A DNA stretch of 64,000 nucleotides, taken from Streptomyces sp. NP160 (GTDB taxonomy: Bacteria > Actinomycetota > Actinomycetes > Actinomycetales > Quadrisphaeraceae). A program made the position numbers and the translations under genes. Numbering within the stretch: position 1 is the stretch's first letter; each line of letters opens with the position of its first letter. Under the pieces are notes generated by a model, which saw only the letters and a program-made list of their open reading frames with translations, had not been told where the DNA came from and did not search any database. This document shows, piece after piece, positions 1 through 64,000 of this stretch. Location: assembly GCF_006335115.1 (NCBI RefSeq), contig NZ_VDMJ01000005.1:130145-194144 (forward strand), in the 5' to 3' direction.

Positions 1-36
1 GGGGTGCGGGCCCTCCGGCCTGCTGGTCGTCCTGCG

Positions 37-1755
37 TCAGCAGGTGGTCGAGGGGTCGACGGCCTGGTGGGGGTCCGCCGGGCTCTCGGCGGGCGCCGGG
101 ACCGCCGACGACGACGCGCTGGGAGCAGCGCTCGCCGCCGGGGCGGGCGGCGCCGGGTACAGCGCGTTCTCCACCATCTCCCGCAGCGCGTCGTAGTCCG
201 GGTCCCCGGTGGAGATGTTGGCGCTGGTGAAGGACAGGGCGCGGAGGTCGCCGCCCTTCACCACCTGGCCGAGCGTGACGAAGGCGTCGAGCTCGCCGGC
301 GGGGATGTCGGTCTGGATGTTCCTCTCGGCGGCCTTGGCCAGCGACGGGAACGCCGCGGCCAGCTCGACCGGCCCGTACTGCTGCACGGCGGCGGAGATC
401 ACGCACTGCTGGCGGGCCATGCGGTCGTTGTTGTCCGAGCCCTCCCGCGAGCGGGCGAACCACAGCGCCTCGTAGCCGTCCAGCTCCTGGGCCTGGCCCT
501 TCCGGATCCAGCCGGTGATCGGGTACTTGCCACCGGTCTCGAGGTTGTGGCCGCCGCCGATCGGGATGTCGCGCGGCACGTTGAGGGTGATGCCGCCCAT
601 GGCGTCCACGAGCTGCTGGAAGCCCTCCAGGTCGACCATGGCGTAGTAGTCGACGTCCAGGCCGGTCGCGGCGGCCACGGCCTCCTTGGTGGCCTCGACG
701 CCGGGGTCGTTGCCCTTGGCGGTGCCGCCGAACATCTCTGGGTGCAGCGTGCCGAAGAGGTAGACGGCGTTGAGCATGCAGCCGCCCTCGCCGTCCTCCT
801 CGCACGCCTTCGGCCAGGCCTTCGCGGCGGCGCTGCCCTGCGGGAACGGCACGTCCTCGAGCTGGCGGGGCAGGTTGAGGAGCGTGGTGTCACCGGTCTT
901 GGTGTCGATGCTGGCGAGCATGATCGTGTCGGGCCGGGTGCCGACCCGGTCCGAGCCGGTGTCGGCGCCGAGCATGAGCACGTTGACGCGCGGCACCTGC
1001 GCCCAGGGGTTCGCGGCCGCGGTGTCGGGCGCGTTGCCGGAGCGCGACTCGGAGCCGAAGAGGTTCTCGAGCAGGTCGTGGTTGGCCATCGCGTAGCGCG
1101 CCGCCGTGGCCGAGGGGGCCACCACGAGGGCGAGCAGCGCGGTGACGAGCAGCAGCGAGCCCAGCCGCTGGGCCCGGGTGAGCCGGCCGACCCCCGGGGA
1201 GCGGCGCAGGCTCGCATGGGTGGCCACGATGACCACGCACCACAGCAGGGCGCCGAGCGCAGCACCGGCCGCGATGACGAGCATCGCCTGCGGGTCGAAG
1301 GCGATGCTGCGGGCCATCGGCACCAGCCGGCCGGTGAGCAGCACGGCTGCCGCCGCACCGAGCCCGGCGAGCACCGGCAGCAGCACCAGCCAGCCCCAGA
1401 AGCGCCTGCCGGCGGCCACCAGGCCCGCGCCCGGCACGGCGGCGCCGAGCACCGTCAGCAGCACCAGGCGGGTGAAGCCCTCGCCGGAGCTGCTGGCGTG
1501 CCGGCCGCGGGGGTCGTCACCGGCGTGGATGAGGGTCACCTCGTTCGCAGCGGGCCGCGGCGGCGCGCCCTCGGGCGCTCGGCGCGGGGCGGGCGGCCGC
1601 ACGGCCGTCGCGGTGGCGGTGGCGCCGCGGGCGGCGCGCTGCGGGCGGCCGTCGCGGACGTCCCTCACGTCCCCCGCCTCGCGGACGTCCCGCACGCCGC
1701 GGGAGCCGCGGACGTCGCGTCGCCGCGGGTAGCTCCCCGGTTCTGTCACGGTCAC
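37..1755 (-). CDS. LCP (LytR-CpsA-Psr) family cell-wall ligase, copy 1
   Basis: LCP proteins move polyprenyl-linked glycopolymers onto peptidoglycan on the outer face of the membrane. This one (572 aa) has a basic cytoplasmic N-terminus rich in RDVR-type repeats, about four hydrophobic segments between residues 95 and 225, and an LCP domain from about 250 to 460. The domain shows GADTGSDRVGTRPDT with the phosphate-binding Arg and Asp residues, the NLPRQ strand, and WFARSREGSDNNDRMARQ. The C-terminal tail is Pro/Ala/Ser-rich. I chose GTG 1755 because GAGGGGG lies five bases upstream; an in-frame ATG at 1791 is possible. A paralogue lies just upstream on the same strand, 149 bp away. The family assignment is firm; the polymer transferred is unknown. 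Confidence 0.9.
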   Translation of the reverse strand: MTVTEPGSYPRRRDVRGSRGVRDVREAGDVRDVRDGRPQRAARGATATATAVRPPAPRRAPEGAPPRPAANEVTLIHAGDDPRGRHASSSGEGFTRLVLLTVLGAAVPGAGLVAAGRRFWGWLVLLPVLAGLGAAAAVLLTGRLVPMARSIAFDPQAMLVIAAGAALGALLWCVVIVATHASLRRSPGVGRLTRAQRLGSLLLVTALLALVVAPSATAARYAMANHDLLENLFGSESRSGNAPDTAAANPWAQVPRVNVLMLGADTGSDRVGTRPDTIMLASIDTKTGDTTLLNLPRQLEDVPFPQGSAAAKAWPKACEEDGEGGCMLNAVYLFGTLHPEMFGGTAKGNDPGVEATKEAVAAATGLDVDYYAMVDLEGFQQLVDAMGGITLNVPRDIPIGGGHNLETGGKYPITGWIRKGQAQELDGYEALWFARSREGSDNNDRMARQQCVISAAVQQYGPVELAAAFPSLAKAAERNIQTDIPAGELDAFVTLGQVVKGGDLRALSFTSANISTGDPDYDALREMVENALYPAPPAPAASAAPSASSSAVPAPAESPADPHQAVDPSTTC

Positions 1756-1840
1756 CAGACCCCCTCGCGCCCGTGCGACTCGGTCGCGCACGGCGGAAGG
1801 CCATCACACCACCGGGATCACCCAGCCACGCCGCATTCGC

Positions 1841-1867
1841 CACGTGACGCGCCGGAGCGGTCACGTG
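1841..1867. promoter_or_regulatory. Inverted repeat CACGTGAC-N11-GTCACGTG between the two LCP genes
   Basis: CACGTGAC (1841-1848) and GTCACGTG (1860-1867) form a perfect 8-bp inverted repeat. The two CACGTG cores are 21 bp apart, about two helical turns. It lies 86 bp upstream of the copy-1 start and looks like a dimer-of-dimers operator. The regulator is unknown. Confidence 0.4.
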
Positions 1868-1904
1868 TGGTAACGGCCTTCCGCCCTCGCGGCGGCCCGC
1901 GCGG

Positions 1905-3449
1905 TCAGGACGGGCAGACGCTGCTCGCGTCCACCGCCTCGCCGCTGGGCGTGCTCTCGGTGGGGCTGGGCGTGGACCCGTCCGTCGGGCTGGGGGAGGA
2001 CGTGGTGGGCGAGGGCGTCACCGAGGGCGTCGTCGCGGACGGGGAGGGCGCCGGCGGCGGCGGCACGAGCGCCTGCTGCACCAGCTGGTGGATCTGGTCG
2101 TAGTCGGGGTCACCGGTGTCGACCAGCGGCTCGGTGAAGGACAGCGAGCGCAGCGGTGCCTCCTTGACCTTGCGGCCGAGGTCCACGAACGCCGACAGCC
2201 GGCTGGCGGGGATGTCGGTGGTGACGTCGCGCTCGGCGGAGGCGGCCAGCTGCGGGAAGGCGCGGGCCAGGTCGAGCACGCTGTACTGCTGCACGGCGGC
2301 GTTGATGAGGCAGCGCTGGCGGTCCATGCGGTCGTTGTTGTTCGACTGCCAGCGCGAGCGGGCGTACCACTCGGCGTGGTAGCCGTCGAGGAGCTGGTCC
2401 CGGCCCGGCTCGATGTAGCCGGTCACCGGGTAGGTGCCGATGACGCGGCCGGTGCTGCTGAGCCGCTCCCCTCCGCCGATGGGGATGCGCCGGTCGACGG
2501 TGAGGCGGATCCCGCCCATCGCGTCGATGAGGTCCTGGAAGCCGGTGAGGTTCACCATCGCCGTGTAGTCGATGTCCAGTCCCACCACGCCGGCGGCGGC
2601 CTGCTCGGTGGCGGCCAGCCCCGGGTCGTCGGCGCCGGGGAACAGCTGCGGGTTCTGGGTGCCGAAGAGGTAGGCGGCGTTGAGCCAGCAGCCGCCGGTG
2701 CCGTTGGCCTCGCACGCGTCGGGCCAGGCCTGCGCGGCGGGGGTGCCCTCGGGGAAGAAGTTCCCGGACAGCTGCCGGGGCAGGCCGAAGATCACCGTGT
2801 CCCCGGTCACCGTGTTGATGCTGGCGACGATGACGGTGTCGGGCCGGGTGCCGATGCGGTCGGCGCCGGTGTCCGCGCCCACGAGGAGCACGTTGACCCG
2901 CGGGACGCCCTGCCACGGGTCGCGGGCGGTGCCGGTGGGCTCGCCGGAGGCGGCGTCCTGGCCGCTGGGGAACAGGGACGTGATGAGGGAGCGCGAGACC
3001 AGGGCGTACCGGGTGGCCGTCGCGGCGGGGAGGACGACGACGGCGAGCAGCACCACGACGAGCAGCGAGGAGGCGAGGCGGTGCCCCCTCACGCCGCGGT
3101 GCCGGCGCTGGGCGACGTGGGTCCCCACCACCACCGCGCACCACGCGAGGCCGGCCGCGGCGGCCGCCACGGCCAGGCCGAGCAGCACGTCGGCGTCGAG
3201 CAGGTAGCGCTGGGCCACGTCGACGGCGCGCCCCGTGCCCCACAGCACCGCGGCCGCGCCCAGCACGAGCGCGAAGGGCACCAGCGCCAGCCAGCCCAGG
3301 GCCCGGCGGCGGGCGTTGAGCAGCCCCGCACCGGGCACGGCGGTGCCGAGCACCGTCCAGCCGGCGGCACGACCGAACCCGTCCTCTCCGCGCTCGCGGT
3401 GGCGCGGTGGCGCGGTTGCGGTCGAGCCGGTCCGCGTGGTCCCGTCCAG
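1905..3449 (-). CDS. LCP family cell-wall ligase, copy 2 (probable CTG start)
   Basis: Second LCP ligase (514 aa from CTG 3449). The membrane segments and LCP domain match copy 1: GADTGADRIGTRPDT near residue 188, FGLPRQ, and WYARSRWQSNNNDRMDRQR; the tail is Pro/Ser/Thr-rich. The first ordinary start codon in frame is GTG 3353, but it falls inside the first hydrophobic segment. The frame stays open to a stop near 3483, and residues upstream (GEDGFGRAAGWTVLG) align with copy 1 (GEGFTRLVLLTVLG). No ATG or GTG lies in that stretch, whereas a CTG at 3449 follows GGAGG at six bases. CTG initiation is therefore my best reading; an assembly frameshift is the alternative. Confidence 0.8.
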   Translation of the reverse strand: MDGTTRTGSTATAPPRHRERGEDGFGRAAGWTVLGTAVPGAGLLNARRRALGWLALVPFALVLGAAAVLWGTGRAVDVAQRYLLDADVLLGLAVAAAAAGLAWCAVVVGTHVAQRRHRGVRGHRLASSLLVVVLLAVVVLPAATATRYALVSRSLITSLFPSGQDAASGEPTGTARDPWQGVPRVNVLLVGADTGADRIGTRPDTVIVASINTVTGDTVIFGLPRQLSGNFFPEGTPAAQAWPDACEANGTGGCWLNAAYLFGTQNPQLFPGADDPGLAATEQAAAGVVGLDIDYTAMVNLTGFQDLIDAMGGIRLTVDRRIPIGGGERLSSTGRVIGTYPVTGYIEPGRDQLLDGYHAEWYARSRWQSNNNDRMDRQRCLINAAVQQYSVLDLARAFPQLAASAERDVTTDIPASRLSAFVDLGRKVKEAPLRSLSFTEPLVDTGDPDYDQIHQLVQQALVPPPPAPSPSATTPSVTPSPTTSSPSPTDGSTPSPTESTPSGEAVDASSVCPS

Positions 3450-3534
3450 GTGGAGCCTCCGTCGCTGTCGAGGCGCAGGTCAGGTGCCTGCGCACGACCA
3501 GCGTGGGCGGTGACCCGGTGCTGGCCGCGACCAT

Positions 3535-3563
3535 TGCAGCACCTGTTCCTGGGGACTGCTGCA
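3535..3563. promoter_or_regulatory. Inverted repeat TGCAGCA-N15-TGCTGCA
   Basis: A perfect 7-bp inverted repeat lies in the space between LCP copy 2 (minus) and tRNA-Ser (plus). It could be an operator for the LCP gene. A tRNA -10-like TAGGGT follows at 3584-3589. Function is inferred from position only. Confidence 0.25.
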
Positions 3564-3641
3564 CGCGGAGGATCGACACGGCGTAGGGTGGTGCTGCGCT
3601 CACGGGTGCGCTGCGCGGCGACGCGTGTTCCCGTGGCGCGA

Positions 3642-3732
3642 GGAGGTGTCGCCTAGTCCGGTCTATGGCGCCCGCCTGCTAAGCGGGTTTGGGTGTTAAA
3701 GCCCATCGCGGGTTCAAATCCCGCCACCTCCG
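3642..3732 (+). tRNA. tRNA-Ser (anticodon GCU)
   Basis: A 91-nt class II tRNA. Acceptor arms GGAGGTG and CACCTCC pair perfectly, and the anticodon stem CCCGC/GCGGG encloses CTGCTAA, giving anticodon GCU. The variable arm is long, as expected for serine, and the T-loop is GGTTCAAATCC. CCA is not encoded. A -10-like TAGGGT sits at 3584-3589. Confidence 0.97.
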
Positions 3733-3739
3733 CCCTCCG

Positions 3740-3779
3740 GACGACAGGGGCCCCGGCAGCTGCCGGGGCCCCTGTCGTC
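3740..3779. terminator. 40-nt perfect palindrome, bidirectional terminator
   Basis: Positions 3740-3779 form an uninterrupted palindrome centred on GCAGCTGC, with arms running GACGACAGGGG and CCCCTGTCGTC. It lies 7 nt past tRNA-Ser and 19 nt past the stop of the convergent lipoprotein gene, so it can end transcription from both sides. Confidence 0.75.
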
Positions 3780-3798
3780 GCACCGGACCGGCTCACCC

Positions 3799-5355
3799 CT
3801 ACTGGTAGCTGACGAACACCGGGCTCGGCTGCTCCGCCACCGTCTGCTGCGGGGTGAAGGTGGGGGAGTCCTCGTCGTAGAAGTTCTTCCACCCCCACAC
3901 CAGGCCCTCCGGCGCGCCGGCCTGCAGCGCCCGGTACGTGGCCTCCTTCTCGCTGGGGGCGCCGGCGCCGTCGGCGTGCACCACGAACGCCAGCTCGTCG
4001 TGGCTGGTGTCCAGCGAGGCCCGCCCGGTGACCATGGACGTCCGGAACTGGTGCAGCAGGAACACCTTCTGCGGCAGCTGCCGGTCCCGCACCAGCTGCG
4101 CCAGCCAGGCGGAGGTCTCGTCCACCTCCGCCGCCGAGACGCTGCCCACCTGGGCCAGGTGCTGCTGGCCAGGCTGCAGCCGCCACTCCGGGTCGAGCGC
4201 CAGGCCGACGCCCGGCAGCGCGAGGAGCTCCTCGTAGGCCCTGGCCTGCTCCAGGAAGGTGGAGCGGCCCGGCTGCAGGTCCAGCACCACCTGCAGGCCG
4301 GAGCCCAGCGCCTGCTCGACCAGCGGCCGGAGCTCGTCCACGGGGGTCTCGGTGGAGTAGTCGCCGTCGGGGCCGGGAGAGCTGCTCGCCACCGTGGCGA
4401 TGACCTCGAGCGCCGGCGCCGGCGGCAGCGCGTCCAGACCCGCGTACTGCTGGGCCACCTGGCCGGCGCGCGCGATGGTCGCGGTGGCGTCCTGCTCGCC
4501 GAGCACGCCCAGGCTCGGGGTGCCGGGGTGGCCGTACAGCGCCACCAGGCGCCGGCCGGCCAGGGGCAGCTGGCCGCCGAGCCCGGACGGCCCGGGCAGC
4601 TGCACGCCGGTGCGGACCACGGCCAGGCGCTGGTCCAGGCGGTCCGCCGGTCCGAAGGCGTCACCGAGGGCCACCACCGGGACCTGGGGCGCGGCCCCCA
4701 GCTGCTGGACGAGGGCGGCGTCCGCGCGCGGGTCGGCGCCGGGCAGCTGCACGGCCGAGGCGCCCGCCGCCCGCGCGGTCGCCTCCGCGGGACCCGCCTC
4801 GGCGCCCCCGGAGGTCAGGACGACCGCGGTGGGCGCAGCCGGCGCGCTCGCCGCCGGGCCGTCGCCGTCGTCCCCGGTGCCGGACAGGAGCGCGTCGGCG
4901 TCGTCGGCGACGACCAGGCCGCGCTGGGCAGCGGCCTCCTGCGCCGCGGAGCCCACGGGGACCACCTCCGCGCCGAGCCGGGCGACCTCCGCGGCGCCCG
5001 CGTCGCCGGCCACGAGCACCGGGACGCGCAGCCGCTGCGCGGCCTGCGCCGCGGTGGCCTGGGACGCGGTGTCGTCGGCGCCGACGAGGAGGGCGCGGCG
5101 GGCGCTGGTGAACAGCGCGGCGCTGGCGCCCGCGGCGAGGGCGTCGGCGGTGGTCCCCGGGACCAGCGTGGAGGCCCGGGTGGGCACGGTCGCTGCGGCG
5201 GCGCCCGAGTCGTCGAGCGGGGCCGTGCCGCCCGCGGAGGCCGCCGCCGGGGGAGCGCTGCTCTCGCCGTCCCCGGCGGTGCACCCCGTCAGGACGAGCA
5301 CCGCCGCGAGGACCCCGGCAGCGGTGGCGGAGGAGGACGACGAGCAGCGGAGCAC
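3799..5355 (-). CDS. Large secreted lipoprotein of unknown function
   Basis: I do not recognise the whole protein (518 aa). The N-terminus is a lipoprotein signal: a hydrophobic stretch ending in LTGC, with Cys25 as the lipidation site. Ala/Gly-rich segments follow (about 60-330), alternating beta/alpha and recalling cell-wall-binding repeat 2 domains. The C-terminal half (about 330-515) looks like a TIM-barrel, with strands such as LQVVLDLQPG, GVGLALDPEWRL and VFLLHQF, and a final GLVWGWKNFYDEDSP. A polysaccharide-related role outside the membrane is an inference only. GTG 5355 is chosen because GAGG precedes it by eight bases and it gives a compact signal peptide; GTG 5373 is also possible. 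It is divergent from tRNA-Arg. Confidence 0.6.
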   Translation of the reverse strand: MLRCSSSSSATAAGVLAAVLVLTGCTAGDGESSAPPAAASAGGTAPLDDSGAAAATVPTRASTLVPGTTADALAAGASAALFTSARRALLVGADDTASQATAAQAAQRLRVPVLVAGDAGAAEVARLGAEVVPVGSAAQEAAAQRGLVVADDADALLSGTGDDGDGPAASAPAAPTAVVLTSGGAEAGPAEATARAAGASAVQLPGADPRADAALVQQLGAAPQVPVVALGDAFGPADRLDQRLAVVRTGVQLPGPSGLGGQLPLAGRRLVALYGHPGTPSLGVLGEQDATATIARAGQVAQQYAGLDALPPAPALEVIATVASSSPGPDGDYSTETPVDELRPLVEQALGSGLQVVLDLQPGRSTFLEQARAYEELLALPGVGLALDPEWRLQPGQQHLAQVGSVSAAEVDETSAWLAQLVRDRQLPQKVFLLHQFRTSMVTGRASLDTSHDELAFVVHADGAGAPSEKEATYRALQAGAPEGLVWGWKNFYDEDSPTFTPQQTVAEQPSPVFVSYQ

Positions 5356-5493
5356 GCCACGAGCCTCGCCCACCCGGCGCGCGGCCGCCAAAGTGCGCAG
5401 GTGGGACGGCCGCGGGGCCCCTGCTCCGGTCCGGGCGGGGGAACCGGTTCGCGAGCACTCCCGGGCGTCGGGTAATGTCTTCACCGCACTCCA

Positions 5494-5566
5494 GCGCCCG
5501 TAGCTCAACGGATAGAGCATCTGACTACGGATCAGAAGGTTGCAGGTTCGAGTCCTGCCGGGCGCG
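5494..5566 (+). tRNA. tRNA-Arg (anticodon ACG)
   Basis: A 73-nt tRNA with acceptor arms GCGCCCG and CGGGCGC. The anticodon loop ACTACGGA gives ACG (A34 is the substrate of TadA, encoded near 59.4 kb). The T-loop is GGTTCGAGTCC. A -10-like TAATGT is at 5473-5478. CCA is not encoded. Confidence 0.97.
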
Positions 5567-5582
5567 CTCGTTGAGACAGCGA

Positions 5583-5628
5583 CGCAGAGGCCCCCGACCA
5601 GCCGCGAGGCTGGCGGGGGCCTTCTGCG
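5583..5628 (+). terminator. Rho-independent-type hairpin after tRNA-Arg
   Basis: CGCAGAGGCCCCCG pairs with CGGGGGCCTTCTGCG around CCAGCC/GGCTGG, giving a stem of about 20 bp 17 nt after the tRNA. There is no T-tract, as is usual in high-GC actinobacteria. Confidence 0.6.
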
Positions 5629-5736
5629 TGGTCGCCGCGCGCGACGCCGTCCCGAGCGGCGGGCTGCCGTCGACCGGCTCGCGCGCCACGAGCTGCCGAA
5701 CGCCGAACGCTGCTGCAGGTCCGTGCGGTCGGTCGG

Positions 5737-6366
5737 TCACCCGCTCGTCGGACGGGCGACCCACTCGGCGGCCGCCGCCACCTCGCTGCGCTGGGCGCCG
5801 TGACCGCCGGGGCGGACCCTGCGGTCGACCGCCGCGCCGGCGTCCCGCAGCGTCCGCTCGAGCCGGTCCACGCTGCCGCTGGGGGCCATGGGGTCGCTGG
5901 CCCCGTTGAGGAGCAGCACCCGGGTGCCTTCGAGCCCGTGCCCGACCTGGCGGTCGGGCAGGGGGTGCATGCCCGAGAGGGCGATGACCTCCTGCAGCAC
6001 CCCGGGGTGCAGCAGCAGCGTGGCGAGGGCGATGTTGGCGCCGTTGGACAGGCCGACCGCGACGATCCTCCTGCCCTCCAGCGAGTGGGCGGTCCGCGCC
6101 CAGGTGATGAAGTCCGCCAGCCTGGCGGCCTCCGCCACCACGCTGTCCTCGTCGAAGATCCCCTCGGCGTAGCGGCGGAACCACCGCCGCACGCCCTGCT
6201 CGACCACGTCGCCGCGGGGCGAGAGGACAGCCGCGTCGGGGTCGACCATCGGAGCGAGCTCGGCGATCTGCGCCTCGTCACCCCCCGTCCCGTGCAGGGT
6301 GAGCAGCACGGGACCGGGTCCGTCGCGGAACAGGTGCGGTCGCTGCGCCGCAGGGCCGCCCGTCAT
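5737..6366 (-). CDS. Alpha/beta-hydrolase, MhqD-like phospholipase/carboxylesterase
   Basis: A 209-aa alpha/beta-hydrolase of the phospholipase/carboxylesterase group. Visible are the oxyanion strand LLTLHGTGGDE, the nucleophile elbow VGLSNGAN (Ser about 107), the acid in LLNGASDPMAP, and the catalytic His in PGGHGAQ. ATG 6366 overlaps the stop of the upstream dioxygenase gene (ATGA), so the two are translationally coupled. In Bacillus the same pairing (MhqO with MhqD) protects against quinones and other electrophiles. The biochemical class is firm; quinone detoxification is inferred from the neighbour. Confidence 0.85.
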   Translation of the reverse strand: MTGGPAAQRPHLFRDGPGPVLLTLHGTGGDEAQIAELAPMVDPDAAVLSPRGDVVEQGVRRWFRRYAEGIFDEDSVVAEAARLADFITWARTAHSLEGRRIVAVGLSNGANIALATLLLHPGVLQEVIALSGMHPLPDRQVGHGLEGTRVLLLNGASDPMAPSGSVDRLERTLRDAGAAVDRRVRPGGHGAQRSEVAAAAEWVARPTSG

Positions 6367-7337
6367 CGGCCGACCGCGTCGGCGGCGGGGTTGTTCTCCG
6401 CGGGCAGGCTGATCCGGGGGACGGCGCGCTCGATGGCCTCGCGGCGGGGCTCCAGCCACGGCGGCAGCTTCAGGGAGCGCCCGAGCTCCAGCAGCGGCTC
6501 GTCGACGTCGAAGCCGGGGGTGTCGGTCGCGATCTCGAAGAGCACCCCTCCGGGCTCGCGGAAGTAGATCGAGGTGAAGTACTGCCGGTCCAGGACCGTC
6601 GTCACGTGGTGGCCGCGCTCGGCGAGCTCGTGGCGCCAGGCCTCCTGGGCCGCGCGGTCGGGGACGCGGAAGGCGATGTGGTGGACGGTGCCACCGGCGG
6701 TCAGGCCCTCCGAGCCGCGTCCCGCGGCCACCACGTCGACGATGTCGCCCGGCCCGCCGTCACCGGCGGCCAGGCGGGTGGTGCCGCCGCGCTGGGACAC
6801 GACGCGCAGGCCGAGGTCCTCGGTCAGCACCCCGATGGTCCGCTCGGGCCGGGCGACGGTCAGGACCGAGGAGTGCTGGCCGCGCACGGCGTGCTCGGCG
6901 GGCACCGCGGGGGTGTCCCACGGGTCGCGCGGGTCCTCGGTGCTGGAGGCGACCAGCTCCAGCTGGAGCCCGTCGGGGTCGCGGACGAGCAGGCGCTCCT
7001 CCTCCGAGCCCGCGCTCCGCAGCTCGCTCTCCACGCCGAGGGCGGCGAAGTGGCCGCGCCACCAGCCGAGGCTCCCGGCCGGCACGGAGAAGGCCGTGGA
7101 CGTGGACTGACCGGTCCCGATGCGGCCCTGCTGCACGCCGGGCCACGGGAAGAAGGTCATGAGCGAGCCCGGGCGGCCAGCGGCGTCCCCGTAGTAGAGG
7201 TGGTAGGCCCCCGGGGAGTCGAAGTTGACGGTGCGCTTGACCAGGCGCAGCCCCAGCGCCGTGACGTAGAAGTCGATGTTCGCCTGGGGGTGCCCGGCGA
7301 TGGCGGTGACGTGGTGCAGGCCGCTGGTGCTCGACAT
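6363..7337 (-). CDS. Ring-cleaving dioxygenase, two VOC domains (MhqO-like)
   Basis: A 324-aa vicinal-oxygen-chelate protein with tandem glyoxalase-fold halves (about 5-130 and 150-285). Candidate metal ligands are the His in LHHVTAIAG, the His in VHHIAFRV and the Glu in LFEIATD. MhqO/PcpA-type proteins open hydroquinone or catechol rings. ATG 7337 is well placed after GGAGGA. The downstream hydrolase overlaps it by four bases. Two overlapping inverted repeats lie 45-70 bp upstream and probably bind the repressor. The family is clear; the aromatic substrate is not. Confidence 0.87.
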   Translation of the reverse strand: MSSTSGLHHVTAIAGHPQANIDFYVTALGLRLVKRTVNFDSPGAYHLYYGDAAGRPGSLMTFFPWPGVQQGRIGTGQSTSTAFSVPAGSLGWWRGHFAALGVESELRSAGSEEERLLVRDPDGLQLELVASSTEDPRDPWDTPAVPAEHAVRGQHSSVLTVARPERTIGVLTEDLGLRVVSQRGGTTRLAAGDGGPGDIVDVVAAGRGSEGLTAGGTVHHIAFRVPDRAAQEAWRHELAERGHHVTTVLDRQYFTSIYFREPGGVLFEIATDTPGFDVDEPLLELGRSLKLPPWLEPRREAIERAVPRISLPAENNPAADAVGR

Positions 7338-7381
7338 GGGTCCTCCTCCGTCGCCGCTCCCGCGCGACGCGGGAGCGGGTC

Positions 7382-7407
7382 GATGCACAAGCATCAGTTG
7401 AAAACTG
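7382..7407 (-). promoter_or_regulatory. Two abutting inverted repeats upstream of the dioxygenase operon
   Basis: GATGC-ACAA-GCATC (7382-7395) and CAGTT-GAA-AACTG (7395-7407) share one base, inside an unusually AT-rich patch of an otherwise GC-rich region. They lie 45-70 bp upstream of the MhqO-like start, where a MarR/DUF24-type repressor operator would be expected. A -35-like TTGGAT lies just beyond on the minus strand (7418-7413). Confidence 0.5.
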
Positions 7408-7473
7408 TACTATCCAACGACGGCGGTGCCCCGCGTCTTCCCGGGCTGCTCGCGGGCTCGGCCCGCCCCGTGC

Positions 7474-8079
7474 TCAGTCGGCGTCGACCAGCGCGGCGGT
7501 GGCGGGCTGCGCCCGCAGCGCGTCGCGGCGCGCCGCCACCGTGCTCGGCTCCCACCGGGTCTCACCGTCCACCAGGCGGTACCCGTCGTGGACCTCGCCG
7601 GCGCCGTCCACCCACCGCACCGCTGCGCCACCGTCCGCGGACGGTGCCTCGTGCACGAAGAAGGCGCCGTCCACGAAGGCGTCCGGCGTGGCGAACAGCT
7701 CGGTGCTCACCGGCACCCGGTGCCGCAGGCGGACCGCTTCGACCGCTGCGGCGTAGCGCGCGCGGGCCCGCTTGACGACGGGTCCCGCGCCCGGTCCCGG
7801 CGCCGTCTGCGTGGCCAGCACCTCGCCCGACATGCCCACCCAGTAGCGGGGGTGGCTGTGGTCGTCGCGGACGTCGATGAAGTTGGCGCCCGGCGCCTTC
7901 GCGTCGGGGTGCGGCTCCAGGGGCGCGTCGGCGGGGACGTCCTCCAGCGCGTGCACGCGCCGCACCGCCTCGGCGGCCATGCGGGCGGAGAGCTCGCGGG
8001 GCTCCCGGTGGGTGGTGGGGACGCCGAGGGTGGCTGCAGCGTCGGGGGCGGGCTCCTGCGAGGCGCTCACGCCGGTCAC
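7474..8079 (-). CDS. Conserved-looking hypothetical protein
   Basis: I do not recognise this 201-aa soluble protein. A disordered N-terminus is followed by an alpha/beta body with FIDVRDDHSHPRYWVGMSGEV, aromatic residues and charged patches; there is no signal peptide or membrane segment. GTG 8079 and GTG 8070 are both possible starts, neither with a strong ribosome site. It is divergent from the FAD/Fe-S oxidase and upstream of, but separated from, the mhqO-like operon. The minus-strand frame stays open far beyond 8079, but that extension is only the antisense shadow of the oxidase. Confidence 0.6.
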   Translation of the reverse strand: MTGVSASQEPAPDAAATLGVPTTHREPRELSARMAAEAVRRVHALEDVPADAPLEPHPDAKAPGANFIDVRDDHSHPRYWVGMSGEVLATQTAPGPGAGPVVKRARARYAAAVEAVRLRHRVPVSTELFATPDAFVDGAFFVHEAPSADGGAAVRWVDGAGEVHDGYRLVDGETRWEPSTVAARRDALRAQPATAALVDAD

Positions 8080-8190
8080 GGTAGGTGCGGCGGGGACCCG
8101 CGGGAAGGGCGGCGCGCGTCCTCCTCGCGAGGGCCTGGCGCCGTGGGGGATGCTGGGCGGCAGCTCGGCAGCCAGCACCGGAGGTGGCCC

Positions 8191-11073
8191 GTGACCAGCC
8201 CGACCCGTCCTCCCGTCCCGAGCCCCGCGCTGCCGACCACGCCGCTGGAGGCGGCCCCCGGGTCCGAGAGCTGGGCCCCGGGCGTGACCGCCAGCCGCCG
8301 CGAGCTCGACCGGCGCGCCCGCGCCCACGACGCGTCGCACTACCTGCTCGTGCCGCAGGTGGTGGCCACCGCTCGCGACGCCGCCGGCGTGGCCGCCGCG
8401 ATGGCCCGGGCCAGTGAACGGGGGTTGGGCGTGACCTTCCGCTCCGGGGGCACGAGCCTGTCGGGCCAGGGCGTCACCGACGGGCTGCTCCTGGACGTCA
8501 GGGCGGGCTTCCGGGGCGTGGAGGTGGGACCCGGCGGCCTCACGGTGCGCGCTCAGCCGGGTGCCACCGTCCGCGAGGTCAACGCGCGCCTCGCCCCCCA
8601 CCGGCGCGCGCTCGGCCCCGACCCGGCCAGCGAGGTCGCCTGCACCGTCGGCGGCGTGGTGGCCGACAACTCCAGCGGCATGGCATGCGGCACCACCGCC
8701 AACACCTACCGGACGCTGTGCGCCATGACGGCGGTGCTCGTCGACGGCACCGTGGTCGACTCCTCCGCGCCCGACGCCGACGAGCGCCTGCGGCGCGACC
8801 GGCCCGACCTGCACGCCGGGCTGCTCGCGCTGCGCGAGCGGCTCCTGGCCGACCCGGCCGCCGTCGCCGAGGTCCAGCGGCAGTTCTCGATGAAGAACAC
8901 CATGGGCTACGGCATCAACGCCCTGCTCGACCACTGCACGCCCGTCGAGATCCTCACCCACCTCCTGGTGGGCAGCGAGGGCACGCTGGCGTTCGTCGCC
9001 GAGGCCACCTTCGACACCGTGCCCGTGCACCCGCACGTCGCCACCGGACTGCTCGTCTTCCCCGACCTCGGCGGCGCCACCGCCGCCCTGCCCGCGCTGG
9101 TGGGCGCCGGGGTGGCCACCGCCGAGCTCATGGACGCCGCGTCCCTGCGCGTGGCCCAGGGCCTGGCGTCCGTGCCGCCCGAGATCTCCGGTGTCGCCGT
9201 CGTCGACCACGCCGCGCTGCTCGTGGAGCTGCAGGCCGCGACCCCCGAGGGCCTGGTGGCCGCGCGGGCCGTGCTCGCCCCGGTGCTGGAGGCGCTGCCG
9301 CTGGCCGCGCCGGCCGCGCTGACCTCCGACCCCGCGCAGCGCGCCGCGCTGTGGCACGTCCGCAAGGGCCTCTACCCGGCGGTGGCCGGAGCGCGCCCGT
9401 CCGGGACCACCGCGCTGCTGGAGGACGTCGTCGTCCCCGTCGAGGCCCTGCTGGAGACCTGCCGCGGGCTGACCCGCCTGCTGGAGGAGCACGCCTATGA
9501 GGGCTCGGTCGTCTTCGGGCACGCCAAGGACGGCAACATCCACTTCCTCGTCAACGAGCGCTTCGACGACCCCGCCAGCCTGGCGCGCTACCGGCGCTTC
9601 ACCGCCGACCTCGTCGACCTCGTGCTGGGCGCGGGCGGCTCCCTCAAGGCGGAGCACGGCACCGGGCGGATCATGGCGCCCTTCGTGCGGCGCCAGTACG
9701 GCGACTTCCTCTACTCCCTGATGGTCGAGGTCAAGCGCCTCTTCGACCCCCGGGGCCTGCTCAACCCCGGCGTCATCATCGCGTCCGACCCCGACGCGTG
9801 GCTGCACCACCTCAAGACCGTGCCGACGGTGGAGGCCGAGGTGGACCGGTGCGTGGAGTGCGGCTACTGCGAGCCCGCCTGCCCGAGCAAGGACCTCACC
9901 CTCACCCCGCGCCAGCGGATCGTGCTGCGCCGCGAGGTGGCTGCGGCCCGCGCCGCCGGCGACGACGACCTCGCCGCCCGGCTCAGCGAGGACTACGAGT
10001 ACGCCGGGGTGCAGACCTGCGCCGTGGACGGGCTGTGCGCCTCGGCCTGCCCGGTCGGGATCGACACCGGTGACCTCGTGCGCCGCCTGCGCGCCGAGCA
10101 GGTGTCGCCGCTGCTCGACGGGGCGTGGGCGGGGGCCGCCCGCCACTGGGGCGCGGTCACCCGCGCCGGCGGGGCCGCGCTGAGCACCGCCGCGCTCCTG
10201 CCCGCGCCGGTGGTGCGGGCGACGACCACGGCGGCCCGCGCGGTGCTCGGCGCCGACCGGGTGCCCTCCTACGAGCCGGAGCTGCCCCGCGGCGGCCGCG
10301 CGCGCCGCTCCCTGCACGGCCCGGACCGCACAGCACCGGGACCGCGCGCCGAGGCGGTGCTCTTCGCGGCGTGCCTCGGCACCCTCTTCGGGCCCACGCC
10401 CGGGGTGGTCGCGCCTCCCCGGGCAGCCGGCGGGGGAGCGGCGCAGGCGCTGGTGGCGCTGGCCGAGCGCGCGGGGGTGGGGCTGCTGGCGCCCGAGGCG
10501 CCGGGGTCGCTGTGCTGCGGCACCCCGTGGAAGTCCAAGGGCCTGCGCAGCGGCTACGAGGAGGTGGCCGCGACGGTGGTGCCGGCGCTGGTCGAGGCCA
10601 CCCGCGGCGGGGAGCTGCCGGTGGTCTGCGACGCCGCCTCCTGCGCGGAGGGGCTGGCGCAGCTGGTGAGCTCGCGGGCCCCGCAGGTCCGGGTGCTCGA
10701 CGCCACCCGGTTCGCGGCGGAGCGCCTGCTCGACCGGCTCACGGTCACCCGCAGGCTCGCCTCGGTGGTCCTGCACCCCACCTGCTCGACGACGGCGACG
10801 GGCGCGACCGCGGCGATGCGGGCGGTGGCGGAGGCGTTCGCGGACCAGGTGGTGGTGCCGCAGGCGTGGGGGTGCTGCGCCTACGCCGGGGACCGCGGGC
10901 TGCTGCACCCCGAGCTCACCGCGAGCGCCACCGCCCGCGAGGCCGCCGAGGTCACCGCGCGACCCTTCGACGCGCACGCCTCCGCCAACCGCACCTGCGA
11001 GCTGGGGATGACCCGCGCCACCGGACGGCCGTACCAGCACGTGCTGGAGCTGCTGGAGGCAGCGACCCGCTGA
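8191..11073 (+). CDS. FAD-binding and (Fe-S)-binding 2-hydroxyacid dehydrogenase (GlcD-GlcF type fusion)
   Basis: A 960-aa fusion that oxidises a 2-hydroxyacid such as D-lactate or glycolate and passes electrons through Fe-S clusters, probably to membrane quinone. FAD_binding_4 spans about 45-190 (FRSGGTSLSGQGVTDG, CTVGGVVADNSSGM). FAD-oxidase_C spans about 290-530 (VFGHAKDGNIHF, LKAEHGTGRIMAPFVRRQYG). Two 4Fe-4S motifs, CVECGYCEPACP (about 553) and CAVDGLCASACPVG (about 610), are followed by cysteine-rich CCG domains (CCGTPWKSKG at about 775; CCAYAGDRG at about 895). GTG 8191 follows GGAGG at six bases. The exact substrate cannot be read from sequence. Confidence 0.9.
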   Translation: MTSPTRPPVPSPALPTTPLEAAPGSESWAPGVTASRRELDRRARAHDASHYLLVPQVVATARDAAGVAAAMARASERGLGVTFRSGGTSLSGQGVTDGLLLDVRAGFRGVEVGPGGLTVRAQPGATVREVNARLAPHRRALGPDPASEVACTVGGVVADNSSGMACGTTANTYRTLCAMTAVLVDGTVVDSSAPDADERLRRDRPDLHAGLLALRERLLADPAAVAEVQRQFSMKNTMGYGINALLDHCTPVEILTHLLVGSEGTLAFVAEATFDTVPVHPHVATGLLVFPDLGGATAALPALVGAGVATAELMDAASLRVAQGLASVPPEISGVAVVDHAALLVELQAATPEGLVAARAVLAPVLEALPLAAPAALTSDPAQRAALWHVRKGLYPAVAGARPSGTTALLEDVVVPVEALLETCRGLTRLLEEHAYEGSVVFGHAKDGNIHFLVNERFDDPASLARYRRFTADLVDLVLGAGGSLKAEHGTGRIMAPFVRRQYGDFLYSLMVEVKRLFDPRGLLNPGVIIASDPDAWLHHLKTVPTVEAEVDRCVECGYCEPACPSKDLTLTPRQRIVLRREVAAARAAGDDDLAARLSEDYEYAGVQTCAVDGLCASACPVGIDTGDLVRRLRAEQVSPLLDGAWAGAARHWGAVTRAGGAALSTAALLPAPVVRATTTAARAVLGADRVPSYEPELPRGGRARRSLHGPDRTAPGPRAEAVLFAACLGTLFGPTPGVVAPPRAAGGGAAQALVALAERAGVGLLAPEAPGSLCCGTPWKSKGLRSGYEEVAATVVPALVEATRGGELPVVCDAASCAEGLAQLVSSRAPQVRVLDATRFAAERLLDRLTVTRRLASVVLHPTCSTTATGATAAMRAVAEAFADQVVVPQAWGCCAYAGDRGLLHPELTASATAREAAEVTARPFDAHASANRTCELGMTRATGRPYQHVLELLEAATR

Positions 11074-11111
11074 CGCGTCGACCGGGGGCCACCTCGATGA
11101 CGACCCCAGAT

Positions 11112-11141
11112 CTTGACTCGTTCAAGAACAGCGACCAGGAT
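11112..11141 (+). promoter_or_regulatory. furA-katG promoter with FurA-type palindrome, leaderless
   Basis: TTGACT (11113-11118), 17 bp, then CAGGAT (11136-11141) form a promoter whose start would fall at the GTG of furA (11149). The perfect inverted repeat CTTGA-N5-TCAAG (11112-11126) overlaps the -35. The block resembles, from memory, the conserved FurA autoregulatory element of mycobacteria and Streptomyces. Confidence 0.75.
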
Positions 11142-11148
11142 CGTCGGT

Positions 11149-11658
11149 GTGCCGACAGACGGGACCCGCGAGGGCGCGCCGGGCGAGCGCGCACTGCGCG
11201 ACGCCGGGCTGCGCGTGACGCGGCCGCGCCTCGCGGTGCTGGGCGCCGTCGGCGACCACCCGCACGCCACCACCGACGCGCTCATCTCCGCCGCCCGGGC
11301 GAGCCTGCCGTCGCTGTCGCACCAGGCCGTCTACGACGCGCTGCGCGTGATGGCCGACGCCGGCGTCGTCCGGCGCATCCAGCCGCGCGGCTCCGTGGCC
11401 CGCTACGAGGCGCGCGTGGCCGACAACCACCACCACCTCGTGTGCCGCGCGTGCGGCTCCATCACCGACGTGGACTGCGCTGTCGGCGAGGCCCCGTGCC
11501 TCGTCCCGGACCGGTCCGCCGACGGCACCGACCCGGCCGCGGGCTACGTGCTCGACGAGGCCGAGATCACCTTCTGGGGGCTGTGCCCGGCGTGCGCCCC
11601 CGCCCCCGCTTCCAGGCCAGAGCAAGGTCCCGCCAGCAGAGAGGCACACCGTGACTGA
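11149..11658 (+). CDS. furA: Fur-family peroxide-responsive repressor (FurA)
   Basis: A 169-aa Fur-family repressor that senses peroxide through a metal-bound site and controls the adjacent catalase gene. The winged helix contains [15 protein letters not shown] and [16 protein letters not shown]. The dimerisation half has the [10 protein letters not shown] zinc/metal motif and a C-terminal CPAC pair. GTG 11149 is chosen because the promoter places the transcript start there, as in mycobacterial furA, and because it gives the family's usual N-terminus. The 3' end overlaps katG by 8 nt, so the two genes are co-transcribed. Function follows the well-studied furA-katG arrangement. Confidence 0.92.
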
Positions 11659-13876
11659 CATCGCGCAGGAGAAGGCGAACAGCGCCAGCACCAGCGAGAG
11701 CGAGAACCCGGCGATCAAGCCGCCGACCCCGGTCACCGACCACCCGCGCAGCCTGCAGGACTGGTGGCCCAACCAGGTCGACCTGTCCCCGCTCAACCGG
11801 ACCTCCCGCGAGTCCGACCCGCTGGGCGAGGACTTCGACTACGCCGCCGAGTTCGCGAAGCTGGACGTCGCCGAGGTCAAGCGCGACCTCGCCGAGCTCA
11901 TGAAGACCTCCCAGGACTGGTGGCCGGCGGACTGGGGCCACTACGGCCCGCTGTTCATCCGCATGTCGTGGCACGCGGCCGGCACCTACCGCATCGCCGA
12001 CGGGCGCGGCGGCGGCGGCCAGGGCGCGCAGCGCTTCGCCCCGCTCAACAGCTGGCCCGACAACGCCAACCTCGACAAGGCCCGCCGTCTGCTGCTGCCG
12101 ATCAAGCAGAAGTACGGCCGCAAGCTCTCCTGGGCCGACCTGCTGGTGCTCGCCGGCAACGTCGCCCACGACGACATGGGCCTGCCCACCTTCGGCTTCG
12201 CCTTCGGCCGCCGCGACACCTGGCAGCCGGAGGAGGTCTTCTGGGGCCCGGAGGACTCCTTCCTCACCGACGACCGCTACAGCGGCCCCGACACCCCGCT
12301 CGACCTCGAGCAGGGCGACCTCGCCGCCGTCACCATGGGCCTGATCTACGTCAACCCCGAGGGCCCCCAGGGCAAGCCCGACCCGCTCGGCTCCGCCCAC
12401 GACATCCGCGTCACCTTCGGCCGCATGGGCATGAACGACGTCGAGACCGTCGCGCTCATCGCCGGTGGCCACACGTTCGGCAAGGTCCACGGCGCGGGCG
12501 ACCCCGAGCTGGTCGGCCCCGAGCCCGAGGGCTGCCCCGTGCACGGCAACGGCCTGGGCTGGAAGAACCAGTTCGGCACCGGCAAGGGCGCTGACACGAC
12601 CACGAGCGGCCTCGAGGGCGCCTGGACCCCCACGCCCACCCGGTGGGACAGCTCCTACCTCGACACGATGTTCAGCTACGAGTGGGAGCTGACCACCAGC
12701 CCCGCCGGCGCCAAGCAGTGGAAGCCGAAGGACGGCGCCGCGGCGGACCTCGTGCCCGACGCGCACGTCCCCGGCAAGATGAACCACCCGATCATGCTGA
12801 CCAGCGACCTCGCGCTGCTGGCTGACCCGGCCTACCACGAGATCATGAAGGCGTTCCGCGACGACCACGCGTACTTCGCCGACCAGTACGCCCGCGCGTG
12901 GTTCAAGCTGCTCCACCGCGACATGGGCCCCCGTGAGCGCTACCTCGGCCCGGACGTCCCGTCCGAGGTGCTCATCTGGCAGGACCCGGTGCCCGCCGTC
13001 GACCACGAGCTGGTCACCGACGCCCAGGTCGCCGACCTCAAGGCCCGCCTGCTCGACTCCGGCCTGACGGTGTCGCAGCTGGTGCACACCGCCTGGTCGG
13101 CCGCGGCCTCCTACCGCGACACCGACAAGCGCGGCGGCGCCAACGGCGCCCGCATCCGCCTGGAGCCGCAGATCGGCTGGGCCGTCAACGAGGGCGTGCG
13201 CGACGTGCTGCCCGTGCTCGAGCGCGTCAAGGGCGAGTTCGAGGCGGCCACCGGTGCGAAGGTCTCCCTGGCCGACGTCATCGTCCTCGGTGGCACCGCC
13301 GCGGTGGAGAAGGCCGCGGCCGACGCCGGCGCCCCCGTCTCCGTCGGGTTCACCCCCGGTCGCACGGACGCCTCGCAGGAGCAGACGGACGTCGACAACT
13401 TCCGCTGGCTCGAGCCCAAGGCCGACGGCTTCCGCTCCTGGACCGACCCGCGCACCAAGGTGCACGCGGAGACGCTCCTGGTCGACAAGGCCTACCTGCT
13501 GGGCCTGTCCGCCAAGGAGCTGGTGGTCCTCCTCGGCGGTCTGCGGGTGCTCGGCGCCAACACCGGCGGCACGCAGCACGGCGTGTTCACCGACCGGGTG
13601 GGGGTCCTCTCGCAGGACTTCTTCCGCACCCTGCTCGACCTCGGTGTCGACTGGCGCACCTCGCGCGACGCCGAGGGCGTCTACGAGGGCGTCGCCGCCG
13701 ACGGCACCGTGGTGCGCACCGCGACCGCAGCGGACCTGGTGCTCAACTCGCACTCGGTGCTGCGCGGCATCGTCGAGGTCTACTCCTCCGACGACGCGGG
13801 GGAGCTCTTCGCGGCGGACTTCGCGAAGGCCTGGCAGAAGGTCATGGAGCTGGACCGCTTCGACCTGCACGCCTGA
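11651..13876 (+). CDS. katG: Catalase-peroxidase KatG
   Basis: A 741-aa bifunctional haem catalase-peroxidase that destroys hydrogen peroxide in the cytosol. The distal pocket [11 protein letters not shown] (Arg/Trp/His about 104-108), the Tyr in LIYVNPEGP (about 232, part of the Met-Tyr-Trp adduct) and the proximal His in [12 protein letters not shown] (about 272) are all present. The length equals the family norm, with both the active N-terminal and the degenerate C-terminal halves. GTG 11651 follows AGAGAGG and overlaps the furA 3' end. Expression is expected from the FurA promoter. Confidence 0.97.
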
Positions 13877-13895
13877 CCCGTCAGGTGACCGCCAC

Positions 13896-13929
13896 GACCG
13901 CGCCCCGGCCCTCCGGCCGGGGCGCGGTC
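13896..13929 (+). terminator. Terminator after katG
   Basis: A 15-bp perfect stem, GACCGCGCCCCGGCC with its complement, closes a CTCC tetraloop 20 nt after the katG stop and just before the convergent GAF-ANTAR gene. It can serve both. Confidence 0.75.
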
Positions 13930-13958
13930 GCGCGCGGCCCGTCCCGCGCCGTGCGGCG

Positions 13959-14615
13959 TCAGCGGCCCAGGTCGACCTCGTCGAGGTCGAGCCGGCCCGC
14001 CACGACGTCGGCGGCCACCTCCTGGATCGTCGTCCCCTCCGCGAAGGCGTAGCCGCGCAGCCGGGCCAGGGCGACCGCCTCGTCCACGTCGAGCCGGACC
14101 CGCAGCATGCCCAGCAGCACCGGCAGCTCGTCGGGGGCCACGTCGGCGAGCAGGTCCCCCCGCGAGCTGCGCGCCAGCAGCAGCCGCGCCAGCACGTCGG
14201 CCAGCCGCTGCAGCACCTGCACGTCGGTCAGCGTGAAGGGGGCCACGCGGTCGCGCCCCACCGACAGCACCCCCAGGGGCACCCGGTCGGGCGCAGGCCC
14301 GAGCAGCGGCAGCGACGCGGTGGACCGCACGGGGAAGTCGCGCGGGGCGGAGCTGAGGAGCAGCTGCCAGGGGGTGTCCTCGGCGCGCAGGTCGTCGACG
14401 AGCACCGGCCCGCCGCACTGCAGGGCGTCGCGGCAGGGGCCCTGCACGAGGCTCTCCTGGAAGTTGTTGAACCGCTGCAGGGCCAGGTCGGACCCCACCA
14501 GGGGCAGCCTGCGCTCGGGGTCGACGACGACGGCGACGGCCACGCGGTCCCACCCGACCACGGGCTCGACGGCAGCGCACAGGTCCAGCTCCGGAGAGGC
14601 TGCGCTGCTGTGCAC
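13959..14615 (-). CDS. GAF and ANTAR domain protein
   Basis: A 218-aa sensor/RNA-binding protein. Residues about 15-150 form a GAF domain (WDRVAVAVVVDPERRLPLVG, PLGVLSVGRD), and the C-terminus about 160-215 is an ANTAR helical bundle ending in the pattern LDVDEAVALARLRGYAF...TIQEVAADVV. ANTAR domains bind two-hairpin RNA and act as antiterminators; the ligand of this GAF is unknown. GTG 14615 is the best start I can see, without a clear ribosome site. It is divergent from the STAS protein, so the two may share regulation. Confidence 0.8.
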   Translation of the reverse strand: MHSSAASPELDLCAAVEPVVGWDRVAVAVVVDPERRLPLVGSDLALQRFNNFQESLVQGPCRDALQCGGPVLVDDLRAEDTPWQLLLSSAPRDFPVRSTASLPLLGPAPDRVPLGVLSVGRDRVAPFTLTDVQVLQRLADVLARLLLARSSRGDLLADVAPDELPVLLGMLRVRLDVDEAVALARLRGYAFAEGTTIQEVAADVVAGRLDLDEVDLGR

Positions 14616-14618
14616 ACC

Positions 14619-14638
14619 ACAACTGTGGCACCCGTTGT
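14619..14638. promoter_or_regulatory. Inverted repeat ACAAC-N10-GTTGT
   Basis: A perfect 5-bp inverted repeat immediately upstream of the GAF-ANTAR start and 75 bp from the divergent STAS start. Possible shared operator; short enough to be chance. Confidence 0.25.
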
Positions 14639-14712
14639 CGAGCGCGGCCGGGCGGCCTACGGTGTCCCCGGGTCGACGCACCGGCCCCGGACGACTCACC
14701 GGCGAGGCCTCC

Positions 14713-15189
14713 GTGACGCACCAGGTCATCCACCGCACGCACCCTGACGACCAGCACGACCCGGGCCTCCAGGTCGCTGCGACGACCGCGACCAGCACCG
14801 CCGCGGTGGCCCTGCGGTGGGCCGGGGGCCGCCCCGTCGTCCACCTCAGCGGTGAGGTCGACGTGTCCACGGCCGCCCAGCTGCAGTCCGTGAGGGCCCT
14901 GCTGCACCAGCACGGGCAGCGGCTCGGCTCGGTCGACGCCGCTGGCGTCACCTTCCTCGACGTCGCGGGGCTGAGCGCCCTGCTGGAGCTGGCCGGTCCC
15001 GGCGGGTCGCTGCTGGTGCTGCGCCCCAGCCCCGCGGTGAGGCGGCTGCTCGACCTCCTCGAGCGCCACGGGCTGGGGCCTGCGGTGCTGCGCGCGGGGC
15101 CGCCCGAGGAGGCCGTCGTGCTGCGGGACGTCGCCGGTGCCGCCTCCCCGGTGCGCGGTGCGCGCCCGAGGCCGCGGTCGCCCCGCTGA
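14713..15189 (+). CDS. STAS-domain protein lacking the phosphorylatable serine
   Basis: A 158-aa protein with a STAS domain at about 35-135 (PVVHLSGEVDVSTAAQL, VTFLDVAGLSALLELA). Anti-anti-sigma factors of this fold normally carry Asp-Ser (or Asp-Thr) at the start of helix 2. Here the pair is Asp83-Val84, so kinase control as in SpoIIAA/RsbV is not possible. It may be permanently active or have another role. GTG 14713 follows GAGG. The C-terminal tail is Arg/Pro-rich. The fold is clear; the partner is unknown, and no anti-sigma kinase gene is nearby. Confidence 0.8.
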   Translation: MTHQVIHRTHPDDQHDPGLQVAATTATSTAAVALRWAGGRPVVHLSGEVDVSTAAQLQSVRALLHQHGQRLGSVDAAGVTFLDVAGLSALLELAGPGGSLLVLRPSPAVRRLLDLLERHGLGPAVLRAGPPEEAVVLRDVAGAASPVRGARPRPRSPR

Positions 15190-15245
15190 GCGGCGACTGC
15201 GCGCGGCGGGGCTGTGCGCGGCGGGACTGCGCGGGGTGAGCGCGG

Positions 15246-15692
15246 TCAGCCGGGCGCGGTGCCCCGCTCCCGCGCCAGGGCCTCCAGCCTCGCGAGCGTC
15301 TCGGTGTTGCGCGCTCCGATGAGCGGGGTCCGCAGGGGCCGGGGCACGAGGCGCCCCGGCCCCTCGACGGCGTCCTCGGTGAGCCGCACCAGCGTGCCGC
15401 CGTCGCGGGGGACCAGGTCGAAGACGACCCGGGCCCCGCCCAGCGGCCAGCTGCGCGCCGTGAGCACCAGCCGGTGCGGCGCGTCGACCTCCTCGCTGGT
15501 GGTGCGGCCGCGCCGCAGCAGGGGCCACGCCCCCACCACCGGGTGGATGCTCGTGCCCGGTGCCGGCCACCCGGCGTCCACCCGGCGCACGTGGGCGCTG
15601 CCCACCACGAAGTCCGCGTAGCGCCAGCCGTCGGCCAGCTGCTCCCACACGGCCTCCGGCGGGGCCGCCACCCAGCGCTCCCGGACGCTCAC
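15246..15692 (-). CDS. SRPBCC (START-like) family protein
   Basis: A 148-aa single-domain SRPBCC/polyketide-cyclase-like protein, a helix-grip fold that binds hydrophobic ligands. Visible are the opening VRERWVAAPPEAVWEQLAD, the central APHRLVLTARSWPLGGARV strand pair, and VRLTEDAVEGPGRLVPRPL before the C-terminal helix. GTG 15692 follows GAGGACG. It lies 34 nt downstream of the Mn-catalase gene on the same strand, so it may be co-transcribed. The ligand is unknown. Confidence 0.8.
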   Translation of the reverse strand: MSVRERWVAAPPEAVWEQLADGWRYADFVVGSAHVRRVDAGWPAPGTSIHPVVGAWPLLRRGRTTSEEVDAPHRLVLTARSWPLGGARVVFDLVPRDGGTLVRLTEDAVEGPGRLVPRPLRTPLIGARNTETLARLEALARERGTAPG

Positions 15693-15726
15693 GTCGCCGT
15701 CGTCCTCTCGACCGCCGCCCCGGCCC

Positions 15727-16644
15727 TCAGGTCAGCGCGTCCTTGATCTTGGTGGTCACGTTCTTGGTGCCCTGCACCCGGGCGCCGGCCGCGTCGCCGG
15801 GCGTGCCGGGGCCCTGGTCGCCGTCGTAGGTGGAGAACAGCTTGGGGTCCGGCGGGGGCAGCAGCGCGTCGTCGTCGGTGAGGAACGGCGGCTCGGCGAG
15901 GTACTGGATCGGCTCGTCGCCCACCAGGGCCGGACCGGACGCCCAGCGCCCCTCGCCGGACTTGCTCTCGTCGAGGGAGAACGACCAGAACGTGTGGTTC
16001 TGCTGCTGGTCCTCCTCGCTGCCGTGGGAGTCCTCGAGGACGTCGGCCAGGCCGTCGTCGACCAGCTGCTGGATGCCGAGCAGCCACTGCTGCTGGTGGA
16101 AGGTGTCGCGGGCCAGGTTGAACTGCAGCATCGACTTGACGCCCGGGTCGTCGGTCATGCCGTACAGGCGGGAGGTCTGCAGCCGGCTCTGGGCCTCGGC
16201 GGCCACGTTGGAGCGGAAGTCGGCCAGGAGGTTCCCCGAGGCGACGATGTAGCCGGCCTGCCACGGCACGCCCTGGCTGTTGGTGGGCATCGCCCCGCCT
16301 CCGGCCACGATGGCGTGGTGCGGGTTCTGCCCGCCGATCACCGCGGCGAGCACCGGGTTGGTGGCCACCGCCTTCTCCGTCACCTCGGCCGGGGCGCCCT
16401 CGAGGAGGCGGGCGACCATGGTGGACAGCATCTCCACGTGACCGATCTCCTCGGTCCCGATGTCCATGATCATGTCCTTGTACTTGCCGGGCATGCGGCA
16501 GTTGAAGCCCTGGAAGAGGTACTGCATCATCACGGTCATCTCGCCGAACTGACCGCCGATGAGCTCCTGCATCTTCATCGCGTACAGCGCGTCGGGCTTC
16601 TCCGGCTTCGCGGAGAACTGCAGCTGGTGGGCGTAGCGGAACAC
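15727..16644 (-). CDS. Manganese (non-haem) catalase
   Basis: A 305-aa dimanganese catalase that dismutates hydrogen peroxide without haem. All five metal ligands are in place: Glu35 (GGQFGEMTV), Glu66 and His69 (EEIGHVEM), Glu150 (AAEAQSR) and His183 (ARDTFHQQQW). They match Glu35, Glu66, His69, Glu148 and His181 of the Lactobacillus enzyme. GTG 16644 is preceded by GGGGGA and gives the family's usual VFRY/MF.. N-terminus. A TAGCGT -10-like box on the minus strand lies about 110 bp upstream. It is a second, unrelated catalase 2 kb from katG. Confidence 0.93.
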   Translation of the reverse strand: MFRYAHQLQFSAKPEKPDALYAMKMQELIGGQFGEMTVMMQYLFQGFNCRMPGKYKDMIMDIGTEEIGHVEMLSTMVARLLEGAPAEVTEKAVATNPVLAAVIGGQNPHHAIVAGGGAMPTNSQGVPWQAGYIVASGNLLADFRSNVAAEAQSRLQTSRLYGMTDDPGVKSMLQFNLARDTFHQQQWLLGIQQLVDDGLADVLEDSHGSEEDQQQNHTFWSFSLDESKSGEGRWASGPALVGDEPIQYLAEPPFLTDDDALLPPPDPKLFSTYDGDQGPGTPGDAAGARVQGTKNVTTKIKDALT

Positions 16645-16890
16645 GGGTCCCCCTGGGAACGGGAGGTCCTCGCAGCAGGCGGCGTCGGCGTGCGTGACCC
16701 GGCGGGGCGGGCTGCGGCGGACCGCGGAGGCCGTGGTGTCGACCTCTTCCGACGCTAGGGGGGCGGCGCGGCGCGCGCACGTCGGGCAGGGCCGCCGCGG
16801 GCGGCCCGGGACGAGGTGGTCAAGATCCAGCAGCCTGCGCCGATGGAGGGGTGAGCGCCGCGTCCGCGGCGCCGCACCGGGGGGACGGCG
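16645..16890. other. Divergent intergenic region, Mn-catalase / GGDEF-EAL
   Basis: 246 bp without a gene. On the minus strand TAGCGT (16756-16751) is a plausible -10 for the catalase. On the plus strand GGGGGGAC precedes ATG 16891. I see no clear operator. Confidence 0.4.
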
Positions 16891-19137
16891 ATGCGCGGCA
16901 GCGAGCAGCGGCACAGCCTCCTCGCCGAGCCCGCCCCGGGGGCGACGGACCCGTCCGCAGCGCCGCCGCGGCCCCGCACCGAGGCCCTGCCGCTCGCGAC
17001 GCCGCACAGCGCGGCGGCGCCCGGGACGGCCACGCTGCCCACGGACCCCCGCGTCCAAAGGGCGCTGCTGGACGCCGGCCTCGCCTCGAACGGCGCCACG
17101 CTCGTCGTGGCCCGCCCTGACGGCAGCACCGGCCTCGAGCGGGCCGTGGTGCTGTGGGCCAACCCCGCGGCCGGTGACCTGCTCCGCACCGACGCCGGTG
17201 AGCTGGTCGGACGAGAGGTCGGCAGCATCCTCGTCCGGCCGGCGGACGGCGAGCTCCGCCCCGAGGTCCTGCGCCCCACCCGGCCGGCCCGCGTCCCGGT
17301 GGCCGTGCGCACCGCAGCGGGGGACGCCGCCGAGGTGGAGCTCACCAGCACGCCCTCGCCCACCACAGGGCTGTGGGCGCTCGTGCTGGTGCGCTCGGGC
17401 ACGCCGACCGAGCGCCTCGCGCAGGAGCAGGCCAGCGCGCAGGAGCGCCGCTTCGAGACGCTCGTCCGCCACAGCCCGGTGCCGACCATCATCTCCGAGG
17501 CCGGGCTGCGCCTGGCCCACGTCAACGACGCCTTCTGCGAGCTCCTCGGCCTCCCGCACGAGGAGCTGCTGGGCCTGGCGTGGACCGCGTGCGTGCGCGG
17601 CGACGACCTGCCCGACGTGCTGGCCTGCGCGGAGCGGGCGCTGGGCGGTGAGCCGGCCCAGGCCGAGGTCCGGCTGGTCCGCGCCGACGGCCAGGAGCGC
17701 TGGGTGCTCGTCCGCCTCGCTCCCGCCGCCAGCCCCGGGCACGGCGCGGGGTTCGTGGGCACCGTCGAGGACTTCACCGACCGCCGCGCCTTCGAGATGG
17801 AGCTGGCCCACCAGGCCCGCCACGACGCGCTGACGGGACTGCCCAACCGCACCGCCCTGGAGGAGGAGGTCGCGGCGCGCCTGCGCGCCGCCGACGGCGC
17901 GGACGCCGACTCCTCGCCGATGACCTGCCTGTTCCTCGACCTCGACAACTTCAAGGTGGTCAACGACAGCCTGGGCCACGAGAGCGGTGACCGGCTGCTG
18001 GTGGCGGTGGCCCAGCGGCTGCGCGCCGCCGTCCGCCCCGACGACCTCGTGGCCCGCTGGGGCGGCGACGAGTTCGTGGTGCTGCTCGAGGCCACCACCG
18101 ACGACGCCGCCGCCCTCGCGCTGGCGGAGGGGCTCCTGGCCCGCCTCGGCGAGGCCCTGGCGGTGGACGGGCTGCCCTCCACGGTCTCCGCCAGCATCGG
18201 CGTGGCGCGCGCGACGGGGCCCCACCTCAGCGCCGAGCAGCTGCTGCAGGACTGCGACATCGCCATGTACCGGGCCAAGGCCGCGGGACGCAACCGCGTC
18301 GCGCTCTGCGACGCCGCGGCCCGCGACGAGGCCCACGACGCGCTGGCCCTGACGATCGACCTGCAGCGGGCGCTGCGGGACCGCTCGCTGCGGGTGGCCT
18401 ACCAGCCGGTGGTCCACCTGGGCGACGCCACGGCCCTGCCGGCCGTGGAGGCGCTGGTCCGCTGGGACCACCCCCTGCGCGGCCCGGTCCCGCCCGAGCA
18501 GCTGGTCCGCACCGCCGAGGCCAACGGCCTCGTCGACGAGCTGGGCCTGTTCGTGCTGGAGGAGGCCTGCGGCCAGATGGTGCGCTGGCGCGAGGAGCTG
18601 GGCCCGGCCGCCCCGCAGAAGGTGAACGTCAACCTCTCCGCCATCCAGCTGTCCTCCCGCGGGGTCGTCGACGAGGTCGCCCGGGTGCTCGCGCGCACCG
18701 GTCTGGCGGCGTCGCAGCTGTGCCTGGAGGTCACCGAGACGGCGCTCGTGCACGACCGGGACGCCAGCCGCGACCGCCTGCTGCGGCTGCGGGCGATGGG
18801 CGTGTCGGTGGCCCTCGACGACTTCGGCACCGGCTACTCCTCGCTGGCGTACCTGCGCCAGCTGCCGGTCGACTACCTCAAGGTGGACCGGTCGTTCGTG
18901 GAGGAGCTGCGCCGGGGGCACCCGGAGGTGGCCTCCGCGGTGATCGGCCTGGCCCGCAGCCTGGGGCTGGTGGCCGTGGCCGAGGGCGTCGAGCACGCCG
19001 AGCAGGCCGAGGCGCTGCGCGCCCTGGGAGCCGAGCTCGTGCAGGGCTGGCTGTACGGGCGCGCCATGGCCCCCGCCGACCTGGTCGCGTGGCGCCGCGA
19101 CGTGCGCCCCCTGCGCCCCACCGGGGGCGCGCCGTGA
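16891..19137 (+). CDS. PAS-GGDEF-EAL cyclic-di-GMP turnover protein
   Basis: A 748-aa cytosolic c-di-GMP enzyme. A Pro/Ala-rich N-terminus is followed by a PAS-like region (about 60-165), a second PAS domain (about 185-305), GGDEF (about 310-475) and EAL (about 490-740). GGDEF has [11 protein letters not shown] intact, with [10 protein letters not shown] and [11 protein letters not shown] keeps all key motifs: [43 protein letters not shown] and AEGVEH. Both diguanylate cyclase and phosphodiesterase activity are therefore possible. There is no membrane segment. The stop overlaps the HDOD gene (GTGA). Confidence 0.93.
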
Positions 19138-19997
19138 CGTCCGCCGCGCCGGCGGCTGGGGCGACGGACCCCGGGGAGGCGCTCGAGCGCGCCGAGGCGG
19201 CGCTGGAGGCGCTGGTGGGCGTCGTCGACGAGCTGGCCTCCCGCCGGCCCGTGGCGGCGCGCCTGGTGACGATGACCGGCGACAGCTCCGTCGGCTCCGC
19301 CGAGCTCGCCGCGGTGCTGGTCGGGGACGTCGCGCTGACCGCCCGCGTGACGCGCCTGGCCAACAGCACCTTCTACGGGCTCAGCGGGCGGGTCCGCACC
19401 GTCCCCTTCGCCGTGACGGTGGTCGGGTTCGCCGCCGTGCGCGCGATGGCCGCCACGGCCGCTGCCGGGGCCGACACCGGCGGGCTGCTCCCCGAGGACG
19501 CCTGGGCCCGGTCGGAGGCGGCCGCGGTCGCGAGCAGCGAGCTGGCGCCGCTGTTCGGCGTCCCGGGTCCCGACGCGTTCTGCCTGGGGCTCCTCGCGGG
19601 CCTGGGGCGGGCGGTGCTCGCCCACCACGACCCGGCCGGCTACCGGGCGCTGCTCGACGACGACGACGTGCGGCGCGGCGGGCGCCGCGGGCTGCTGTCC
19701 GCCGAGCGGGCCGCGTTCGGCGTGGCCCACACGCAGGTCTCCGCCGCGGCGCTGTCCGCCTGGCGCTTCCCCCGCGAGATGCCCGAGGCGCTGCACCTGG
19801 TGGACGCGCCGGCGGCCTCGGGGGCGCGCTCGACGCCCTGGTCGCGCTGCCTGGCCACGGCCCTGGAGGCCGTGGAGCGGTCGGCGTCACCCGGCGCCGA
19901 CCAGCAGGCGGCCCCCCTGCTCTCCGCCGGCGCGGTGGACGAGGCCCGGCTGGACGCGGTCGCCGCGCGCCTGACCCGCAGCGCACCGGCGTCCTGA
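19134..19997 (+). CDS. HDOD domain signalling protein
   Basis: A 287-aa protein with an HDOD domain (about 25-220), an HD-related output domain without catalytic metal ligands. Visible features are [33 protein letters not shown] and the [17 protein letters not shown] helix. GTG 19134 overlaps the GGDEF-EAL stop, so the proteins are made together, and the HDOD protein may be an effector or partner of c-di-GMP signalling. No ligand can be assigned. Confidence 0.8.
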
Positions 19998-20049
19998 CCA
20001 CCGGCGATCGAGACCCCCGGGGCCCCGCGCGCGGCGGGCAGCGGCCACG

Positions 20050-22782
<2,733 letters not shown>

Positions 22783-22794
22783 GCCTGACCCGAG

Positions 22795-23304
22795 TCACAC
22801 CCGCGGCACCGCCGACCCGGTGCCGCGGGTGTGCTCGAAGATGATGCTGGTGCGGGTGGAGGACACCTCCGCCCGCGTGGACAGCCCGTCCGCCACGAGG
22901 TCGCGCAGCGCGGCGGAGTCGGCGGTGGCCACGTGCAGGAGGAAGTCCTCCTCGCCGCCGAGGAAGAAGACGCTCAGCACGCCCGGCAGGGCGCGGACGT
23001 GCTCGGTGAACTCGCGCAGCCTGCCGCGGGCGCCGCCGTGCAGCCGCACGGCGACCATGGCCTGCAGCGAGGCGCCGACGGCCTCCAGGTCCACCGCGGC
23101 GTGGTAGCCCGTGACGACACCGCGGCGCTCCAGCTCGCGCAGCCGCACCGACGCCGTCGAGGGCGCCACCCCCGCGCGCCGGGCCAGCTCCGCGCCGGGC
23201 GTGCGGGCGTCGCGGCGCAGCGCCTCGACGATCGTCCTGTCGACGTCGGTCAGGGGTGGTCTCGGGCGAAGGTCGTTCGGCACAGGTGCATCATCCTCGA
23301 ACAT
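22795..23304 (-). CDS. aldR: Lrp/AsnC-family regulator, probable AldR
   Basis: A 169-aa Lrp/AsnC regulator: an N-terminal winged helix ([36 protein letters not shown]) and a C-terminal RAM ligand-binding domain (about 75-155). Divergent transcription from alanine dehydrogenase is the arrangement of mycobacterial aldR, so it probably activates ald when alanine is present. ATG 23304 is chosen, though GTG 23283 inside the same frame is an alternative. Candidate binding repeats lie in the shared promoter. Confidence 0.88.
22796..22833. terminator. Terminator between ppc and aldR
   Basis: A 16-bp perfect stem, CACACCCGCGGCACCG with its complement, closes a 6-nt loop. It starts inside the aldR stop codon and lies 14 nt past the ppc stop, serving both convergent genes. 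Confidence 0.7.
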
Positions 23305-23337
23305 CCGTGAGGATCCCTGGTGCCGGTCCGAGGATCC
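23293..23337. promoter_or_regulatory. Repeated GAGGATCC sites between aldR and ald
   Basis: GAGGATCC occurs at 23309-23316 and 23330-23337, exactly 21 bp apart, and the reverse-complement-like ATCCTCGA lies at 23293-23300. Helically phased repeats in the divergent promoter fit the multi-dimer binding of Lrp-type regulators. Confidence 0.5.
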
Positions 23338-23397
23338 TGCGACGTTGGGGCCCGGCAGCGCGCCGAACGGGTCGGCGCCTGGAGCAGGAGGTCTGGC

Positions 23398-24528
23398 GTG
23401 TCGTCTGCACCGCTCGTCGTCGGGGTCCCCACCGAGGTCAAGGACAACGAGAACCGGGTCGCGCTCCAGCCCGACGGCGCCGCCGAGCTGGTCCACCACG
23501 GCCACCGCGTGCTGGTGCAGGCCGGGGCCGGAGCCGGCTCCCGCTTCACCGACGCCGAGTTCGCGGCCGCGGGCGCCGAGGTGCTGGACGGCGCCGACGC
23601 CGTCTTCGCCGCGGCCGACCTCATCGTCAAGGTCAAGGAGCCCGTCGCCTCCGAGCACCACCGCTTCCGCGAGGGCCAGCAGCTGTTCACCTACCTGCAC
23701 CTCGCTGCGGACCGGGACCTCACCGACTTCCTCCTGGCCCGCCGCATCGACTCCATCGCCTACGAGACGGTCCAGACCCCCGACGGCCGCCTCCCGCTGC
23801 TCACCCCCATGAGCGAGGTCGCCGGCCGCATGGCCGTGCAGGCCGCGGCGCACCACCTCGAGAGCCCCGCGGGCGGGTCGGGGGTGCTGCTGGGGGGCGT
23901 CCCCGGCACGCCCGCGGCCAAGGTCACCATCATCGGAGGGGGCGTCTCCGGCACCGAGGCCGCCAAGATCGCCGTGGGGATGCGCGCCATCGTGCGGGTC
24001 TTCGACACCAACCCGTCCCGCCTGGCGTACCTGTCCGACGTCTTCGAGGGCCGCCTCGACCTCGTGACGCCCAACCGCACGCGGCTGGCCCAGTACGTGG
24101 CCGAGTCCGACGTGCTCATCGGCGCCGTGCTCGTGCCGGGCGCCAGGGCCCCCAAGATCGTGAGCCGCGAGATGATCGCCTCCATGCGCCCGGGCAGCGT
24201 CGCCGTCGACATCGCCATCGACCAGGGCGGCTGCTTCGAGACCAGCCGCCCCACCACGCACGCCGATCCGACGTACGTGGAGGAGGGCGTCGTGCACTAC
24301 TGCGTGGCCAACATCCCCGGCGCCGTCGCGCGCACCTCCACCCTCGCGCTGACCTCGGCCACGCTGCCGCACCTCGTCACCGTGGCGGACCGCGGCGTGC
24401 GCGGCGCCGCCCAGGCCTCGCCCGCCCTGGCCAAGGGCCTGACCACGCTGGACGGCCAGCTGGTGAGCGCCCCGGTGGCCGCCGCCCACGGCCTCCCGCT
24501 CGGCGACGCGGCCGCGCTGCTCGGCTGA
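23398..24528 (+). CDS. ald: Alanine dehydrogenase
   Basis: A 376-aa NAD-dependent alanine dehydrogenase interconverting L-alanine and pyruvate plus ammonia. Catalytic residues in the standard positions are Arg20 (NENRVAL), Lys80 (VKVKEP) and His101 (TYLHLA). The Rossmann loop is [20 protein letters not shown] 23398 follows AGGAGG at six bases. The neighbouring Lrp/AsnC gene is the likely regulator, and the enzyme fits nitrogen use or redox balancing under low oxygen. Confidence 0.96.
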
Positions 24529-24534
24529 GACGGC

Positions 24535-24577
24535 GTGCGGCCGCCTGCGCCCCCGCGCGGGGCGCGGGCAGCCGCAC
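24535..24577 (+). terminator. Terminator after ald
   Basis: GTGCGGC pairs with GCCGCAC around a GC-rich inner stem (TGCGCCC with GGGCGCGGGCA), 6 nt after the ald stop. Confidence 0.6.
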
Positions 24578-24665
24578 CCGCTCAAGGAGGGGTGTCTGCC
24601 GACCGATGGACAGTGTGCAGCGGAGCGCACCAGCTGCGGCACCACCGCACCACCGGGAGACACCC

Positions 24666-26252
24666 GTGATCCACCGCTTCGCCGACCTGCGCATCGCGCA
24701 CAAGCTCTTCGCCGGGTTCGGCGCCGTCTGCCTCCTGCTGGCGGTGATCAGCGGCCTGGCGCTGACGCGTCTGTCGCAGGCGCAGCAGAACCTCGATGAG
24801 CTGGCCACCTCCGGCCTGGTCTCCGTCGACACGGCGGACCGGTCGGCCACCGCCCTGCTCCTGGTCCGCTTCGACGTCGCGAACCTCGCCCTGGCCAAGA
24901 CCCCCGACGCCCTGGCGAAGGCCACGGCCGCGCTGCAGAGCGACGACGCCGCCCTCGACACGGCCTGGAAGGCCTACCTGGAGAGCGGGCCGTCCTCGAC
25001 TCGCGAGCAGCAGGAGGCCTTCACCTCCGCGCTGGTCCAGTACCGGGCCGCCACGGCCAAGCTGGTGCCGCTCGCCGAGGCCGGCGACACGGAGGGGTTC
25101 ATCGCCGTGCGCGAGCAGGAGGCCACCCCTCCCGCGAAGGCCGCCTTCGCCGCCGTCGACGCCATCACCGAGACCGAGGTCAGCACGGCCGCCCAGATGG
25201 CCGTCGACGGTCGCAGCGCCTACCGGTCCTCGGTGCTCGTGGTGTCCACGTGCGCCCTCGCCGCGCTGCTGCTGGCCGCGGCGATGGCCGTGGTCGTGGC
25301 GCGCTCGGTGACGCGACCGCTGTCCAAGGTCGTCACCGTCATGACCGACGTCGCCGCGGGCCGCCTGGACCGCCGCGTGGAGCTGACCACCAAGGACGAG
25401 CTCGGCCAGCTCGCCGCCGCCGTCGACACGACCGTGGCCACCCTGGGCACCGCCATGCGCGACATCGCCGCCGAGGCCCGCTCCCTGGCCTCCGCCTCGA
25501 CGTCCCTGTCCAGCGTCGCGGCCCAGATCTCCTCCGGTGCCGAGCAGGCCGCCGCCCAGACCCAGGTGGTCTCCGCCGCCTCCGAGCAGGTCACCGCCTC
25601 CATCTCCACCGTCGCCGCGGCTGGCGAGGAGATGACCGCCGCCATCGCCCAGATCGCCTCGGCCACCACCGACGCCTCCGCCATGGCCGCCTCCGCCGTG
25701 ACCGCCGCGGGCTCCGCGGGTGGCGCCATCGAGCGCCTCGGGGTCTCCTCCCGCGAGATCGGCGACGTCGTCAAGCTCATCACGTCCATCGCCGAGCAGA
25801 CCAACCTCCTCGCGCTGAACGCCACCATCGAGGCCGCCCGCGCGGGTGAGCTCGGCAAGGGCTTCGCCGTCGTCGCCGGCGAGGTCAAGGAGCTGGCCCG
25901 CCAGACCGCGCAGGCCACCGAGGAGATCATCGGCAAGGTCAACGCCACCCAGGCCGACACCGCCTCGGCCGCCTCGGCGGTCACCCACATCAGCGACATC
26001 ATCGGTCGCATCGACGAGGTGCAGGCGACCATCGCCGCCGCCGTCGAGGAGCAGTCCGCGACGACGTCGGAGATGGTCCGCAACGTCACTGAGATCTCCA
26101 CCGGCTCCGCGCAGATCTCGGCGAACGTCTCCGACATCGCCCGCGGCACCGACCAGAACCGCGAGGGCGCCGGCCACACCGCCGCCACCGCCAGCGCCCT
26201 GGCCACCTCGGCCGGCGCGCTGCAGGAGCTGACCGGGCGCTTCACCGTCTGA
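24666..26252 (+). CDS. Methyl-accepting chemotaxis protein
   Basis: A 528-aa transmembrane chemoreceptor. TM1 spans about 10-33, a four-helix-bundle sensor about 35-195, TM2 about 190-215 ([24 protein letters not shown]), HAMP about 215-270, and the signalling coil follows to the end. The hairpin tip is conserved: [21 protein letters not shown] with [18 protein letters not shown] 24666 follows GGGAGA and gives the usual [16 protein letters not shown]-terminus. An upstream ATG at 24606 is possible, since AAGGAGG lies 15 nt before it. No che genes are in the window. Confidence 0.92.
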
Positions 26253-26277
26253 GGACCGTCCGCTGACCCGCCCTGCG

Positions 26278-26324
26278 CCACCACCGGGCCCCGGCCGCTG
26301 ACCGCGGCCGGGGCCCCGTGGTGG
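26278..26324 (+). terminator. Terminator after the chemoreceptor gene
   Basis: A 21-bp stem with one mismatch (CCACCAC and GGGCCCCGGCCGC arms) closes a TGACC loop, 25 nt past the stop. Confidence 0.75.
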
Positions 26325-26429
26325 TCGTCCGGCACCGATCGCCGGTGGCGCCTGCGGGGGGCGTCTGCCGGTGCCGTCTCCCTCAACCTCCGCAGCGCCG
26401 CTGGTCAGCGCCCCGACTAGCCTGGCCCG

Positions 26430-27938
26430 GTGCCGACCGACCGCCCAGGACTGCTCGCCTGGGCCCAGCGCTGGTCGGTGAGCCCCGCAGCCGTCGCCGC
26501 CGTGCTGGAGCGGGTGGACGGCGGCCCTGCCGTGCCGCCGTTCTCCGGCTTGCCCGACGGGGTGCGCCGCGAGCTGGTGCGCCTGCCCCTCGCCGCGCTG
26601 TCCCAGCTGCGCGACCTCACCGACTCGACCCCGCTGGCGCACCGCAGCTCTCCCGGGAGCCCGCAGAGGACCTCCCGGAGGGGCGAGGTGCCGGGCCGAG
26701 CACCCGCGGCGGCCTGGTCGGTCCTCGACGCCGTCGACCAGGCCGTCTGCGTGGCCGACGTGCGCGCCCCCGACTCGCCCATCGTCTACGTCAACCCGGC
26801 CTTCACCCGCACCACCGGGTTCTCCGAGGAGGACGTGCTCGGGCGCAACTGCCGCTTCCTGCACGACGGCCTGCTCGACCCCTCGGCCGACGCCGAGCTG
26901 GAGGCGCTCGGCACGTCCTCCGCGGAGGTGGCCGCCGCCGTCCAGCGCATCCGGGACCTGCTCGCCGAGGGCGGGGCCGGCGAGGTGGTGCTGGTCAACC
27001 GCCGCGCGGACGGCCAGCTCTTCGTCAACGAGCTCTCGCTGTCTCCCGTCCTGGGGGCCGACGGCGCCCCCGTCCACTACGTGGCGGTGCAGCGCGACAC
27101 GACCCCGTACGCCGTGGTGCGGCGGGCCCGCGCCGCCCTCGCCGACGAGCTCGACCAGACCGCCCGCGCGGTGCAGGCCAGCCTGGTGCCGGCCACCCTC
27201 CCCGAGCTCCCCGGGTGGCGCATCGCCACCGGCTACCAGCCGGCGACCAGCCCGGACGGTCACCGGGGCGCGGTCAGCGGTGACTTCTTCGACGTCTTCG
27301 CCGGTCCCGCGGGCGCGGGCGGCTCCTGGTACGTCGTCATCGGTGACGTCTCCGGCCGCGGGCCCCGGGCCGCCGCCAGCACCGGCGCGCTCCGCTGGGC
27401 GCTGCGCGGAGCGGCCACCACCCACAGCGAGCCCGCGGCACTGCTCGCCGCTGCGGGAGGAGCCGTGCACGAGGCCCTCGACGACAGGTTCGCCACCGTG
27501 GCCGCCGTGGCGCTGTCGGTCGAGGCCCCGGGCGGGCGGGGGAGCCGGCCCGGGGCGGTGGTGACCCTCGCCCTGGCGGGACACCCCCAGCCGGTGCTCC
27601 TGCCCGCGCACGGCGTCCCGCGCCTGGTCGGACGGCCGGGCACCCTGCTCGGCCCGTTCGCCGAGGTCGAGGTGAGCGAGGTCGAGGTGGAGCTGGCGCC
27701 AGGAGACCAGCTGGTGCTGTACACCGACGGCGTCACCGAGGCGACCGACCCCGGCGGGCGCCAGCTCGACGAGCAGGGCCTGCTCGACCGGCTGGCCGGC
27801 CTGACCGAGCAGGAGCGCCTGGCCCCGGACGCCGCGCAGCGCACCGTCGCCGCCGTGACGGCCGCCGTCACCGACCACGTGGCCGGCGGTCCTGTCGACG
27901 ACCTCACGCTCCTCGTCCTCGCGCGGCCCGCCTCCTGA
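26430..27938 (+). CDS. LOV-domain PP2C/SpoIIE phosphatase (blue-light sensor)
   Basis: A 502-aa protein serine phosphatase of the SpoIIE/RsbU type with a blue-light input. Residues about 95-215 are a LOV-type PAS domain containing NPAFTRTTGFS, then GRNCRFLH with the flavin-adduct Cys141, VNRRADGQLFVNELSLSPV with both flavin-binding Asn, and the terminal Gln in VAVQRDTT. The PP2C domain (about 255-500) has GDFFDVF, VIGDVSGRG, LALAGHPQPVLL and LYTDGVTEA with metal-binding Asp. GTG 26430 lies six bases after TAGCCT (26418-26423), suggesting a leaderless transcript. Light should form a flavin-cysteinyl adduct and change phosphatase output; the target is probably a STAS protein. Confidence 0.9.
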   Translation: MPTDRPGLLAWAQRWSVSPAAVAAVLERVDGGPAVPPFSGLPDGVRRELVRLPLAALSQLRDLTDSTPLAHRSSPGSPQRTSRRGEVPGRAPAAAWSVLDAVDQAVCVADVRAPDSPIVYVNPAFTRTTGFSEEDVLGRNCRFLHDGLLDPSADAELEALGTSSAEVAAAVQRIRDLLAEGGAGEVVLVNRRADGQLFVNELSLSPVLGADGAPVHYVAVQRDTTPYAVVRRARAALADELDQTARAVQASLVPATLPELPGWRIATGYQPATSPDGHRGAVSGDFFDVFAGPAGAGGSWYVVIGDVSGRGPRAAASTGALRWALRGAATTHSEPAALLAAAGGAVHEALDDRFATVAAVALSVEAPGGRGSRPGAVVTLALAGHPQPVLLPAHGVPRLVGRPGTLLGPFAEVEVSEVEVELAPGDQLVLYTDGVTEATDPGGRQLDEQGLLDRLAGLTEQERLAPDAAQRTVAAVTAAVTDHVAGGPVDDLTLLVLARPAS

Positions 27939-28035
27939 GCCGAGCAGCGGCTCGCACGGCGACGGCACGGCCACCGGCACGTCGGTCCGGGTGGCGCGGC
28001 AGGTCGCCCGCGGCCGACCCGGTCTGCCGCCGCGG

Positions 28036-29718
28036 TCACGGCGGTGGCGGCTCGGTGTGCTCGAAGGGGTCGGACCCGAGCTCCTCGCCCCAGGCCAGGT
28101 GCAGCTCCTCGCCGCGGTCCACCCACCCACTGCGCCAGCGCTGCGGCGTGGTGGTGTCCAGCCAGTCGAGCGGCTCCACCCCGCCGGGCGCCCCGCCGTC
28201 CAGGGCCAGCCGCAGCGCCGCGGCCAGGTCGGCGTCGACCGTCTCGGTGCGGGTGGCCGGGTCCACCGAGACGAAGAGCGCGGTGCCCGACCGCGCCACG
28301 AGGTCGAGCAGCTGCCGGTTCTTCGCCCACGGGGTGCCGGGCGTGGAGGGCACGCAGTCGGCGTCCGCGGCGAACAGCGCCCCGTGCTGCGCGAGCCGGA
28401 AGGCGAGGGCGTTGACGCCGGTGCGCCGCGTGCGCGACCAGGTGAGCCCGGAGGTGTCGTCCCCGGTGCGCTGGGCGTGCTCGAGCCCCGCGGCCAGGTG
28501 CCCGACCGTGTTGCACCCCAGGACGACGACGTCGCCCGCGGCCTCGCGCACCGCGCGGTAGAAGCCGACCAGCGCCTCCGCCGTCGTCGTCGACGGGTCG
28601 GCGAGCGGCGGCCCGTCCGCGGCGGGGGAGGCGCCCATCGCGGGACCCCACCGGCCGAGCAGGTCGTACGTGGAGAAGTCGTGCTTGAGCAGCTCGAAGC
28701 CCCAGCCCCGGATCCGGGCGACGTCCTCGCGGACGAGGTCGAGCGCTCCCGGGTGGCTGGGGTCGAGGGCCCAGCCGTCCTGGCGCCGCCCGGGCGTCCC
28801 GCCGGCGGCCGACGCCCGGGCCAGGGCGCCGCCCAGCGCGCCGGAGGGGCGCTCGCGCCGCAGCAGCGGGCGGTACCAGATGCCCGGCCGTGCTCCCTGG
28901 GCGCGGATCGCGGCCGCCGCCTCGGCCAGGTCGGGGAACGTCTGCGGGCGCCCGGCGTCCCACGGCCCGCCGGAGGCGTCCCGCCCGTCCGCGACCCCGT
29001 CGACCGACCAGCCGTCGTCGATGACGCCCCACGGCCGCACCGGGTGGTCCCCGGCCAGGTCGGAGACGGCGCGGGCGTCGCGCACCACGGCGTCCAGCCC
29101 GAAGCCCCGCCCGTAGGCGTAGTACCAGTTGTTGGCGCCCGCCAGCGGCGCCGGCGGCAGCAGCGGGTCGGGGCACTGCAGGTGCGCCAGCGCCCGCTGG
29201 GCGGCGAAGGCGCTGCCGGGACCGCCCTCGGCCGCGGCCGCGACGACCACCGCGGCCGTCGTCGTCCTGCCGCGCAGCTCGACGGGGGCACCTCCGCTGC
29301 GCAGGTCCAGCCACAGGGTGAGGCCGTCGGGGTCGGCGGTCCAGAACGCCATCGCCGCGCCCCGCACCCGCACGCCGTGCCCCTCGGTCCGTCCGGTGCG
29401 CGGGTCGTGCAGGAGCACCGTCCACGGCAGCGGCCGCTCCGGGACGAGCCCCTGCCAGGCGAGGTCGCCGTAGGAGCGCTCCCACGCGTCGCCCAGCACC
29501 CGCACGCCCTGCGGGAGCGGTCGCCGCCAGCGCAGCGCCACGCGGCTGACGCGCTCGGCCGTGACGTCGACGCGCAGCCCCGCGCCGTCCTCCGCCAGGT
29601 CGACGCGCACGCCGACGGCCTCCGGCGGCGCGAACCGGTCGCGCCCCCCGACCTGGGCGCGCACGAGGTCGGGTGCGGCCACCGCCGCGCTGCCGGCACC
29701 GCTCGTCGTCGTGCTCAC
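28036..29718 (-). CDS. Alpha-galactosidase-like glycoside hydrolase (GH36 / clan GH-D)
   Basis: A 560-aa cytosolic hydrolase. After a beta-rich N-terminal domain (about 1-190) comes a TIM barrel (about 195-490). The nucleophile is probably the Asp of FELLKHDFSTYD, and the general acid lies in RTGDDTSG. WGVIDDGW and PGIWYRPLL are further barrel motifs; a beta C-terminal domain ends it. ATG 29718 overlaps the ROK gene stop (ATGA). With the divergent importer the locus looks built for an alpha-galactoside such as melibiose or raffinose; the exact substrate is inferred. Confidence 0.82.
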   Translation of the reverse strand: MSTTTSGAGSAAVAAPDLVRAQVGGRDRFAPPEAVGVRVDLAEDGAGLRVDVTAERVSRVALRWRRPLPQGVRVLGDAWERSYGDLAWQGLVPERPLPWTVLLHDPRTGRTEGHGVRVRGAAMAFWTADPDGLTLWLDLRSGGAPVELRGRTTTAAVVVAAAAEGGPGSAFAAQRALAHLQCPDPLLPPAPLAGANNWYYAYGRGFGLDAVVRDARAVSDLAGDHPVRPWGVIDDGWSVDGVADGRDASGGPWDAGRPQTFPDLAEAAAAIRAQGARPGIWYRPLLRRERPSGALGGALARASAAGGTPGRRQDGWALDPSHPGALDLVREDVARIRGWGFELLKHDFSTYDLLGRWGPAMGASPAADGPPLADPSTTTAEALVGFYRAVREAAGDVVVLGCNTVGHLAAGLEHAQRTGDDTSGLTWSRTRRTGVNALAFRLAQHGALFAADADCVPSTPGTPWAKNRQLLDLVARSGTALFVSVDPATRTETVDADLAAALRLALDGGAPGGVEPLDWLDTTTPQRWRSGWVDRGEELHLAWGEELGSDPFEHTEPPPP

Positions 29719-30884
29719 CGGCCCTCACCGAGGACGAAGGTGCGGATGGCGGTCACCGCGGCGCCCCGGGCCCACTCGGTGAAGCCCGTGACCTGCACCT
29801 CCACGGGCAGCGGCGCCGCCCGCGGGCTCCGGCCCGCCGCCACCGCCTCGGCCAGCGGCTGCGCACCGACCTCGGCCAGCCGCACGCCCTCCCCGGAGAT
29901 GATGACCTTCTCCGGCATCACGAGGTTCCCCACCAGCGCGACCATCCGCCCGAGCGCGCGGGCGGAGTCGTCGACGACGCGCCGCGCCACCGGGTCTCCG
30001 GACTCGGCGAGGTCGTAGACCTCGTCGCGGTGGAGCTGGCGCCCGTGGGCGATGGAGGCGCGCGTGGTGATGCCCGCCGTCGAGAGCATCGCGTCGGCGC
30101 AGCCGGCGTGGCCGAGCCGGCACAGGGGTCCGTTCGGGTCGAGCGGGAGGTGGCCCACGGTGCCCAGGCCGGCGTCGGGGGCGTCGACCACCTGGCCGTG
30201 CACGGCGTAGGCGTAGCCGACGCCCTCGCCCACGGTGATGACGGCGAAGTGGTCGCACCCGCGGGCCGCGCCGAACCACTGCTCCGCGCGCGAGAGGGAC
30301 AGCAGGTCGTTGTCGACGACGACCGGCAGCCCGAGGGCCTCGGCCAGCCGCGGGCCCAGCGCGACCTCGTGCCAGCGCAGGAACTGGGCGTCCACCACCA
30401 GGCCGCCCTGCGCCACCTGCCCGCCCACGCTGATGCCCACGGCGCGCACCGTGGCGGCGACGCCGGCCGCGCCGACCGCGCTCCGGACCAGCCGCGCGAC
30501 CGTCTCCACCACCTCGGCGGGGTCGGTGGACAGCAGGAGGGTCTCGTCGGAGGCGACCACGCCCGCGCGCAGACCGGTCACCGCGACGTGCGCGGTGTGC
30601 TCGGTGAGCTTGACGCCCACGAAGTGGTGGGCGCCCTCGTCCACGTCCAGGGGGCGCGTGGGGTGCCCCGAGGGGGCGTGCGCGCCCTCGGTCTCCACCA
30701 GGAGCCCGGCGTCGAGCAGGGGCCGGGACAGGCGCGTCAGCGTGCCGGGGGACAGGCCGAGGCGGCGGGCGATCTCGCTGCGTGCCAGGGGGCCGTCGAC
30801 CAGCACCGCGAGGGCCACGTCGTGGGCGGGGCCCTCCAGGGGGGCCCAGGCGGACGTCATGGGGCCCACGGTGGCGCTGGTCAC
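29715..30884 (-). CDS. ROK-family transcriptional repressor
   Basis: A 389-aa ROK repressor. An N-terminal winged helix (LARSEIARRLGLSPGTLTRLSRPLL) precedes a sugar-kinase-like ROK domain (about 85-380) with VGISVGGQV, VVVDNDL and ITVGEGVGYAY. The zinc motif of ROK proteins is altered: CRLGHAGC instead of CxCGxxGC. GTG 30884 lies six bases after TAGCCT on the minus strand (30896-30891), implying a leaderless message. It is co-transcribed with the alpha-galactosidase and divergent from the sugar importer, whose promoter contains a matching operator-like palindrome. Confidence 0.9.
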   Translation of the reverse strand: MTSATVGPMTSAWAPLEGPAHDVALAVLVDGPLARSEIARRLGLSPGTLTRLSRPLLDAGLLVETEGAHAPSGHPTRPLDVDEGAHHFVGVKLTEHTAHVAVTGLRAGVVASDETLLLSTDPAEVVETVARLVRSAVGAAGVAATVRAVGISVGGQVAQGGLVVDAQFLRWHEVALGPRLAEALGLPVVVDNDLLSLSRAEQWFGAARGCDHFAVITVGEGVGYAYAVHGQVVDAPDAGLGTVGHLPLDPNGPLCRLGHAGCADAMLSTAGITTRASIAHGRQLHRDEVYDLAESGDPVARRVVDDSARALGRMVALVGNLVMPEKVIISGEGVRLAEVGAQPLAEAVAAGRSPRAAPLPVEVQVTGFTEWARGAAVTAIRTFVLGEGR

Positions 30885-30960
30885 GCCGCGAGGCTACTCA
30901 GTTGCTCTCCGGAAGGGAAAGTCCGTTCATGCTGTCCTGACAAAGGTTCGATCGGGGGGC

Positions 30961-30995
30961 TTGACGCGGTACTTGGTTTCACCGTAGAAACAAGT
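30961..30995 (+). promoter_or_regulatory. Promoter and ROK-type operator of the sugar importer
   Basis: TTGACG (30961-30966), 18 bp, then TAGAAA (30985-30990) make a good promoter. Over it lies the inverted repeat ACTTG(G)TTTC-N6-GAAACAAGT (30971-30995), reaching from the spacer through the -10. The repressor encoded next door is the obvious ligand. Confidence 0.65.
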
Positions 30996-31046
30996 CGCAC
31001 CCCGTGGATCCCCGTCCCGCACCACCACACCGCCGTGGAGAGCATC

Positions 31047-31976
31047 GTGACCGCAGGCACCGCCTCGCCCCCGCTCGCCGACCGGGCGCCCTCCTCGCCT
31101 CCGCAGCGGCGCTCCCGGGAGGGCCTCGCGGCGTTCGGCTTCATCGCCCCCGCGCTGCTGGGCTTCGTCGTCTTCTACTTCTGGCCGACGCTGCGCGGCC
31201 TGTACTTCTCGCTGACCGAGTACGACTTCTTCTCCCGGCCGCGCTTCGTGGGCCTGGACAACTACTCCCGGATGGCCTCGGACGAGACCTTCTGGAACGC
31301 CATGAAGGTCACCGTGCAGTACGTCGCCATCAACATCACCGTGCAGACGGTGCTGGCGGTCCTCATCGCCGTCCTGCTGCAGCGCGTCACCCGCTCGGTG
31401 TTCGTGCGCAGCGTCATCGTGCTGCCGTTCCTCATCTCGAACGTCGTGGTGGCGCTGCTCTTCTACTGGATGCTCGACGCCCAGATCGGCATCGTGAACT
31501 CCGCCATCACGGGGCTGGGCCTGGACGCGATCCCCTTCTTCGGCGAGCAGAGCTGGGTGGTCCCCACCATCGCCCTCGTCAACGTGTGGCGGCACATGGG
31601 CTACACGGCCCTGCTGGTCTTCGCCGGCCTCATGACCATCCCGGAGGGGCTGTACGAGGCGGGCCGGGTGGACGGCGCCAGCGAGTGGCGCATGTTCTGG
31701 TCGATCACCCTGCCGCTCCTGCGGCCCGTGCTCGCGCTGGTCCTGGTCATCACCGTCACCGGCTCGTTCCAGGTCTTCGACACCGTGGCCGTCACCACCT
31801 CCGGCGGCCCGGGCGACGCGAGCCGGGTGATCCAGTACTACATCTTCGACCTGGCCTTCCAGCGCCTGGAGTTCGGCTACGCCGCCGCGGTCTCGGTGGT
31901 GCTCTTCGCGATCCTCGCCGTGGTCGCGTTCGTCCAGCTGCGCCTCACGCGCGCCAACGAGTCCGACCTGGCCTGA
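31047..31976 (+). CDS. Sugar ABC transporter permease (MalF/MsmF type)
   Basis: A 309-aa inner-membrane permease with six predicted helices. The first is GLAAFGFIAPALLGFVVFYF, and the coupling loop is of the EAA type (EGLYEAGRVDGASEWRMFWSITLPLL). GTG 31047 follows GGAGAG. It is the first gene of the importer operon, followed at 32 nt by the second permease. Together with the binding protein it forms a carbohydrate importer of the CUT1 class. Confidence 0.92.
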   Translation: MTAGTASPPLADRAPSSPPQRRSREGLAAFGFIAPALLGFVVFYFWPTLRGLYFSLTEYDFFSRPRFVGLDNYSRMASDETFWNAMKVTVQYVAINITVQTVLAVLIAVLLQRVTRSVFVRSVIVLPFLISNVVVALLFYWMLDAQIGIVNSAITGLGLDAIPFFGEQSWVVPTIALVNVWRHMGYTALLVFAGLMTIPEGLYEAGRVDGASEWRMFWSITLPLLRPVLALVLVITVTGSFQVFDTVAVTTSGGPGDASRVIQYYIFDLAFQRLEFGYAAAVSVVLFAILAVVAFVQLRLTRANESDLA

Positions 31977-32008
31977 GCGCCACCGGCTGAAGGCAGAGGA
32001 GCCTCCCG

Positions 32009-32968
32009 ATGTCCGTCACCGCCCCCGTCGAGCCCGCCGCGTCGGGTCCCCTCGAGCAGACCGCCCGACCCGTCCAGAAGGCCCCGCGGGACCGCCGCGC
32101 CGGCATCGGCCGCGTGGTCGCCTGGGCGACGCTCGCGCTGATCATGCTCGTCACCCTGTTCCCCTTCTACTGGATGCTGCGCACCGCGCTGTCCAACGGC
32201 ACCGAGCTCGCCACCAGCCCCAGCTCCCCGCTGCCGGTGGGGTTCACCTTCGGCGCCTTCGAGCGCGTGCTGGGCCTGTCGACCACCGCCGAGGCCCAGG
32301 CCCAGGGCGGCTCTGGCGCCGCCATCGACTTCTGGGTCTACCTGCTGAACTCCCTGCTGGTGGCCACGCTCATCACCGCCGGCCAGGTGTTCTTCGGCGC
32401 GATGGCCGCCTACGCCTTCGCCCGCCTGCGCTGGCCCGGCCGCGACGCGGTGTTCTTCGTCTTCCTCACCGCGCTCATGGTGCCGCCGATCTTCACGCAG
32501 CTGCCCAACTTCCTCCTCATGCGCGACCTGGGCCTGCTCAACACCTACGCCGCGATCGTCCTGCCGTTCTTCTTCATGACGCCGTTCGCGGTCTTCTTCC
32601 TGCGGCAGTTCTTCCTCAGCATCCCGAGGGAGGTGGAGGAGGCCGCGGTGCTCGACGGCGCGGGCACCGTGCGGCGCTTCTTCCGGGTGATCGCGCCCAT
32701 GGCCTCCGGGCCGCTCATCACGCTGGCGATCCTGCAGTACATCCAGGCGTGGAACGAGTACTTCTGGCCGCTGCTCGTGGCCAGCGACCGCAGCGTCCGC
32801 GTGCTGACCGTGGGCCTGGGCATCTTCAGGTCCCAGACCCCGCAGGGGACGCCGGACTGGGCGGGCCTCATGGCCGCCACCCTGCTGGCCGCGCTGCCCA
32901 TCGTCGTCCTCTTCGCCGTGTTCAGCCGGCGCATCGTCGAGTCCATCGGCTTCTCCGGGATCAAGTGA
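32009..32968 (+). CDS. Sugar ABC transporter permease (MalG/MsmG type)
   Basis: A 319-aa permease, partner of the preceding gene. Six helices are predicted, starting with VVAWATLALIMLVTLFPFYW; the EAA loop reads EVEEAAVLDGAGTVRRFFRVIAPM. ATG 32009 follows GAGGAG. No ATPase is encoded in the operon, so a shared MsiK/UgpC-like ATPase elsewhere must energise the complex, as is usual in actinobacteria. Confidence 0.93.
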   Translation: MSVTAPVEPAASGPLEQTARPVQKAPRDRRAGIGRVVAWATLALIMLVTLFPFYWMLRTALSNGTELATSPSSPLPVGFTFGAFERVLGLSTTAEAQAQGGSGAAIDFWVYLLNSLLVATLITAGQVFFGAMAAYAFARLRWPGRDAVFFVFLTALMVPPIFTQLPNFLLMRDLGLLNTYAAIVLPFFFMTPFAVFFLRQFFLSIPREVEEAAVLDGAGTVRRFFRVIAPMASGPLITLAILQYIQAWNEYFWPLLVASDRSVRVLTVGLGIFRSQTPQGTPDWAGLMAATLLAALPIVVLFAVFSRRIVESIGFSGIK

Positions 32969-32978
32969 GGCACCCGAC

Positions 32979-34352
32979 GTGAGCACCTCAGCACCCAGCC
33001 GCCGCCGGCCGCGCCACCTCCGCCGGGGACTGGCCGCCGCCACCGCCGCGCTCGCCCTGACCCTCACCGGCTGCGCCTCCTACGGCGTGGACCAGGGCGG
33101 GGACGGTGAGAGCGGCACCATCACCTACTGGATGTGGGACGCCTCCCAGCTGCCCGCCTACCAGCAGTGCGCCACCGACTTCCAGGCCGCGAACCCCGAC
33201 GTCGAGGTGCAGATCGAGCAGTTCGGGTGGGACGACTACTGGAACAAGCTCTTCACCGGCTTCGTCGCCGGCTCCGCACCGGACGTCTTCGTCGACCACA
33301 CCTCCCGCTTCGGGGAGTTCGCGGCCCGCGGGCTGATCGAGCCGCTCGACGAGCGGCTCGCCTCCTCCGACGTCGACCTGGGCCAGTACGTGCCGGGAAG
33401 CGCCGAGCTCTGGGTGGGCCCGGACGGCAAGCGCTACGGCCTGCCGAAGGACTTCGACACCATCGGCATGTTCTACAACGCCGAGATGGCCGCCGACGCC
33501 GGGCTCACCCCGGAGCAGATGAACGCCCTCACGTGGAACCCCACTGACGGCGGCACCTTCGAGCAGGCCATCGCGCACCTCACCGTGGACACCAACGGCG
33601 TGCGCGGCGACGAGCCGGGCTTCGACAGGGGCAGCATCGCCACCTACGGGCTGGGCCTGGAGAACTCCGGCGAGGCGTTCGGGCAGACGCAGTGGTCGTG
33701 GTTCACGCAGACCACGGGCTGGTCGCCCGTCGACGAGGCGTGGGGGACGACCTTCCACTACGACGACCCCCGCTTCCAGGAGTCCATCGCCTGGTGGACC
33801 GGGCTCGTCGACAAGGGCTACATGCCGCCGCTGTCCCTCACCCAGGGCGGCTCGCTCGACCAGCAGCTGCAGGCCGGCAAGTACGCCCTCATCACCAACG
33901 GCTCCTGGAACATCGCCAACTACTCCAAGCTCAAGGGCATCGAGCTCGCCGTGGCCAAGACCCCGGTGGGACCCGAGGGGCGCCGGACGATGACCAACTC
34001 CCTGGGCGACTCCATCTCCACCACGTCCCAGAACAAGGGCGCGGCGTGGAAGTGGGTGCGCTACCTGGCCAGCCCCGCCTGCCAGGACGTCGTGGCCCGC
34101 GGCGGCATCGTCTTCCCCGCCATCGCCTCGACCACGCCCGCCGCGGTCGAGACGCTCTCCGAGACCGGCCTCGACGTCACCGCCTTCACCGACCCCATCG
34201 CCGACGGCGAGACGTTCCCCTACCCGGAGATCCTCCAGGCCTCCGAGGTCCAGTCGATCATGGGGACGGCGATGGACCAGGTGGTCGGTGGCCAGGCCCC
34301 GGCCTCCTCCCTCACGGAGGTCAACGGCCGCGTCGAGGCCGTCTTCCAGTAG
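32979..34352 (+). CDS. Sugar-binding lipoprotein of the ABC importer
   Basis: A 457-aa extracellular solute-binding protein, family 1. The twin-Arg-rich n-region, hydrophobic core and LTGC lipobox (Cys32) mark a lipoprotein. The mature part shows ITYWMWDASQLPAYQ, the PDVFVDHTSRFGEFAARGLIEPLD hinge region and the late GKYALITNGSWNIANY. GTG 32979 is 10 nt after the permease stop. It delivers an oligosaccharide to the two permeases; an alpha-galactoside is likely from the neighbouring GH36 gene. Confidence 0.92.
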   Translation: MSTSAPSRRRPRHLRRGLAAATAALALTLTGCASYGVDQGGDGESGTITYWMWDASQLPAYQQCATDFQAANPDVEVQIEQFGWDDYWNKLFTGFVAGSAPDVFVDHTSRFGEFAARGLIEPLDERLASSDVDLGQYVPGSAELWVGPDGKRYGLPKDFDTIGMFYNAEMAADAGLTPEQMNALTWNPTDGGTFEQAIAHLTVDTNGVRGDEPGFDRGSIATYGLGLENSGEAFGQTQWSWFTQTTGWSPVDEAWGTTFHYDDPRFQESIAWWTGLVDKGYMPPLSLTQGGSLDQQLQAGKYALITNGSWNIANYSKLKGIELAVAKTPVGPEGRRTMTNSLGDSISTTSQNKGAAWKWVRYLASPACQDVVARGGIVFPAIASTTPAAVETLSETGLDVTAFTDPIADGETFPYPEILQASEVQSIMGTAMDQVVGGQAPASSLTEVNGRVEAVFQ

Positions 34353-34402
34353 TCCCGCGCAACCAGCCGCACCACCCCACCAGACCCGGAGGTCCACCAC
34401 CC

Positions 34403-35605
34403 GTGTTCTCGATCGCCTTCATCGGCGCCGGCCAGTTCGCCGGCTCCTTCACCGAGCTGTTCAAGCGCCACCCCGGCGTGGGGGACGTCTTCGTCACCGA
34501 CGTGCTGCCCGAGAGGGCCGAGGCCCTCGTGGCCGAGCAGGGCCTGGCCGGCACCTTCGCCTCCTTCGAGGAGGCCATCGCCTCCGACGTCGACGCGGTG
34601 GCGATCTTCACCCAGCGCTGGACGCACGGGCCGCTGGTCGTGCAGGCGCTGCGCGCCGGCAAGCACGTCTACTCCGCCGTCCCCATGGCCATCACCGAGG
34701 ACGAGATCGCCGCCATCGTCGAGGCCGTCCGCGAGACGGGGCTGACCTACATGATGGGCGAGACGAGCCACTACAACCCCGCCACCGTCTACGCCCGACA
34801 GCACGTGGAGAAGGGCACCTTCGGGCGGGTCTTCTACGCCGAGGGCGACTACGTCCACGACATGGACCTCGGCTTCTACGACGCCTACCGGTACTCCGGC
34901 GGGGAGGGCTGGAAGGCGACGGCGTCCTACCCGCCGATGCTCTACCCCACCCACGCCCTCGGCGGTGTGCTCGGGGCGCTCGACACCGACGCGGCGCACG
35001 TCGTCTCCGTCAGCTGCCTCGGCGTGGCCGACCAGCGCGGCGACGGGGTCTTCGACAGGGACGTGTCGATGTTCGACAACGACGTCTCCAACGCCACCGC
35101 GCTGTTCGAGCTGTCCGACGGCGGCGTGGTGCGCACCAACGAGATGCGCCGGGTGGGCTACCCCTCGCACCTGCGCGAGTCGCGGTTCCGCTTCTTCGGC
35201 ACCGACGCGAGCTTCGAGCAGCTGGCCACGGTGTCGCTGTTCCAGGACAAGCAGGGCGTGCAGGACGTCTCGGCCGACCTGGACTCCGAGGCCTCGGTCT
35301 CCGAGGACGACCCCTCGCTGGCGCACGTGGCCCCGGAGCTGCGGGCGGCGTTCGTGTCGGGACACGCGCCGGTGCACGACGTGGCGCGCCTGCCGCGGGA
35401 GTTCGCCGGGGCGCCGAACGGGCACGAGGGCAGCCACCAGTTCCTCGTGGACGACTTCGTCACTGCCGTGAACACCCGCACCCTGCCGCCGGTCAACGCC
35501 TGGGTGGCGGCGCGCTACACGCTGCCCGGCGTGGTGGCGCACGAGTCGATGCGCCGCGGCGGGGAGCGCCTGCCGGTGCGCGACCTGGGGAACCCGCCCG
35601 CCTGA
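34403..35605 (+). CDS. Gfo/Idh/MocA-family oxidoreductase, variant EKP motif
   Basis: A 400-aa NAD(P)-dependent sugar oxidoreductase. The Rossmann loop is FIGAGQFAGSF at the very N-terminus; the C-terminal alpha/beta domain (about 125-330) includes MMGETSHYNPA and HALGGVLGAL. The position of the family's catalytic EKP motif reads HVYSAVPMA, so the usual lysine is missing. GTG 34403 follows GGAGG at ten bases. As last gene of the importer operon it probably modifies the imported sugar, but the altered motif makes the reaction uncertain. Confidence 0.82.
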   Translation: MFSIAFIGAGQFAGSFTELFKRHPGVGDVFVTDVLPERAEALVAEQGLAGTFASFEEAIASDVDAVAIFTQRWTHGPLVVQALRAGKHVYSAVPMAITEDEIAAIVEAVRETGLTYMMGETSHYNPATVYARQHVEKGTFGRVFYAEGDYVHDMDLGFYDAYRYSGGEGWKATASYPPMLYPTHALGGVLGALDTDAAHVVSVSCLGVADQRGDGVFDRDVSMFDNDVSNATALFELSDGGVVRTNEMRRVGYPSHLRESRFRFFGTDASFEQLATVSLFQDKQGVQDVSADLDSEASVSEDDPSLAHVAPELRAAFVSGHAPVHDVARLPREFAGAPNGHEGSHQFLVDDFVTAVNTRTLPPVNAWVAARYTLPGVVAHESMRRGGERLPVRDLGNPPA

Positions 35606-35619
35606 CCCCCACCCCCCTC

Positions 35620-35670
35620 CGTGATCACGGGGGACGTGCGCAGCGGCCGCGGACGTCCCCCGTGATCACG
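35620..35670. terminator. Bidirectional terminator, oxidoreductase / histidine kinase
   Basis: An 18-bp perfect inverted repeat (CGTGATCACGGGGGACGT at 35620-35637 and its complement at 35653-35670) with a 15-nt loop separates the convergent genes; the right arm runs into the kinase stop codon. Confidence 0.75.
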
Positions 35671-37111
35671 CGGGGGTGAGGGGGAGGGTCAGGCGGAGCA
35701 GGGCTCCACCACGGGGGCCGGGGTCGGCGGCCACGAGGTCGCCGCCGTGGGCGCGGGCGATGGCCCGGGCGATCGACAGGCCCAGCCCCGCCCCTCCGGA
35801 GCGGCGGTCGCGCCCGGCGTCCAGGCGCACGAGGCGCTCGAAGACCCGCTCGCGCTGGTCGGCGGGGATGCCCGGCCCGCTGTCGCGCACCTCGACGCCG
35901 GCGTCTGCGTCGTCGACGCCCACGAAGACCACCACCGAGCCCGCACCCTCGACGGCTCGGCGGGCGTTGTCGAGCAGGTTGGTCAGCACCTGGCCCACCC
36001 GGACCGCGTCACAGCGCACCACCAGGGGGCCGGCCGCCTCCACCGACCAGGCGGTCCCCGAGCCGAGCAGGCGCTGGCGCTCCACCTCCTGGCGGGCCAG
36101 CTCGACGACGTCGACGTCGGCCCGCTCCAGCTCGACCCCCTCCTCCAGACGCGCCGCCGTCAGCAGGTCGCCCACCAGCCGCGAGGCCCGCGTGCTCTCG
36201 CGCACCATCGCCGCGAGCGCCCGCTCGCGGTCCGCCCGGGGCGGGTCGCCGCGCAGGAGGTTCTCCGCGCTGGCCTGGAAGCCCGCCAGCGGCGTGCGCA
36301 GCTCGTGGGAGGCGTCGGAGAGGAACGCGCGCATCTGCTGCTGGGAGCGCTCGGCGACCGCCACCGCGGACTCCAGCCCGTCGATCATGGCGTCGAACGC
36401 CAGCGCCGTGCGGCCGAGCTCGGTGTCGGGGCGGCCCGACCCCAGGCGCCGCCCGCGGTCACCGGCGGCGATGCCGCGCGCCACCGACGTCATGTCGTCC
36501 AGGGGCCGCAGCGCCGCGTCGACCACACGGCCCAGGGCGAACCACGCCACCAGGAGGCCCGCCGCACCACCGAGGACCTCCAGGACGACGAGGCCCGTCA
36601 GGGTCTCGCCGACGTAGGAGTCGTCGACGGTCAGCGTCAGCCGCGCACCGCTGGCCAGCTGGGTGACCGTGAAGAGGGTGCTGCCGTCGCGCTGCACCTG
36701 GTCGGCCCCGGGCGCAGCCGGAGGTCCCGCGGCCGGTCCGCGGCCCGCGGGCGACCGGGTCGCGTCGCCAGCACCGGCCGCCGGCTGGCTGTCCGGGGGC
36801 ACGGGCGCCACCGGCGTGCTGACGCAGGTGCCGTCCGAGCTGCACAGCTCTGCCCCCACCCCGTCGCCGCGGAGCTTGTCCAGCAGCTGCTGCGCGCTGA
36901 GCGTGCCGTCCAGCTGCTGGGCCAGCGCCGCGCGGTCGGTGAGGCGGGTCTGCAGGTCCGAGCGCAGCCGCACCACGAGCAGGACGTCGACGACGACGAA
37001 CAGCGCCACGAGCAGCGCGACCAGCAGGACGAGCACCGCCCAGCGCACGCGGCCGGCCAGCGAGGCCGGTCCGCGGCTCAGGCGCTGCCGCGGCACCCGG
37101 GGCGCCCTCAC
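35666..37111 (-). CDS. Membrane sensor histidine kinase
   Basis: A 481-aa kinase of an OmpR-type pair. TM1 spans about 20-45 and a short extracellular sensor with two Cys (ELCSSDGTCVST) about 46-160, holding a Pro/Ala-rich insert. TM2 lies about 160-185, then HAMP (about 185-240), HisKA with SDASHELRTPLAGF, and HATPase (NLLDNARRAV, RDSGPGIP, GGAGLGLSIARAI). GTG 37111 overlaps the regulator's stop (GTGA). The pair diverges from a secreted DUF5666-like gene, its likely target. Confidence 0.92.
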   Translation of the reverse strand: MRAPRVPRQRLSRGPASLAGRVRWAVLVLLVALLVALFVVVDVLLVVRLRSDLQTRLTDRAALAQQLDGTLSAQQLLDKLRGDGVGAELCSSDGTCVSTPVAPVPPDSQPAAGAGDATRSPAGRGPAAGPPAAPGADQVQRDGSTLFTVTQLASGARLTLTVDDSYVGETLTGLVVLEVLGGAAGLLVAWFALGRVVDAALRPLDDMTSVARGIAAGDRGRRLGSGRPDTELGRTALAFDAMIDGLESAVAVAERSQQQMRAFLSDASHELRTPLAGFQASAENLLRGDPPRADRERALAAMVRESTRASRLVGDLLTAARLEEGVELERADVDVVELARQEVERQRLLGSGTAWSVEAAGPLVVRCDAVRVGQVLTNLLDNARRAVEGAGSVVVFVGVDDADAGVEVRDSGPGIPADQRERVFERLVRLDAGRDRRSGGAGLGLSIARAIARAHGGDLVAADPGPRGGALLRLTLPLTPA

Positions 37112-37782
37112 GGGCGCAGCACGTAGCCGAGGCCGCGCACCGTGTGGATCAGCCGCGGGCCGTACGCCTCGGTCTTGCGGCGCAGCGCGCTGACGTGCAC
37201 CTCCACGAGGTTGGGGTCGTAGTCCTCGTAGCCCCACACCTGGGTGAGGATCTGGGTCTTGCTCAGCGTCCGGCCCCGCCCCGCCACGAGGTAGGACAGC
37301 AGCCGGTGCTCGGTGCCGGTGAGGTCGAGCACGCGGCCGGCGCGGGTGGCGACGTTCGCGGCCTCGTCGAGGACGAGGTCGCCCACCTGCACGGTGGAGG
37401 GCACCCGGCCCAGGCGCTGCAGCAGCGCCCGGATGCGGGCCAGCAGCTCGGCGGTGACGTACGGCTTGACCACGTAGTCGTCGGCGCCGGTGGAGAAGCC
37501 CCGCAGCCTGTCGTCGACCGCGTCGCGCGCGGTGAGGAACAGCAGGCCGGCGTCGCTGCGCTCCCTCAGCGAGCGGGCGAGGGAGAACCCGTCGCGCGGG
37601 CCGGGGAGCATCACGTCGAGCAGCGCGACGTCCGGGCGGAAGGCGTCGACCGCGGCCTCGAAGCCCTCGCCGTCGACCAGGGCCTCCACCACGAAGCCGT
37701 CGGTGCGCAGGGCGTCGACGAGGGCCTCGCGGACGGAGGCGTCGTCCTCCACGACCAGGGCGCGGGCAGCAGCAGCGGGCAC
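37108..37782 (-). CDS. OmpR/PhoB-family response regulator
   Basis: A 224-aa regulator. The receiver (about 6-118) has the acidic VVEDD pair, phospho-acceptor Asp in VALLDVMLPG, Thr in LFLTARD and Lys in VVKPY. The winged-helix output (about 130-222) has LTGTEHRLLSYLV and VHVSALRRKTEAYGPRLIHTVRGLGYVL. GTG 37782 is the only start fitting the receiver's N-terminus, and a CAGAAT box six bases upstream suggests a leaderless message. CTTCAG repeats in the divergent promoter match this family's binding mode. Confidence 0.92.
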   Translation of the reverse strand: MPAAAARALVVEDDASVREALVDALRTDGFVVEALVDGEGFEAAVDAFRPDVALLDVMLPGPRDGFSLARSLRERSDAGLLFLTARDAVDDRLRGFSTGADDYVVKPYVTAELLARIRALLQRLGRVPSTVQVGDLVLDEAANVATRAGRVLDLTGTEHRLLSYLVAGRGRTLSKTQILTQVWGYEDYDPNLVEVHVSALRRKTEAYGPRLIHTVRGLGYVLRP

Positions 37783-37816
37783 CCGGCCATTCTGGTCGGC
37801 CCACCCTGAGGGGCTG

Positions 37817-37859
37817 CTGAAGAGGCCGCGGGGGCCGGTCCGCTTCAGGTCGGCTTCAG
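37817..37859. promoter_or_regulatory. CTTCAG direct repeats, probable response-regulator binding site
   Basis: CTTCAG occurs at 37843-37848 and 37854-37859, an 11-bp period typical of OmpR/PhoB-family dimers, with an inverted copy CTGAAG at 37817-37822. They lie between the two-component genes and the divergent secreted-protein gene. Confidence 0.55.
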
Positions 37860-37926
37860 ACGGGCCGCGGAGCGTCGTCGTCAGGTCCCGCTGAACCGGC
37901 GGGCCACGACTCCTGTGGAGGACATC

Positions 37927-38796
37927 GTGAACCAGCCCACCCAGCCCACCTGGATCCCCGACGCCGGCACCACCGAGCAGGGCGGGCGCTCGCGCCGCGG
38001 GCGGCGCACGCTGCTCGCCGTCGCCCTGGCTGGAGGCCTCACCGTCGGTGGCGCGGGCCTCGCCCTCGCGGACGGGATGCCGGACGCGTCCTCGTCGCCT
38101 TCCGCCAGCGCCCCCGCCGCTCCGCCGGCCCCCGGCGGCGCTGCCGCCCAGGGCCAGGCGCCCGCTGGCGGCCCCGCTGCCGGTCCTGCTGGCGGTCCCG
38201 CCGCCGGGGGCCCCGAGGCCGGCCAGCACACGCCCCACCTCGACGGCACCGTCGAGGAGGTCACCGACTCCGGCTTCACCCTGGTCGACAGGGACGGCTT
38301 CACCCGCACGGTGAGCACCACCGACACCACCGCGTACACCGCGGCCCCCACGCCGCCGGCCCCCGCCCAGGGCGGTGAGGGCTCGCAGTCCTCGGCGCCG
38401 GCCGCGCCCGCTGCGCCGTCGTCGTCGAGCAGCGGGGGTGGCTCCCAGCCCGAGGACCCGGCGGAGCCCGCGACCGCTGACCGCTCCAGCGTGCTCGTCG
38501 TCGGCGCCCGCGTGGTCGCCGAGGGCTCGGTGGCCAGCGACGGCACCACGCTCGACGCCACCAGCGTCTCCACCGCGCCGACCCCGCCCCAGGGCGGCCC
38601 GGCCGCCGGTGGGCCCGCTGCGGCTGGACCGGCCGGCGCGCTCGCACCGGGCCAGGGGAAGGGCCAGGGGAAGGGCCAGGAGAAGGGCCAGGGCGATGCG
38701 CCGGCGGCTCCGGCCGCCCCCCAGGCGCAGGGCGAGGCACCCGCCGCGCCGTCGGCTCCGGCCGGTGGTGGCCAGGCCCCGGTCCAGGGTTCCTGA
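37927..38796 (+). CDS. Secreted DUF5666-like protein with low-complexity inserts
   Basis: A 289-aa exported protein. A basic n-region and hydrophobic segment (about 27-48, RTLLAVALAGGLTVGGAGLA) act as signal or anchor. A Pro/Ala/Gly stretch follows, then a beta domain like DUF5666 (HLDGTVEEVTDSGFTLVDRDG, VVGARVVAEGSVASDGTTLDA). That domain is split by about 50 residues rich in Pro, Ser and Ala. The tail carries GQGKGQ repeats. GTG 37927 follows GGAGG at five bases. Divergence from a two-component system suggests it is the regulated output; its ligand is unknown. Confidence 0.7.
   Translation: MNQPTQPTWIPDAGTTEQGGRSRRGRRTLLAVALAGGLTVGGAGLALADGMPDASSSPSASAPAAPPAPGGAAAQGQAPAGGPAAGPAGGPAAGGPEAGQHTPHLDGTVEEVTDSGFTLVDRDGFTRTVSTTDTTAYTAAPTPPAPAQGGEGSQSSAPAAPAAPSSSSSGGGSQPEDPAEPATADRSSVLVVGARVVAEGSVASDGTTLDATSVSTAPTPPQGGPAAGGPAAAGPAGALAPGQGKGQGKGQEKGQGDAPAAPAAPQAQGEAPAAPSAPAGGGQAPVQGS
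38650..38685. repeat. Three tandem 12-bp repeats coding GQGK
   Basis: GGCCAGGGGAAG is repeated three times (third copy one mismatch) inside the secreted-protein gene, giving the KGQGKGQEKGQ tail. The 12-bp unit keeps the frame, so copy number may vary. Confidence 0.8.
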
Positions 38797-38831
38797 CCGC
38801 AGCGGTGGCACCGGCGCCTGCCGGGCCACCC

Positions 38832-38870
38832 GTCCCCCGGTCGAGCGCGTGAGGCGCTCGGCCGGGGGAC
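38832..38870 (+). terminator. Terminator after the DUF5666-like gene
   Basis: GTCCCCCGG(T)CGAGCGC pairs with GCGCTCGGCCGGGGGAC around a GTGAG loop, a stem of about 16 bp. Confidence 0.65.
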
Positions 38871-38965
38871 CTCCGCGCCGCTGGCACCTGCTCGTGACCT
38901 GCCGACTAGATTGGGTGGCCGTCCGTCCAGACGCGCGGCGGGCGCAGAGCACCATGGGAGTCCGC

Positions 38966-39676
38966 ATGTCGGTCGACGTCGCCTACGCCGAGCTGGGGAG
39001 GATCCTCCTCGACAGGACGCCGTTGAACGCCGTGCTCCAGCGCGTCGCGGAGCTCGCGCGGGACTCCGTGCCCGGGGCCGACGAGGCGTCGGTGACCGTC
39101 GTGCAGGGGCGGCGCGCCACGTCGGTGGCCTTCACCGGCAACCTCGCCGTCCAGCTGGACGAGCGGCAGTACGAGCTGGGCTTCGGCCCGTGCATGGACG
39201 CCGCGATGTCGGGCCAGACCATCACGATCCGCAACACCGCCGAGGGCGACCAGGCCTACCCGGGGTACTCGGAGGTGGCGGCCCGCGCGGGCGTGCGGGC
39301 CACGCTGTCCGTGGGCCTGGCGGTGCCGGGGCGCACGGTGGGCGCGCTGAACCTCTACGACACCCGGGGGGAGAGCGTCCTCACCCCCGAGTCGCGCGAG
39401 GTCGCGACCGTCTTCGCCGGCCACGCGGCCATCGCCCTGACGAACGCGCTCGCGGTGGAGAGCACCCGGGAGCTGGCCGAGCAGCTGCAGCGGGCGATGG
39501 TGTCGCGCGCGGTGATCGAGCAGGCCAAGGGCATCATCGCGGTGCAGCGGGGGATCGCCCCGGAGCAGGCGTTCGCGCTGCTGTCCCGCCGCTCCCAGGA
39601 CTCCAACCGCAAGCTGGCCGACCTGGCCGGCGAGGCGGTCGAGGCCGTGTCGCAGGGGCGCGACCCCGGCTGGTGA
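38966..39676 (+). CDS. GAF and ANTAR domain protein, second copy
   Basis: A 236-aa sensor/antiterminator. The GAF domain spans about 10-160 (VPGADEASVTVVQGRRATSVAF, GFGPCMDAAMSGQTITI). The ANTAR domain lies about 170-230 with the classic IEQAKGIIAVQRG...EQAFALLSRRSQDSNRKLADLA. ANTAR domains bind paired RNA hairpins to prevent termination. ATG 38966 follows GGGAG at five bases; ATG 38954 is an alternative. A TAGATT -10-like box is at 38907-38912. The signal is unknown, and it differs clearly from the copy near 14 kb. Confidence 0.88.
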   Translation: MSVDVAYAELGRILLDRTPLNAVLQRVAELARDSVPGADEASVTVVQGRRATSVAFTGNLAVQLDERQYELGFGPCMDAAMSGQTITIRNTAEGDQAYPGYSEVAARAGVRATLSVGLAVPGRTVGALNLYDTRGESVLTPESREVATVFAGHAAIALTNALAVESTRELAEQLQRAMVSRAVIEQAKGIIAVQRGIAPEQAFALLSRRSQDSNRKLADLAGEAVEAVSQGRDPGW

Positions 39677-39707
39677 TGGCCGGCGGCCGGTGCGGGCCGC
39701 CGCTGCC

Positions 39708-39830
39708 TCACCGGCGGCGCGGGCGGGCCTCCACCAGCAGGCGGCGCTCGATCAGGTCCAGCAGGAAGACCAGCGCCGCGACGAAGGGCAGGAGTCCGAG
39801 GGCGAGGAGCACGCCTCCACGGTCCCCCAC
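39708..39830 (-). CDS. Small membrane peptide (40 aa)
   Basis: A short open frame that reads like a real small protein. GTG 39830 starts MGDRGG, followed by one hydrophobic helix (VLLALGLLPFVAALVFLLDL), then a basic tail IERRLLVEARPRRR. The positive-inside pattern predicts a single-pass peptide with its C-terminus in the cytosol. It lies 51 nt downstream of the CNNM-type gene on the same strand and may be its last cistron. A second GTG at 39812 gives a 34-residue version. No homologue is known to me. Confidence 0.5.
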   Translation of the reverse strand: MGDRGGVLLALGLLPFVAALVFLLDLIERRLLVEARPRRR

Positions 39831-39881
39831 GCGGAGGGCCCAGCCGGCGCGACACGCCGGGCGCAGGGGGACGGCGCGCCG

Positions 39882-40949
39882 TCAGCGCGCGCCGCGTGGT
39901 GCGCCTGTGACCGACGCCGCCGCGTCCGCCCGCACCTCACCGACCAGCTCCTCCAGCACGTCCTCCAGCGCCGCCACGCCCAGGAGGGAGCCGTCGGCGC
40001 CCTCCACCCGGGCCAGGTGGGCGCCCGTCTCCTGCATGCGGCGCAGCACGGGGCGCAGCGCCTCGCCGTCGGAGACGGTCGCCAGCTCGCGCACGTAGCG
40101 GGAGGGCACCTCCGCCGCGCGGGCCTCCGGGTCCAGGGTGAGCACGTCCTTGACGTGGACGTAGCCCGCCAGCCCCCCGGCGCCGTCCTCCACCGGGAAC
40201 CGCGAGAAGCCGGTGCGGGCGGCGGCGTCCTGCACCTGCGCCACGGTGGCGCCGCGCGGCAGCGTGGCCAGGGAGCCCAGCGGCAGCAGCACCGCCGCCG
40301 CCGTGCGGTCGGCGAAGCCGAGGGCGGCGGTGGTGAGCTCCTCCACGTCCTCCTCGAGCAGCCCCTCCGAACGCGCCTCGGCCACGAGGCCGGCCACCTC
40401 CTCGCGGGTGTACGCGCTGGTCACCTCGTCCTTCGGCTCCACGCGGACGGTGCGCAGGGCCAGGTTGGCCAGCGCGTTGGAGACGGCGATGACCGGGCGC
40501 AGCACCATCGACAGCGCCCGCAGCGGCGGCGCGAGGACCAGGGCGGCGCGGTCCGGCCCGGCCAGCGCGAGGTTCTTGGGCACCACCTCGCCGACCACCA
40601 CGTGCGCGGTGACCACGAGCGCCAGGGCGATCGCGAAGGCCACGGGGTGCACCAGCGCGTCCGGCAGGCCGGCGGCCTCGAAGAGCGGCTCCAGCTGGTG
40701 GGCGACCGCGGGCTCCCCGACCGCGCCGAGCCCCAGCGAGCACAGCGTGATGCCCAGCTGCGCGCAGGAGAGCATGGACGTCACGTCCTCCATGGCCCGC
40801 AGCGTGGTGCGCGCGGCCCGGCTCCCGCCGGCGGCCAGCAGCTCCACCGAGGAGCGCCGTGCCGAGATGACCGCGAACTCGGCGCCCACGAAGAAGGCGT
40901 TGAGGCCGAGCAGGGCCACGGCCAGGGCGATCGCCAGCCCGTCGCTCAC
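39882..40949 (-). CDS. CNNM/CorC-type membrane protein, short copy
   Basis: A 355-aa hemolysin-C/CNNM family protein. The DUF21 transmembrane domain spans about 1-190 (LNAFFVGAEFAVISARR, HVVVGEVVPKNLALA), followed by a CBS pair (about 205-340). It lacks the C-terminal CorC_HlyC domain of its neighbour. Such proteins are implicated in magnesium or divalent-cation export. GTG 40949 overlaps the stop of the longer paralogue (GTGA), so the two are made together and may form a heterodimer. Confidence 0.88.
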   Translation of the reverse strand: MSDGLAIALAVALLGLNAFFVGAEFAVISARRSSVELLAAGGSRAARTTLRAMEDVTSMLSCAQLGITLCSLGLGAVGEPAVAHQLEPLFEAAGLPDALVHPVAFAIALALVVTAHVVVGEVVPKNLALAGPDRAALVLAPPLRALSMVLRPVIAVSNALANLALRTVRVEPKDEVTSAYTREEVAGLVAEARSEGLLEEDVEELTTAALGFADRTAAAVLLPLGSLATLPRGATVAQVQDAAARTGFSRFPVEDGAGGLAGYVHVKDVLTLDPEARAAEVPSRYVRELATVSDGEALRPVLRRMQETGAHLARVEGADGSLLGVAALEDVLEELVGEVRADAAASVTGAPRGAR

Positions 40950-42346
40950 GACCGCCCCCGCCCGTCGTCGCCGTCGTCGCCGTCGGCGCCGGGCGCGGAG
41001 CCCGGCGGGAGCAGCCGCAGGTGCACGCCCTCCAGCCGCAGGCCGTCACGGGCCTCCACGCGCAGCTCGCACCACCGCTGGACGGGCAGGCCGTCGTCGT
41101 CGGCCCCGTCGGTGGTGACCGGCACGCGCGCCACCTCGCCGACCCCGGGCAGGCGCCCCAGCTCGCGCAGCACCAGGCCCGCCACCGTCTCGTAGTCGGG
41201 GTGCTCCGGCAGCTGCACCCCCGTGCGCACCGCCACCTCGTCCGGGCGCAGCAGCCCGGACAGCAGCCACCCGCCCTCGCCGTCCTCGCGGACCGCGGAG
41301 GTGACGACGTCGTGCTCGTCGACCACCTCCCCGACGATCTCCTCCACGAGGTCCTCGAAGGTGACCACGCCGGCGAAGCCCCCGTACTCGTCCACCACCA
41401 CCGCGAGCTGCAGCGGGGAGCTCTTCAGCTGGTCGAGCAGCTCGTCGAGCTCGAGGGTCTCCGGCACCAGCGCCGGTTCCTCCACCACGTCCCGCAGCAG
41501 CACCCGGCCGGCCTCCTCCGGTGGCACGAGGAGGGCCTGCCGGGCATGCACCACGCCGACCACGTCGTCCTGGTCGGTGCCGGTCACCGGGAACCGGGAG
41601 CGGCCGGAGTCGTGCACGGCCGCGACCAGCTCGGTGAGGTCGTCGTCGGCGGACAGCGTGCGCACCCGCATCCGCGGGGTCATGACGTCCACGGCGCGGC
41701 GGCCGGAGAAGGCCAGCGTGCGCTGCACCAGCGCGGCGGTCTCCTCCTCCAGCGTGCCCTGCTCCGCGGAGCGGCGGACCAGGGACAGCAGCTCGTCGGC
41801 GGAGCGCGCCGACGCCAGCTCCTCGGCGGGCTCGGTGCGGAACACCCGGCGGAGCACGGCGTTGGCCAGGCCGTTGAGCAGCCGGATCGGCCACGCCATG
41901 GCGCGGGCGAAGCCGCGGCTGAAGCCCTGCACGGCGTAGGCGGTGGCGTAGGGCAGCGAGATGGCGAGGTTCTTGGGCACCAGCTCGCCGAAGACCATCG
42001 TGCCCAGCGTCGACAGCCCCAGGGCGATCACCACCGAGGTGGCCGTGGCGGCACCGCCCGTGATGCCCACGCCCGCGAGCCACGGCGCCACCAGCCGGCC
42101 GATGGCCGGCTCGGCGAGGTAGCCGATGGCGAGGTTGGTGATGGTGATGCCGACCTGCGCCCCCGACAGCTGCGTGGACAGGCTCCGCAGAGCGGCCAGG
42201 GTTCCCGCGGCGCGCCGGTCCCCTCCGGCGGCGTCACGCTCGACCGTGGCCCGGTCCACCGTGAGCAGCGAGAACTCAGCGGCCACGAAGCCTCCGCAGG
42301 CCACGACGAGCGCGGCGGCGGTGAGCAGGAGGAGCAGCTCTGTCAC
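40946..42346 (-). CDS. CNNM/CorC-type membrane protein, long copy
   Basis: A 466-aa CNNM/CorC family protein. The DUF21 domain spans about 1-200 (FVAAEFSLLTVDRATVERDA, MVFGELVPKNLAISLP), the CBS pair about 210-340 (VMTPRMRVRTL, VVVDEYGGFAGVVTFEDLVEEIVGE), the CorC_HlyC domain about 355-445, and an Asp/Gly-rich tail ends it. GTG 42346 is 13 nt from the methyltransferase stop, so transcription probably continues from the zinc-uptake genes. The cation handled is unknown; magnesium or another divalent ion is usual. Confidence 0.9.
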   Translation of the reverse strand: MTELLLLLTAAALVVACGGFVAAEFSLLTVDRATVERDAAGGDRRAAGTLAALRSLSTQLSGAQVGITITNLAIGYLAEPAIGRLVAPWLAGVGITGGAATATSVVIALGLSTLGTMVFGELVPKNLAISLPYATAYAVQGFSRGFARAMAWPIRLLNGLANAVLRRVFRTEPAEELASARSADELLSLVRRSAEQGTLEEETAALVQRTLAFSGRRAVDVMTPRMRVRTLSADDDLTELVAAVHDSGRSRFPVTGTDQDDVVGVVHARQALLVPPEEAGRVLLRDVVEEPALVPETLELDELLDQLKSSPLQLAVVVDEYGGFAGVVTFEDLVEEIVGEVVDEHDVVTSAVREDGEGGWLLSGLLRPDEVAVRTGVQLPEHPDYETVAGLVLRELGRLPGVGEVARVPVTTDGADDDGLPVQRWCELRVEARDGLRLEGVHLRLLPPGSAPGADGDDGDDGRGRS

Positions 42347-42359
42347 GGTGCTCGCCAGG

Positions 42360-43178
42360 CTAGGCCCTGGCGAGCACGCACGACGCCTCCAGGTCGTCGT
42401 CGTGGACGGCCACCGCGGCCAGGCCCCCTGCCCGGCAGGCGGCCAGCGTGCCCTCGGCCTGCGGCTCGCTCGTCTCCAGGACCAGCGCCCCGCCGCGGGC
42501 GAGCCACGGCCGGGCCCCGGCGGCCACCCGGCGGTGCACGTCGAGGCCGTCAGCCCCGCCGTCCAGCGCGGTCAGCGGCTCGTGGTCGCGGGCCTCCGGC
42601 GGCATGAGCGCCACCCGCGAGGTGGGCACGTAGGGGGCGTTGACCACCAGCAGGTGCACGCGGCCGCGCAGCGCGGCGGGCAGGGCGGCGTAGAGGTCTC
42701 CGGTGTGCGCGCGAGCCCCCGGCACGCCCCGCAGGTTGTGGGCGGCGCAGGCCGTGGCCAGGGGGTCGGCGTCTGCGGCGTGCAGCGCCACGTCCACCCC
42801 CTCGGCCGCCGCGCCCACGGCCACCGCCAGCCCCACGGCGCCCGTCCCGCAGCACAGGTCGACGACGACGCGGGCGTCGCTGCGCCCGGGAACGGCGCGC
42901 AGCGCGGCGAGCCCCTCGCGGACGAGCAGCTCGCTCCGGCGCCGCGGCACGAACACCCCGGCGGCCGTGCCGACCCGCAGCCCGGCGAACTGCGCCCACC
43001 CGAGCACCAGCTCCAGCGGCTCGCCGGCCTCGCGGCGGCGGACGCGCTCCTCGAGCGCGTCCGGGGGGAGCCCCTCCGCGAGCAGCAGCGCCGCCTCGTC
43101 CTCCGCGAAGACGCACCCCGCAGCGCGCAGCCGGGCGACCAGCCGGGCCGCGCCGACGCCGGACGGGGGCGCGGTCAC
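42360..43178 (-). CDS. PrmC/HemK-like protein N5-glutamine methyltransferase, variant motif
   Basis: A 272-aa SAM-dependent methyltransferase. A helical N-terminal domain contains LVLGWAQFAGLRVGTAAGVFVPRRRSE, as in PrmC. The SAM-binding strand is VVDLCCGTGAVGLAV, and the substrate motif is VVNAPYVP where PrmC has NPPY. That change suggests a target other than release factors; annotation pipelines call similar proteins putative N5-glutamine methyltransferases. GTG 43178 overlaps the znuB stop (GTGA). Confidence 0.8.
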   Translation of the reverse strand: MTAPPSGVGAARLVARLRAAGCVFAEDEAALLLAEGLPPDALEERVRRREAGEPLELVLGWAQFAGLRVGTAAGVFVPRRRSELLVREGLAALRAVPGRSDARVVVDLCCGTGAVGLAVAVGAAAEGVDVALHAADADPLATACAAHNLRGVPGARAHTGDLYAALPAALRGRVHLLVVNAPYVPTSRVALMPPEARDHEPLTALDGGADGLDVHRRVAAGARPWLARGGALVLETSEPQAEGTLAACRAGGLAAVAVHDDDLEASCVLARA

Positions 43179-44107
43179 ACGGGGGCGCCGGTGAGGCCGG
43201 ACGGGCCTCCCGCCGCCGCGCCGGGAGTGGCGCCCGGAGTGCTGGACCCGGCGGCGGGGCGCCGCCGGGTCCAGCCGCGGCGGCCCCGGCGGGCACCGAG
43301 CAGGCGGCAGACCACGTAGATGGCGAAGGAGATGGTGGTGACGTACGGGCTGATCGGCACGGTGCCGCCCAGGGCCAGCAGGATCCCGCCGACGGCCGAG
43401 GTCACCGCGAAGGCGACGGAGAGCACGGGCACCCACAGCGGCGAGGCGGACACGCGCGTGGCGGCAGCGGCCGGGGTGATGAGCAGCGACAGCACGAGCA
43501 GGGCGCCGACCACCTGCACGGCCATGGCCACCGACAGGCCGAGCACCACCATGAACACCAGCGACAGCCCGCGCACCGGCACGCCGCGGGCCGCGGCGCC
43601 GTCCGGGTCCACGCTGGCGAACAGCAGCGGGCGCCACACCACGGCCAGCACCGCCAGGACCACCGCCGAGGTGGCGAGCATGGTGATCAGCCGGGGGTCG
43701 TCCACGGCCACGACCTGGCCGGTGAGCAGGCCGAACTTGTTCGCGGAGCGCCCCGGGTAGAGGGCGAGGAAGAGCACGCCCAGCCCGAGGCCGAACGGCA
43801 TGAGCACGCCGATGATGGAGTTCCGGTCGCGCGCCCTGACCCCGAGCACGCCGATGAGCACCGCGGCCAGCAGCGAGCCGACCACCGAGCCGAGCACCAC
43901 GTCGACGCCGACGAGCAGGGCGGCCGCCGCGCCCGCGAAGCTCAGCTCGGAGATGCCGTGGACCGCGAAGGCCATGTCCCGGGCCGCCACGAGCACCCCG
44001 ACCAGGCCGCCGACCAGCCCCAGCGCCGCGGCGGCCCACAGCGAGTTGGTGACCAGGGGCAGCAGGCGCGAGTAGTCGTCGAAGTTGATGACCGCGTCCC
44101 AGCTCAC
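43175..44107 (-). CDS. znuB: Zinc/metal ABC transporter permease (ZnuB type)
   Basis: A 310-aa permease of the ZnuB/TroC family with about eight hydrophobic helices, beginning at LLPLVTNSLWAAAALGLVGG. Family motifs include MAFAVHGISELSFAGAAAALL and VGALLVLSLLITPAAAA. GTG 44107 overlaps the ATPase stop (GTGA). The C-terminal tail is Arg-, then Pro/Gly/Ala-rich and probably cytosolic. Zinc is the most likely substrate because a Zur gene and a His-rich binding protein are upstream. Confidence 0.9.
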   Translation of the reverse strand: MSWDAVINFDDYSRLLPLVTNSLWAAAALGLVGGLVGVLVAARDMAFAVHGISELSFAGAAAALLVGVDVVLGSVVGSLLAAVLIGVLGVRARDRNSIIGVLMPFGLGLGVLFLALYPGRSANKFGLLTGQVVAVDDPRLITMLATSAVVLAVLAVVWRPLLFASVDPDGAAARGVPVRGLSLVFMVVLGLSVAMAVQVVGALLVLSLLITPAAAATRVSASPLWVPVLSVAFAVTSAVGGILLALGGTVPISPYVTTISFAIYVVCRLLGARRGRRGWTRRRPAAGSSTPGATPGAAAGGPSGLTGAPV

Positions 44108-44940
44108 CGGACCCCCTCCACGTCCACCGCCCGCGCCGGGTGGCAGTCGTGCTCGCCGGCCGCGCCGGTCGCGGCGATGAGCACGCGGCCGCCGTGGTGG
44201 AGCACCTCCACGCGGGTCCCGTACAGGTCGGAGAGCGACTCCGTGGTCAGCACCTCCTCCGGCGTCCCCACGCGGTGGCCCGCGGGCGCCAGGTAGAGCA
44301 CCTTGTCGACGACGTCGAGGACGGGGTTGATCTCGTGCGTCACGAACAGCACGGCCGTGCCCGCGCGGCGCCGCGCGTCGATGACGCCGACCACCTCGCG
44401 CTGGTGGGCCAGGTCGAGGGAGAGCAGCGGCTCGTCGCACAGCAGCAGCGCCGGGTCGGTGGCGACGGCCTGGGCGATGCGCACCCGCTGCTGCTCGCCC
44501 CCGGACAGCAGCCCCACCGGGACGTCGCCGTAGGCGGTGGCGCCCACGGCGGCCAGCAGCGCGTCCACCCGGTCGCGCACGCGCCGCCCCGGCAGCGGCA
44601 CCCCCCAGCGGTGCCCGTCCAGGCCCTGGCGCACGAGGTCGCGGGCGCGCAGCGGCGTCATCGGGTCGATGAGCCGCTGCTGGGGCACGTAGCCGATCTC
44701 GGGGGAGCCGGCCCGCGGTGGGCGGCCCCGCACCTGCACGCGGCCCCGGGTCAGCGGCTGCTGCCCGAGGACCGTGCGCACGAGGCTGGTCTTGCCGGAC
44801 CCGTTGGGGCCCAGGACGGCGACCAGCTCGCCCGGGGCGACGTCGAGGTCCAGGCCGGACCAGACCTCGTGGTCGCCGTAGCTCAGGGCCGCCCCGCGCA
44901 GCGAGAGCGCGGGAGCCGGGGCCCCGGCCGCCGCGCCCAC
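44104..44940 (-). CDS. znuC: Zinc/metal ABC transporter ATPase (ZnuC type)
   Basis: A 278-aa ATPase. Walker A is GPNGSGKTS, the Q-loop YVPQQR, the signature [13 protein letters not shown], Walker [11 protein letters not shown] and the H-loop His in FVTHE. GTG 44940 gives a normal N-terminus right after the znuA stop, overlapping by design or adjacent; an ATG at 44994 would add 18 residues inside znuA. It powers ZnuB and forms one unit with znuA. Confidence 0.9.
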
Positions 44941-44945
44941 GCCCG

Positions 44946-45974
44946 TCAGCCCTGGACCGCGGCGCGGATCGCCTCGGCGTTCGCGGTCATCCACTGCGTG
45001 TAGTCCTGCCCGTCGGGGAGCGTCTCGGTGACCGGCACCACGGCGGTGCCGGCAGCCTCCGCGGCCGAGAGCACGGCCTCGGTCTCGGCGCCGGTGGTCT
45101 GCTCGTTGTACACCAGCGCCTTGACGGCGCCGTCGCTGAAGAGAGCACGGGTGTCGGCGAGGACGGCGGGGGAGACGTCGGTGCCCTCCTCCACGGCCTC
45201 GGAGAAGGCCTCGGGGGTCTTCACCACCAGGCCCATCGCCTCGAGCATGTGGTCGGGGACGGGCTCGGTGATCGCCACGCCGGTGCCCGCCGAGCTGGCC
45301 TTCACGGACGCCTCGACCTGCTGCACGGCGGCGAGGCCGTCGGTGAAGGCCTTCGCGTTGGCCGTGAACGTGCTCGCGGCGGACGGGTCGACGGTGGAGA
45401 GCTCCTGCGCCACGGCCTCCGCGACCTTCCCGGCGGTGGCCAGGTCGTACCAGACGTGCTCGTTGAACTCGCCGTGGTCGTGACCGCCCTCGTCGGAGTG
45501 GCCCTCCTCGGAGTGGCCCTCCTCGGCGTGGTCGTCGGCGGAGGCCTCCTGGGAGCCCTCCAGGCCGGAGACCTCCACGGCGTCGACCACGGGCGCCTGC
45601 GTCCCGGAGGCCGAGAGCAGCTGCGTCATGAACGGGTCGTACCCGCCGCCGTTCATGACCACGAGCTGCGCGTCCTGGACGAGCAGCTGGTCGCGCGTGG
45701 TCGCCTCGAAGGAGTGCGGGTCCTGGCTGGGGTCGTTGATGATCGAGGTGACCTCGACGGCGTCCCCGCCGACCGCCTCCACCACGCTGCCCCAGACGTC
45801 GGTGGAGGCCACCACCGAGACCCTGTCACCGGCGGCGCCGGCCGGGGCGCCCTCGCTGCTCGAGGGCGCGTCCGTCGGAGCGGTGCCGCCTCCGCACGCC
45901 GTCAGCAGCACCGCGGCGGTCAGCCCGCCGACCAGGGCGAGCGGGCGAGCGGGTCGGAGTGCGGGGCGGTGCAC
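44946..45974 (-). CDS. znuA: Zinc-binding lipoprotein of the importer (ZnuA type)
   Basis: A 342-aa periplasm-facing metal-binding lipoprotein of cluster A-I. The signal ends at the LTAC lipobox (Cys27). Metal-site residues include the His in DPHSFEA, the His in NEHVWYD and the acidic pair late in the protein. Between domains lies a His/Glu loop, HAEEGHSEEGHSDEGGHDHG, typical of zinc importers. GTG 45974 follows GGAGG at five bases. A Zur-like palindrome sits 18-48 bp upstream, so zinc should repress it. Confidence 0.93.
   Translation of the reverse strand: MHRPALRPARPLALVGGLTAAVLLTACGGGTAPTDAPSSSEGAPAGAAGDRVSVVASTDVWGSVVEAVGGDAVEVTSIINDPSQDPHSFEATTRDQLLVQDAQLVVMNGGGYDPFMTQLLSASGTQAPVVDAVEVSGLEGSQEASADDHAEEGHSEEGHSDEGGHDHGEFNEHVWYDLATAGKVAEAVAQELSTVDPSAASTFTANAKAFTDGLAAVQQVEASVKASSAGTGVAITEPVPDHMLEAMGLVVKTPEAFSEAVEEGTDVSPAVLADTRALFSDGAVKALVYNEQTTGAETEAVLSAAEAAGTAVVPVTETLPDGQDYTQWMTANAEAIRAAVQG
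45495..45524. repeat. Tandem 15-bp repeats coding the His/Glu loop of ZnuA
   Basis: GGAGTGGCCCTCCTC is present twice in tandem, followed by a partial third copy. Each unit encodes EEGHS on the minus strand, so the metal-chelating loop may change length by in-frame slippage. Confidence 0.75.
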
Positions 45975-45991
45975 GGGCCCTCCAGAGCGAC

Positions 45992-46022
45992 GATGAGAGT
46001 CGGAGTGATAACTCTTCTCATC
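45992..46022 (-). promoter_or_regulatory. Probable Zur box of the zinc operon
   Basis: GATGAGA (45992-45998) and TCTCATC (46016-46022) form a perfect outer repeat. Inside lies the perfect GAGT-GATA-ACTC palindrome (46003-46014). This AT-rich element is 18-48 bp upstream of znuA and immediately follows the zur gene. Confidence 0.6.
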
Positions 46023-46077
46023 TTAGACCGCGCCGAGGCCCCTGATGACCAGGCCCGGTGCCGGGTGGTGGAGGCGC

Positions 46078-46503
46078 TCAGCGAGCAGCGGCGCAGTCGG
46101 CGCAGGTGCCGAAGATCTCGACCACGTGGTCGACGTCCGTGAAGCCGTGGCCGCCGGCCGTCCGGCGGGCCCAGGCCTCCACGGCAGAGCCCTCGACCTC
46201 CTCCGCCCGGCCGCAGCGCCGGCAGACGAGGTGGTGGTGGTGCCCCGTGCTGCAGCGCCGGTACACCGCCTCGCCGTCCTCGCCGGTGCGCAGGACGTCG
46301 ACCTCGCCGTCCTCCACCAGCGCCTGCAGCGCCCGGTAGACCGTGGCCAGCCCGATCGGGTTCCCCTGCTCGCGCAGGCGCGCGTAGAGGTCCTGCGCGG
46401 AGGTGAAGCTCGGCTCGGAGTCGAGCATGGCGGCGACCGCCGCCCGCTGGCGTCCGGTGCGGCGCTGAGCAGGGCGGTTGCGCGACGGGGCTGCCTCGGT
46501 CAT
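46078..46503 (-). CDS. zur: Fur-family zinc uptake regulator (Zur)
   Basis: A 141-aa Fur-family repressor. The winged helix shows TSAQDLYARLREQGNPIGLATVYRALQ; the dimerisation domain has HHHHLVCRRCG and a C-terminal CADCAAAR, forming the structural Cys4 zinc site. Adjacency to znuABC makes Zur the best assignment. ATG 46503 directly follows an in-frame GTG at 46506; either could start it. It differs from the FurA next to katG. Confidence 0.9.
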   Translation of the reverse strand: MTEAAPSRNRPAQRRTGRQRAAVAAMLDSEPSFTSAQDLYARLREQGNPIGLATVYRALQALVEDGEVDVLRTGEDGEAVYRRCSTGHHHHLVCRRCGRAEEVEGSAVEAWARRTAGGHGFTDVDHVVEIFGTCADCAAAR

Positions 46504-46560
46504 CACCCACCATCATCACACGCGGCGCTGGGTGACCGGCGTCCGGCGAGCGGCCGCCCC

Positions 46561-46588
46561 CGCCCGTCCCGAGATGCCGGGACGGGCG
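46561..46588. terminator. Hairpin upstream of the GlsB-like gene
   Basis: CGCCCGTCCCG and CGGGACGGGCG (11 bp, 6-nt loop). A -10-like TACCGT follows at 46597-46602, so the hairpin lies before the promoter and probably insulates it. Confidence 0.4.
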
Positions 46589-46642
46589 TCTGGGCCTACC
46601 GTCGTGGACGCCAGGAAACCACTCCTCACCAGGGCGGACGCC

Positions 46643-46924
46643 ATGCTCGGAACCATCATCGGCCTCATCGTCATCGGCATCATCGCCGGCTACATCGCAC
46701 GCCTCGTCGTGCCCGGCCGGTCGGGCCTCGGCATCGGCGGGACGCTGCTGCTGGGCATCGTCGGGTCCTTCGTCGGCGGCTTCCTCGGCTACTTCCTGCT
46801 CGGCCGCAACAGCAGCGGGGAGGGCTTCGTGCAGCCCTCCAGCTGGATCGGGTCGATCATCGGCGCGATCATCGTGCTGGCGATCTACCAGGCCACCCGC
46901 GGCCGCAGCCGCAGCCGCGCCTGA
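46643..46924 (+). CDS. GlsB/YeaQ/YmgE-family stress membrane protein
   Basis: A 93-aa integral membrane protein of the transglycosylase-associated (GlsB/YeaQ/YmgE) family: three helices separated by glycine-rich turns (LIVIGIIAGYIARLVVPG, GTLLLGIVGSFVGGFLGYFLLG, WIGSIIGAIIVLAIYQ). Members are induced by envelope and osmotic stress; the mechanism is unknown. ATG 46643 follows AGGGCGG, and a TACCGT -10-like box is about 40 bp upstream. It is divergent from zur and ends before a strong terminator. Confidence 0.9.
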   Translation: MLGTIIGLIVIGIIAGYIARLVVPGRSGLGIGGTLLLGIVGSFVGGFLGYFLLGRNSSGEGFVQPSSWIGSIIGAIIVLAIYQATRGRSRSRA

Positions 46925-46989
46925 CCCCTCGGGGGCCCGCGGCCCCCGCACCACCTCCGGGACCGTCGAGCCGAGCGCGGCCCCGCCCC

Positions 46990-47026
46990 ACCGCAGCCCC
47001 ACCCGCCGAACGGGTGGGGCTGCGGT
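46990..47026 (+). terminator. Strong terminator after the GlsB-like gene
   Basis: A 16-bp perfect stem (ACCGCAGCCCCACCCG and complement) closes a CCGAA loop. Confidence 0.8.
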
Positions 47027-47129
47027 GCGTCCCGGGGTCCCCCGGCCGGGTCCGGGCCACCTGGGACGCCGAGGTGCCGATGGATAGCGTGGCGCCGCGC
47101 CGCGCGGGCGGCGCGGCCGAGCGGGAGGC

Positions 47130-49091
47130 GTGGTGGACGTGGTGCAGGACGACGGCTCCAGGGACGGGGCCGAGCAGCTCGTGGAGGAGCTCGCAGGCGA
47201 CGTGCTCGCCGGTCTGTCCGCCGAGCGCCGTGAGCTCTTCGCGCTGCGGGTGGAGCGGTGGTGGCCCGACCTGCGGGCCGGCCTCGCCGCCGTCCACGCG
47301 CCCGACGTCGTCGCCGACCTCGAGCGCCGGCTGCTGCGCGCCGCCGCCTCCGCCTACGCCGAGCGCGAGCCGGAGCTGCACCGCCTCGACCAGGCCCGCA
47401 CCCTGCGGCCCGACTGGTTCCAGGAGCCGTCGATGCTGGGCTACGCGGCCTACACCGAGCGCTACGCCGGGACCCTCGGCGGAGTGCGCGGGCGCCTCGA
47501 CCACCTGCGCGAGCTGGGTGTCACGTACCTGCACCTCATGCCGGTCCTGCAGCCCCGGGAGGGCGACAGCGACGGCGGCTACGCCGTGGCCGACTACCGC
47601 GCGGTGCGCCCCGACCTCGGCGACGTCGAGGACCTGCGCGAGCTCGCCCGCGCCCTGCGCGCGCAGGGCACCTCGCTCGTGCTGGACCTCGTGCTCAACC
47701 ACGTGGCCCGCGAGCACGAGTGGGCGCGGAGGGCCCGCGAGGGCGACCCCCGCTACCGCGCCTACTTCCACGTCCACCCCGACCGCGCCGTCCCCGACGC
47801 CTACGAGCGCACGCTGCCGGAGGTCTTCCCCGACTTCGCCCCCGGCAACTTCACCTGGGACGACGAGCTGGACGGCTGGGTCTGGACGACCTTCAACAGC
47901 TTCCAGTGGGACGTCGACTGGTCCAACCCCGACGTGCTGGTCGAGTACGCCGAGGTCGTCCTGTTCCTGGCCAACCTCGGCGTCGAGGTGCTCCGCCTCG
48001 ACGCGATCGCCTTCATCTGGAAGCGCCTGGGCACCGACTGCCAGAACCAGCCGGAGGTCCACAGCCTCACCCAGGTGCTGCGCGCGCTGACCCGCGTGGC
48101 CTGCCCCGGCGTCCTTCTCAAGGCCGAGGCGATCGTCTCCCCGCAGCAGCTGGTGGCCTACCTGGGCCAGGGCGAGCACCACGGCCGCGTCTCCGACCTG
48201 GCCTACCACAACACCCTCATGGTGCAGTTCTGGTCGATGATCGCCTCGCAGGACGCACGGCTGGCCGCTCACGCCCTGCGCTCGCTGCCCGCGGCGCCCA
48301 CCAGCGCCGCGTGGATCACCTACGTGCGCTGCCACGACGACATCGGCTGGGCCGTCAGCGACGAGGACGCCGCGGCAGTCGGCCTGAGCGGCTTCGACCA
48401 CCGGTCGTTCCTGTCCGACTGGTTCAGCGGCTCCTTCCCCGGCTCCCCGGCGCGCGGGCTCGTGTTCCAGGAGAACCCCGTCACGCGCGACCGGCGCATC
48501 TCCGGCTCCGCCGCCGCCCTCACCGGCCTCGTCGCCGCGCAGGACTCCGGCGACGCCGCCGCGGTCGAGGCCGGGGTGGCCCGGGTGCTCCTGGGCCACG
48601 CGCTGGTCATGGGCTGGGGCGGGATCCCCGTCCTCTGGATGGGTGACGAGCTGGGGCTGCGCGGCGACGAGGCCTGGGCGTCCGAGCCCGGCCACGAGTC
48701 CGACAACCGCTGGGTGCACCGCCCCTGGATGGACGAGGGTGCGCTGGCCGCCCGCCACGACCCGGCCACGCTGCCCGGGCGCCTCTTCGCCGGGGTCCGC
48801 CACCTCGCCCGCGTGCGCGCCTCGCTGCCGCACCTGCACGCCTCGGTCCCCTCGCAGGTGCTGGAGGTGCACGACCCGGGCGTGCTGCCCGTGCTGCGCC
48901 GCCACCCCGTGGGCGACCTGCTGTGCCTCTACAACGCCACCGACGGCTGGCGGCACTTCCCGGGCTGGCGCCTGGCCGAGCTGGGCCTGGCCGGCGCGCG
49001 GGACGCCCTCACGGGCCGCGCCGCGCACGTCGGAGATGACGGGAACGTCTGGCTCGCCCCTTGGTCGGCGGCGTGGCTGCACCGCCCGTGA
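47130..49091 (+). CDS. Amylosucrase-like GH13 glucan enzyme
   Basis: A 653-aa alpha-amylase-superfamily protein with the amylosucrase (GH13_4) layout: an all-helical N-terminal domain (about 1-100), the (beta/alpha)8 barrel and a C-terminal beta domain. Catalytic motifs are VLRLDAIAF (nucleophile Asp), LLKAEAIV (acid/base Glu) and VRCHDDIGW (stabilising Asp). LVLNHVAREHEWA is the first conserved region. Amylosucrases build or trim alpha-1,4-glucan using sucrose. GTG 47130 follows GGGAGG closely; a TAGCGT -10-like box is at 47085-47090. Sucrose use is inferred from the family. Confidence 0.88.
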   Translation: MVDVVQDDGSRDGAEQLVEELAGDVLAGLSAERRELFALRVERWWPDLRAGLAAVHAPDVVADLERRLLRAAASAYAEREPELHRLDQARTLRPDWFQEPSMLGYAAYTERYAGTLGGVRGRLDHLRELGVTYLHLMPVLQPREGDSDGGYAVADYRAVRPDLGDVEDLRELARALRAQGTSLVLDLVLNHVAREHEWARRAREGDPRYRAYFHVHPDRAVPDAYERTLPEVFPDFAPGNFTWDDELDGWVWTTFNSFQWDVDWSNPDVLVEYAEVVLFLANLGVEVLRLDAIAFIWKRLGTDCQNQPEVHSLTQVLRALTRVACPGVLLKAEAIVSPQQLVAYLGQGEHHGRVSDLAYHNTLMVQFWSMIASQDARLAAHALRSLPAAPTSAAWITYVRCHDDIGWAVSDEDAAAVGLSGFDHRSFLSDWFSGSFPGSPARGLVFQENPVTRDRRISGSAAALTGLVAAQDSGDAAAVEAGVARVLLGHALVMGWGGIPVLWMGDELGLRGDEAWASEPGHESDNRWVHRPWMDEGALAARHDPATLPGRLFAGVRHLARVRASLPHLHASVPSQVLEVHDPGVLPVLRRHPVGDLLCLYNATDGWRHFPGWRLAELGLAGARDALTGRAAHVGDDGNVWLAPWSAAWLHRP

Positions 49092-49117
49092 CCGGCGGCT
49101 GCGCCACCATGTGAGAC

Positions 49118-49909
49118 ATGGGCAGCCGCGGTGAGGGCCTCGCGCTCGCGCTGCTGCGCGTGGCGCTCGGTCTGCTGTGGCTGCAGGACCTCGTGCTGCC
49201 TCGGCTGGGCGCGCAGACCTGGACCACGGGCGGCCTCGGGCTGGACGGTGCCGCCGGGTGGCTGCTGCCGGCGCTCGAGGTGGCCCTGGTCGTCACCCTC
49301 CTGACGGGACTGCTCGTGCGGCCCGCGGCCGCGGTGGGCGCTGCGCTCGCGGTCGCCGGTGCGGTCCAGCTCGGTGCCGGCCAGTCGGCGCAGGCCGAGG
49401 CCGGCGCCTGGGCCGTGGTGCTGCTCGCCGTCGTCCACGGCGTGCTCGTGGTCGGCGGTGCGGGCAGCTGGGGCGCGCTCGACGTCGTCCGCCGCAGCGG
49501 CGACCCGGCCCTCGCCGCCCGGCTGGGCCGGGGCTGGGGCCTGCTGGCGCTGGCCGCCGGCGTCACGGGCGTGGTGCTCGCCTCCCGGGCGCAGCCGCGC
49601 TGGACCACCGAGCACGTCGTCGAGCTGCCGCGGGGCCTGCTCTCGCTCGGCACGTGGGACCTGCCGGGTGCCCTGGTCGTGGGAGGCGCCGGGCTGGTGC
49701 TGCTGCTGGGCACGGCGCCGCGCATGTCGCCGATGGCGCTCGTGGCGCTGCTCGTGGCGGGCGGTGGGGCCGTGCTCGTGGTCATCGGCGTGCTGGCCGG
49801 TGGCGTGGCCTCCGCCTCGCTGCTGGCCGCCCTCGCCGTCGTCGCGGCGGTCTGCGCGCCCCACCTGCGGGCCGCGGCCGGCGGCGGCGGGGACGACGGC
49901 GAGGTCTGA
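49118..49909 (+). CDS. DoxX-like integral membrane protein
   Basis: A 263-aa membrane protein with about seven hydrophobic helices. The first segment (LALALLRVALGLLWLQDLVLP) and the following TWTTGGLGLD loop resemble the DoxX/TQO-DoxD family, often linked to respiratory or redox functions. The C-terminal part has extra helices and an acidic Gly-rich end. ATG 49118 lacks a strong ribosome site; the gene is 26 nt after the GH13 gene and may be read through. Function not assignable. Confidence 0.65.
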   Translation: MGSRGEGLALALLRVALGLLWLQDLVLPRLGAQTWTTGGLGLDGAAGWLLPALEVALVVTLLTGLLVRPAAAVGAALAVAGAVQLGAGQSAQAEAGAWAVVLLAVVHGVLVVGGAGSWGALDVVRRSGDPALAARLGRGWGLLALAAGVTGVVLASRAQPRWTTEHVVELPRGLLSLGTWDLPGALVVGGAGLVLLLGTAPRMSPMALVALLVAGGGAVLVVIGVLAGGVASASLLAALAVVAAVCAPHLRAAAGGGGDDGEV

Positions 49910-50677
49910 TCACCCCTGCAGCTCGTCGAGGGGGAGCACCAGCTGGGGCCCGTTGACGCGGGGGCTGCCGACGGCGCGGCCCACCTCGTGGGTGGCCAGC
50001 TGCGGCGGCGGCACGGCGTCGAGCACCTGGCGGACCAGGTCGAGGTCGGTCAGGGCCGGGTCGAGCCAGTCGGCCTGGAAGTCCGCCGGCAGCACCACGG
50101 GGCTGCGGTCGTGGATGCGCCCCGCCGCGTCACGCGCCTGGGTGGTGATGACGGTGACCGTCCACAGCCACGGGTCCTCGCCCTCGGGGGTGGCCGGGTC
50201 CTTCCAGAGCTCGTACAGCCCGGCGAAGGTCAGCGGGCCCCCGTCGGCGGCGTGCAGGAAGTGGGGCACCTTGAGCTCCTTGCCGGACCCGTCCGGCGCG
50301 GGGCGGCGCTCCCACTCGAAGTAGCCGTCGGCGGGCACCAGGCAGCGCCGGCGGGCCGCCGCGCGCTTGTACGCCGGCTTCTCGGTCACCGTCTCGACCC
50401 GGGCGTTGATCATCCTCGAGCCGATGCCGGGGTCCTTGGCCCAGGAGGGCACCAGCCCCCACCGCAGCGTGCGCAGCTGCCGCTGCGCCCCCTCGGCGCT
50501 CCCGGCCGGGGCGCCCCCGGCCTCGTCCTCGCGCGGCTCGCGCTCGACCACGGCGCGCACCTGCTGGGTCGGCGCGACGTTCCAGGAGGGACCCACCTCG
50601 GGCCCGACGACGGCGTCGACGGCGTAGTCCTCGACGAGCTGGGCGTCGGACCTGCTGCTGGCGTAGCGACCGCACAC
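49910..50677 (-). CDS. SRAP/YedK (HMCES-like) abasic-site crosslink protein
   Basis: A 255-aa SOS-response-associated peptidase. After Met removal Cys2 (start VCGRYASS) forms a thiazolidine crosslink with abasic sites in single-stranded DNA, shielding them. Other active-site motifs are SWNVAPTQQVRAV (Asn), GYFEWER (Glu) and RIHDRSPVVLP (His). GTG 50677 is fixed by the required Met-Cys start. It is convergent with the DoxX-like gene, with stops almost touching. I see no LexA box. Confidence 0.92.
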   Translation of the reverse strand: MCGRYASSRSDAQLVEDYAVDAVVGPEVGPSWNVAPTQQVRAVVEREPREDEAGGAPAGSAEGAQRQLRTLRWGLVPSWAKDPGIGSRMINARVETVTEKPAYKRAAARRRCLVPADGYFEWERRPAPDGSGKELKVPHFLHAADGGPLTFAGLYELWKDPATPEGEDPWLWTVTVITTQARDAAGRIHDRSPVVLPADFQADWLDPALTDLDLVRQVLDAVPPPQLATHEVGRAVGSPRVNGPQLVLPLDELQG

Positions 50678-50812
50678 GCCAGGCAGTCTGCCGCCGGCCA
50701 CCGACGGCAGCACCGCCAGGCGCTCCGGTCGCCGCTGCGTCCCCCTCGCAGCAGACTGGCCGCGACGTCGAGCCCACGGCGCCCCACCGCCTGAAGGGCC
50801 CGCCGAGCCGAG

Positions 50813-52021
50813 ATGAGCGTCGACGACCACGCGCGCACCGCGCAGAAGGCGCGCACCGCGCCCGCACCCGACGACCCCCGCAAGCCCGACGACCCCACCG
50901 ACCTCACCAAGCGGTCGTGGACGTACGTGCTGCGCAAGACGGCGCGCGAGTTCACCGGTGACGGCTGCCTGGACCTGGCCGCCGCGCTCGTCTACTACGC
51001 GGTGCTGGCGCTCTTCCCGGGGCTGGTGGCGATCATCTCGCTGGTCGGTGTGCTGGGGCAGGGGCCGCAGACCACGCAGACGCTGCTGGAGGTCATCGGG
51101 GGCTTCGCGCCGGAGACCGTGACCGACCAGCTCGGGGGCGTCATCAACGGCCTCCAGGAGAACCAGGCCGCTGGCCTCGGCCTCGTCGTGGGCCTCCTGG
51201 GCGCGCTGTGGTCTGCCTCGGGGTACGTGGGCGCCTTCTCCCGCGCCATGAACCGCATCTACGGCATCACCGAGGGGCGCCCGTTCTGGAAGATGCGCCC
51301 GATGCAGCTCTTCGTCACGGTCGTGGCGGTGGTGCTGGTGGTGGCGGCCCTGATCATCCTCGTGGTCTCCGGCCCGGTGGCCGAGTCGATCGGCGACGTC
51401 GCCGGACTGGGCTCCGCGGCGGTGACGGCGTGGGGCATCGCCAAGTGGCCGGTGCTGGCGCTCATCGTCGTCGTCGTGGTCGCGGTGCTCTACCAGATGA
51501 CGCCCAACATCAGGCGGCCCAAGTGGACCTGGACCAGCGTGGGCGCCGTCACGGCGATCCTCGTGTGGGCCGTCGCCTCGCTGCTCTTCGGGCTCTACGT
51601 GGCGAACTTCAGCAACTACAACAAGACGTACGGCAGCTTCGCCGCGGTGATCATCTTCCTGCTCTGGCTGTGGATCACCAACCTCGCGCTGCTGTTCGGC
51701 GCCGAGCTCGACGCCGAGCTCGAGCGCGGCCGCGAGCTGCAGGCCGGCATCGAGGCCGAGGAGGACCTCCAGCTGCCGCCGCGCGACACCCGCAAGAGCG
51801 ACAAGGCGGCCGCCAAGCACGAGGAGGACGTCGCCCTGGGTCGGCAGCTGCGCCTCGCCCACGGCGCGGACGACGACGAGGGCGGGGGCGCCCGTCCCGG
51901 GCAGGCCTCCGGTGGCGGGTCCCACGCGGCGGGAGGCGAGCGGCGCCCCGAGGTGGCCGCTCCGGACCGCCAGGCCGAGCGCGACGCGGCCGTGCGCAGG
52001 GCGGGCGGCACGCCGACCTGA
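50813..52021 (+). CDS. YihY/BrkB-family membrane protein
   Basis: A 402-aa inner-membrane protein with six hydrophobic helices between about 55 and 300. Family features are GDGCLDLAAALVYYAVLALFPGL, SASGYVGAFSRAMNRIYG and the final FLLWLWITNLALLFGAELDAELER. The C-terminal 100 residues are charged, Gly-rich and probably disordered in the cytosol. The role of the family is not settled, despite the old RNase BN label. ATG 50813 is used. It is divergent from the SRAP gene. Confidence 0.9.
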   Translation: MSVDDHARTAQKARTAPAPDDPRKPDDPTDLTKRSWTYVLRKTAREFTGDGCLDLAAALVYYAVLALFPGLVAIISLVGVLGQGPQTTQTLLEVIGGFAPETVTDQLGGVINGLQENQAAGLGLVVGLLGALWSASGYVGAFSRAMNRIYGITEGRPFWKMRPMQLFVTVVAVVLVVAALIILVVSGPVAESIGDVAGLGSAAVTAWGIAKWPVLALIVVVVVAVLYQMTPNIRRPKWTWTSVGAVTAILVWAVASLLFGLYVANFSNYNKTYGSFAAVIIFLLWLWITNLALLFGAELDAELERGRELQAGIEAEEDLQLPPRDTRKSDKAAAKHEEDVALGRQLRLAHGADDDEGGGARPGQASGGGSHAAGGERRPEVAAPDRQAERDAAVRRAGGTPT

Positions 52022-52221
52022 GCGGGCGGCGCGAGGGCGGTCGCGACGGCTCCGCGACACGCCGGGGCGGTGCTGGCTGTGTGTCTCAGGTTCCTCTAAC
52101 TTCTCTCAAGTCACACGAGTCACACACGTAGCAAGAGCAACGCGAGCACCGCCTGATACACCAGCACCGCGCAGCCCCGGGGTCCACCGGGGCCGGCCAG
52201 CCAGCCAGATCGGAGCCAGGA
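52022..52221 (+). other. Intergenic region with candidate promoter
   Basis: 200 bp with a locally AT-richer block (52080-52140). It contains TAACTT (52097-52102 region), a possible -10, and the tandem AGTCACAC repeats listed separately. No gene seen. Confidence 0.4.
52109..52126. promoter_or_regulatory. Tandem 9-bp repeats AGTCACACG / AGTCACACA
   Basis: Two abutting direct repeats lie about 100 bp upstream of the hypothetical gene at 52222. The 9-bp period and location suggest an activator or repressor site; no regulator can be named. Confidence 0.35.
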
Positions 52222-52689
52222 ATGTCTGCTGCCCCTGCGTCACCGGTGGTCGACCTCGACGCGTGGCGCCAGCGCGCACGGGTCGTGCGCGGTGCTGAGG
52301 TCTCCGCCGGCGCCGCCGCCGACCAGGCGGGACCGGCGGCCGCCAGCGGTGGTGCCGGGTCGGTCCTCCGGATGCCGTCGCCCGCCGGCCCGGGCCCTCT
52401 CAGCGTCTTCGGCCCCGTGATGGCCTTCGGGCTCGTGCGACGCCCGGCCGCCGGTGAGCTGCCCACCCGCCCGCGCGCGGTGCACGCCCCGCAGCTCGAG
52501 GCGGCCCGCGCCGCCGAGGCCAGCGGTGACGGTGGCCCCGACGCCGCAAGACAGCCGGCCCCGGCCGGGCCGCCCGCGCTGCGCGTCCTGCCCGCCCTGT
52601 CCAGCGAGCAGGGCGTGACGTCGGCGCCCATGCCGCGGCTGCGCGCCGTGCTCGACAGCCGAGGGACCACCCGGGGGCCCCGCCGCTGA
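52222..52689 (+). CDS. Hypothetical Ala/Pro-rich protein
   Basis: I do not recognise this 155-aa protein. It is Ala/Pro/Arg-rich and probably mostly disordered. Short ordered stretches are VVDLDAWRQRARVVRGAE at the N-terminus and PALRVLPALSSEQGV near the end. There is no signal peptide or membrane segment. ATG 52222 follows GGAGCCAGGA, a plausible ribosome site, and a candidate promoter region precedes it. Confidence 0.5.
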   Translation: MSAAPASPVVDLDAWRQRARVVRGAEVSAGAAADQAGPAAASGGAGSVLRMPSPAGPGPLSVFGPVMAFGLVRRPAAGELPTRPRAVHAPQLEAARAAEASGDGGPDAARQPAPAGPPALRVLPALSSEQGVTSAPMPRLRAVLDSRGTTRGPRR

Positions 52690-52959
52690 CGCACCGCCGA
52701 CCCACCGGTGACCTCGCGGTGTCCCACCGGTGACCCCCTGCTGGACCTGAGGGCACCGGTGGATCCCGCAGAGGGGACGGCCCGCGCGGCCCCACCGCCC
52801 GGCGAGTGGGCCCCGTGCCTGCGCGGGACACCCGCCGTGCCCCAGACTGCTCACAGGTCCGGGCCTGGCAGGCGCGACCCGCCGGTCCAGGACGGGGCGG
52901 CACAGGGCCCCGCGGTCAGCGCGAGCCGACGAGCGGGGGGTCCGGTGGAGGCTGGTCGA
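52690..52959. other. Noncoding leader with three CACCGGTG palindromes
   Basis: About 270 bp between the hypothetical gene and the multi-sensor phosphatase. The phosphatase frame is open across it, but its composition is not protein-like and it has no early ribosome site. The palindromes are listed separately. Confidence 0.5.
52703..52761. promoter_or_regulatory. Three CACCGGTG palindromes upstream of the phosphatase
   Basis: CACCGGTG occurs at 52703-52710, 52725-52732 and 52754-52761. The first two sit in a 13-bp direct repeat (CCCACCGGTGACC) with 22-bp spacing. This could be an operator array for the downstream gene. Confidence 0.4.
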
Positions 52960-55527
52960 GTGGCTGCCTGGCTCGAACGCGGTGGTGGTGCGCCCGCCGG
53001 TGGACCCGGGCCCGGTGGTGCGTCCGCGCAGGAGCCGTCCGCGCAGGAGCCGACCGGGCTGGACCGCCTGGCCGACCTCGCCGCACGGCTGGTCGGTGCG
53101 CCGTGGGCCCAGGTGTCCCTCGTGCACGACGACGTGCACGAGGTGGTGGGCTCCGCGGGCCGGCCGGCCGGGCTCGCGGCGCGCCGCGCGGACCGCGCCG
53201 AGGACACCCTGTGCGAGCTGGTCGTCGTGGACGGACGGGTGGTCGCGGTGGAGGACGCCGCCGCCGACGCCCGCACCGCCGACCGGCCGGGGGTGGCGGC
53301 CGGGCTGGTCGGCTCCTACCTGGGCGTGCCCCTGGTCCACGGCGGACGCACCGCGGGCGTGCTGTGCGCCTACGGCCCCGAGCCCCGGCGCTGGGAGGAG
53401 CACGAGGTCGAGGCCCTCGTCCACCTCGCCGCCAGCGCCGCGGCGGAGCTCGAGCTGGATCGCATCGCCGCGGAGATGGAGCGCAGCCGGCTGCGCGTCC
53501 AGCTGGCCGTCGACGCCGCCGGCGTGGGCAGCTTCGACTGGGACCTCCTCACCGGCGACCTCGAGTGGGACGACCGCCTCCTGGAGGTGTTCGGCCTGGA
53601 CCGCGACTCCTTCGGAGGCACCATCGAGGCCTTCAACTCCTGCCTGCACCCCGACGACCTCGACCGCGTCTCGGCCGCGCTGCGTCACTCGATCGACACC
53701 TGCGGGGAGTACGAGGCGGAGTACCGGGTGGTCCGGCCGGGCGGCGAGGTGCGCTGGGTGCAGGCCCGCGGCCGCACTCTGCGCGACCAGGAGGGGCGGG
53801 CAGCGCGCGTGGTGGGAGCCGCCTTCGACACCACCGACGTCCACGAGGGCGAGGCGCGCGTGGGCCGCGTGCTCGAGAGCATGTCGGCCGCCTTCTACAG
53901 CCTCGACGCCGCGTTCCGCTTCACCTACGTCAACGCCGAGGCCGAGCGCCTGCTGGGCCGGCCGCGCGGCGAGCTGCTCGGCGGGTCCCTGTGGGAGCTG
54001 TTCCCCGCCGCGGTCGGCGGCGACTTCGAGCACCACTACCGGGCGGCGGTCAGCAGCGGGCAGCCCCGCACCTTCGAGGCCCACTACCCGCCGCCGCTGG
54101 ACGGCTGGTACGAGGTGCGGGTCTGGCCCGCTCCGGACGGGCTGTCCGTGTACTTCCTCGAGATCACCGAGCGGCGCCGCGCGCAGGAGCGCGCCGACGC
54201 GGCCGCAGCCCAGCTCGCGCTGCTCGCCCGCACCACCGAGCAGCTGACCGAGGTGCTGGACGGCCGCACGGCGGTCGCCCGGCTCGCCGCGCTCGTGGTC
54301 CCGGCGCTCGCCGACTGGTCGGTGGTCTCGCTGGTGGAGGACGGCGGCGCCCTGCGCGACGTGGGCTGGGCGCACCGCGACCCGGACCTCGTGCCGCTGG
54401 TCGAGCGCTACGCCGCCTGCCGGTCCCGCGGCCTCAGGGACACCTCCCCGCTCCTGCGGGCGCTGGCGAGCGGGGAGCCCCAGCTCGTCGAGCGCGACGC
54501 CGCCGCCGCGGTCCGTGAGGCGCTGGGCGACGAGCAGGCGCGGCGCCTGGTGCTCGAGCTGGCGCCCGGGGCGCTGTGCGTCCTGCCCCTGACGGCCCAC
54601 GGCCGCACGCTCGGCGCGCTCTCGCTGTTCTGGGACCCGCAGCGGGGGGCGCCGGGCGCGGACGACCTCGCCACCGCCCGGGAGGTCGCCTCGCGCGCCG
54701 GCTCCGCCCTGGAGAACGCACGCCTCTACGAGCGCCAGCGCGAGCTGGCCGAAGAGCTCCAGCGCAGCCTGCTCACCGCACCGCCGGAGCCCGACCACCT
54801 CGAGGTCGTGGTGCGCTACCTGCCGGCCGGTGTGGCCGCGCAGGTGGGAGGCGACTGGTACGACTCGTTCCTGCAGCCGGACGGCGCCACCGTCGTCGTC
54901 ATCGGGGACGTCATCGGGCACGACACCGCGGCGGCAGCCGCCATGGGGCAGCTGCGCGGGCTGCTGCGCGGCATCGCCTACACCACCGGGGCGGGGCCCG
55001 CGGAGGTGCTCGAGCGCCTCGACGCCGCCATCCCGGGCCTGATGGTGTCCACCACGGCGACGGCGGCGGTGCTGCGGCTCGAGCAGGGCGAGCGGGAGGG
55101 CGCTGCGGCCACGACCGCGCTCCGGTGGTCCAGCGCCGGCCACCCCCCGCCGCTCGTCCTGCACCCCGACGGCTCGGTGACCGCGCTCGAAGCCGAAGAG
55201 GCCGACCTGCTGCTGGGCATCGACCCGGGGGTGGTCCGCCAGGAGCGCGTCGAGCAGGTGGAGCGCGGCTGCACCGTGCTCCTGTACACCGACGGGCTCG
55301 TGGAGCGTCGCGGGCAGTCGCTCGACGACGGGCTGGACCGCCTCGGCCGGCTGCTCGCCGAGCTGGGGCACCTGCCCCTCCAGGAGCTGTGCGACCAGCT
55401 GCTCCGCGTGCTGGTGTGCGATCAGCCGGAGGACGACGTGGCCGTGGTCGCGGTCCGCCTCCACCCGGAGGACCGCCCGCGCCCCGCGGAGGCAGGGCCC
55501 CAGCGCGTGCCGCCCGCCCTGGCCTGA
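52960..55527 (+). CDS. Multi-sensor PP2C/SpoIIE phosphatase (GAF-PAS-PAS-GAF)
   Basis: An 855-aa cytosolic phosphatase. Order: GAF (about 25-165), PAS of the PAS_3 type with WDLLTGDLEWDDRLLEVFG (about 180-300), a second PAS (about 305-410), a second GAF (about 420-580), and a SpoIIE/PP2C domain (about 595-830) with GGDWYDSF, VIGDVIGHD, WSSAGHPPPLVL, LYTDGLVERRG and PEDDVAVVA. Such enzymes remove phosphate from STAS anti-anti-sigma factors. GTG 52960 follows GGAGG at eight bases; GTG 52945 is an alternative. Neither PAS has the LOV cysteine, so its signals differ from those of the LOV phosphatase near 27 kb. Confidence 0.9.
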   Translation: MAAWLERGGGAPAGGPGPGGASAQEPSAQEPTGLDRLADLAARLVGAPWAQVSLVHDDVHEVVGSAGRPAGLAARRADRAEDTLCELVVVDGRVVAVEDAAADARTADRPGVAAGLVGSYLGVPLVHGGRTAGVLCAYGPEPRRWEEHEVEALVHLAASAAAELELDRIAAEMERSRLRVQLAVDAAGVGSFDWDLLTGDLEWDDRLLEVFGLDRDSFGGTIEAFNSCLHPDDLDRVSAALRHSIDTCGEYEAEYRVVRPGGEVRWVQARGRTLRDQEGRAARVVGAAFDTTDVHEGEARVGRVLESMSAAFYSLDAAFRFTYVNAEAERLLGRPRGELLGGSLWELFPAAVGGDFEHHYRAAVSSGQPRTFEAHYPPPLDGWYEVRVWPAPDGLSVYFLEITERRRAQERADAAAAQLALLARTTEQLTEVLDGRTAVARLAALVVPALADWSVVSLVEDGGALRDVGWAHRDPDLVPLVERYAACRSRGLRDTSPLLRALASGEPQLVERDAAAAVREALGDEQARRLVLELAPGALCVLPLTAHGRTLGALSLFWDPQRGAPGADDLATAREVASRAGSALENARLYERQRELAEELQRSLLTAPPEPDHLEVVVRYLPAGVAAQVGGDWYDSFLQPDGATVVVIGDVIGHDTAAAAAMGQLRGLLRGIAYTTGAGPAEVLERLDAAIPGLMVSTTATAAVLRLEQGEREGAAATTALRWSSAGHPPPLVLHPDGSVTALEAEEADLLLGIDPGVVRQERVEQVERGCTVLLYTDGLVERRGQSLDDGLDRLGRLLAELGHLPLQELCDQLLRVLVCDQPEDDVAVVAVRLHPEDRPRPAEAGPQRVPPALA

Positions 55528-55544
55528 GGCGGGCCCGGCCGGCA

Positions 55545-56477
55545 TCAGGCCGCGGGGGTCGCCCCGAGCGCCAAGACCACCCGGAACAGCGAGCGGGGGT
55601 CCTGCAGCTGCGCCGGCCTGGCGAGGGCCGCCCGCGGGACCACGTCCACCCAGCGGACGGCGCGGCGGTGGGGGACCAGCGCGCCGCTGCCCGCGAAGGC
55701 GTACTCGCCGGTGACCTCCCCGAGCAGGAGCGACCTGCCCTCCTGGACCGGCACGGCCACCTCGTCGCCCACGGCCACCTCGGAGACCAGCGCCTCCAGC
55801 TGGCGCAGGGCCTTGCCGGGCCGGCGCTTGACGCCGGTGGCCTCGGCGCGCTCGGCGAGCAGCGCGCGCAGGCCGCCGTCCGCGGGCCCCAGGTCGGCCG
55901 GGACGTCGATGCCGCTGCTCGTGTCGAGCCCGACCACCCCCCGGTCGACCAGCAGGCCCAGGGTCGTCGGGTCGGCGGCGCGCACCACCCACAGGGCCCG
56001 CCCCGGCACCGCGGGCCGCTCCGGCACGTCGTCGGCGCCGGGCCAGACGTACTCCAGGTCGTCCTGCAGGCCGGCCTCGAAGCGCCCGCCGTAGAAGCCC
56101 GGGTCCTTGCGCAGCAGGTTGGACCGGTGCGAGCGGTGCAGCGGCTCCAGGCCGAGCCACGAGGGCAGCTGCGCGGAGGCGGCGAGCTCCTCCTGGGAGG
56201 AACCGGCGGCGTCGGGGGCGAACTCGGCGATCTGCGCCGCCGTGGAGTCGGCGTGCCCCCGGGAGGTCCACTCCCGCACGCAGGCCAGTCCGTAGCAGAC
56301 GAGGGCGGGGGTGCGGCCCCGCCACATGGCCACCACCGGGTGGCTGCTCCAGCCGTACTCCGGCAGCTCGAGGGCCCGCAGCACCTGCAGCACCTCCACC
56401 CTCTGCTTGCCCAGGCGCGGCGCGTCGAGGACGGCGGCGCTCTCGGCGAAGCCCGGGAAGGGCAGGAAGGTCTGCAC
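55545..56477 (-). CDS. MSMEG_6728-type glycosylase-like protein fused to an Mrr-N-like domain
   Basis: A 310-aa protein in two parts. Residues 1-150 match the MSMEG_6728/pyrimidine-dimer DNA glycosylase family: QTFLPFPGFAESAAVLDAPR, LGKQRVEVLQVLRAL, and the conserved HRSHRSNLLRKDPGFYGGRF. Residues about 158-306 resemble the N-terminal domain of Mrr-type restriction proteins: ALWVVRAADPTTLGLLVDRGVV, GKALRQLEALVSEVAVGDEV, LLLGEVTGEYAF and VRWVDVVPRAAL. In those proteins this module precedes the nuclease and is thought to sense DNA. GTG 56477 is preceded by a terminator, so the gene is its own unit. A DNA repair or modified-DNA role is inferred. Confidence 0.7.
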   Translation of the reverse strand: MQTFLPFPGFAESAAVLDAPRLGKQRVEVLQVLRALELPEYGWSSHPVVAMWRGRTPALVCYGLACVREWTSRGHADSTAAQIAEFAPDAAGSSQEELAASAQLPSWLGLEPLHRSHRSNLLRKDPGFYGGRFEAGLQDDLEYVWPGADDVPERPAVPGRALWVVRAADPTTLGLLVDRGVVGLDTSSGIDVPADLGPADGGLRALLAERAEATGVKRRPGKALRQLEALVSEVAVGDEVAVPVQEGRSLLLGEVTGEYAFAGSGALVPHRRAVRWVDVVPRAALARPAQLQDPRSLFRVVLALGATPAA

Positions 56478-56517
56478 GCCGGATCGGTCCTCGCTGGTGG
56501 TGGTGCGGGTGGTGCGG

Positions 56518-56550
56518 GCGCCGCAGCCCCTCGGGGAGCGGCTGCGGCGC
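56518..56550 (-). terminator. Terminator of the small hypothetical pair
   Basis: GCGCCGCAGCC and GGCTGCGGCGC (11 bp) enclose an inner CCTC/GGGG pairing, just past the stop of the 82-residue gene. Confidence 0.65.
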
Positions 56551-56558
56551 GGGTGGCG

Positions 56559-56807
56559 CTACTGCGCCCGGTGCCCCTCCGGCTCCTCCTCGGCGGGCTC
56601 GGACAGCCGGCCGGTCGCGTCCATCACCTGGCCCGTCTCGTCCTGGTCGTCGGAGACCACGCGGACCTCGTCGGGCACGGAGTTCACGCCCATCGCCGCG
56701 GCGATGTCGGCCTCGCTGACCTCGGGCAGGCCCGCGGTGGGGTCCTCGTCGGTGCCGGTGCCCAGGGGGGTGGCGGCGTCGCTGCTCGTGCGGTCCTGCT
56801 GGCTCAT
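56559..56807 (-). CDS. Small acidic hypothetical protein
   Basis: I do not recognise this 82-aa protein. It is strongly acidic (many Asp/Glu), with a central VSEADIAAAMGVNSVPDEVRVV and disordered ends; no membrane segment. Its ATG 56807 shares one base with the TGA of the upstream 96-residue gene (TGATG), so translation is coupled. The composition suggests a binding partner or a stress-accumulated disordered protein, but nothing specific. Confidence 0.6.
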   Translation of the reverse strand: MSQQDRTSSDAATPLGTGTDEDPTAGLPEVSEADIAAAMGVNSVPDEVRVVSDDQDETGQVMDATGRLSEPAEEEPEGHRAQ

Positions 56808-57097
56808 CAGCTCTCCTCGCGGGTCTTCTCGTGCGCGTTGCCGGCGGTCTCCTCGAGCGGCGCGTCCACGCCCAGCTCCCGGTCGACCACCACGTGCCGG
56901 CCCTGGCTCACCTCAGCGGCGGTGTCGTCCACCCACTTCTGCGGCTGCTCGGGGAAGCCGCGCTCCGCGATCCGGCGCGCGAGCGCCTCGCGCACGACGT
57001 CGACGTCGTCACCGCCGTGGTCGGCGTGGACCTCGGAGACGATCTGCTGCAGCAGGACCTGGCGGTCGTGCTGCGCCTCGGGAGCGGGTTCCGGCAT
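56807..57097 (-). CDS. Small acidic helical hypothetical protein
   Basis: A 96-aa protein I cannot name. A predicted helical core, RQVLLQQIVSEVHADHGG and VDVVREALARRIAERGF, is followed by PEQPQKWVDDTAAEVSQGRH and an acidic tail. ATG 57097 is used. It is coupled to the next gene by a TGATG overlap and divergent from the sigma factor gene 213 bp away, so it may belong to the same stress programme (inference). Confidence 0.6.
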   Translation of the reverse strand: MPEPAPEAQHDRQVLLQQIVSEVHADHGGDDVDVVREALARRIAERGFPEQPQKWVDDTAAEVSQGRHVVVDRELGVDAPLEETAGNAHEKTREES

Positions 57098-57310
57098 GCG
57101 CCCTGCCTACCACCGGGGAGACGGCCGGACCACTCCTGCTGGACCGGTCGTTGAACCACTCCTGGCTCGGCTTGCCGGGGGTGCGGGGCGGTGTTGTGCT
57201 GGTCCGCGTCCCGGAGGCTCGAGCCCGGTGGTGCCCTCGGGCGGCCGCCCGCCCGGCCTCGGGACGACCGCGCCCGTGCGGCGAACGACGCGAGAGCACA
57301 GGAGCCTTCG

Positions 57311-58123
57311 ATGACCGCGTCCGTCGACGCCCCCGCGGCCCGCACCGAGGGGGTGGGCAGCGCGCGCGAGCAGGCCACCGAGGACCTCCTGCTGCGCGCC
57401 TCCACCGCTGCGCCGCAGGAGCGCGCCCGCCTGCTCGACGAGGTCGTCGTCCTCAACCTCCCCGTGGCGCGCGCCCTCGCGGCGCGCTTCCGCGACCGCG
57501 GAGAGCAGCAGGACGACCTCGTGCAGGTCGCGTCCCTCGCGCTGGTCAAGGCCGCCCAGGGCTACCAGCCGGGGAAGGGCCGCGGCTTCCTGCCCTACGC
57601 CGTGCCCACCATCACCGGGGAGCTGCGCCGCCACTTCCGCGACCGCCAGTGGGGCGTTCGACCGCCGCGCCGGCTCCAGGAGCTGCGCCTGTCGCTGGGC
57701 GCCGCGGCCGCCGAGCTCACGCAGAAGATCGGACGCGCGCCGACGGTGCCCCAGCTGGCCGAGCACCTCGGGGTCGACCAGGAGGAGGTCATCGAGGCGC
57801 TGGCCGCGGCGCAGGACTACCACCTGGCCTCCCTCGACGCGCCCATGGACGGCGAGGCCGACGGCACGCCGCTGGGGGCCACCCTCGGCGGGGACGACGG
57901 CGCCATCGACAGGGTGGTCGACCACGTCAGCGTGGCGCCTCTGCTGGCGTCGCTGCCGGAGCGGGACCGCCGGATCCTGTCCCTGCGCTTCTTCCGCGGG
58001 TGGACGCAGAGCCAGATCGCCGCCGACATCGGCGTCACCCAGATGCAGGTGTCGCGGCTGCTCGCGCGCACGCTGGAGCGGCTGCGCAGCCAGCTGGAGG
58101 ACCCCGAGGCCGAGGCCGCCTGA
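57311..58123 (+). CDS. SigB/SigF/SigG-family RNA polymerase sigma factor
   Basis: A 270-aa group 3 sigma factor. Region 2 (about 45-115) has DLVQVASLALVKAAQGYQPGKG and FLPYAVPTITGELRRHFRD; region 3 spans about 120-180; region 4 (about 205-262) has SLPERDRRILSLRFFRGWTQSQIAADIGVTQMQVSRLLAR (shown here as the -10/-35 reading helices). ATG 57311 follows GGAG at seven bases. Sigma factors of this family direct general stress responses and are controlled by partner switching; no anti-sigma gene is adjacent. The SpoIIE phosphatases and STAS protein in the window could belong to the same circuit. Confidence 0.92.
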   Translation: MTASVDAPAARTEGVGSAREQATEDLLLRASTAAPQERARLLDEVVVLNLPVARALAARFRDRGEQQDDLVQVASLALVKAAQGYQPGKGRGFLPYAVPTITGELRRHFRDRQWGVRPPRRLQELRLSLGAAAAELTQKIGRAPTVPQLAEHLGVDQEEVIEALAAAQDYHLASLDAPMDGEADGTPLGATLGGDDGAIDRVVDHVSVAPLLASLPERDRRILSLRFFRGWTQSQIAADIGVTQMQVSRLLARTLERLRSQLEDPEAEAA

Positions 58124-58126
58124 GGG

Positions 58127-58762
58127 TCAGACCACCCCGTACAGGCGGTCTCCCGCGTCGCCCAGGCCGGGCACGATGTAGCCGTTCTCGTCGAGCCGCT
58201 CGTCGACGGCGGCGGTCACCACGGTGATGGGGGCGTCCGCGCCGAAGGACGAGGTCACCACCTCGACGCCCTCGGGCGCCGCCAGCAGGCACACCGCCGT
58301 GACGTCGGTGGCTCCCAGCTCGAAGAGGTAGCGGATCGCCGCGACCAGCGTGCCGCCGGTGGCGAGCATCGGGTCGAGCACGTAGCACTGGCGGCCGGAC
58401 AGGTCGTCCGGGAGGCGGTGGGCGTAGGTGCTGGCCTGCAGGGTCTCCTCGTCGCGGACCATGCCGAGGAAGCCGACCTCGGCGGTGGGCAGCAGGCGGG
58501 TCATCCCGTCGAGCATGCCCAGTCCCGCGCGCAGGATCGGGACCACGAGGGGCTTGGGGCTGGCCAGCTTCACCCCCGTGGTGGGACCGACGGGGGTGGT
58601 GATGTCGAGGGGCTCCACCCGCGCGCCGCGCGTCGCCTCGTAGGCCAGCAGCGTGACGAGCTCGTCCGCGAGGCGCCGGAACGTCGGCGACTCGGTCCTC
58701 TCGTCGCGCAGGGCCGTGAGCTTGTGGGCCACGAGGGGGTGGTCGACGACCTGGACGCGCAC
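58127..58762 (-). CDS. upp: Uracil phosphoribosyltransferase
   Basis: A 211-aa salvage enzyme making UMP from uracil and PRPP. The PRPP loop is [15 protein letters not shown], the uracil-binding motif [13 protein letters not shown], and the N-terminal [17 protein letters not shown] is typical. GTG 58762 lies eight bases after TAGGGT (58777-58772, minus strand), consistent with a leaderless or near-leaderless message. It is convergent with the sigma gene, with stops three bases apart. Confidence 0.96.
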
Positions 58763-58840
58763 GGACGCCGACCCTACCCAGTCACGCTCGGTCAGGGGCT
58801 GTCCGCGCGCCTCTCGCCTGGCGCGCCCGTCTGCGCCACG

Positions 58841-59350
58841 ATGACCTCCATGTCCTACTTCACCGCGGTCCTGGCCTCCGACGGGGACGGCTGGCGCTCC
58901 GTCGACCTGGACGTCGAGGACGCCGTGGACGTCGACGAGCTCGCCGACGAGGTGCGCGCCGCCGTCGACGGCACCGGCGACGCCCCCGGCCCGCTCCTGG
59001 TGGTCCTCGAGCGCGAGGACGACTGGTTCGCCCTGGTCAGGGTGGACGGCGAGGAGCCCCGCGCCTTCGTCTCCGACCTGGCCGCCGCCACGACGAGCCA
59101 CTTCGGCGAGCTGCTCAGCGTCACGGCCGACTCCCCGGCGCCGCAGCCCGCCCCCCAGGAGGACGAGGAGGAGGACAGCGCCGCCCGCGTGGCGGCGCCC
59201 ACCTGGGCCGGCGACGCCGACCTCCTCGCCGACCTCGACCTGCCGGGCAGCGAGCTGGCCGACACCGCCGAGTCCCGCGACCCCGCCAGCGCGCTGGTGG
59301 CGGTGGGCGAGAAGGTCGGGTTCGTCGACCTCCTCGAGGCGCTGCGCTGA
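58841..59350 (+). CDS. tRNA adenosine deaminase-associated protein
   Basis: A 169-aa acidic protein of the actinobacterial family always found next to tadA. The body (about 4-90) reads [20 protein letters not shown] and [20 protein letters not shown]; the middle is Pro/Glu-rich and disordered, and the end is [17 protein letters not shown] 58841 or 58850 starts it. Its stop overlaps a CTG that begins the tadA frame, so the two are coupled. Its molecular role is unknown. Confidence 0.88.
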
Positions 59351-59844
59351 CGCGGCCCGCCAGGAGCGGCCGCCGCGACGACGAGCGGCTGGTCCGGCTG
59401 GCGCTGGCGCAGGCGCGCTCGGCGCTCCTGGCCGGCGGGGCAGCAGGTGACGTGCCGATCGGCGCCGTGGTCGTCGACGGCCGCGGGCGGGTGCTCGGAG
59501 CCGGCGCCAACGAGCGCGAGGCCACCGGCGACCCGACGGCGCACGCCGAGGTGGTGGCCCTGCGCCGGGCAGCGGCCGCGAATGGGTCCTGGCGGCTGGA
59601 GGGCGCGACCCTGGCCGTGACGCTGGAGCCGTGCACGATGTGCGCGGGCGCCCTCGTCCAGGCCCGGGTGGCGCGTGTGGTCTTCGGCGCCTGGGACCCC
59701 AAGGCGGGGGCCGTGGGGTCCCTGTGGGACGTCGTCCGCGACCCTCGCCTCAACCACCGCCCCGAGGTGGTCGCCGGGGTGCTCGAGGGGGAGTGCGGCG
59801 GCCTGCTGCGCGCCTTCTTCGGGGAGCGGCGCACGCCGCCCTGA
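59347..59844 (+). CDS. tadA: tRNA(adenine34) deaminase TadA (probable CTG start)
   Basis: A 165-aa deaminase that converts A34 to inosine in tRNA-Arg(ACG), a substrate gene present at 5.5 kb. The zinc site is complete: [10 protein letters not shown] (His about 66, Glu proton shuttle) and [10 protein letters not shown] (Cys96, Cys99). The only ordinary start in frame, GTG 59452, would delete the first helix ([20 protein letters not shown]), which the family requires. Upstream there is no ATG, GTG or TTG, but a CTG at 59347 overlaps the previous stop as CTGA, mirroring the GTGA couplings elsewhere. I therefore propose CTG initiation. Confidence 0.88.
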
Positions 59845-59866
59845 CCGGGCGGGTAGGCTCCTCGGC

Positions 59867-59951
59867 GGTGGCGTGACCGAGCGGCCGAAGGAGCGCGCCT
59901 CGAAAGCGCGTGAGGGGAAACTCTCCGTGGGTTCAAATCCCACCGCCACCG
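59867..59951 (+). tRNA. tRNA-Ser (anticodon CGA)
   Basis: An 85-nt class II tRNA. Acceptor GGTGGCG pairs with CGCCACC; the anticodon loop CCTCGAAAG gives CGA; the variable arm is long. CCA follows at 59952-59954, so it is encoded here, unlike the other two tRNAs. A -10-like TAGGCT (59854-59859) ends seven bases before the mature 5' end. Confidence 0.96.
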
Positions 59952-59958
59952 CCACGAG

Positions 59959-59988
59959 GACGGCGGCGCCCGCAGGGGCGCCGCCGTC
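59959..59988 (+). terminator. Terminator after tRNA-Ser(CGA)
   Basis: A 13-bp perfect stem, GACGGCGGCGCCC and complement, with a GCAG loop. Confidence 0.75.
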
Positions 59989-60012
59989 TCGTCGTCTCAG
60001 CGCCCTCTCGTC

Positions 60013-60276
60013 TCAGCGCCCGCGCAGGCCCGCGGCCAGGCCACCCGCCACGAGCAGGGCTCCCAGCGCCACCAGGGCGACGGCGGCGACGGCGGTGGCG
60101 TCCACGCGCACACCGGCCAGCACGCCGAGCCCCACGAGCACCGCCACGAGGAGGGCCGCCAGGCCCGTCACGAGGCTCGGGACGTGAGGGCCGCCGGGCG
60201 CCGGCTCGACCGGCTGCTCGACCGGCTGCTCGACCGGCTGCTCGGCCGGCTGGGGGAGGGTCTGCTCGGTGCTCAT
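60013..60276 (-). CDS. Small two-helix membrane protein with EQPV repeats
   Basis: An 87-aa membrane protein of unknown function. The N-terminus carries EQPVEQPVEQPVEP, coded by tandem 12-bp repeats; two hydrophobic helices follow (LVTGLAALLVAVLVGLGVLAG and AVAAVALVALGALLVAGGLAA). ATG 60276 overlaps the stop of the PspC gene upstream (ATGA), so it is made together with that protein and may belong to the same envelope-stress module. Confidence 0.7.
   Translation of the reverse strand: MSTEQTLPQPAEQPVEQPVEQPVEPAPGGPHVPSLVTGLAALLVAVLVGLGVLAGVRVDATAVAAVALVALGALLVAGGLAAGLRGR
60205..60252. repeat. Four tandem 12-bp repeats (EQPV coding)
   Basis: CTCGACCGGCTG occurs three times exactly and once with a single change. 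It is in frame within the small membrane protein gene, so copy number can vary without breaking it. Confidence 0.85.
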
Positions 60277-61568
60277 GCTGCGCTCCTGACGATCTCGAGC
60301 TGGCCGACGGCGGTGCGGGCGTCCACGACCAGGCGGACGGGCTCGGGCGCACCCGCCGCCGTCGTCGCGGTCGCCGTCGAGGAGGTGCTGGTGAAGAAGC
60401 CGTCGCCGCGCCCGCGGGTGGTCCAGCCGCCCCCGCGGGTGACCACCTCACCGATGACGCCGCTCGTGCGGACCTCCACGTCGGCGTCGGCCGGCACCAG
60501 GACGCGCGCGTCGCCGAAGCCGTGGCGCAGCACCACGTCGACCGTGGCGCCGGCGGCGGACGGGTCGTCGGCCACGGAGCGCAGGTCGAGGGTGGTCTCA
60601 CCCGCCCAGGAGGCGAAGCCGCGCTCCGCCTGCGCCGCCGTCAGCGGTCGCCAGTCGACGTCGCCGACGCCGCGGACGTCAGCGCCGGGCGGCACGGCCA
60701 GCGCCACGAGGGCCGTGGTGGCGCCGGCGAACGCCCAGAACCCGAGGCCGTCCCCGCGCCGCCCGGACAGCCCCGCCAGCACCAGCGCCAGGGCCAGCGC
60801 GGCGGTCCCCGCCGCCGCGGCCACGGCCACCACCTGCGGCCCGGTGAGGTCCGCGGGCCAGCCCGCGACAGACCACCCGCCGAGGCCCAGCGGGGCCAGC
60901 GCCTCCGGCCGGCTCGCCAGCCACGCCGCGGCGCCCAGCAGCAGGGCCAGGCCGAGCGCGGTGGCGGTCGCCCACGCGGACACCGGGGGGCGCTGAGCGC
61001 GCCGCTGACCGCCGCGGGCGCTGCGGACCGCCTCGGCCACGGGCTGCCCGTCGGGGCGCGCCCCGCCCGCCGAGGCGGGCACCAGGCGCGGCAGCAGGGC
61101 CACCGCCACCGCCAGGACGACGCCGACGACGACGAGCGAGGCGACGTCACCGCCGCTGACCACCCGGCCGTCCGCCACCCACGACCAGGGGGCGGGGACC
61201 GCGGAGGCGACCGCCACCAGCCCCAGCGCCAGGACCGCCGACGCCGAGACCTCACCGCCCACCAGCGCCCGCGCCTCGATCCGGCCCGCGCGGTCCGGCA
61301 GCAGCAGCCACGCGGCGGCGTAGAGCACCAGGCCCGCGCCGCCCAGGAGGGCGACGACCACCACGACGACGCGCAGCAGCACGGGGTCGACGCCGAGGCG
61401 CTCTGCCGTGCCGGCGGCGACGCCGCCGAGCCAGCGCTCGTCGGAGCGGCGCAAGTCCAGGCGGCCCAGCCAGTCCCAGAAGGCGGTGCGCGGGGCGGTG
61501 CGGGGAGCCGACGCGGAGGGGCCGGGGCCCTGGTCCCCGCCGGCTGCGGAGCTGGGTGTGGAGGTCAT
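60273..61568 (-). CDS. PspC-domain membrane protein
   Basis: A 431-aa envelope-stress membrane protein. The PspC domain (about 30-95) has WLGGVAAGTAERLGVDPVLL and its hydrophobic helix. Several more helices fill the middle (about 100-290). The C-terminal third is a soluble beta domain (GETTLDLRSVADDPSAAG, VLVPADADVEVRTSG) like the LiaF-type cell-wall-active antibiotic response domain. ATG 61568 gives the usual start. It is divergent from a PspC-fused histidine kinase, a known actinobacterial pairing for membrane-stress sensing. Confidence 0.88.
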   Translation of the reverse strand: MTSTPSSAAGGDQGPGPSASAPRTAPRTAFWDWLGRLDLRRSDERWLGGVAAGTAERLGVDPVLLRVVVVVVALLGGAGLVLYAAAWLLLPDRAGRIEARALVGGEVSASAVLALGLVAVASAVPAPWSWVADGRVVSGGDVASLVVVGVVLAVAVALLPRLVPASAGGARPDGQPVAEAVRSARGGQRRAQRPPVSAWATATALGLALLLGAAAWLASRPEALAPLGLGGWSVAGWPADLTGPQVVAVAAAAGTAALALALVLAGLSGRRGDGLGFWAFAGATTALVALAVPPGADVRGVGDVDWRPLTAAQAERGFASWAGETTLDLRSVADDPSAAGATVDVVLRHGFGDARVLVPADADVEVRTSGVIGEVVTRGGGWTTRGRGDGFFTSTSSTATATTAAGAPEPVRLVVDARTAVGQLEIVRSAA

Positions 61569-61612
61569 GGCGTCGAGACTGCTCCGCAGCCGGGTCCGCC
61601 GGATCCGGGGAG

Positions 61613-61677
61613 GACCCTGGGACGACCCTGGTCGTGACGGTCCCGGCTCGGGGTCGGACCGGGGGGCTCCCAGGGTG
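61613..61677. promoter_or_regulatory. ACCCTGG repeats in the divergent PspC promoter
   Basis: GACCCTGG lies at 61613-61620 and 61624-61631 (11-bp period), and the inverse CCAGGGT at about 61670-61676. They are candidate binding sites for the LuxR-type regulator encoded downstream. Confidence 0.4.
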
Positions 61678-61720
61678 GCGCAGGGGTGACCGGCGGCGCA
61701 GCAGCCACGACGATGGACCG

Positions 61721-63022
61721 GTGAGCAGCACGACCCCCGGCGCGGTGCGGCCCGGCGGCGCAGCGGGAGCCGGGCGGCGAGCACGGCCGCCGCTGCGCCG
61801 CCCGCTGCGGGGCCGCTGGGTGGGCGGCGTGGCCGCCGGCACCGCGGACCACCTGTGCCTGCCCGTGGCCGTCGCCCGGGTGCTGTGGCTGGGCCTGGTC
61901 GCCGCGGGCGGTGCGGGCCTGGTGGGCTACGCCCTGCTGTGGGTGCTGGTGCCGCTCCGGGGCGAGGACGCGCCGACGGGCGCCGGGGCGCGCGGCGCCG
62001 CCGACCGGCTCTCCCGGTGGAGCCCCGCCGGCGGTGCCGGCGCCCAGCTGGTGGTGGGGGCCGTGCTCACGGGCGCGGGGCTCCAGCTGCTCCTCCAGCG
62101 CAGCAGCGTCGACCTGCCCGGCGGCCTCCTCGTGCCGGTGGCCGCCGGGCTGGCCGGGGCCGCGGTCGCGTGGGGCTCCCTCTCCACCGCCCGGCGCACG
62201 GCGCTGCTCGCGCAGGTCGGTGGCGGGACGCCCGACGGCACGCGCCGCGTGGTCCTCGGGACGGGCCTGGCGGCCGCCGGGCTCGTGGTGCTGGCCCTGG
62301 GCGGCGCGCAGGCGCAGGCGCTGGGACCCGCCGCGGTGGCGGCGCTCGCCGTGCTCGGCGGCGCGGCGCTGGTGGTTGCGCCGTGGGTGGTGCGGCTCCT
62401 GCGCGACCTCGGCGAGGAGCGCACTGCCCGGCTGCGCGAGGCCGAGCGGGCCGAGGTGGCGGCCCACCTGCACGACTCCGTGCTCCAGACCCTCGCCCTG
62501 CTGCAGCGCCACAGCGACGACCCGGCCACCGTCACCCGCCTGGCCCGCCGCCAGGAGCGCGAGCTGCGCGACTGGCTCTACGGGGGGCGGGTGCAGCCGG
62601 GGGAGCAGGGGAGGGGGAGGAGCCTGGCGGAGCGGGTGCGCGCCGAGGCCGCGGACGTCGAGGACGCGGTCGGCGTCCCGGTGGAGGTCGTCGTGGTGGG
62701 CGACCGGGAGGTGGGTCGCGTCGAGGAGGCGCTCGTCGCGGCCCTGCGCGAGGCGGTGCTCAACGCCGTGCGCCACGGCCGTCCCCCGGTGCAGGTCTAC
62801 CTGGAGGCGGGCCCAGGGGGCGCCGAGGCGTTCGTGCGCGACCACGGCGACGGCTTCGACCCGGACGCGGTGCCTGCGGACCGCCGCGGCGTGCGGGAGT
62901 CGGTCATCGCCAGGATGTCCAGGGCCGGTGGGTCGGCGCAGGTCGGTCCGGCTCCCGGCGGGGGCACCGAGGTGGTGCTCCGAGCGGGCGCGGCCGCAGA
63001 CCAGGGAGGGGGTGGGGCGTGA
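61721..63022 (+). CDS. PspC-fused sensor histidine kinase
   Basis: A 433-aa NarX/LiaS-type kinase. The N-terminal PspC domain (about 25-85) has RWVGGVAAGTADHL and a membrane helix; further helices span about 95-235. HisKA_3 follows with AHLHDSVLQTLALLQRH, then the HATPase: EAVLNAVRHG and FVRDHGDGFDP. GTG 61721 starts it and the stop overlaps the regulator gene (GTGA). Sensing of membrane damage is inferred from the PspC module. Confidence 0.9.
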   Translation: MSSTTPGAVRPGGAAGAGRRARPPLRRPLRGRWVGGVAAGTADHLCLPVAVARVLWLGLVAAGGAGLVGYALLWVLVPLRGEDAPTGAGARGAADRLSRWSPAGGAGAQLVVGAVLTGAGLQLLLQRSSVDLPGGLLVPVAAGLAGAAVAWGSLSTARRTALLAQVGGGTPDGTRRVVLGTGLAAAGLVVLALGGAQAQALGPAAVAALAVLGGAALVVAPWVVRLLRDLGEERTARLREAERAEVAAHLHDSVLQTLALLQRHSDDPATVTRLARRQERELRDWLYGGRVQPGEQGRGRSLAERVRAEAADVEDAVGVPVEVVVVGDREVGRVEEALVAALREAVLNAVRHGRPPVQVYLEAGPGGAEAFVRDHGDGFDPDAVPADRRGVRESVIARMSRAGGSAQVGPAPGGGTEVVLRAGAAADQGGGGA

Positions 63023-63705
63023 GCGGGCTGAGGGTCCTCCTCGTCGACGACCACGCGCTGGTGCGCTCGGGGGTGCGGGCCGTGCTCCCGCCGGACCTGG
63101 TGGTGGTCGGGGAGGCCGAGGACGTCGGCTCCGCGGTCGAGGCCGTCCAGCGCCTCGCGCCCGACGTCGTCCTCCTCGACGTGCACCTGCCGGGGGGCGA
63201 CGCCCCCGGCGGGGCGGGCAGCGGGGGTGCGGAGGTGCTGCGCCGCTGCTCGGGCGCGCTGCGGGCCGACGGGCAGCCGGTGCGGTTCCTGGCGCTGAGC
63301 GTCTCCGACGCCGCCGAGGACGTCATCGCGGTGGTGCGCGCCGGTGCCCGGGGCTACGTCACCAAGTCGGTCGACGCCGCGGCGCTCGCGGACGCCGTCC
63401 GCCGCGTCGCCGAGGGCGACTCGGTCTTCTCCCCGCGCCTGGCCGGCTTCGTGCTGGACGCCTTCGGCGCGGCCGGCGGCGGCGCCGAGGTCGCCACCAC
63501 CGACGCCGAGCTCGACCGGCTCTCCGCCCGCGAGCGCGAGGTGATGCGGCTCATCGCCCGGGGCTACGCGTACAAGGACGTGGCCCGGCAGCTGTTCATC
63601 TCGGTCAAGACCGTGGAGACCCACGTCTCGGCGGTGCTGCGCAAGCTGCAGCTGTCGAACCGCCACGAGCTGACGCGCTGGGCCAGCGACCGGCGCCTGC
63701 TGTGA
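63019..63705 (+). CDS. NarL/LuxR-family response regulator
   Basis: A 228-aa regulator. The receiver (about 3-130) has LLVDDHALVRSG, phospho-acceptor Asp in VVLLDVHLPGG, and Lys in YVTKSV; a Gly-rich insert (GGDAPGGAGSGG) follows the acceptor site. The HTH (about 165-225) has LSAREREVMRLIARGYAYKD and VKTVETHVSAVLRKL. GTG 63019 overlaps the kinase stop. It probably controls the divergent PspC promoter. Confidence 0.93.
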   Translation: MSGLRVLLVDDHALVRSGVRAVLPPDLVVVGEAEDVGSAVEAVQRLAPDVVLLDVHLPGGDAPGGAGSGGAEVLRRCSGALRADGQPVRFLALSVSDAAEDVIAVVRAGARGYVTKSVDAAALADAVRRVAEGDSVFSPRLAGFVLDAFGAAGGGAEVATTDAELDRLSAREREVMRLIARGYAYKDVARQLFISVKTVETHVSAVLRKLQLSNRHELTRWASDRRLL

Positions 63706-64000
63706 CGGCCGCCCCCCACAGGGCCGGCACGTCGTCGGGGTGCAGCGGCTCGGCCACCGCGCTGCCCTGGGCGAGCAGGCAGCGCCCGCCGGCCATCCGC
63801 CGCAGCAGGGCCAGGTGCTCAGGCCCCTGCGCGCCCTCGGCCGTGACGGGGACGCCGAGGCCGTGGCCCAGATCCACCAGGGTGCGCAGGACCACGGCCG
63901 ACCGCGCGTCCTCGGGGGCCCGCTCCACGTAGCGCCGGTCGATCTTCAGGCCGTCCACGTGCAGCTCGGACAGGTGGCTCAGCCCCGCGGCGCCGCTGCC
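63605..64000 (-). CDS. C-terminal part of a degenerate EAL-domain protein (cut by window edge)
   Basis: The last 131 codons of a gene that continues past the window. The visible part is the end of an EAL domain: ELHVDGLKIDRRYV matches the LKIDRSFV strand, followed by LVDLGHGLGVPVTAEGAQ and CLLAQGSAVAEPL. Active EALs have AEGVE and QGYLFxxP; here AEGAQ and AQGSAVAEP, so it is probably a c-di-GMP binder or a non-enzymatic module. The 3' 100 bases overlap the convergent response-regulator gene, which is unusual. Confidence 0.6.
   Translation of the reverse strand, partial: GSGAAGLSHLSELHVDGLKIDRRYVERAPEDARSAVVLRTLVDLGHGLGVPVTAEGAQGPEHLALLRRMAGGRCLLAQGSAVAEPLHPDDVPALWGAAVTAGAGRWPSASARGGSTAAACAAPPRRGSPRS

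Follow-up and report, generated by a model that had tools for sequence, protein, structure and literature searches.

What would an actinobacterium do with a protein that joins, in a single chain, a domain resembling the pyrimidine-dimer glycosylases and a module like the one with which Mrr-like restriction proteins begin? The question is raised by a gene within a stretch of 64,000 nucleotides of Streptomyces sp. NP160 (contig NZ_VDMJ01000005.1, positions 130,145 to 194,144; the whole stretch is referred to here as the window). An earlier note, made by eye, had proposed this fusion and suggested that it could be a "self-contained device for finding and processing modified or damaged DNA". We have followed up the two domain assignments, the distribution of the fusion, its regulation and its neighbors. 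The picture obtained from sequence comparison is that of a predicted reader-plus-effector protein with a domain of the glycosylase superfamily as the effector. Our preferred reading, to which we would give slightly less than an even chance, is a stress-regulated base-excision enzyme that carries its own substrate reader.

The fusion gene and its surroundings

The open reading frame (55545-56477, minus strand) has 310 codons and a GTG start. The AlphaFold model of the whole protein has a mean pLDDT of 94.8 and a pTM of 0.89. Its features, with the basis of each in brackets, are as follows:

55545..56477, minus strand: two-domain MSMEG_6728 / COG4127-N fusion gene (open reading frame and translation; homologues align over both halves)
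56040..56477, minus strand: N domain, residues 1-146, assigned to the MSMEG_6728 family of the Pyr_excise superfamily (NF038085, PF03013, hhalign)
56475..56477, minus strand: start codon of Met1 (ATG or GTG at M-Q-T-F across homologues; a -10 box lies directly upstream in many relatives)
56394..56396, minus strand: codon of Glu28, the candidate catalytic acid (alignment through bacterial intermediates; invariance)
56007..56039, minus strand: linker, residues 147-157 (between the predicted domains; sequence and length vary in alignment A1)
55569..56006, minus strand: C domain, residues 158-303, COG4127/PDC-S02 N-terminal module with a predicted EVE/YTH-like fold (PDC-S02, hhalign, structure matches)
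56487..56492, minus strand: weak -10-like hexamer GAGGAC, putative (ends 9 nt before the start codon; compared by eye)

Tail-to-tail with the fusion gene lies a plus-strand ORF (52708-55527) for a PAS-containing protein of 939 residues, whose C-terminal end is, by eye, a PP2C-like (RsbU-type) region. On the other side, 0.7 kb away, a sigma factor of the SigB/SigF/SigG family is encoded at 57191-58123 on the plus strand (TIGR02980, 251.6 bits against a cut-off of 234), and a sigma factor of this family is also found beside the fusion gene in Quadrisphaera (L037). Together, the sigma factor and the PAS/PP2C-like protein have the appearance of a general-stress module. Between the sigma factor and the fusion gene there are two small minus-strand ORFs (56559-56807 and 56807-57097), neither of them with an NCBIfam match; L037 carries a homologue of the one at 56807-57097 in the corresponding position. 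The gap between the upstream small ORF and the fusion gene contains an inverted repeat (gccgcagcc...ggctgcggc, 56520-56548), seen by eye and possibly a terminator. Among the retrieved loci, the nearest from a named genome belongs to Quadrisphaera sp. INWT6, whose N domain is 77% identical.

The N-terminal domain and its link to T4 endonuclease V

The pattern of the MSMEG_6728 proteins and pyrimidine-dimer glycosylases that the earlier note had recognized by eye in the first half was recovered by two profile libraries. Residues 1-146 matched the NCBIfam model NF038085 (MSMEG_6728) with 211.1 bits (E 6.6e-63, model positions 1-148 of 149, cut-off 100 bits), and residues 1-79 matched Pfam PF03013 (Pyr_excise) with 66.8 bits (profile positions 1-77 of 81, gathering cut-off 23 bits), a profile that T4 denV itself matches with 53.3 bits. 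A direct hhalign comparison of the N-domain profile with T4 denV and five of its relatives was not significant (probability 0.1-1.6%), while with denV and bacterial intermediates combined the N-domain profile was found at 82.9%. The bridge consists of bacterial Pyr_excise (PDG-like) proteins of the same phylum, which start with M-R-[VILM]-W and most of which contain LLGEHRE or a similar motif. The MSMEG_6728 profile matched these proteins at 92-95% (best 95.1%), and they matched the T4 denV profile at 94.2%. By these profile comparisons the N domain is linked to T4 endonuclease V transitively, through bacterial intermediates, and the predicted membership in the Pyr_excise superfamily is well supported.

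Through the same intermediates Glu28 aligns (by alignment only) with the catalytic Glu23 of T4 endonuclease V. This residue is kept in 102/102 bacterial and viral homologues, a figure that is biased because the retrieval patterns (RLGKQRVE) contain the motif, and it is also invariant in the divergent set A6, to which tblastn contributed phage sequences that are 28-38% identical to the window protein. The start of the protein is likewise fixed, at the MQTFLP block, with ATG or GTG there in 80/80 bacterial and 78/80 viral loci. Such a fixed N terminus is the pattern expected of an enzyme that uses its N-terminal amine, and the mechanism of T4 endonuclease V relies on this amine plus an active-site glutamate (PMC3285167). 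In other respects the two proteins differ. Arg22 and Arg26 of the T4 enzyme have no equivalents in the fusion protein, since Val27 and Gln31 stand at these places in the profile alignment. Mature T4 endonuclease V begins at Thr2, whereas the fusion protein starts with Met1-Gln2, and the Gln after Met1 indicates that the Met is probably retained. There is also an extra block at the C-terminal side of the domain, HRSxLLRKDP, which with RLGKQRVE and HPxxxMW makes up the invariant blocks particular to the MSMEG_6728 family and absent from denV.

These differences give some room to the idea that the N domain is no longer a glycosylase, or never was one; the MSMEG_6728 family would have diverged from the pyrimidine-dimer glycosylases and would bind or process DNA differently, the reader serving as an accessory for binding. 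The lack of a direct profile match to T4 denV, the family-specific blocks and the lost arginine equivalents all fit with it, as do the structural searches, in which the N-domain model (pLDDT 95.1) found no meaningfully similar PDB structure with either Foldseek or VIA-align (no new fold is implied by this). Sequence searches of the PDB returned no relatives of the N domain. The literature that we searched contains no report of an activity for any member of the MSMEG_6728 family. On the other side, the Pfam Pyr_excise profile covers both families well above its cut-off, the bacterial intermediates connect them, and both the glutamate and the N terminus are constant. We consider this explanation unlikely, even if it survives best among the rivals; a glycosylase chemistry of the N domain is suggested by the transitive link to T4 endonuclease V and the invariant Glu28.

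The C-terminal domain as a putative base reader

The second half had been described in the earlier note as the module that opens Mrr-like restriction proteins. No Pfam family matched it at E<=10, the EVE and YTH families included. The PADLOC models PDC-S02, however, matched residues 203-290 (best E 3.8e-9, profile positions 43-126 of 346), and their matches to the C domain always fell within the N-terminal half of the models. In the reverse direction, a profile built from fused C domains found the N-terminal modules of PDC-S02 proteins (L118 at 6e-13 and L117 at 1.6e-8) as well as that of L015 (8e-12), a protein from the window's own bacterial family that PADLOC labels PDC-S14 and whose nuclease looks, by eye, of the GIY-YIG-like type. 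Profile-to-profile comparison of the C half with COG4127-type modules by hhalign gave a probability of 99.2% (E 1.7e-19). Taken with the scores of NF038085 and PF03013, these values indicate that both domain calls made by eye were right, far beyond what chance would give. We have identified the module as that of COG4127 because the Mrr partner is shared and PDC-S02 matches; a paper of 2005 described this N-terminal domain as having neither a known structure nor a known function, and mentioned members that carry another, unrelated domain (PMC1189080).

That the module precedes a nuclease in restriction systems, as the note had stated, could be seen in L118, an intact relative in which the mREase_IV model covers residues 193-326, downstream of the module. 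By eye, Mrr-type nucleases follow it in L117, L118 and L121, and in L122 the partner is another PD-(D/E)XK-like domain. It also stands ahead of the GTPase domain in McrB-like proteins of other actinobacteria (L124, L137; partner assigned by eye); its presence there suggests that Mrr- and McrB-type systems have a reader in common. In the window protein itself, none of the profile libraries searched found an Mrr/PD-(D/E)XK or other nuclease domain.

The absence of a match to Mrr-N/EVE-like folds, which the note had named as fatal to its view of this half, is not what prediction of the structure and the profile check returned. With VIA-align, the model of the C half was closest to 1wmm (Z 8.7 over 106 residues, 3.0 A), 2hd9 (8.5) and 2p5d (8.3), which we take to be EVE proteins, followed by 6yex, the EVE domain of VcaM4I (8.2), and then by YTH domains with Z up to 7.4 (YTHDF2, 7.4). 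The best 50 VIA-align matches were EVE or YTH entries, and the first 50 Foldseek matches were all YTH (top E 1.6e-3, probability 1.00). Since Z values around 8 hardly exceed what the tool calls common, the weight rests on the uniformity of these matches. Sequence searches of the PDB gave no relatives for the COG4127 modules and chance hits only for the fused C domain. The predicted structure thus places the C half in the EVE/YTH-like fold of the PUA superfamily, outside the Pfam EVE and YTH families. The label "Mrr-type N-terminal" accordingly stands in the sense of the COG4127-type module and has to be dropped in the sense of the Pfam winged-helix Mrr_N, which is ruled out by the absence of a hit and by the different fold.

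A function of the C half as a base reader would fit both the fold and the homologues. In VcaM4I, the EVE domain flips 5mC or 5hmC into a pocket that P24, W82 and Y130 line (PMC7897488), and the residues conserved in our alignments of the C domain are Trp163, Arg166, Arg272 and Phe298. The window protein resembles VcaM4I (EVE-HNH), and the YTH/EVE readers in general, in the predicted fold of this domain, and VcaM4I further in having a reader and a DNA-acting domain on one chain, although here the partner is not an HNH nuclease. From the COG4127 and PDC-S02 candidate type IV restriction proteins, whose N-terminal module is homologous, it differs in that the module is C-terminal and its partner is Pyr_excise instead of Mrr/PD-(D/E)XK, McrB or GIY-YIG-like.

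Distribution and history of the fusion

The survey of co-occurrence proposed in the earlier note showed that the fusion is not peculiar to the window, since both parts are present in 77/80 of the retrieved bacterial loci, those nearest to the query (a set biased towards its relatives). In 76 of these 80 loci the extension is intact and as long as in the fused form, and in L107 it is present but shifts frame at its end; of the other three, one is truncated by a contig end and two are single-domain genes. Within the window's bacterial family the gene was found in 11/13 genomes and was fused in 11/11, one of them cut inside the C domain by a contig end; across the phylum, 20/296 sampled genomes have the N family. 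A C-domain model trained on a subset of the tails recovered the domain in 61/65 of the others, including diverged forms from Arthrobacter and Microbacteriaceae, and the misses were three short single-domain tails and L031. The latter, from the same order, is extended at its C terminus by a similar length of sequence, in which the reader domain cannot be recognized.

When 101 N domains were placed in a tree, the sequences from fusions grouped in one clade (support 96/94) that also holds L031 and one single-domain sequence (Schumannella). The streptomycete-type single-domain proteins form another clade and the viral N domains lie outside. The fused state requires 2-3 changes on this tree, which is compatible with one gain and later losses, and on these grounds the fusion, which is spread across Actinomycetota, probably had a single origin. 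Comparisons within the genus gave dN/dS values of 0.21-0.28 for the N half and 0.08-0.19 for the C half, so that purifying selection acts on both. A chance or frame artefact is ruled out by the conservation across genera and by these values (0.08-0.28 overall). So is an ordinary single-domain family over the whole length, given that the NCBIfam model stops at residue 146 and that the C half forms a homologous domain of its own.

Relatives with the N domain only occur in Streptomyces and its relatives and in phages, and neither the 80 IMG/VR loci nor the annotated phages contained a fused form. The fusion protein is like the MSMEG_6728 family (NF038085, named after the M. smegmatis protein) along the full N domain, and many members of that family have a SigF-type -10 box upstream; the family model has only 149 positions, corresponding to this first part, and the single-domain members lack the reader. 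The open-access papers that we searched mention MSMEG_6728 in expression tables and contain no description of a fusion of a glycosylase domain with a reader. While the parts belong to known families, their combination appears to be undescribed.

Regulation, neighbors and the question of defense

A glimpse at the regulation of these genes was provided by their upstream regions. In 102 of them (from several families, and not phylogenetically independent), 18 starts of the pentamer GGGTA were counted in the bin from -20 to -11, and 14 of these were at precisely -15; the 28 more distant bins together had 15. Many SigF-dependent genes of M. smegmatis are listed with GGGTA as their -10 element, and the expression of MSMEG_6728 is strongly reduced in a sigF mutant of this organism (-5.57/-4.75; PMC4694148). 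The short distance to the start codon points to messages with no leader or hardly any. The window gene and those of Geodermatophilaceae are without GGGTA and have other -10-like hexamers at that place (by eye); at the position of GAGGAC in the window, related genomes have GAGGAT or GAAGAT, and others the SigF-type GGGTA at -15. The control by SigF stays putative in this genome because its gene has no GGGTA upstream.

Elsewhere, the neighbors of the fused genes are Sir2 deacylases (7/73 proteins scanned), SF2 helicases (5/73), one of which was examined and is weakly XPB-like, and mixed metabolic genes. PADLOC at E<=1e-15 picked out only PbeA (5 members), which probably are those same SF2 helicases, and one TAP-like protein; no defense-island context was seen around the bacterial fusions at this threshold.

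Stand-alone genes of the MSMEG_6728 type are very common in phage contigs, with at least 587 confirmed stretches in IMG/VR. The phage N-domain genes (L197-L276) adjoin genes for DNA ligase, helicase, primase, polymerase and UvsX, and some have base-modification genes nearby (glycosyltransferases, 2OG oxygenases, ADDT). In phage Cece, the homologue gp152 is located between tRNA genes and an RNA ligase.

A different role for the same two domains would be antiphage defense, in which the reader would find a hypermodified phage base and the N domain would excise it, a restriction by base removal. Defense has to be taken as a serious rival because the other partners of the module are candidate restriction proteins (Mrr, McrB and GIY-YIG-like) and because defense by glycosylases does exist in actinobacteria. 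Brig1, a glycosylase of the UDG superfamily, acts against phages on alpha-glucosyl-5hmC, and its homologues reside in defense islands (PMC11078745); the window protein would be analogous, with no homology claimed, if it excised modified bases as a defense. The surroundings of the fused genes, with Sir2, helicase and metabolic genes and almost no PADLOC hits, are of another kind. Besides, the gene is inherited in a mostly vertical manner according to the tree and is present in most genomes of the family (11/13), the SigF-type promoters point to general stress, and the actinophages themselves carry the N domain. We regard a defense function as rather unlikely. The context of restriction implicit in the earlier note is not favored for a conserved chromosomal gene that has a SigF-type promoter in many relatives and lacks defense-island neighbors, and what stands of its interpretation, on profile, profile-profile and structural grounds, is the union of a glycosylase-family domain with an Mrr-like module.

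That the target would be RNA instead of DNA (for example modified or damaged tRNA or mRNA) is improbable. It is true that YTH and many EVE/PUA-superfamily domains bind modified RNA, that the top Foldseek hits are YTH readers of RNA and that gp152 of Cece has RNA-related neighbors. On the other side, the partners of the homologous modules are nucleases of DNA restriction and ATPases of the McrB type, the characterized Pyr_excise relatives act on DNA and most of the identified phage neighbors are genes of DNA replication, repair or modification.

A proposed base-excision enzyme with its own reader

Coming back to the stress-regulated base-excision enzyme, a plausible course of events can be outlined. 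The EVE/YTH-like C domain would scan and bind DNA, and a damaged or modified base would be flipped into its pocket, as happens to 5mC and 5hmC with the related domain of VcaM4I. The Pyr_excise-type N domain would then attack at the site of the captured base, its free N-terminal amine forming an imine with the sugar and Glu28 acting as the acid/base. The base would be released, the strand possibly nicked and the site handed over to downstream repair. We infer in this way a DNA substrate, a glycosylase/lyase chemistry, the cooperation of the two domains and a role in repair and not in defense. The conservation on the chromosome and the stress-type promoters favor maintenance of the host DNA over antiphage defense. 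In a bolder form, a reader of type IV restriction would have been recruited to a repair-type glycosylase, induced by SigF under stress, that acts on one specific damaged or modified base for which no other enzyme is known, something that we see as possible and rather doubtful. The device for finding and processing DNA imagined in the earlier note stays a conjecture of the same sort.

The fusion unites two families neither of which has been characterized at the bench, the MSMEG_6728 proteins, which many actinobacteria possess and which abound in phage contigs, and the N-terminal domain of COG4127, whose function becomes directly testable with the predicted EVE/YTH fold. If the protein does excise a base, it would be an example of restriction and base-excision repair exchanging parts, with the sensor taken from the one and the catalyst from the other, and general-stress regulation in actinobacteria would have a new output in DNA repair.
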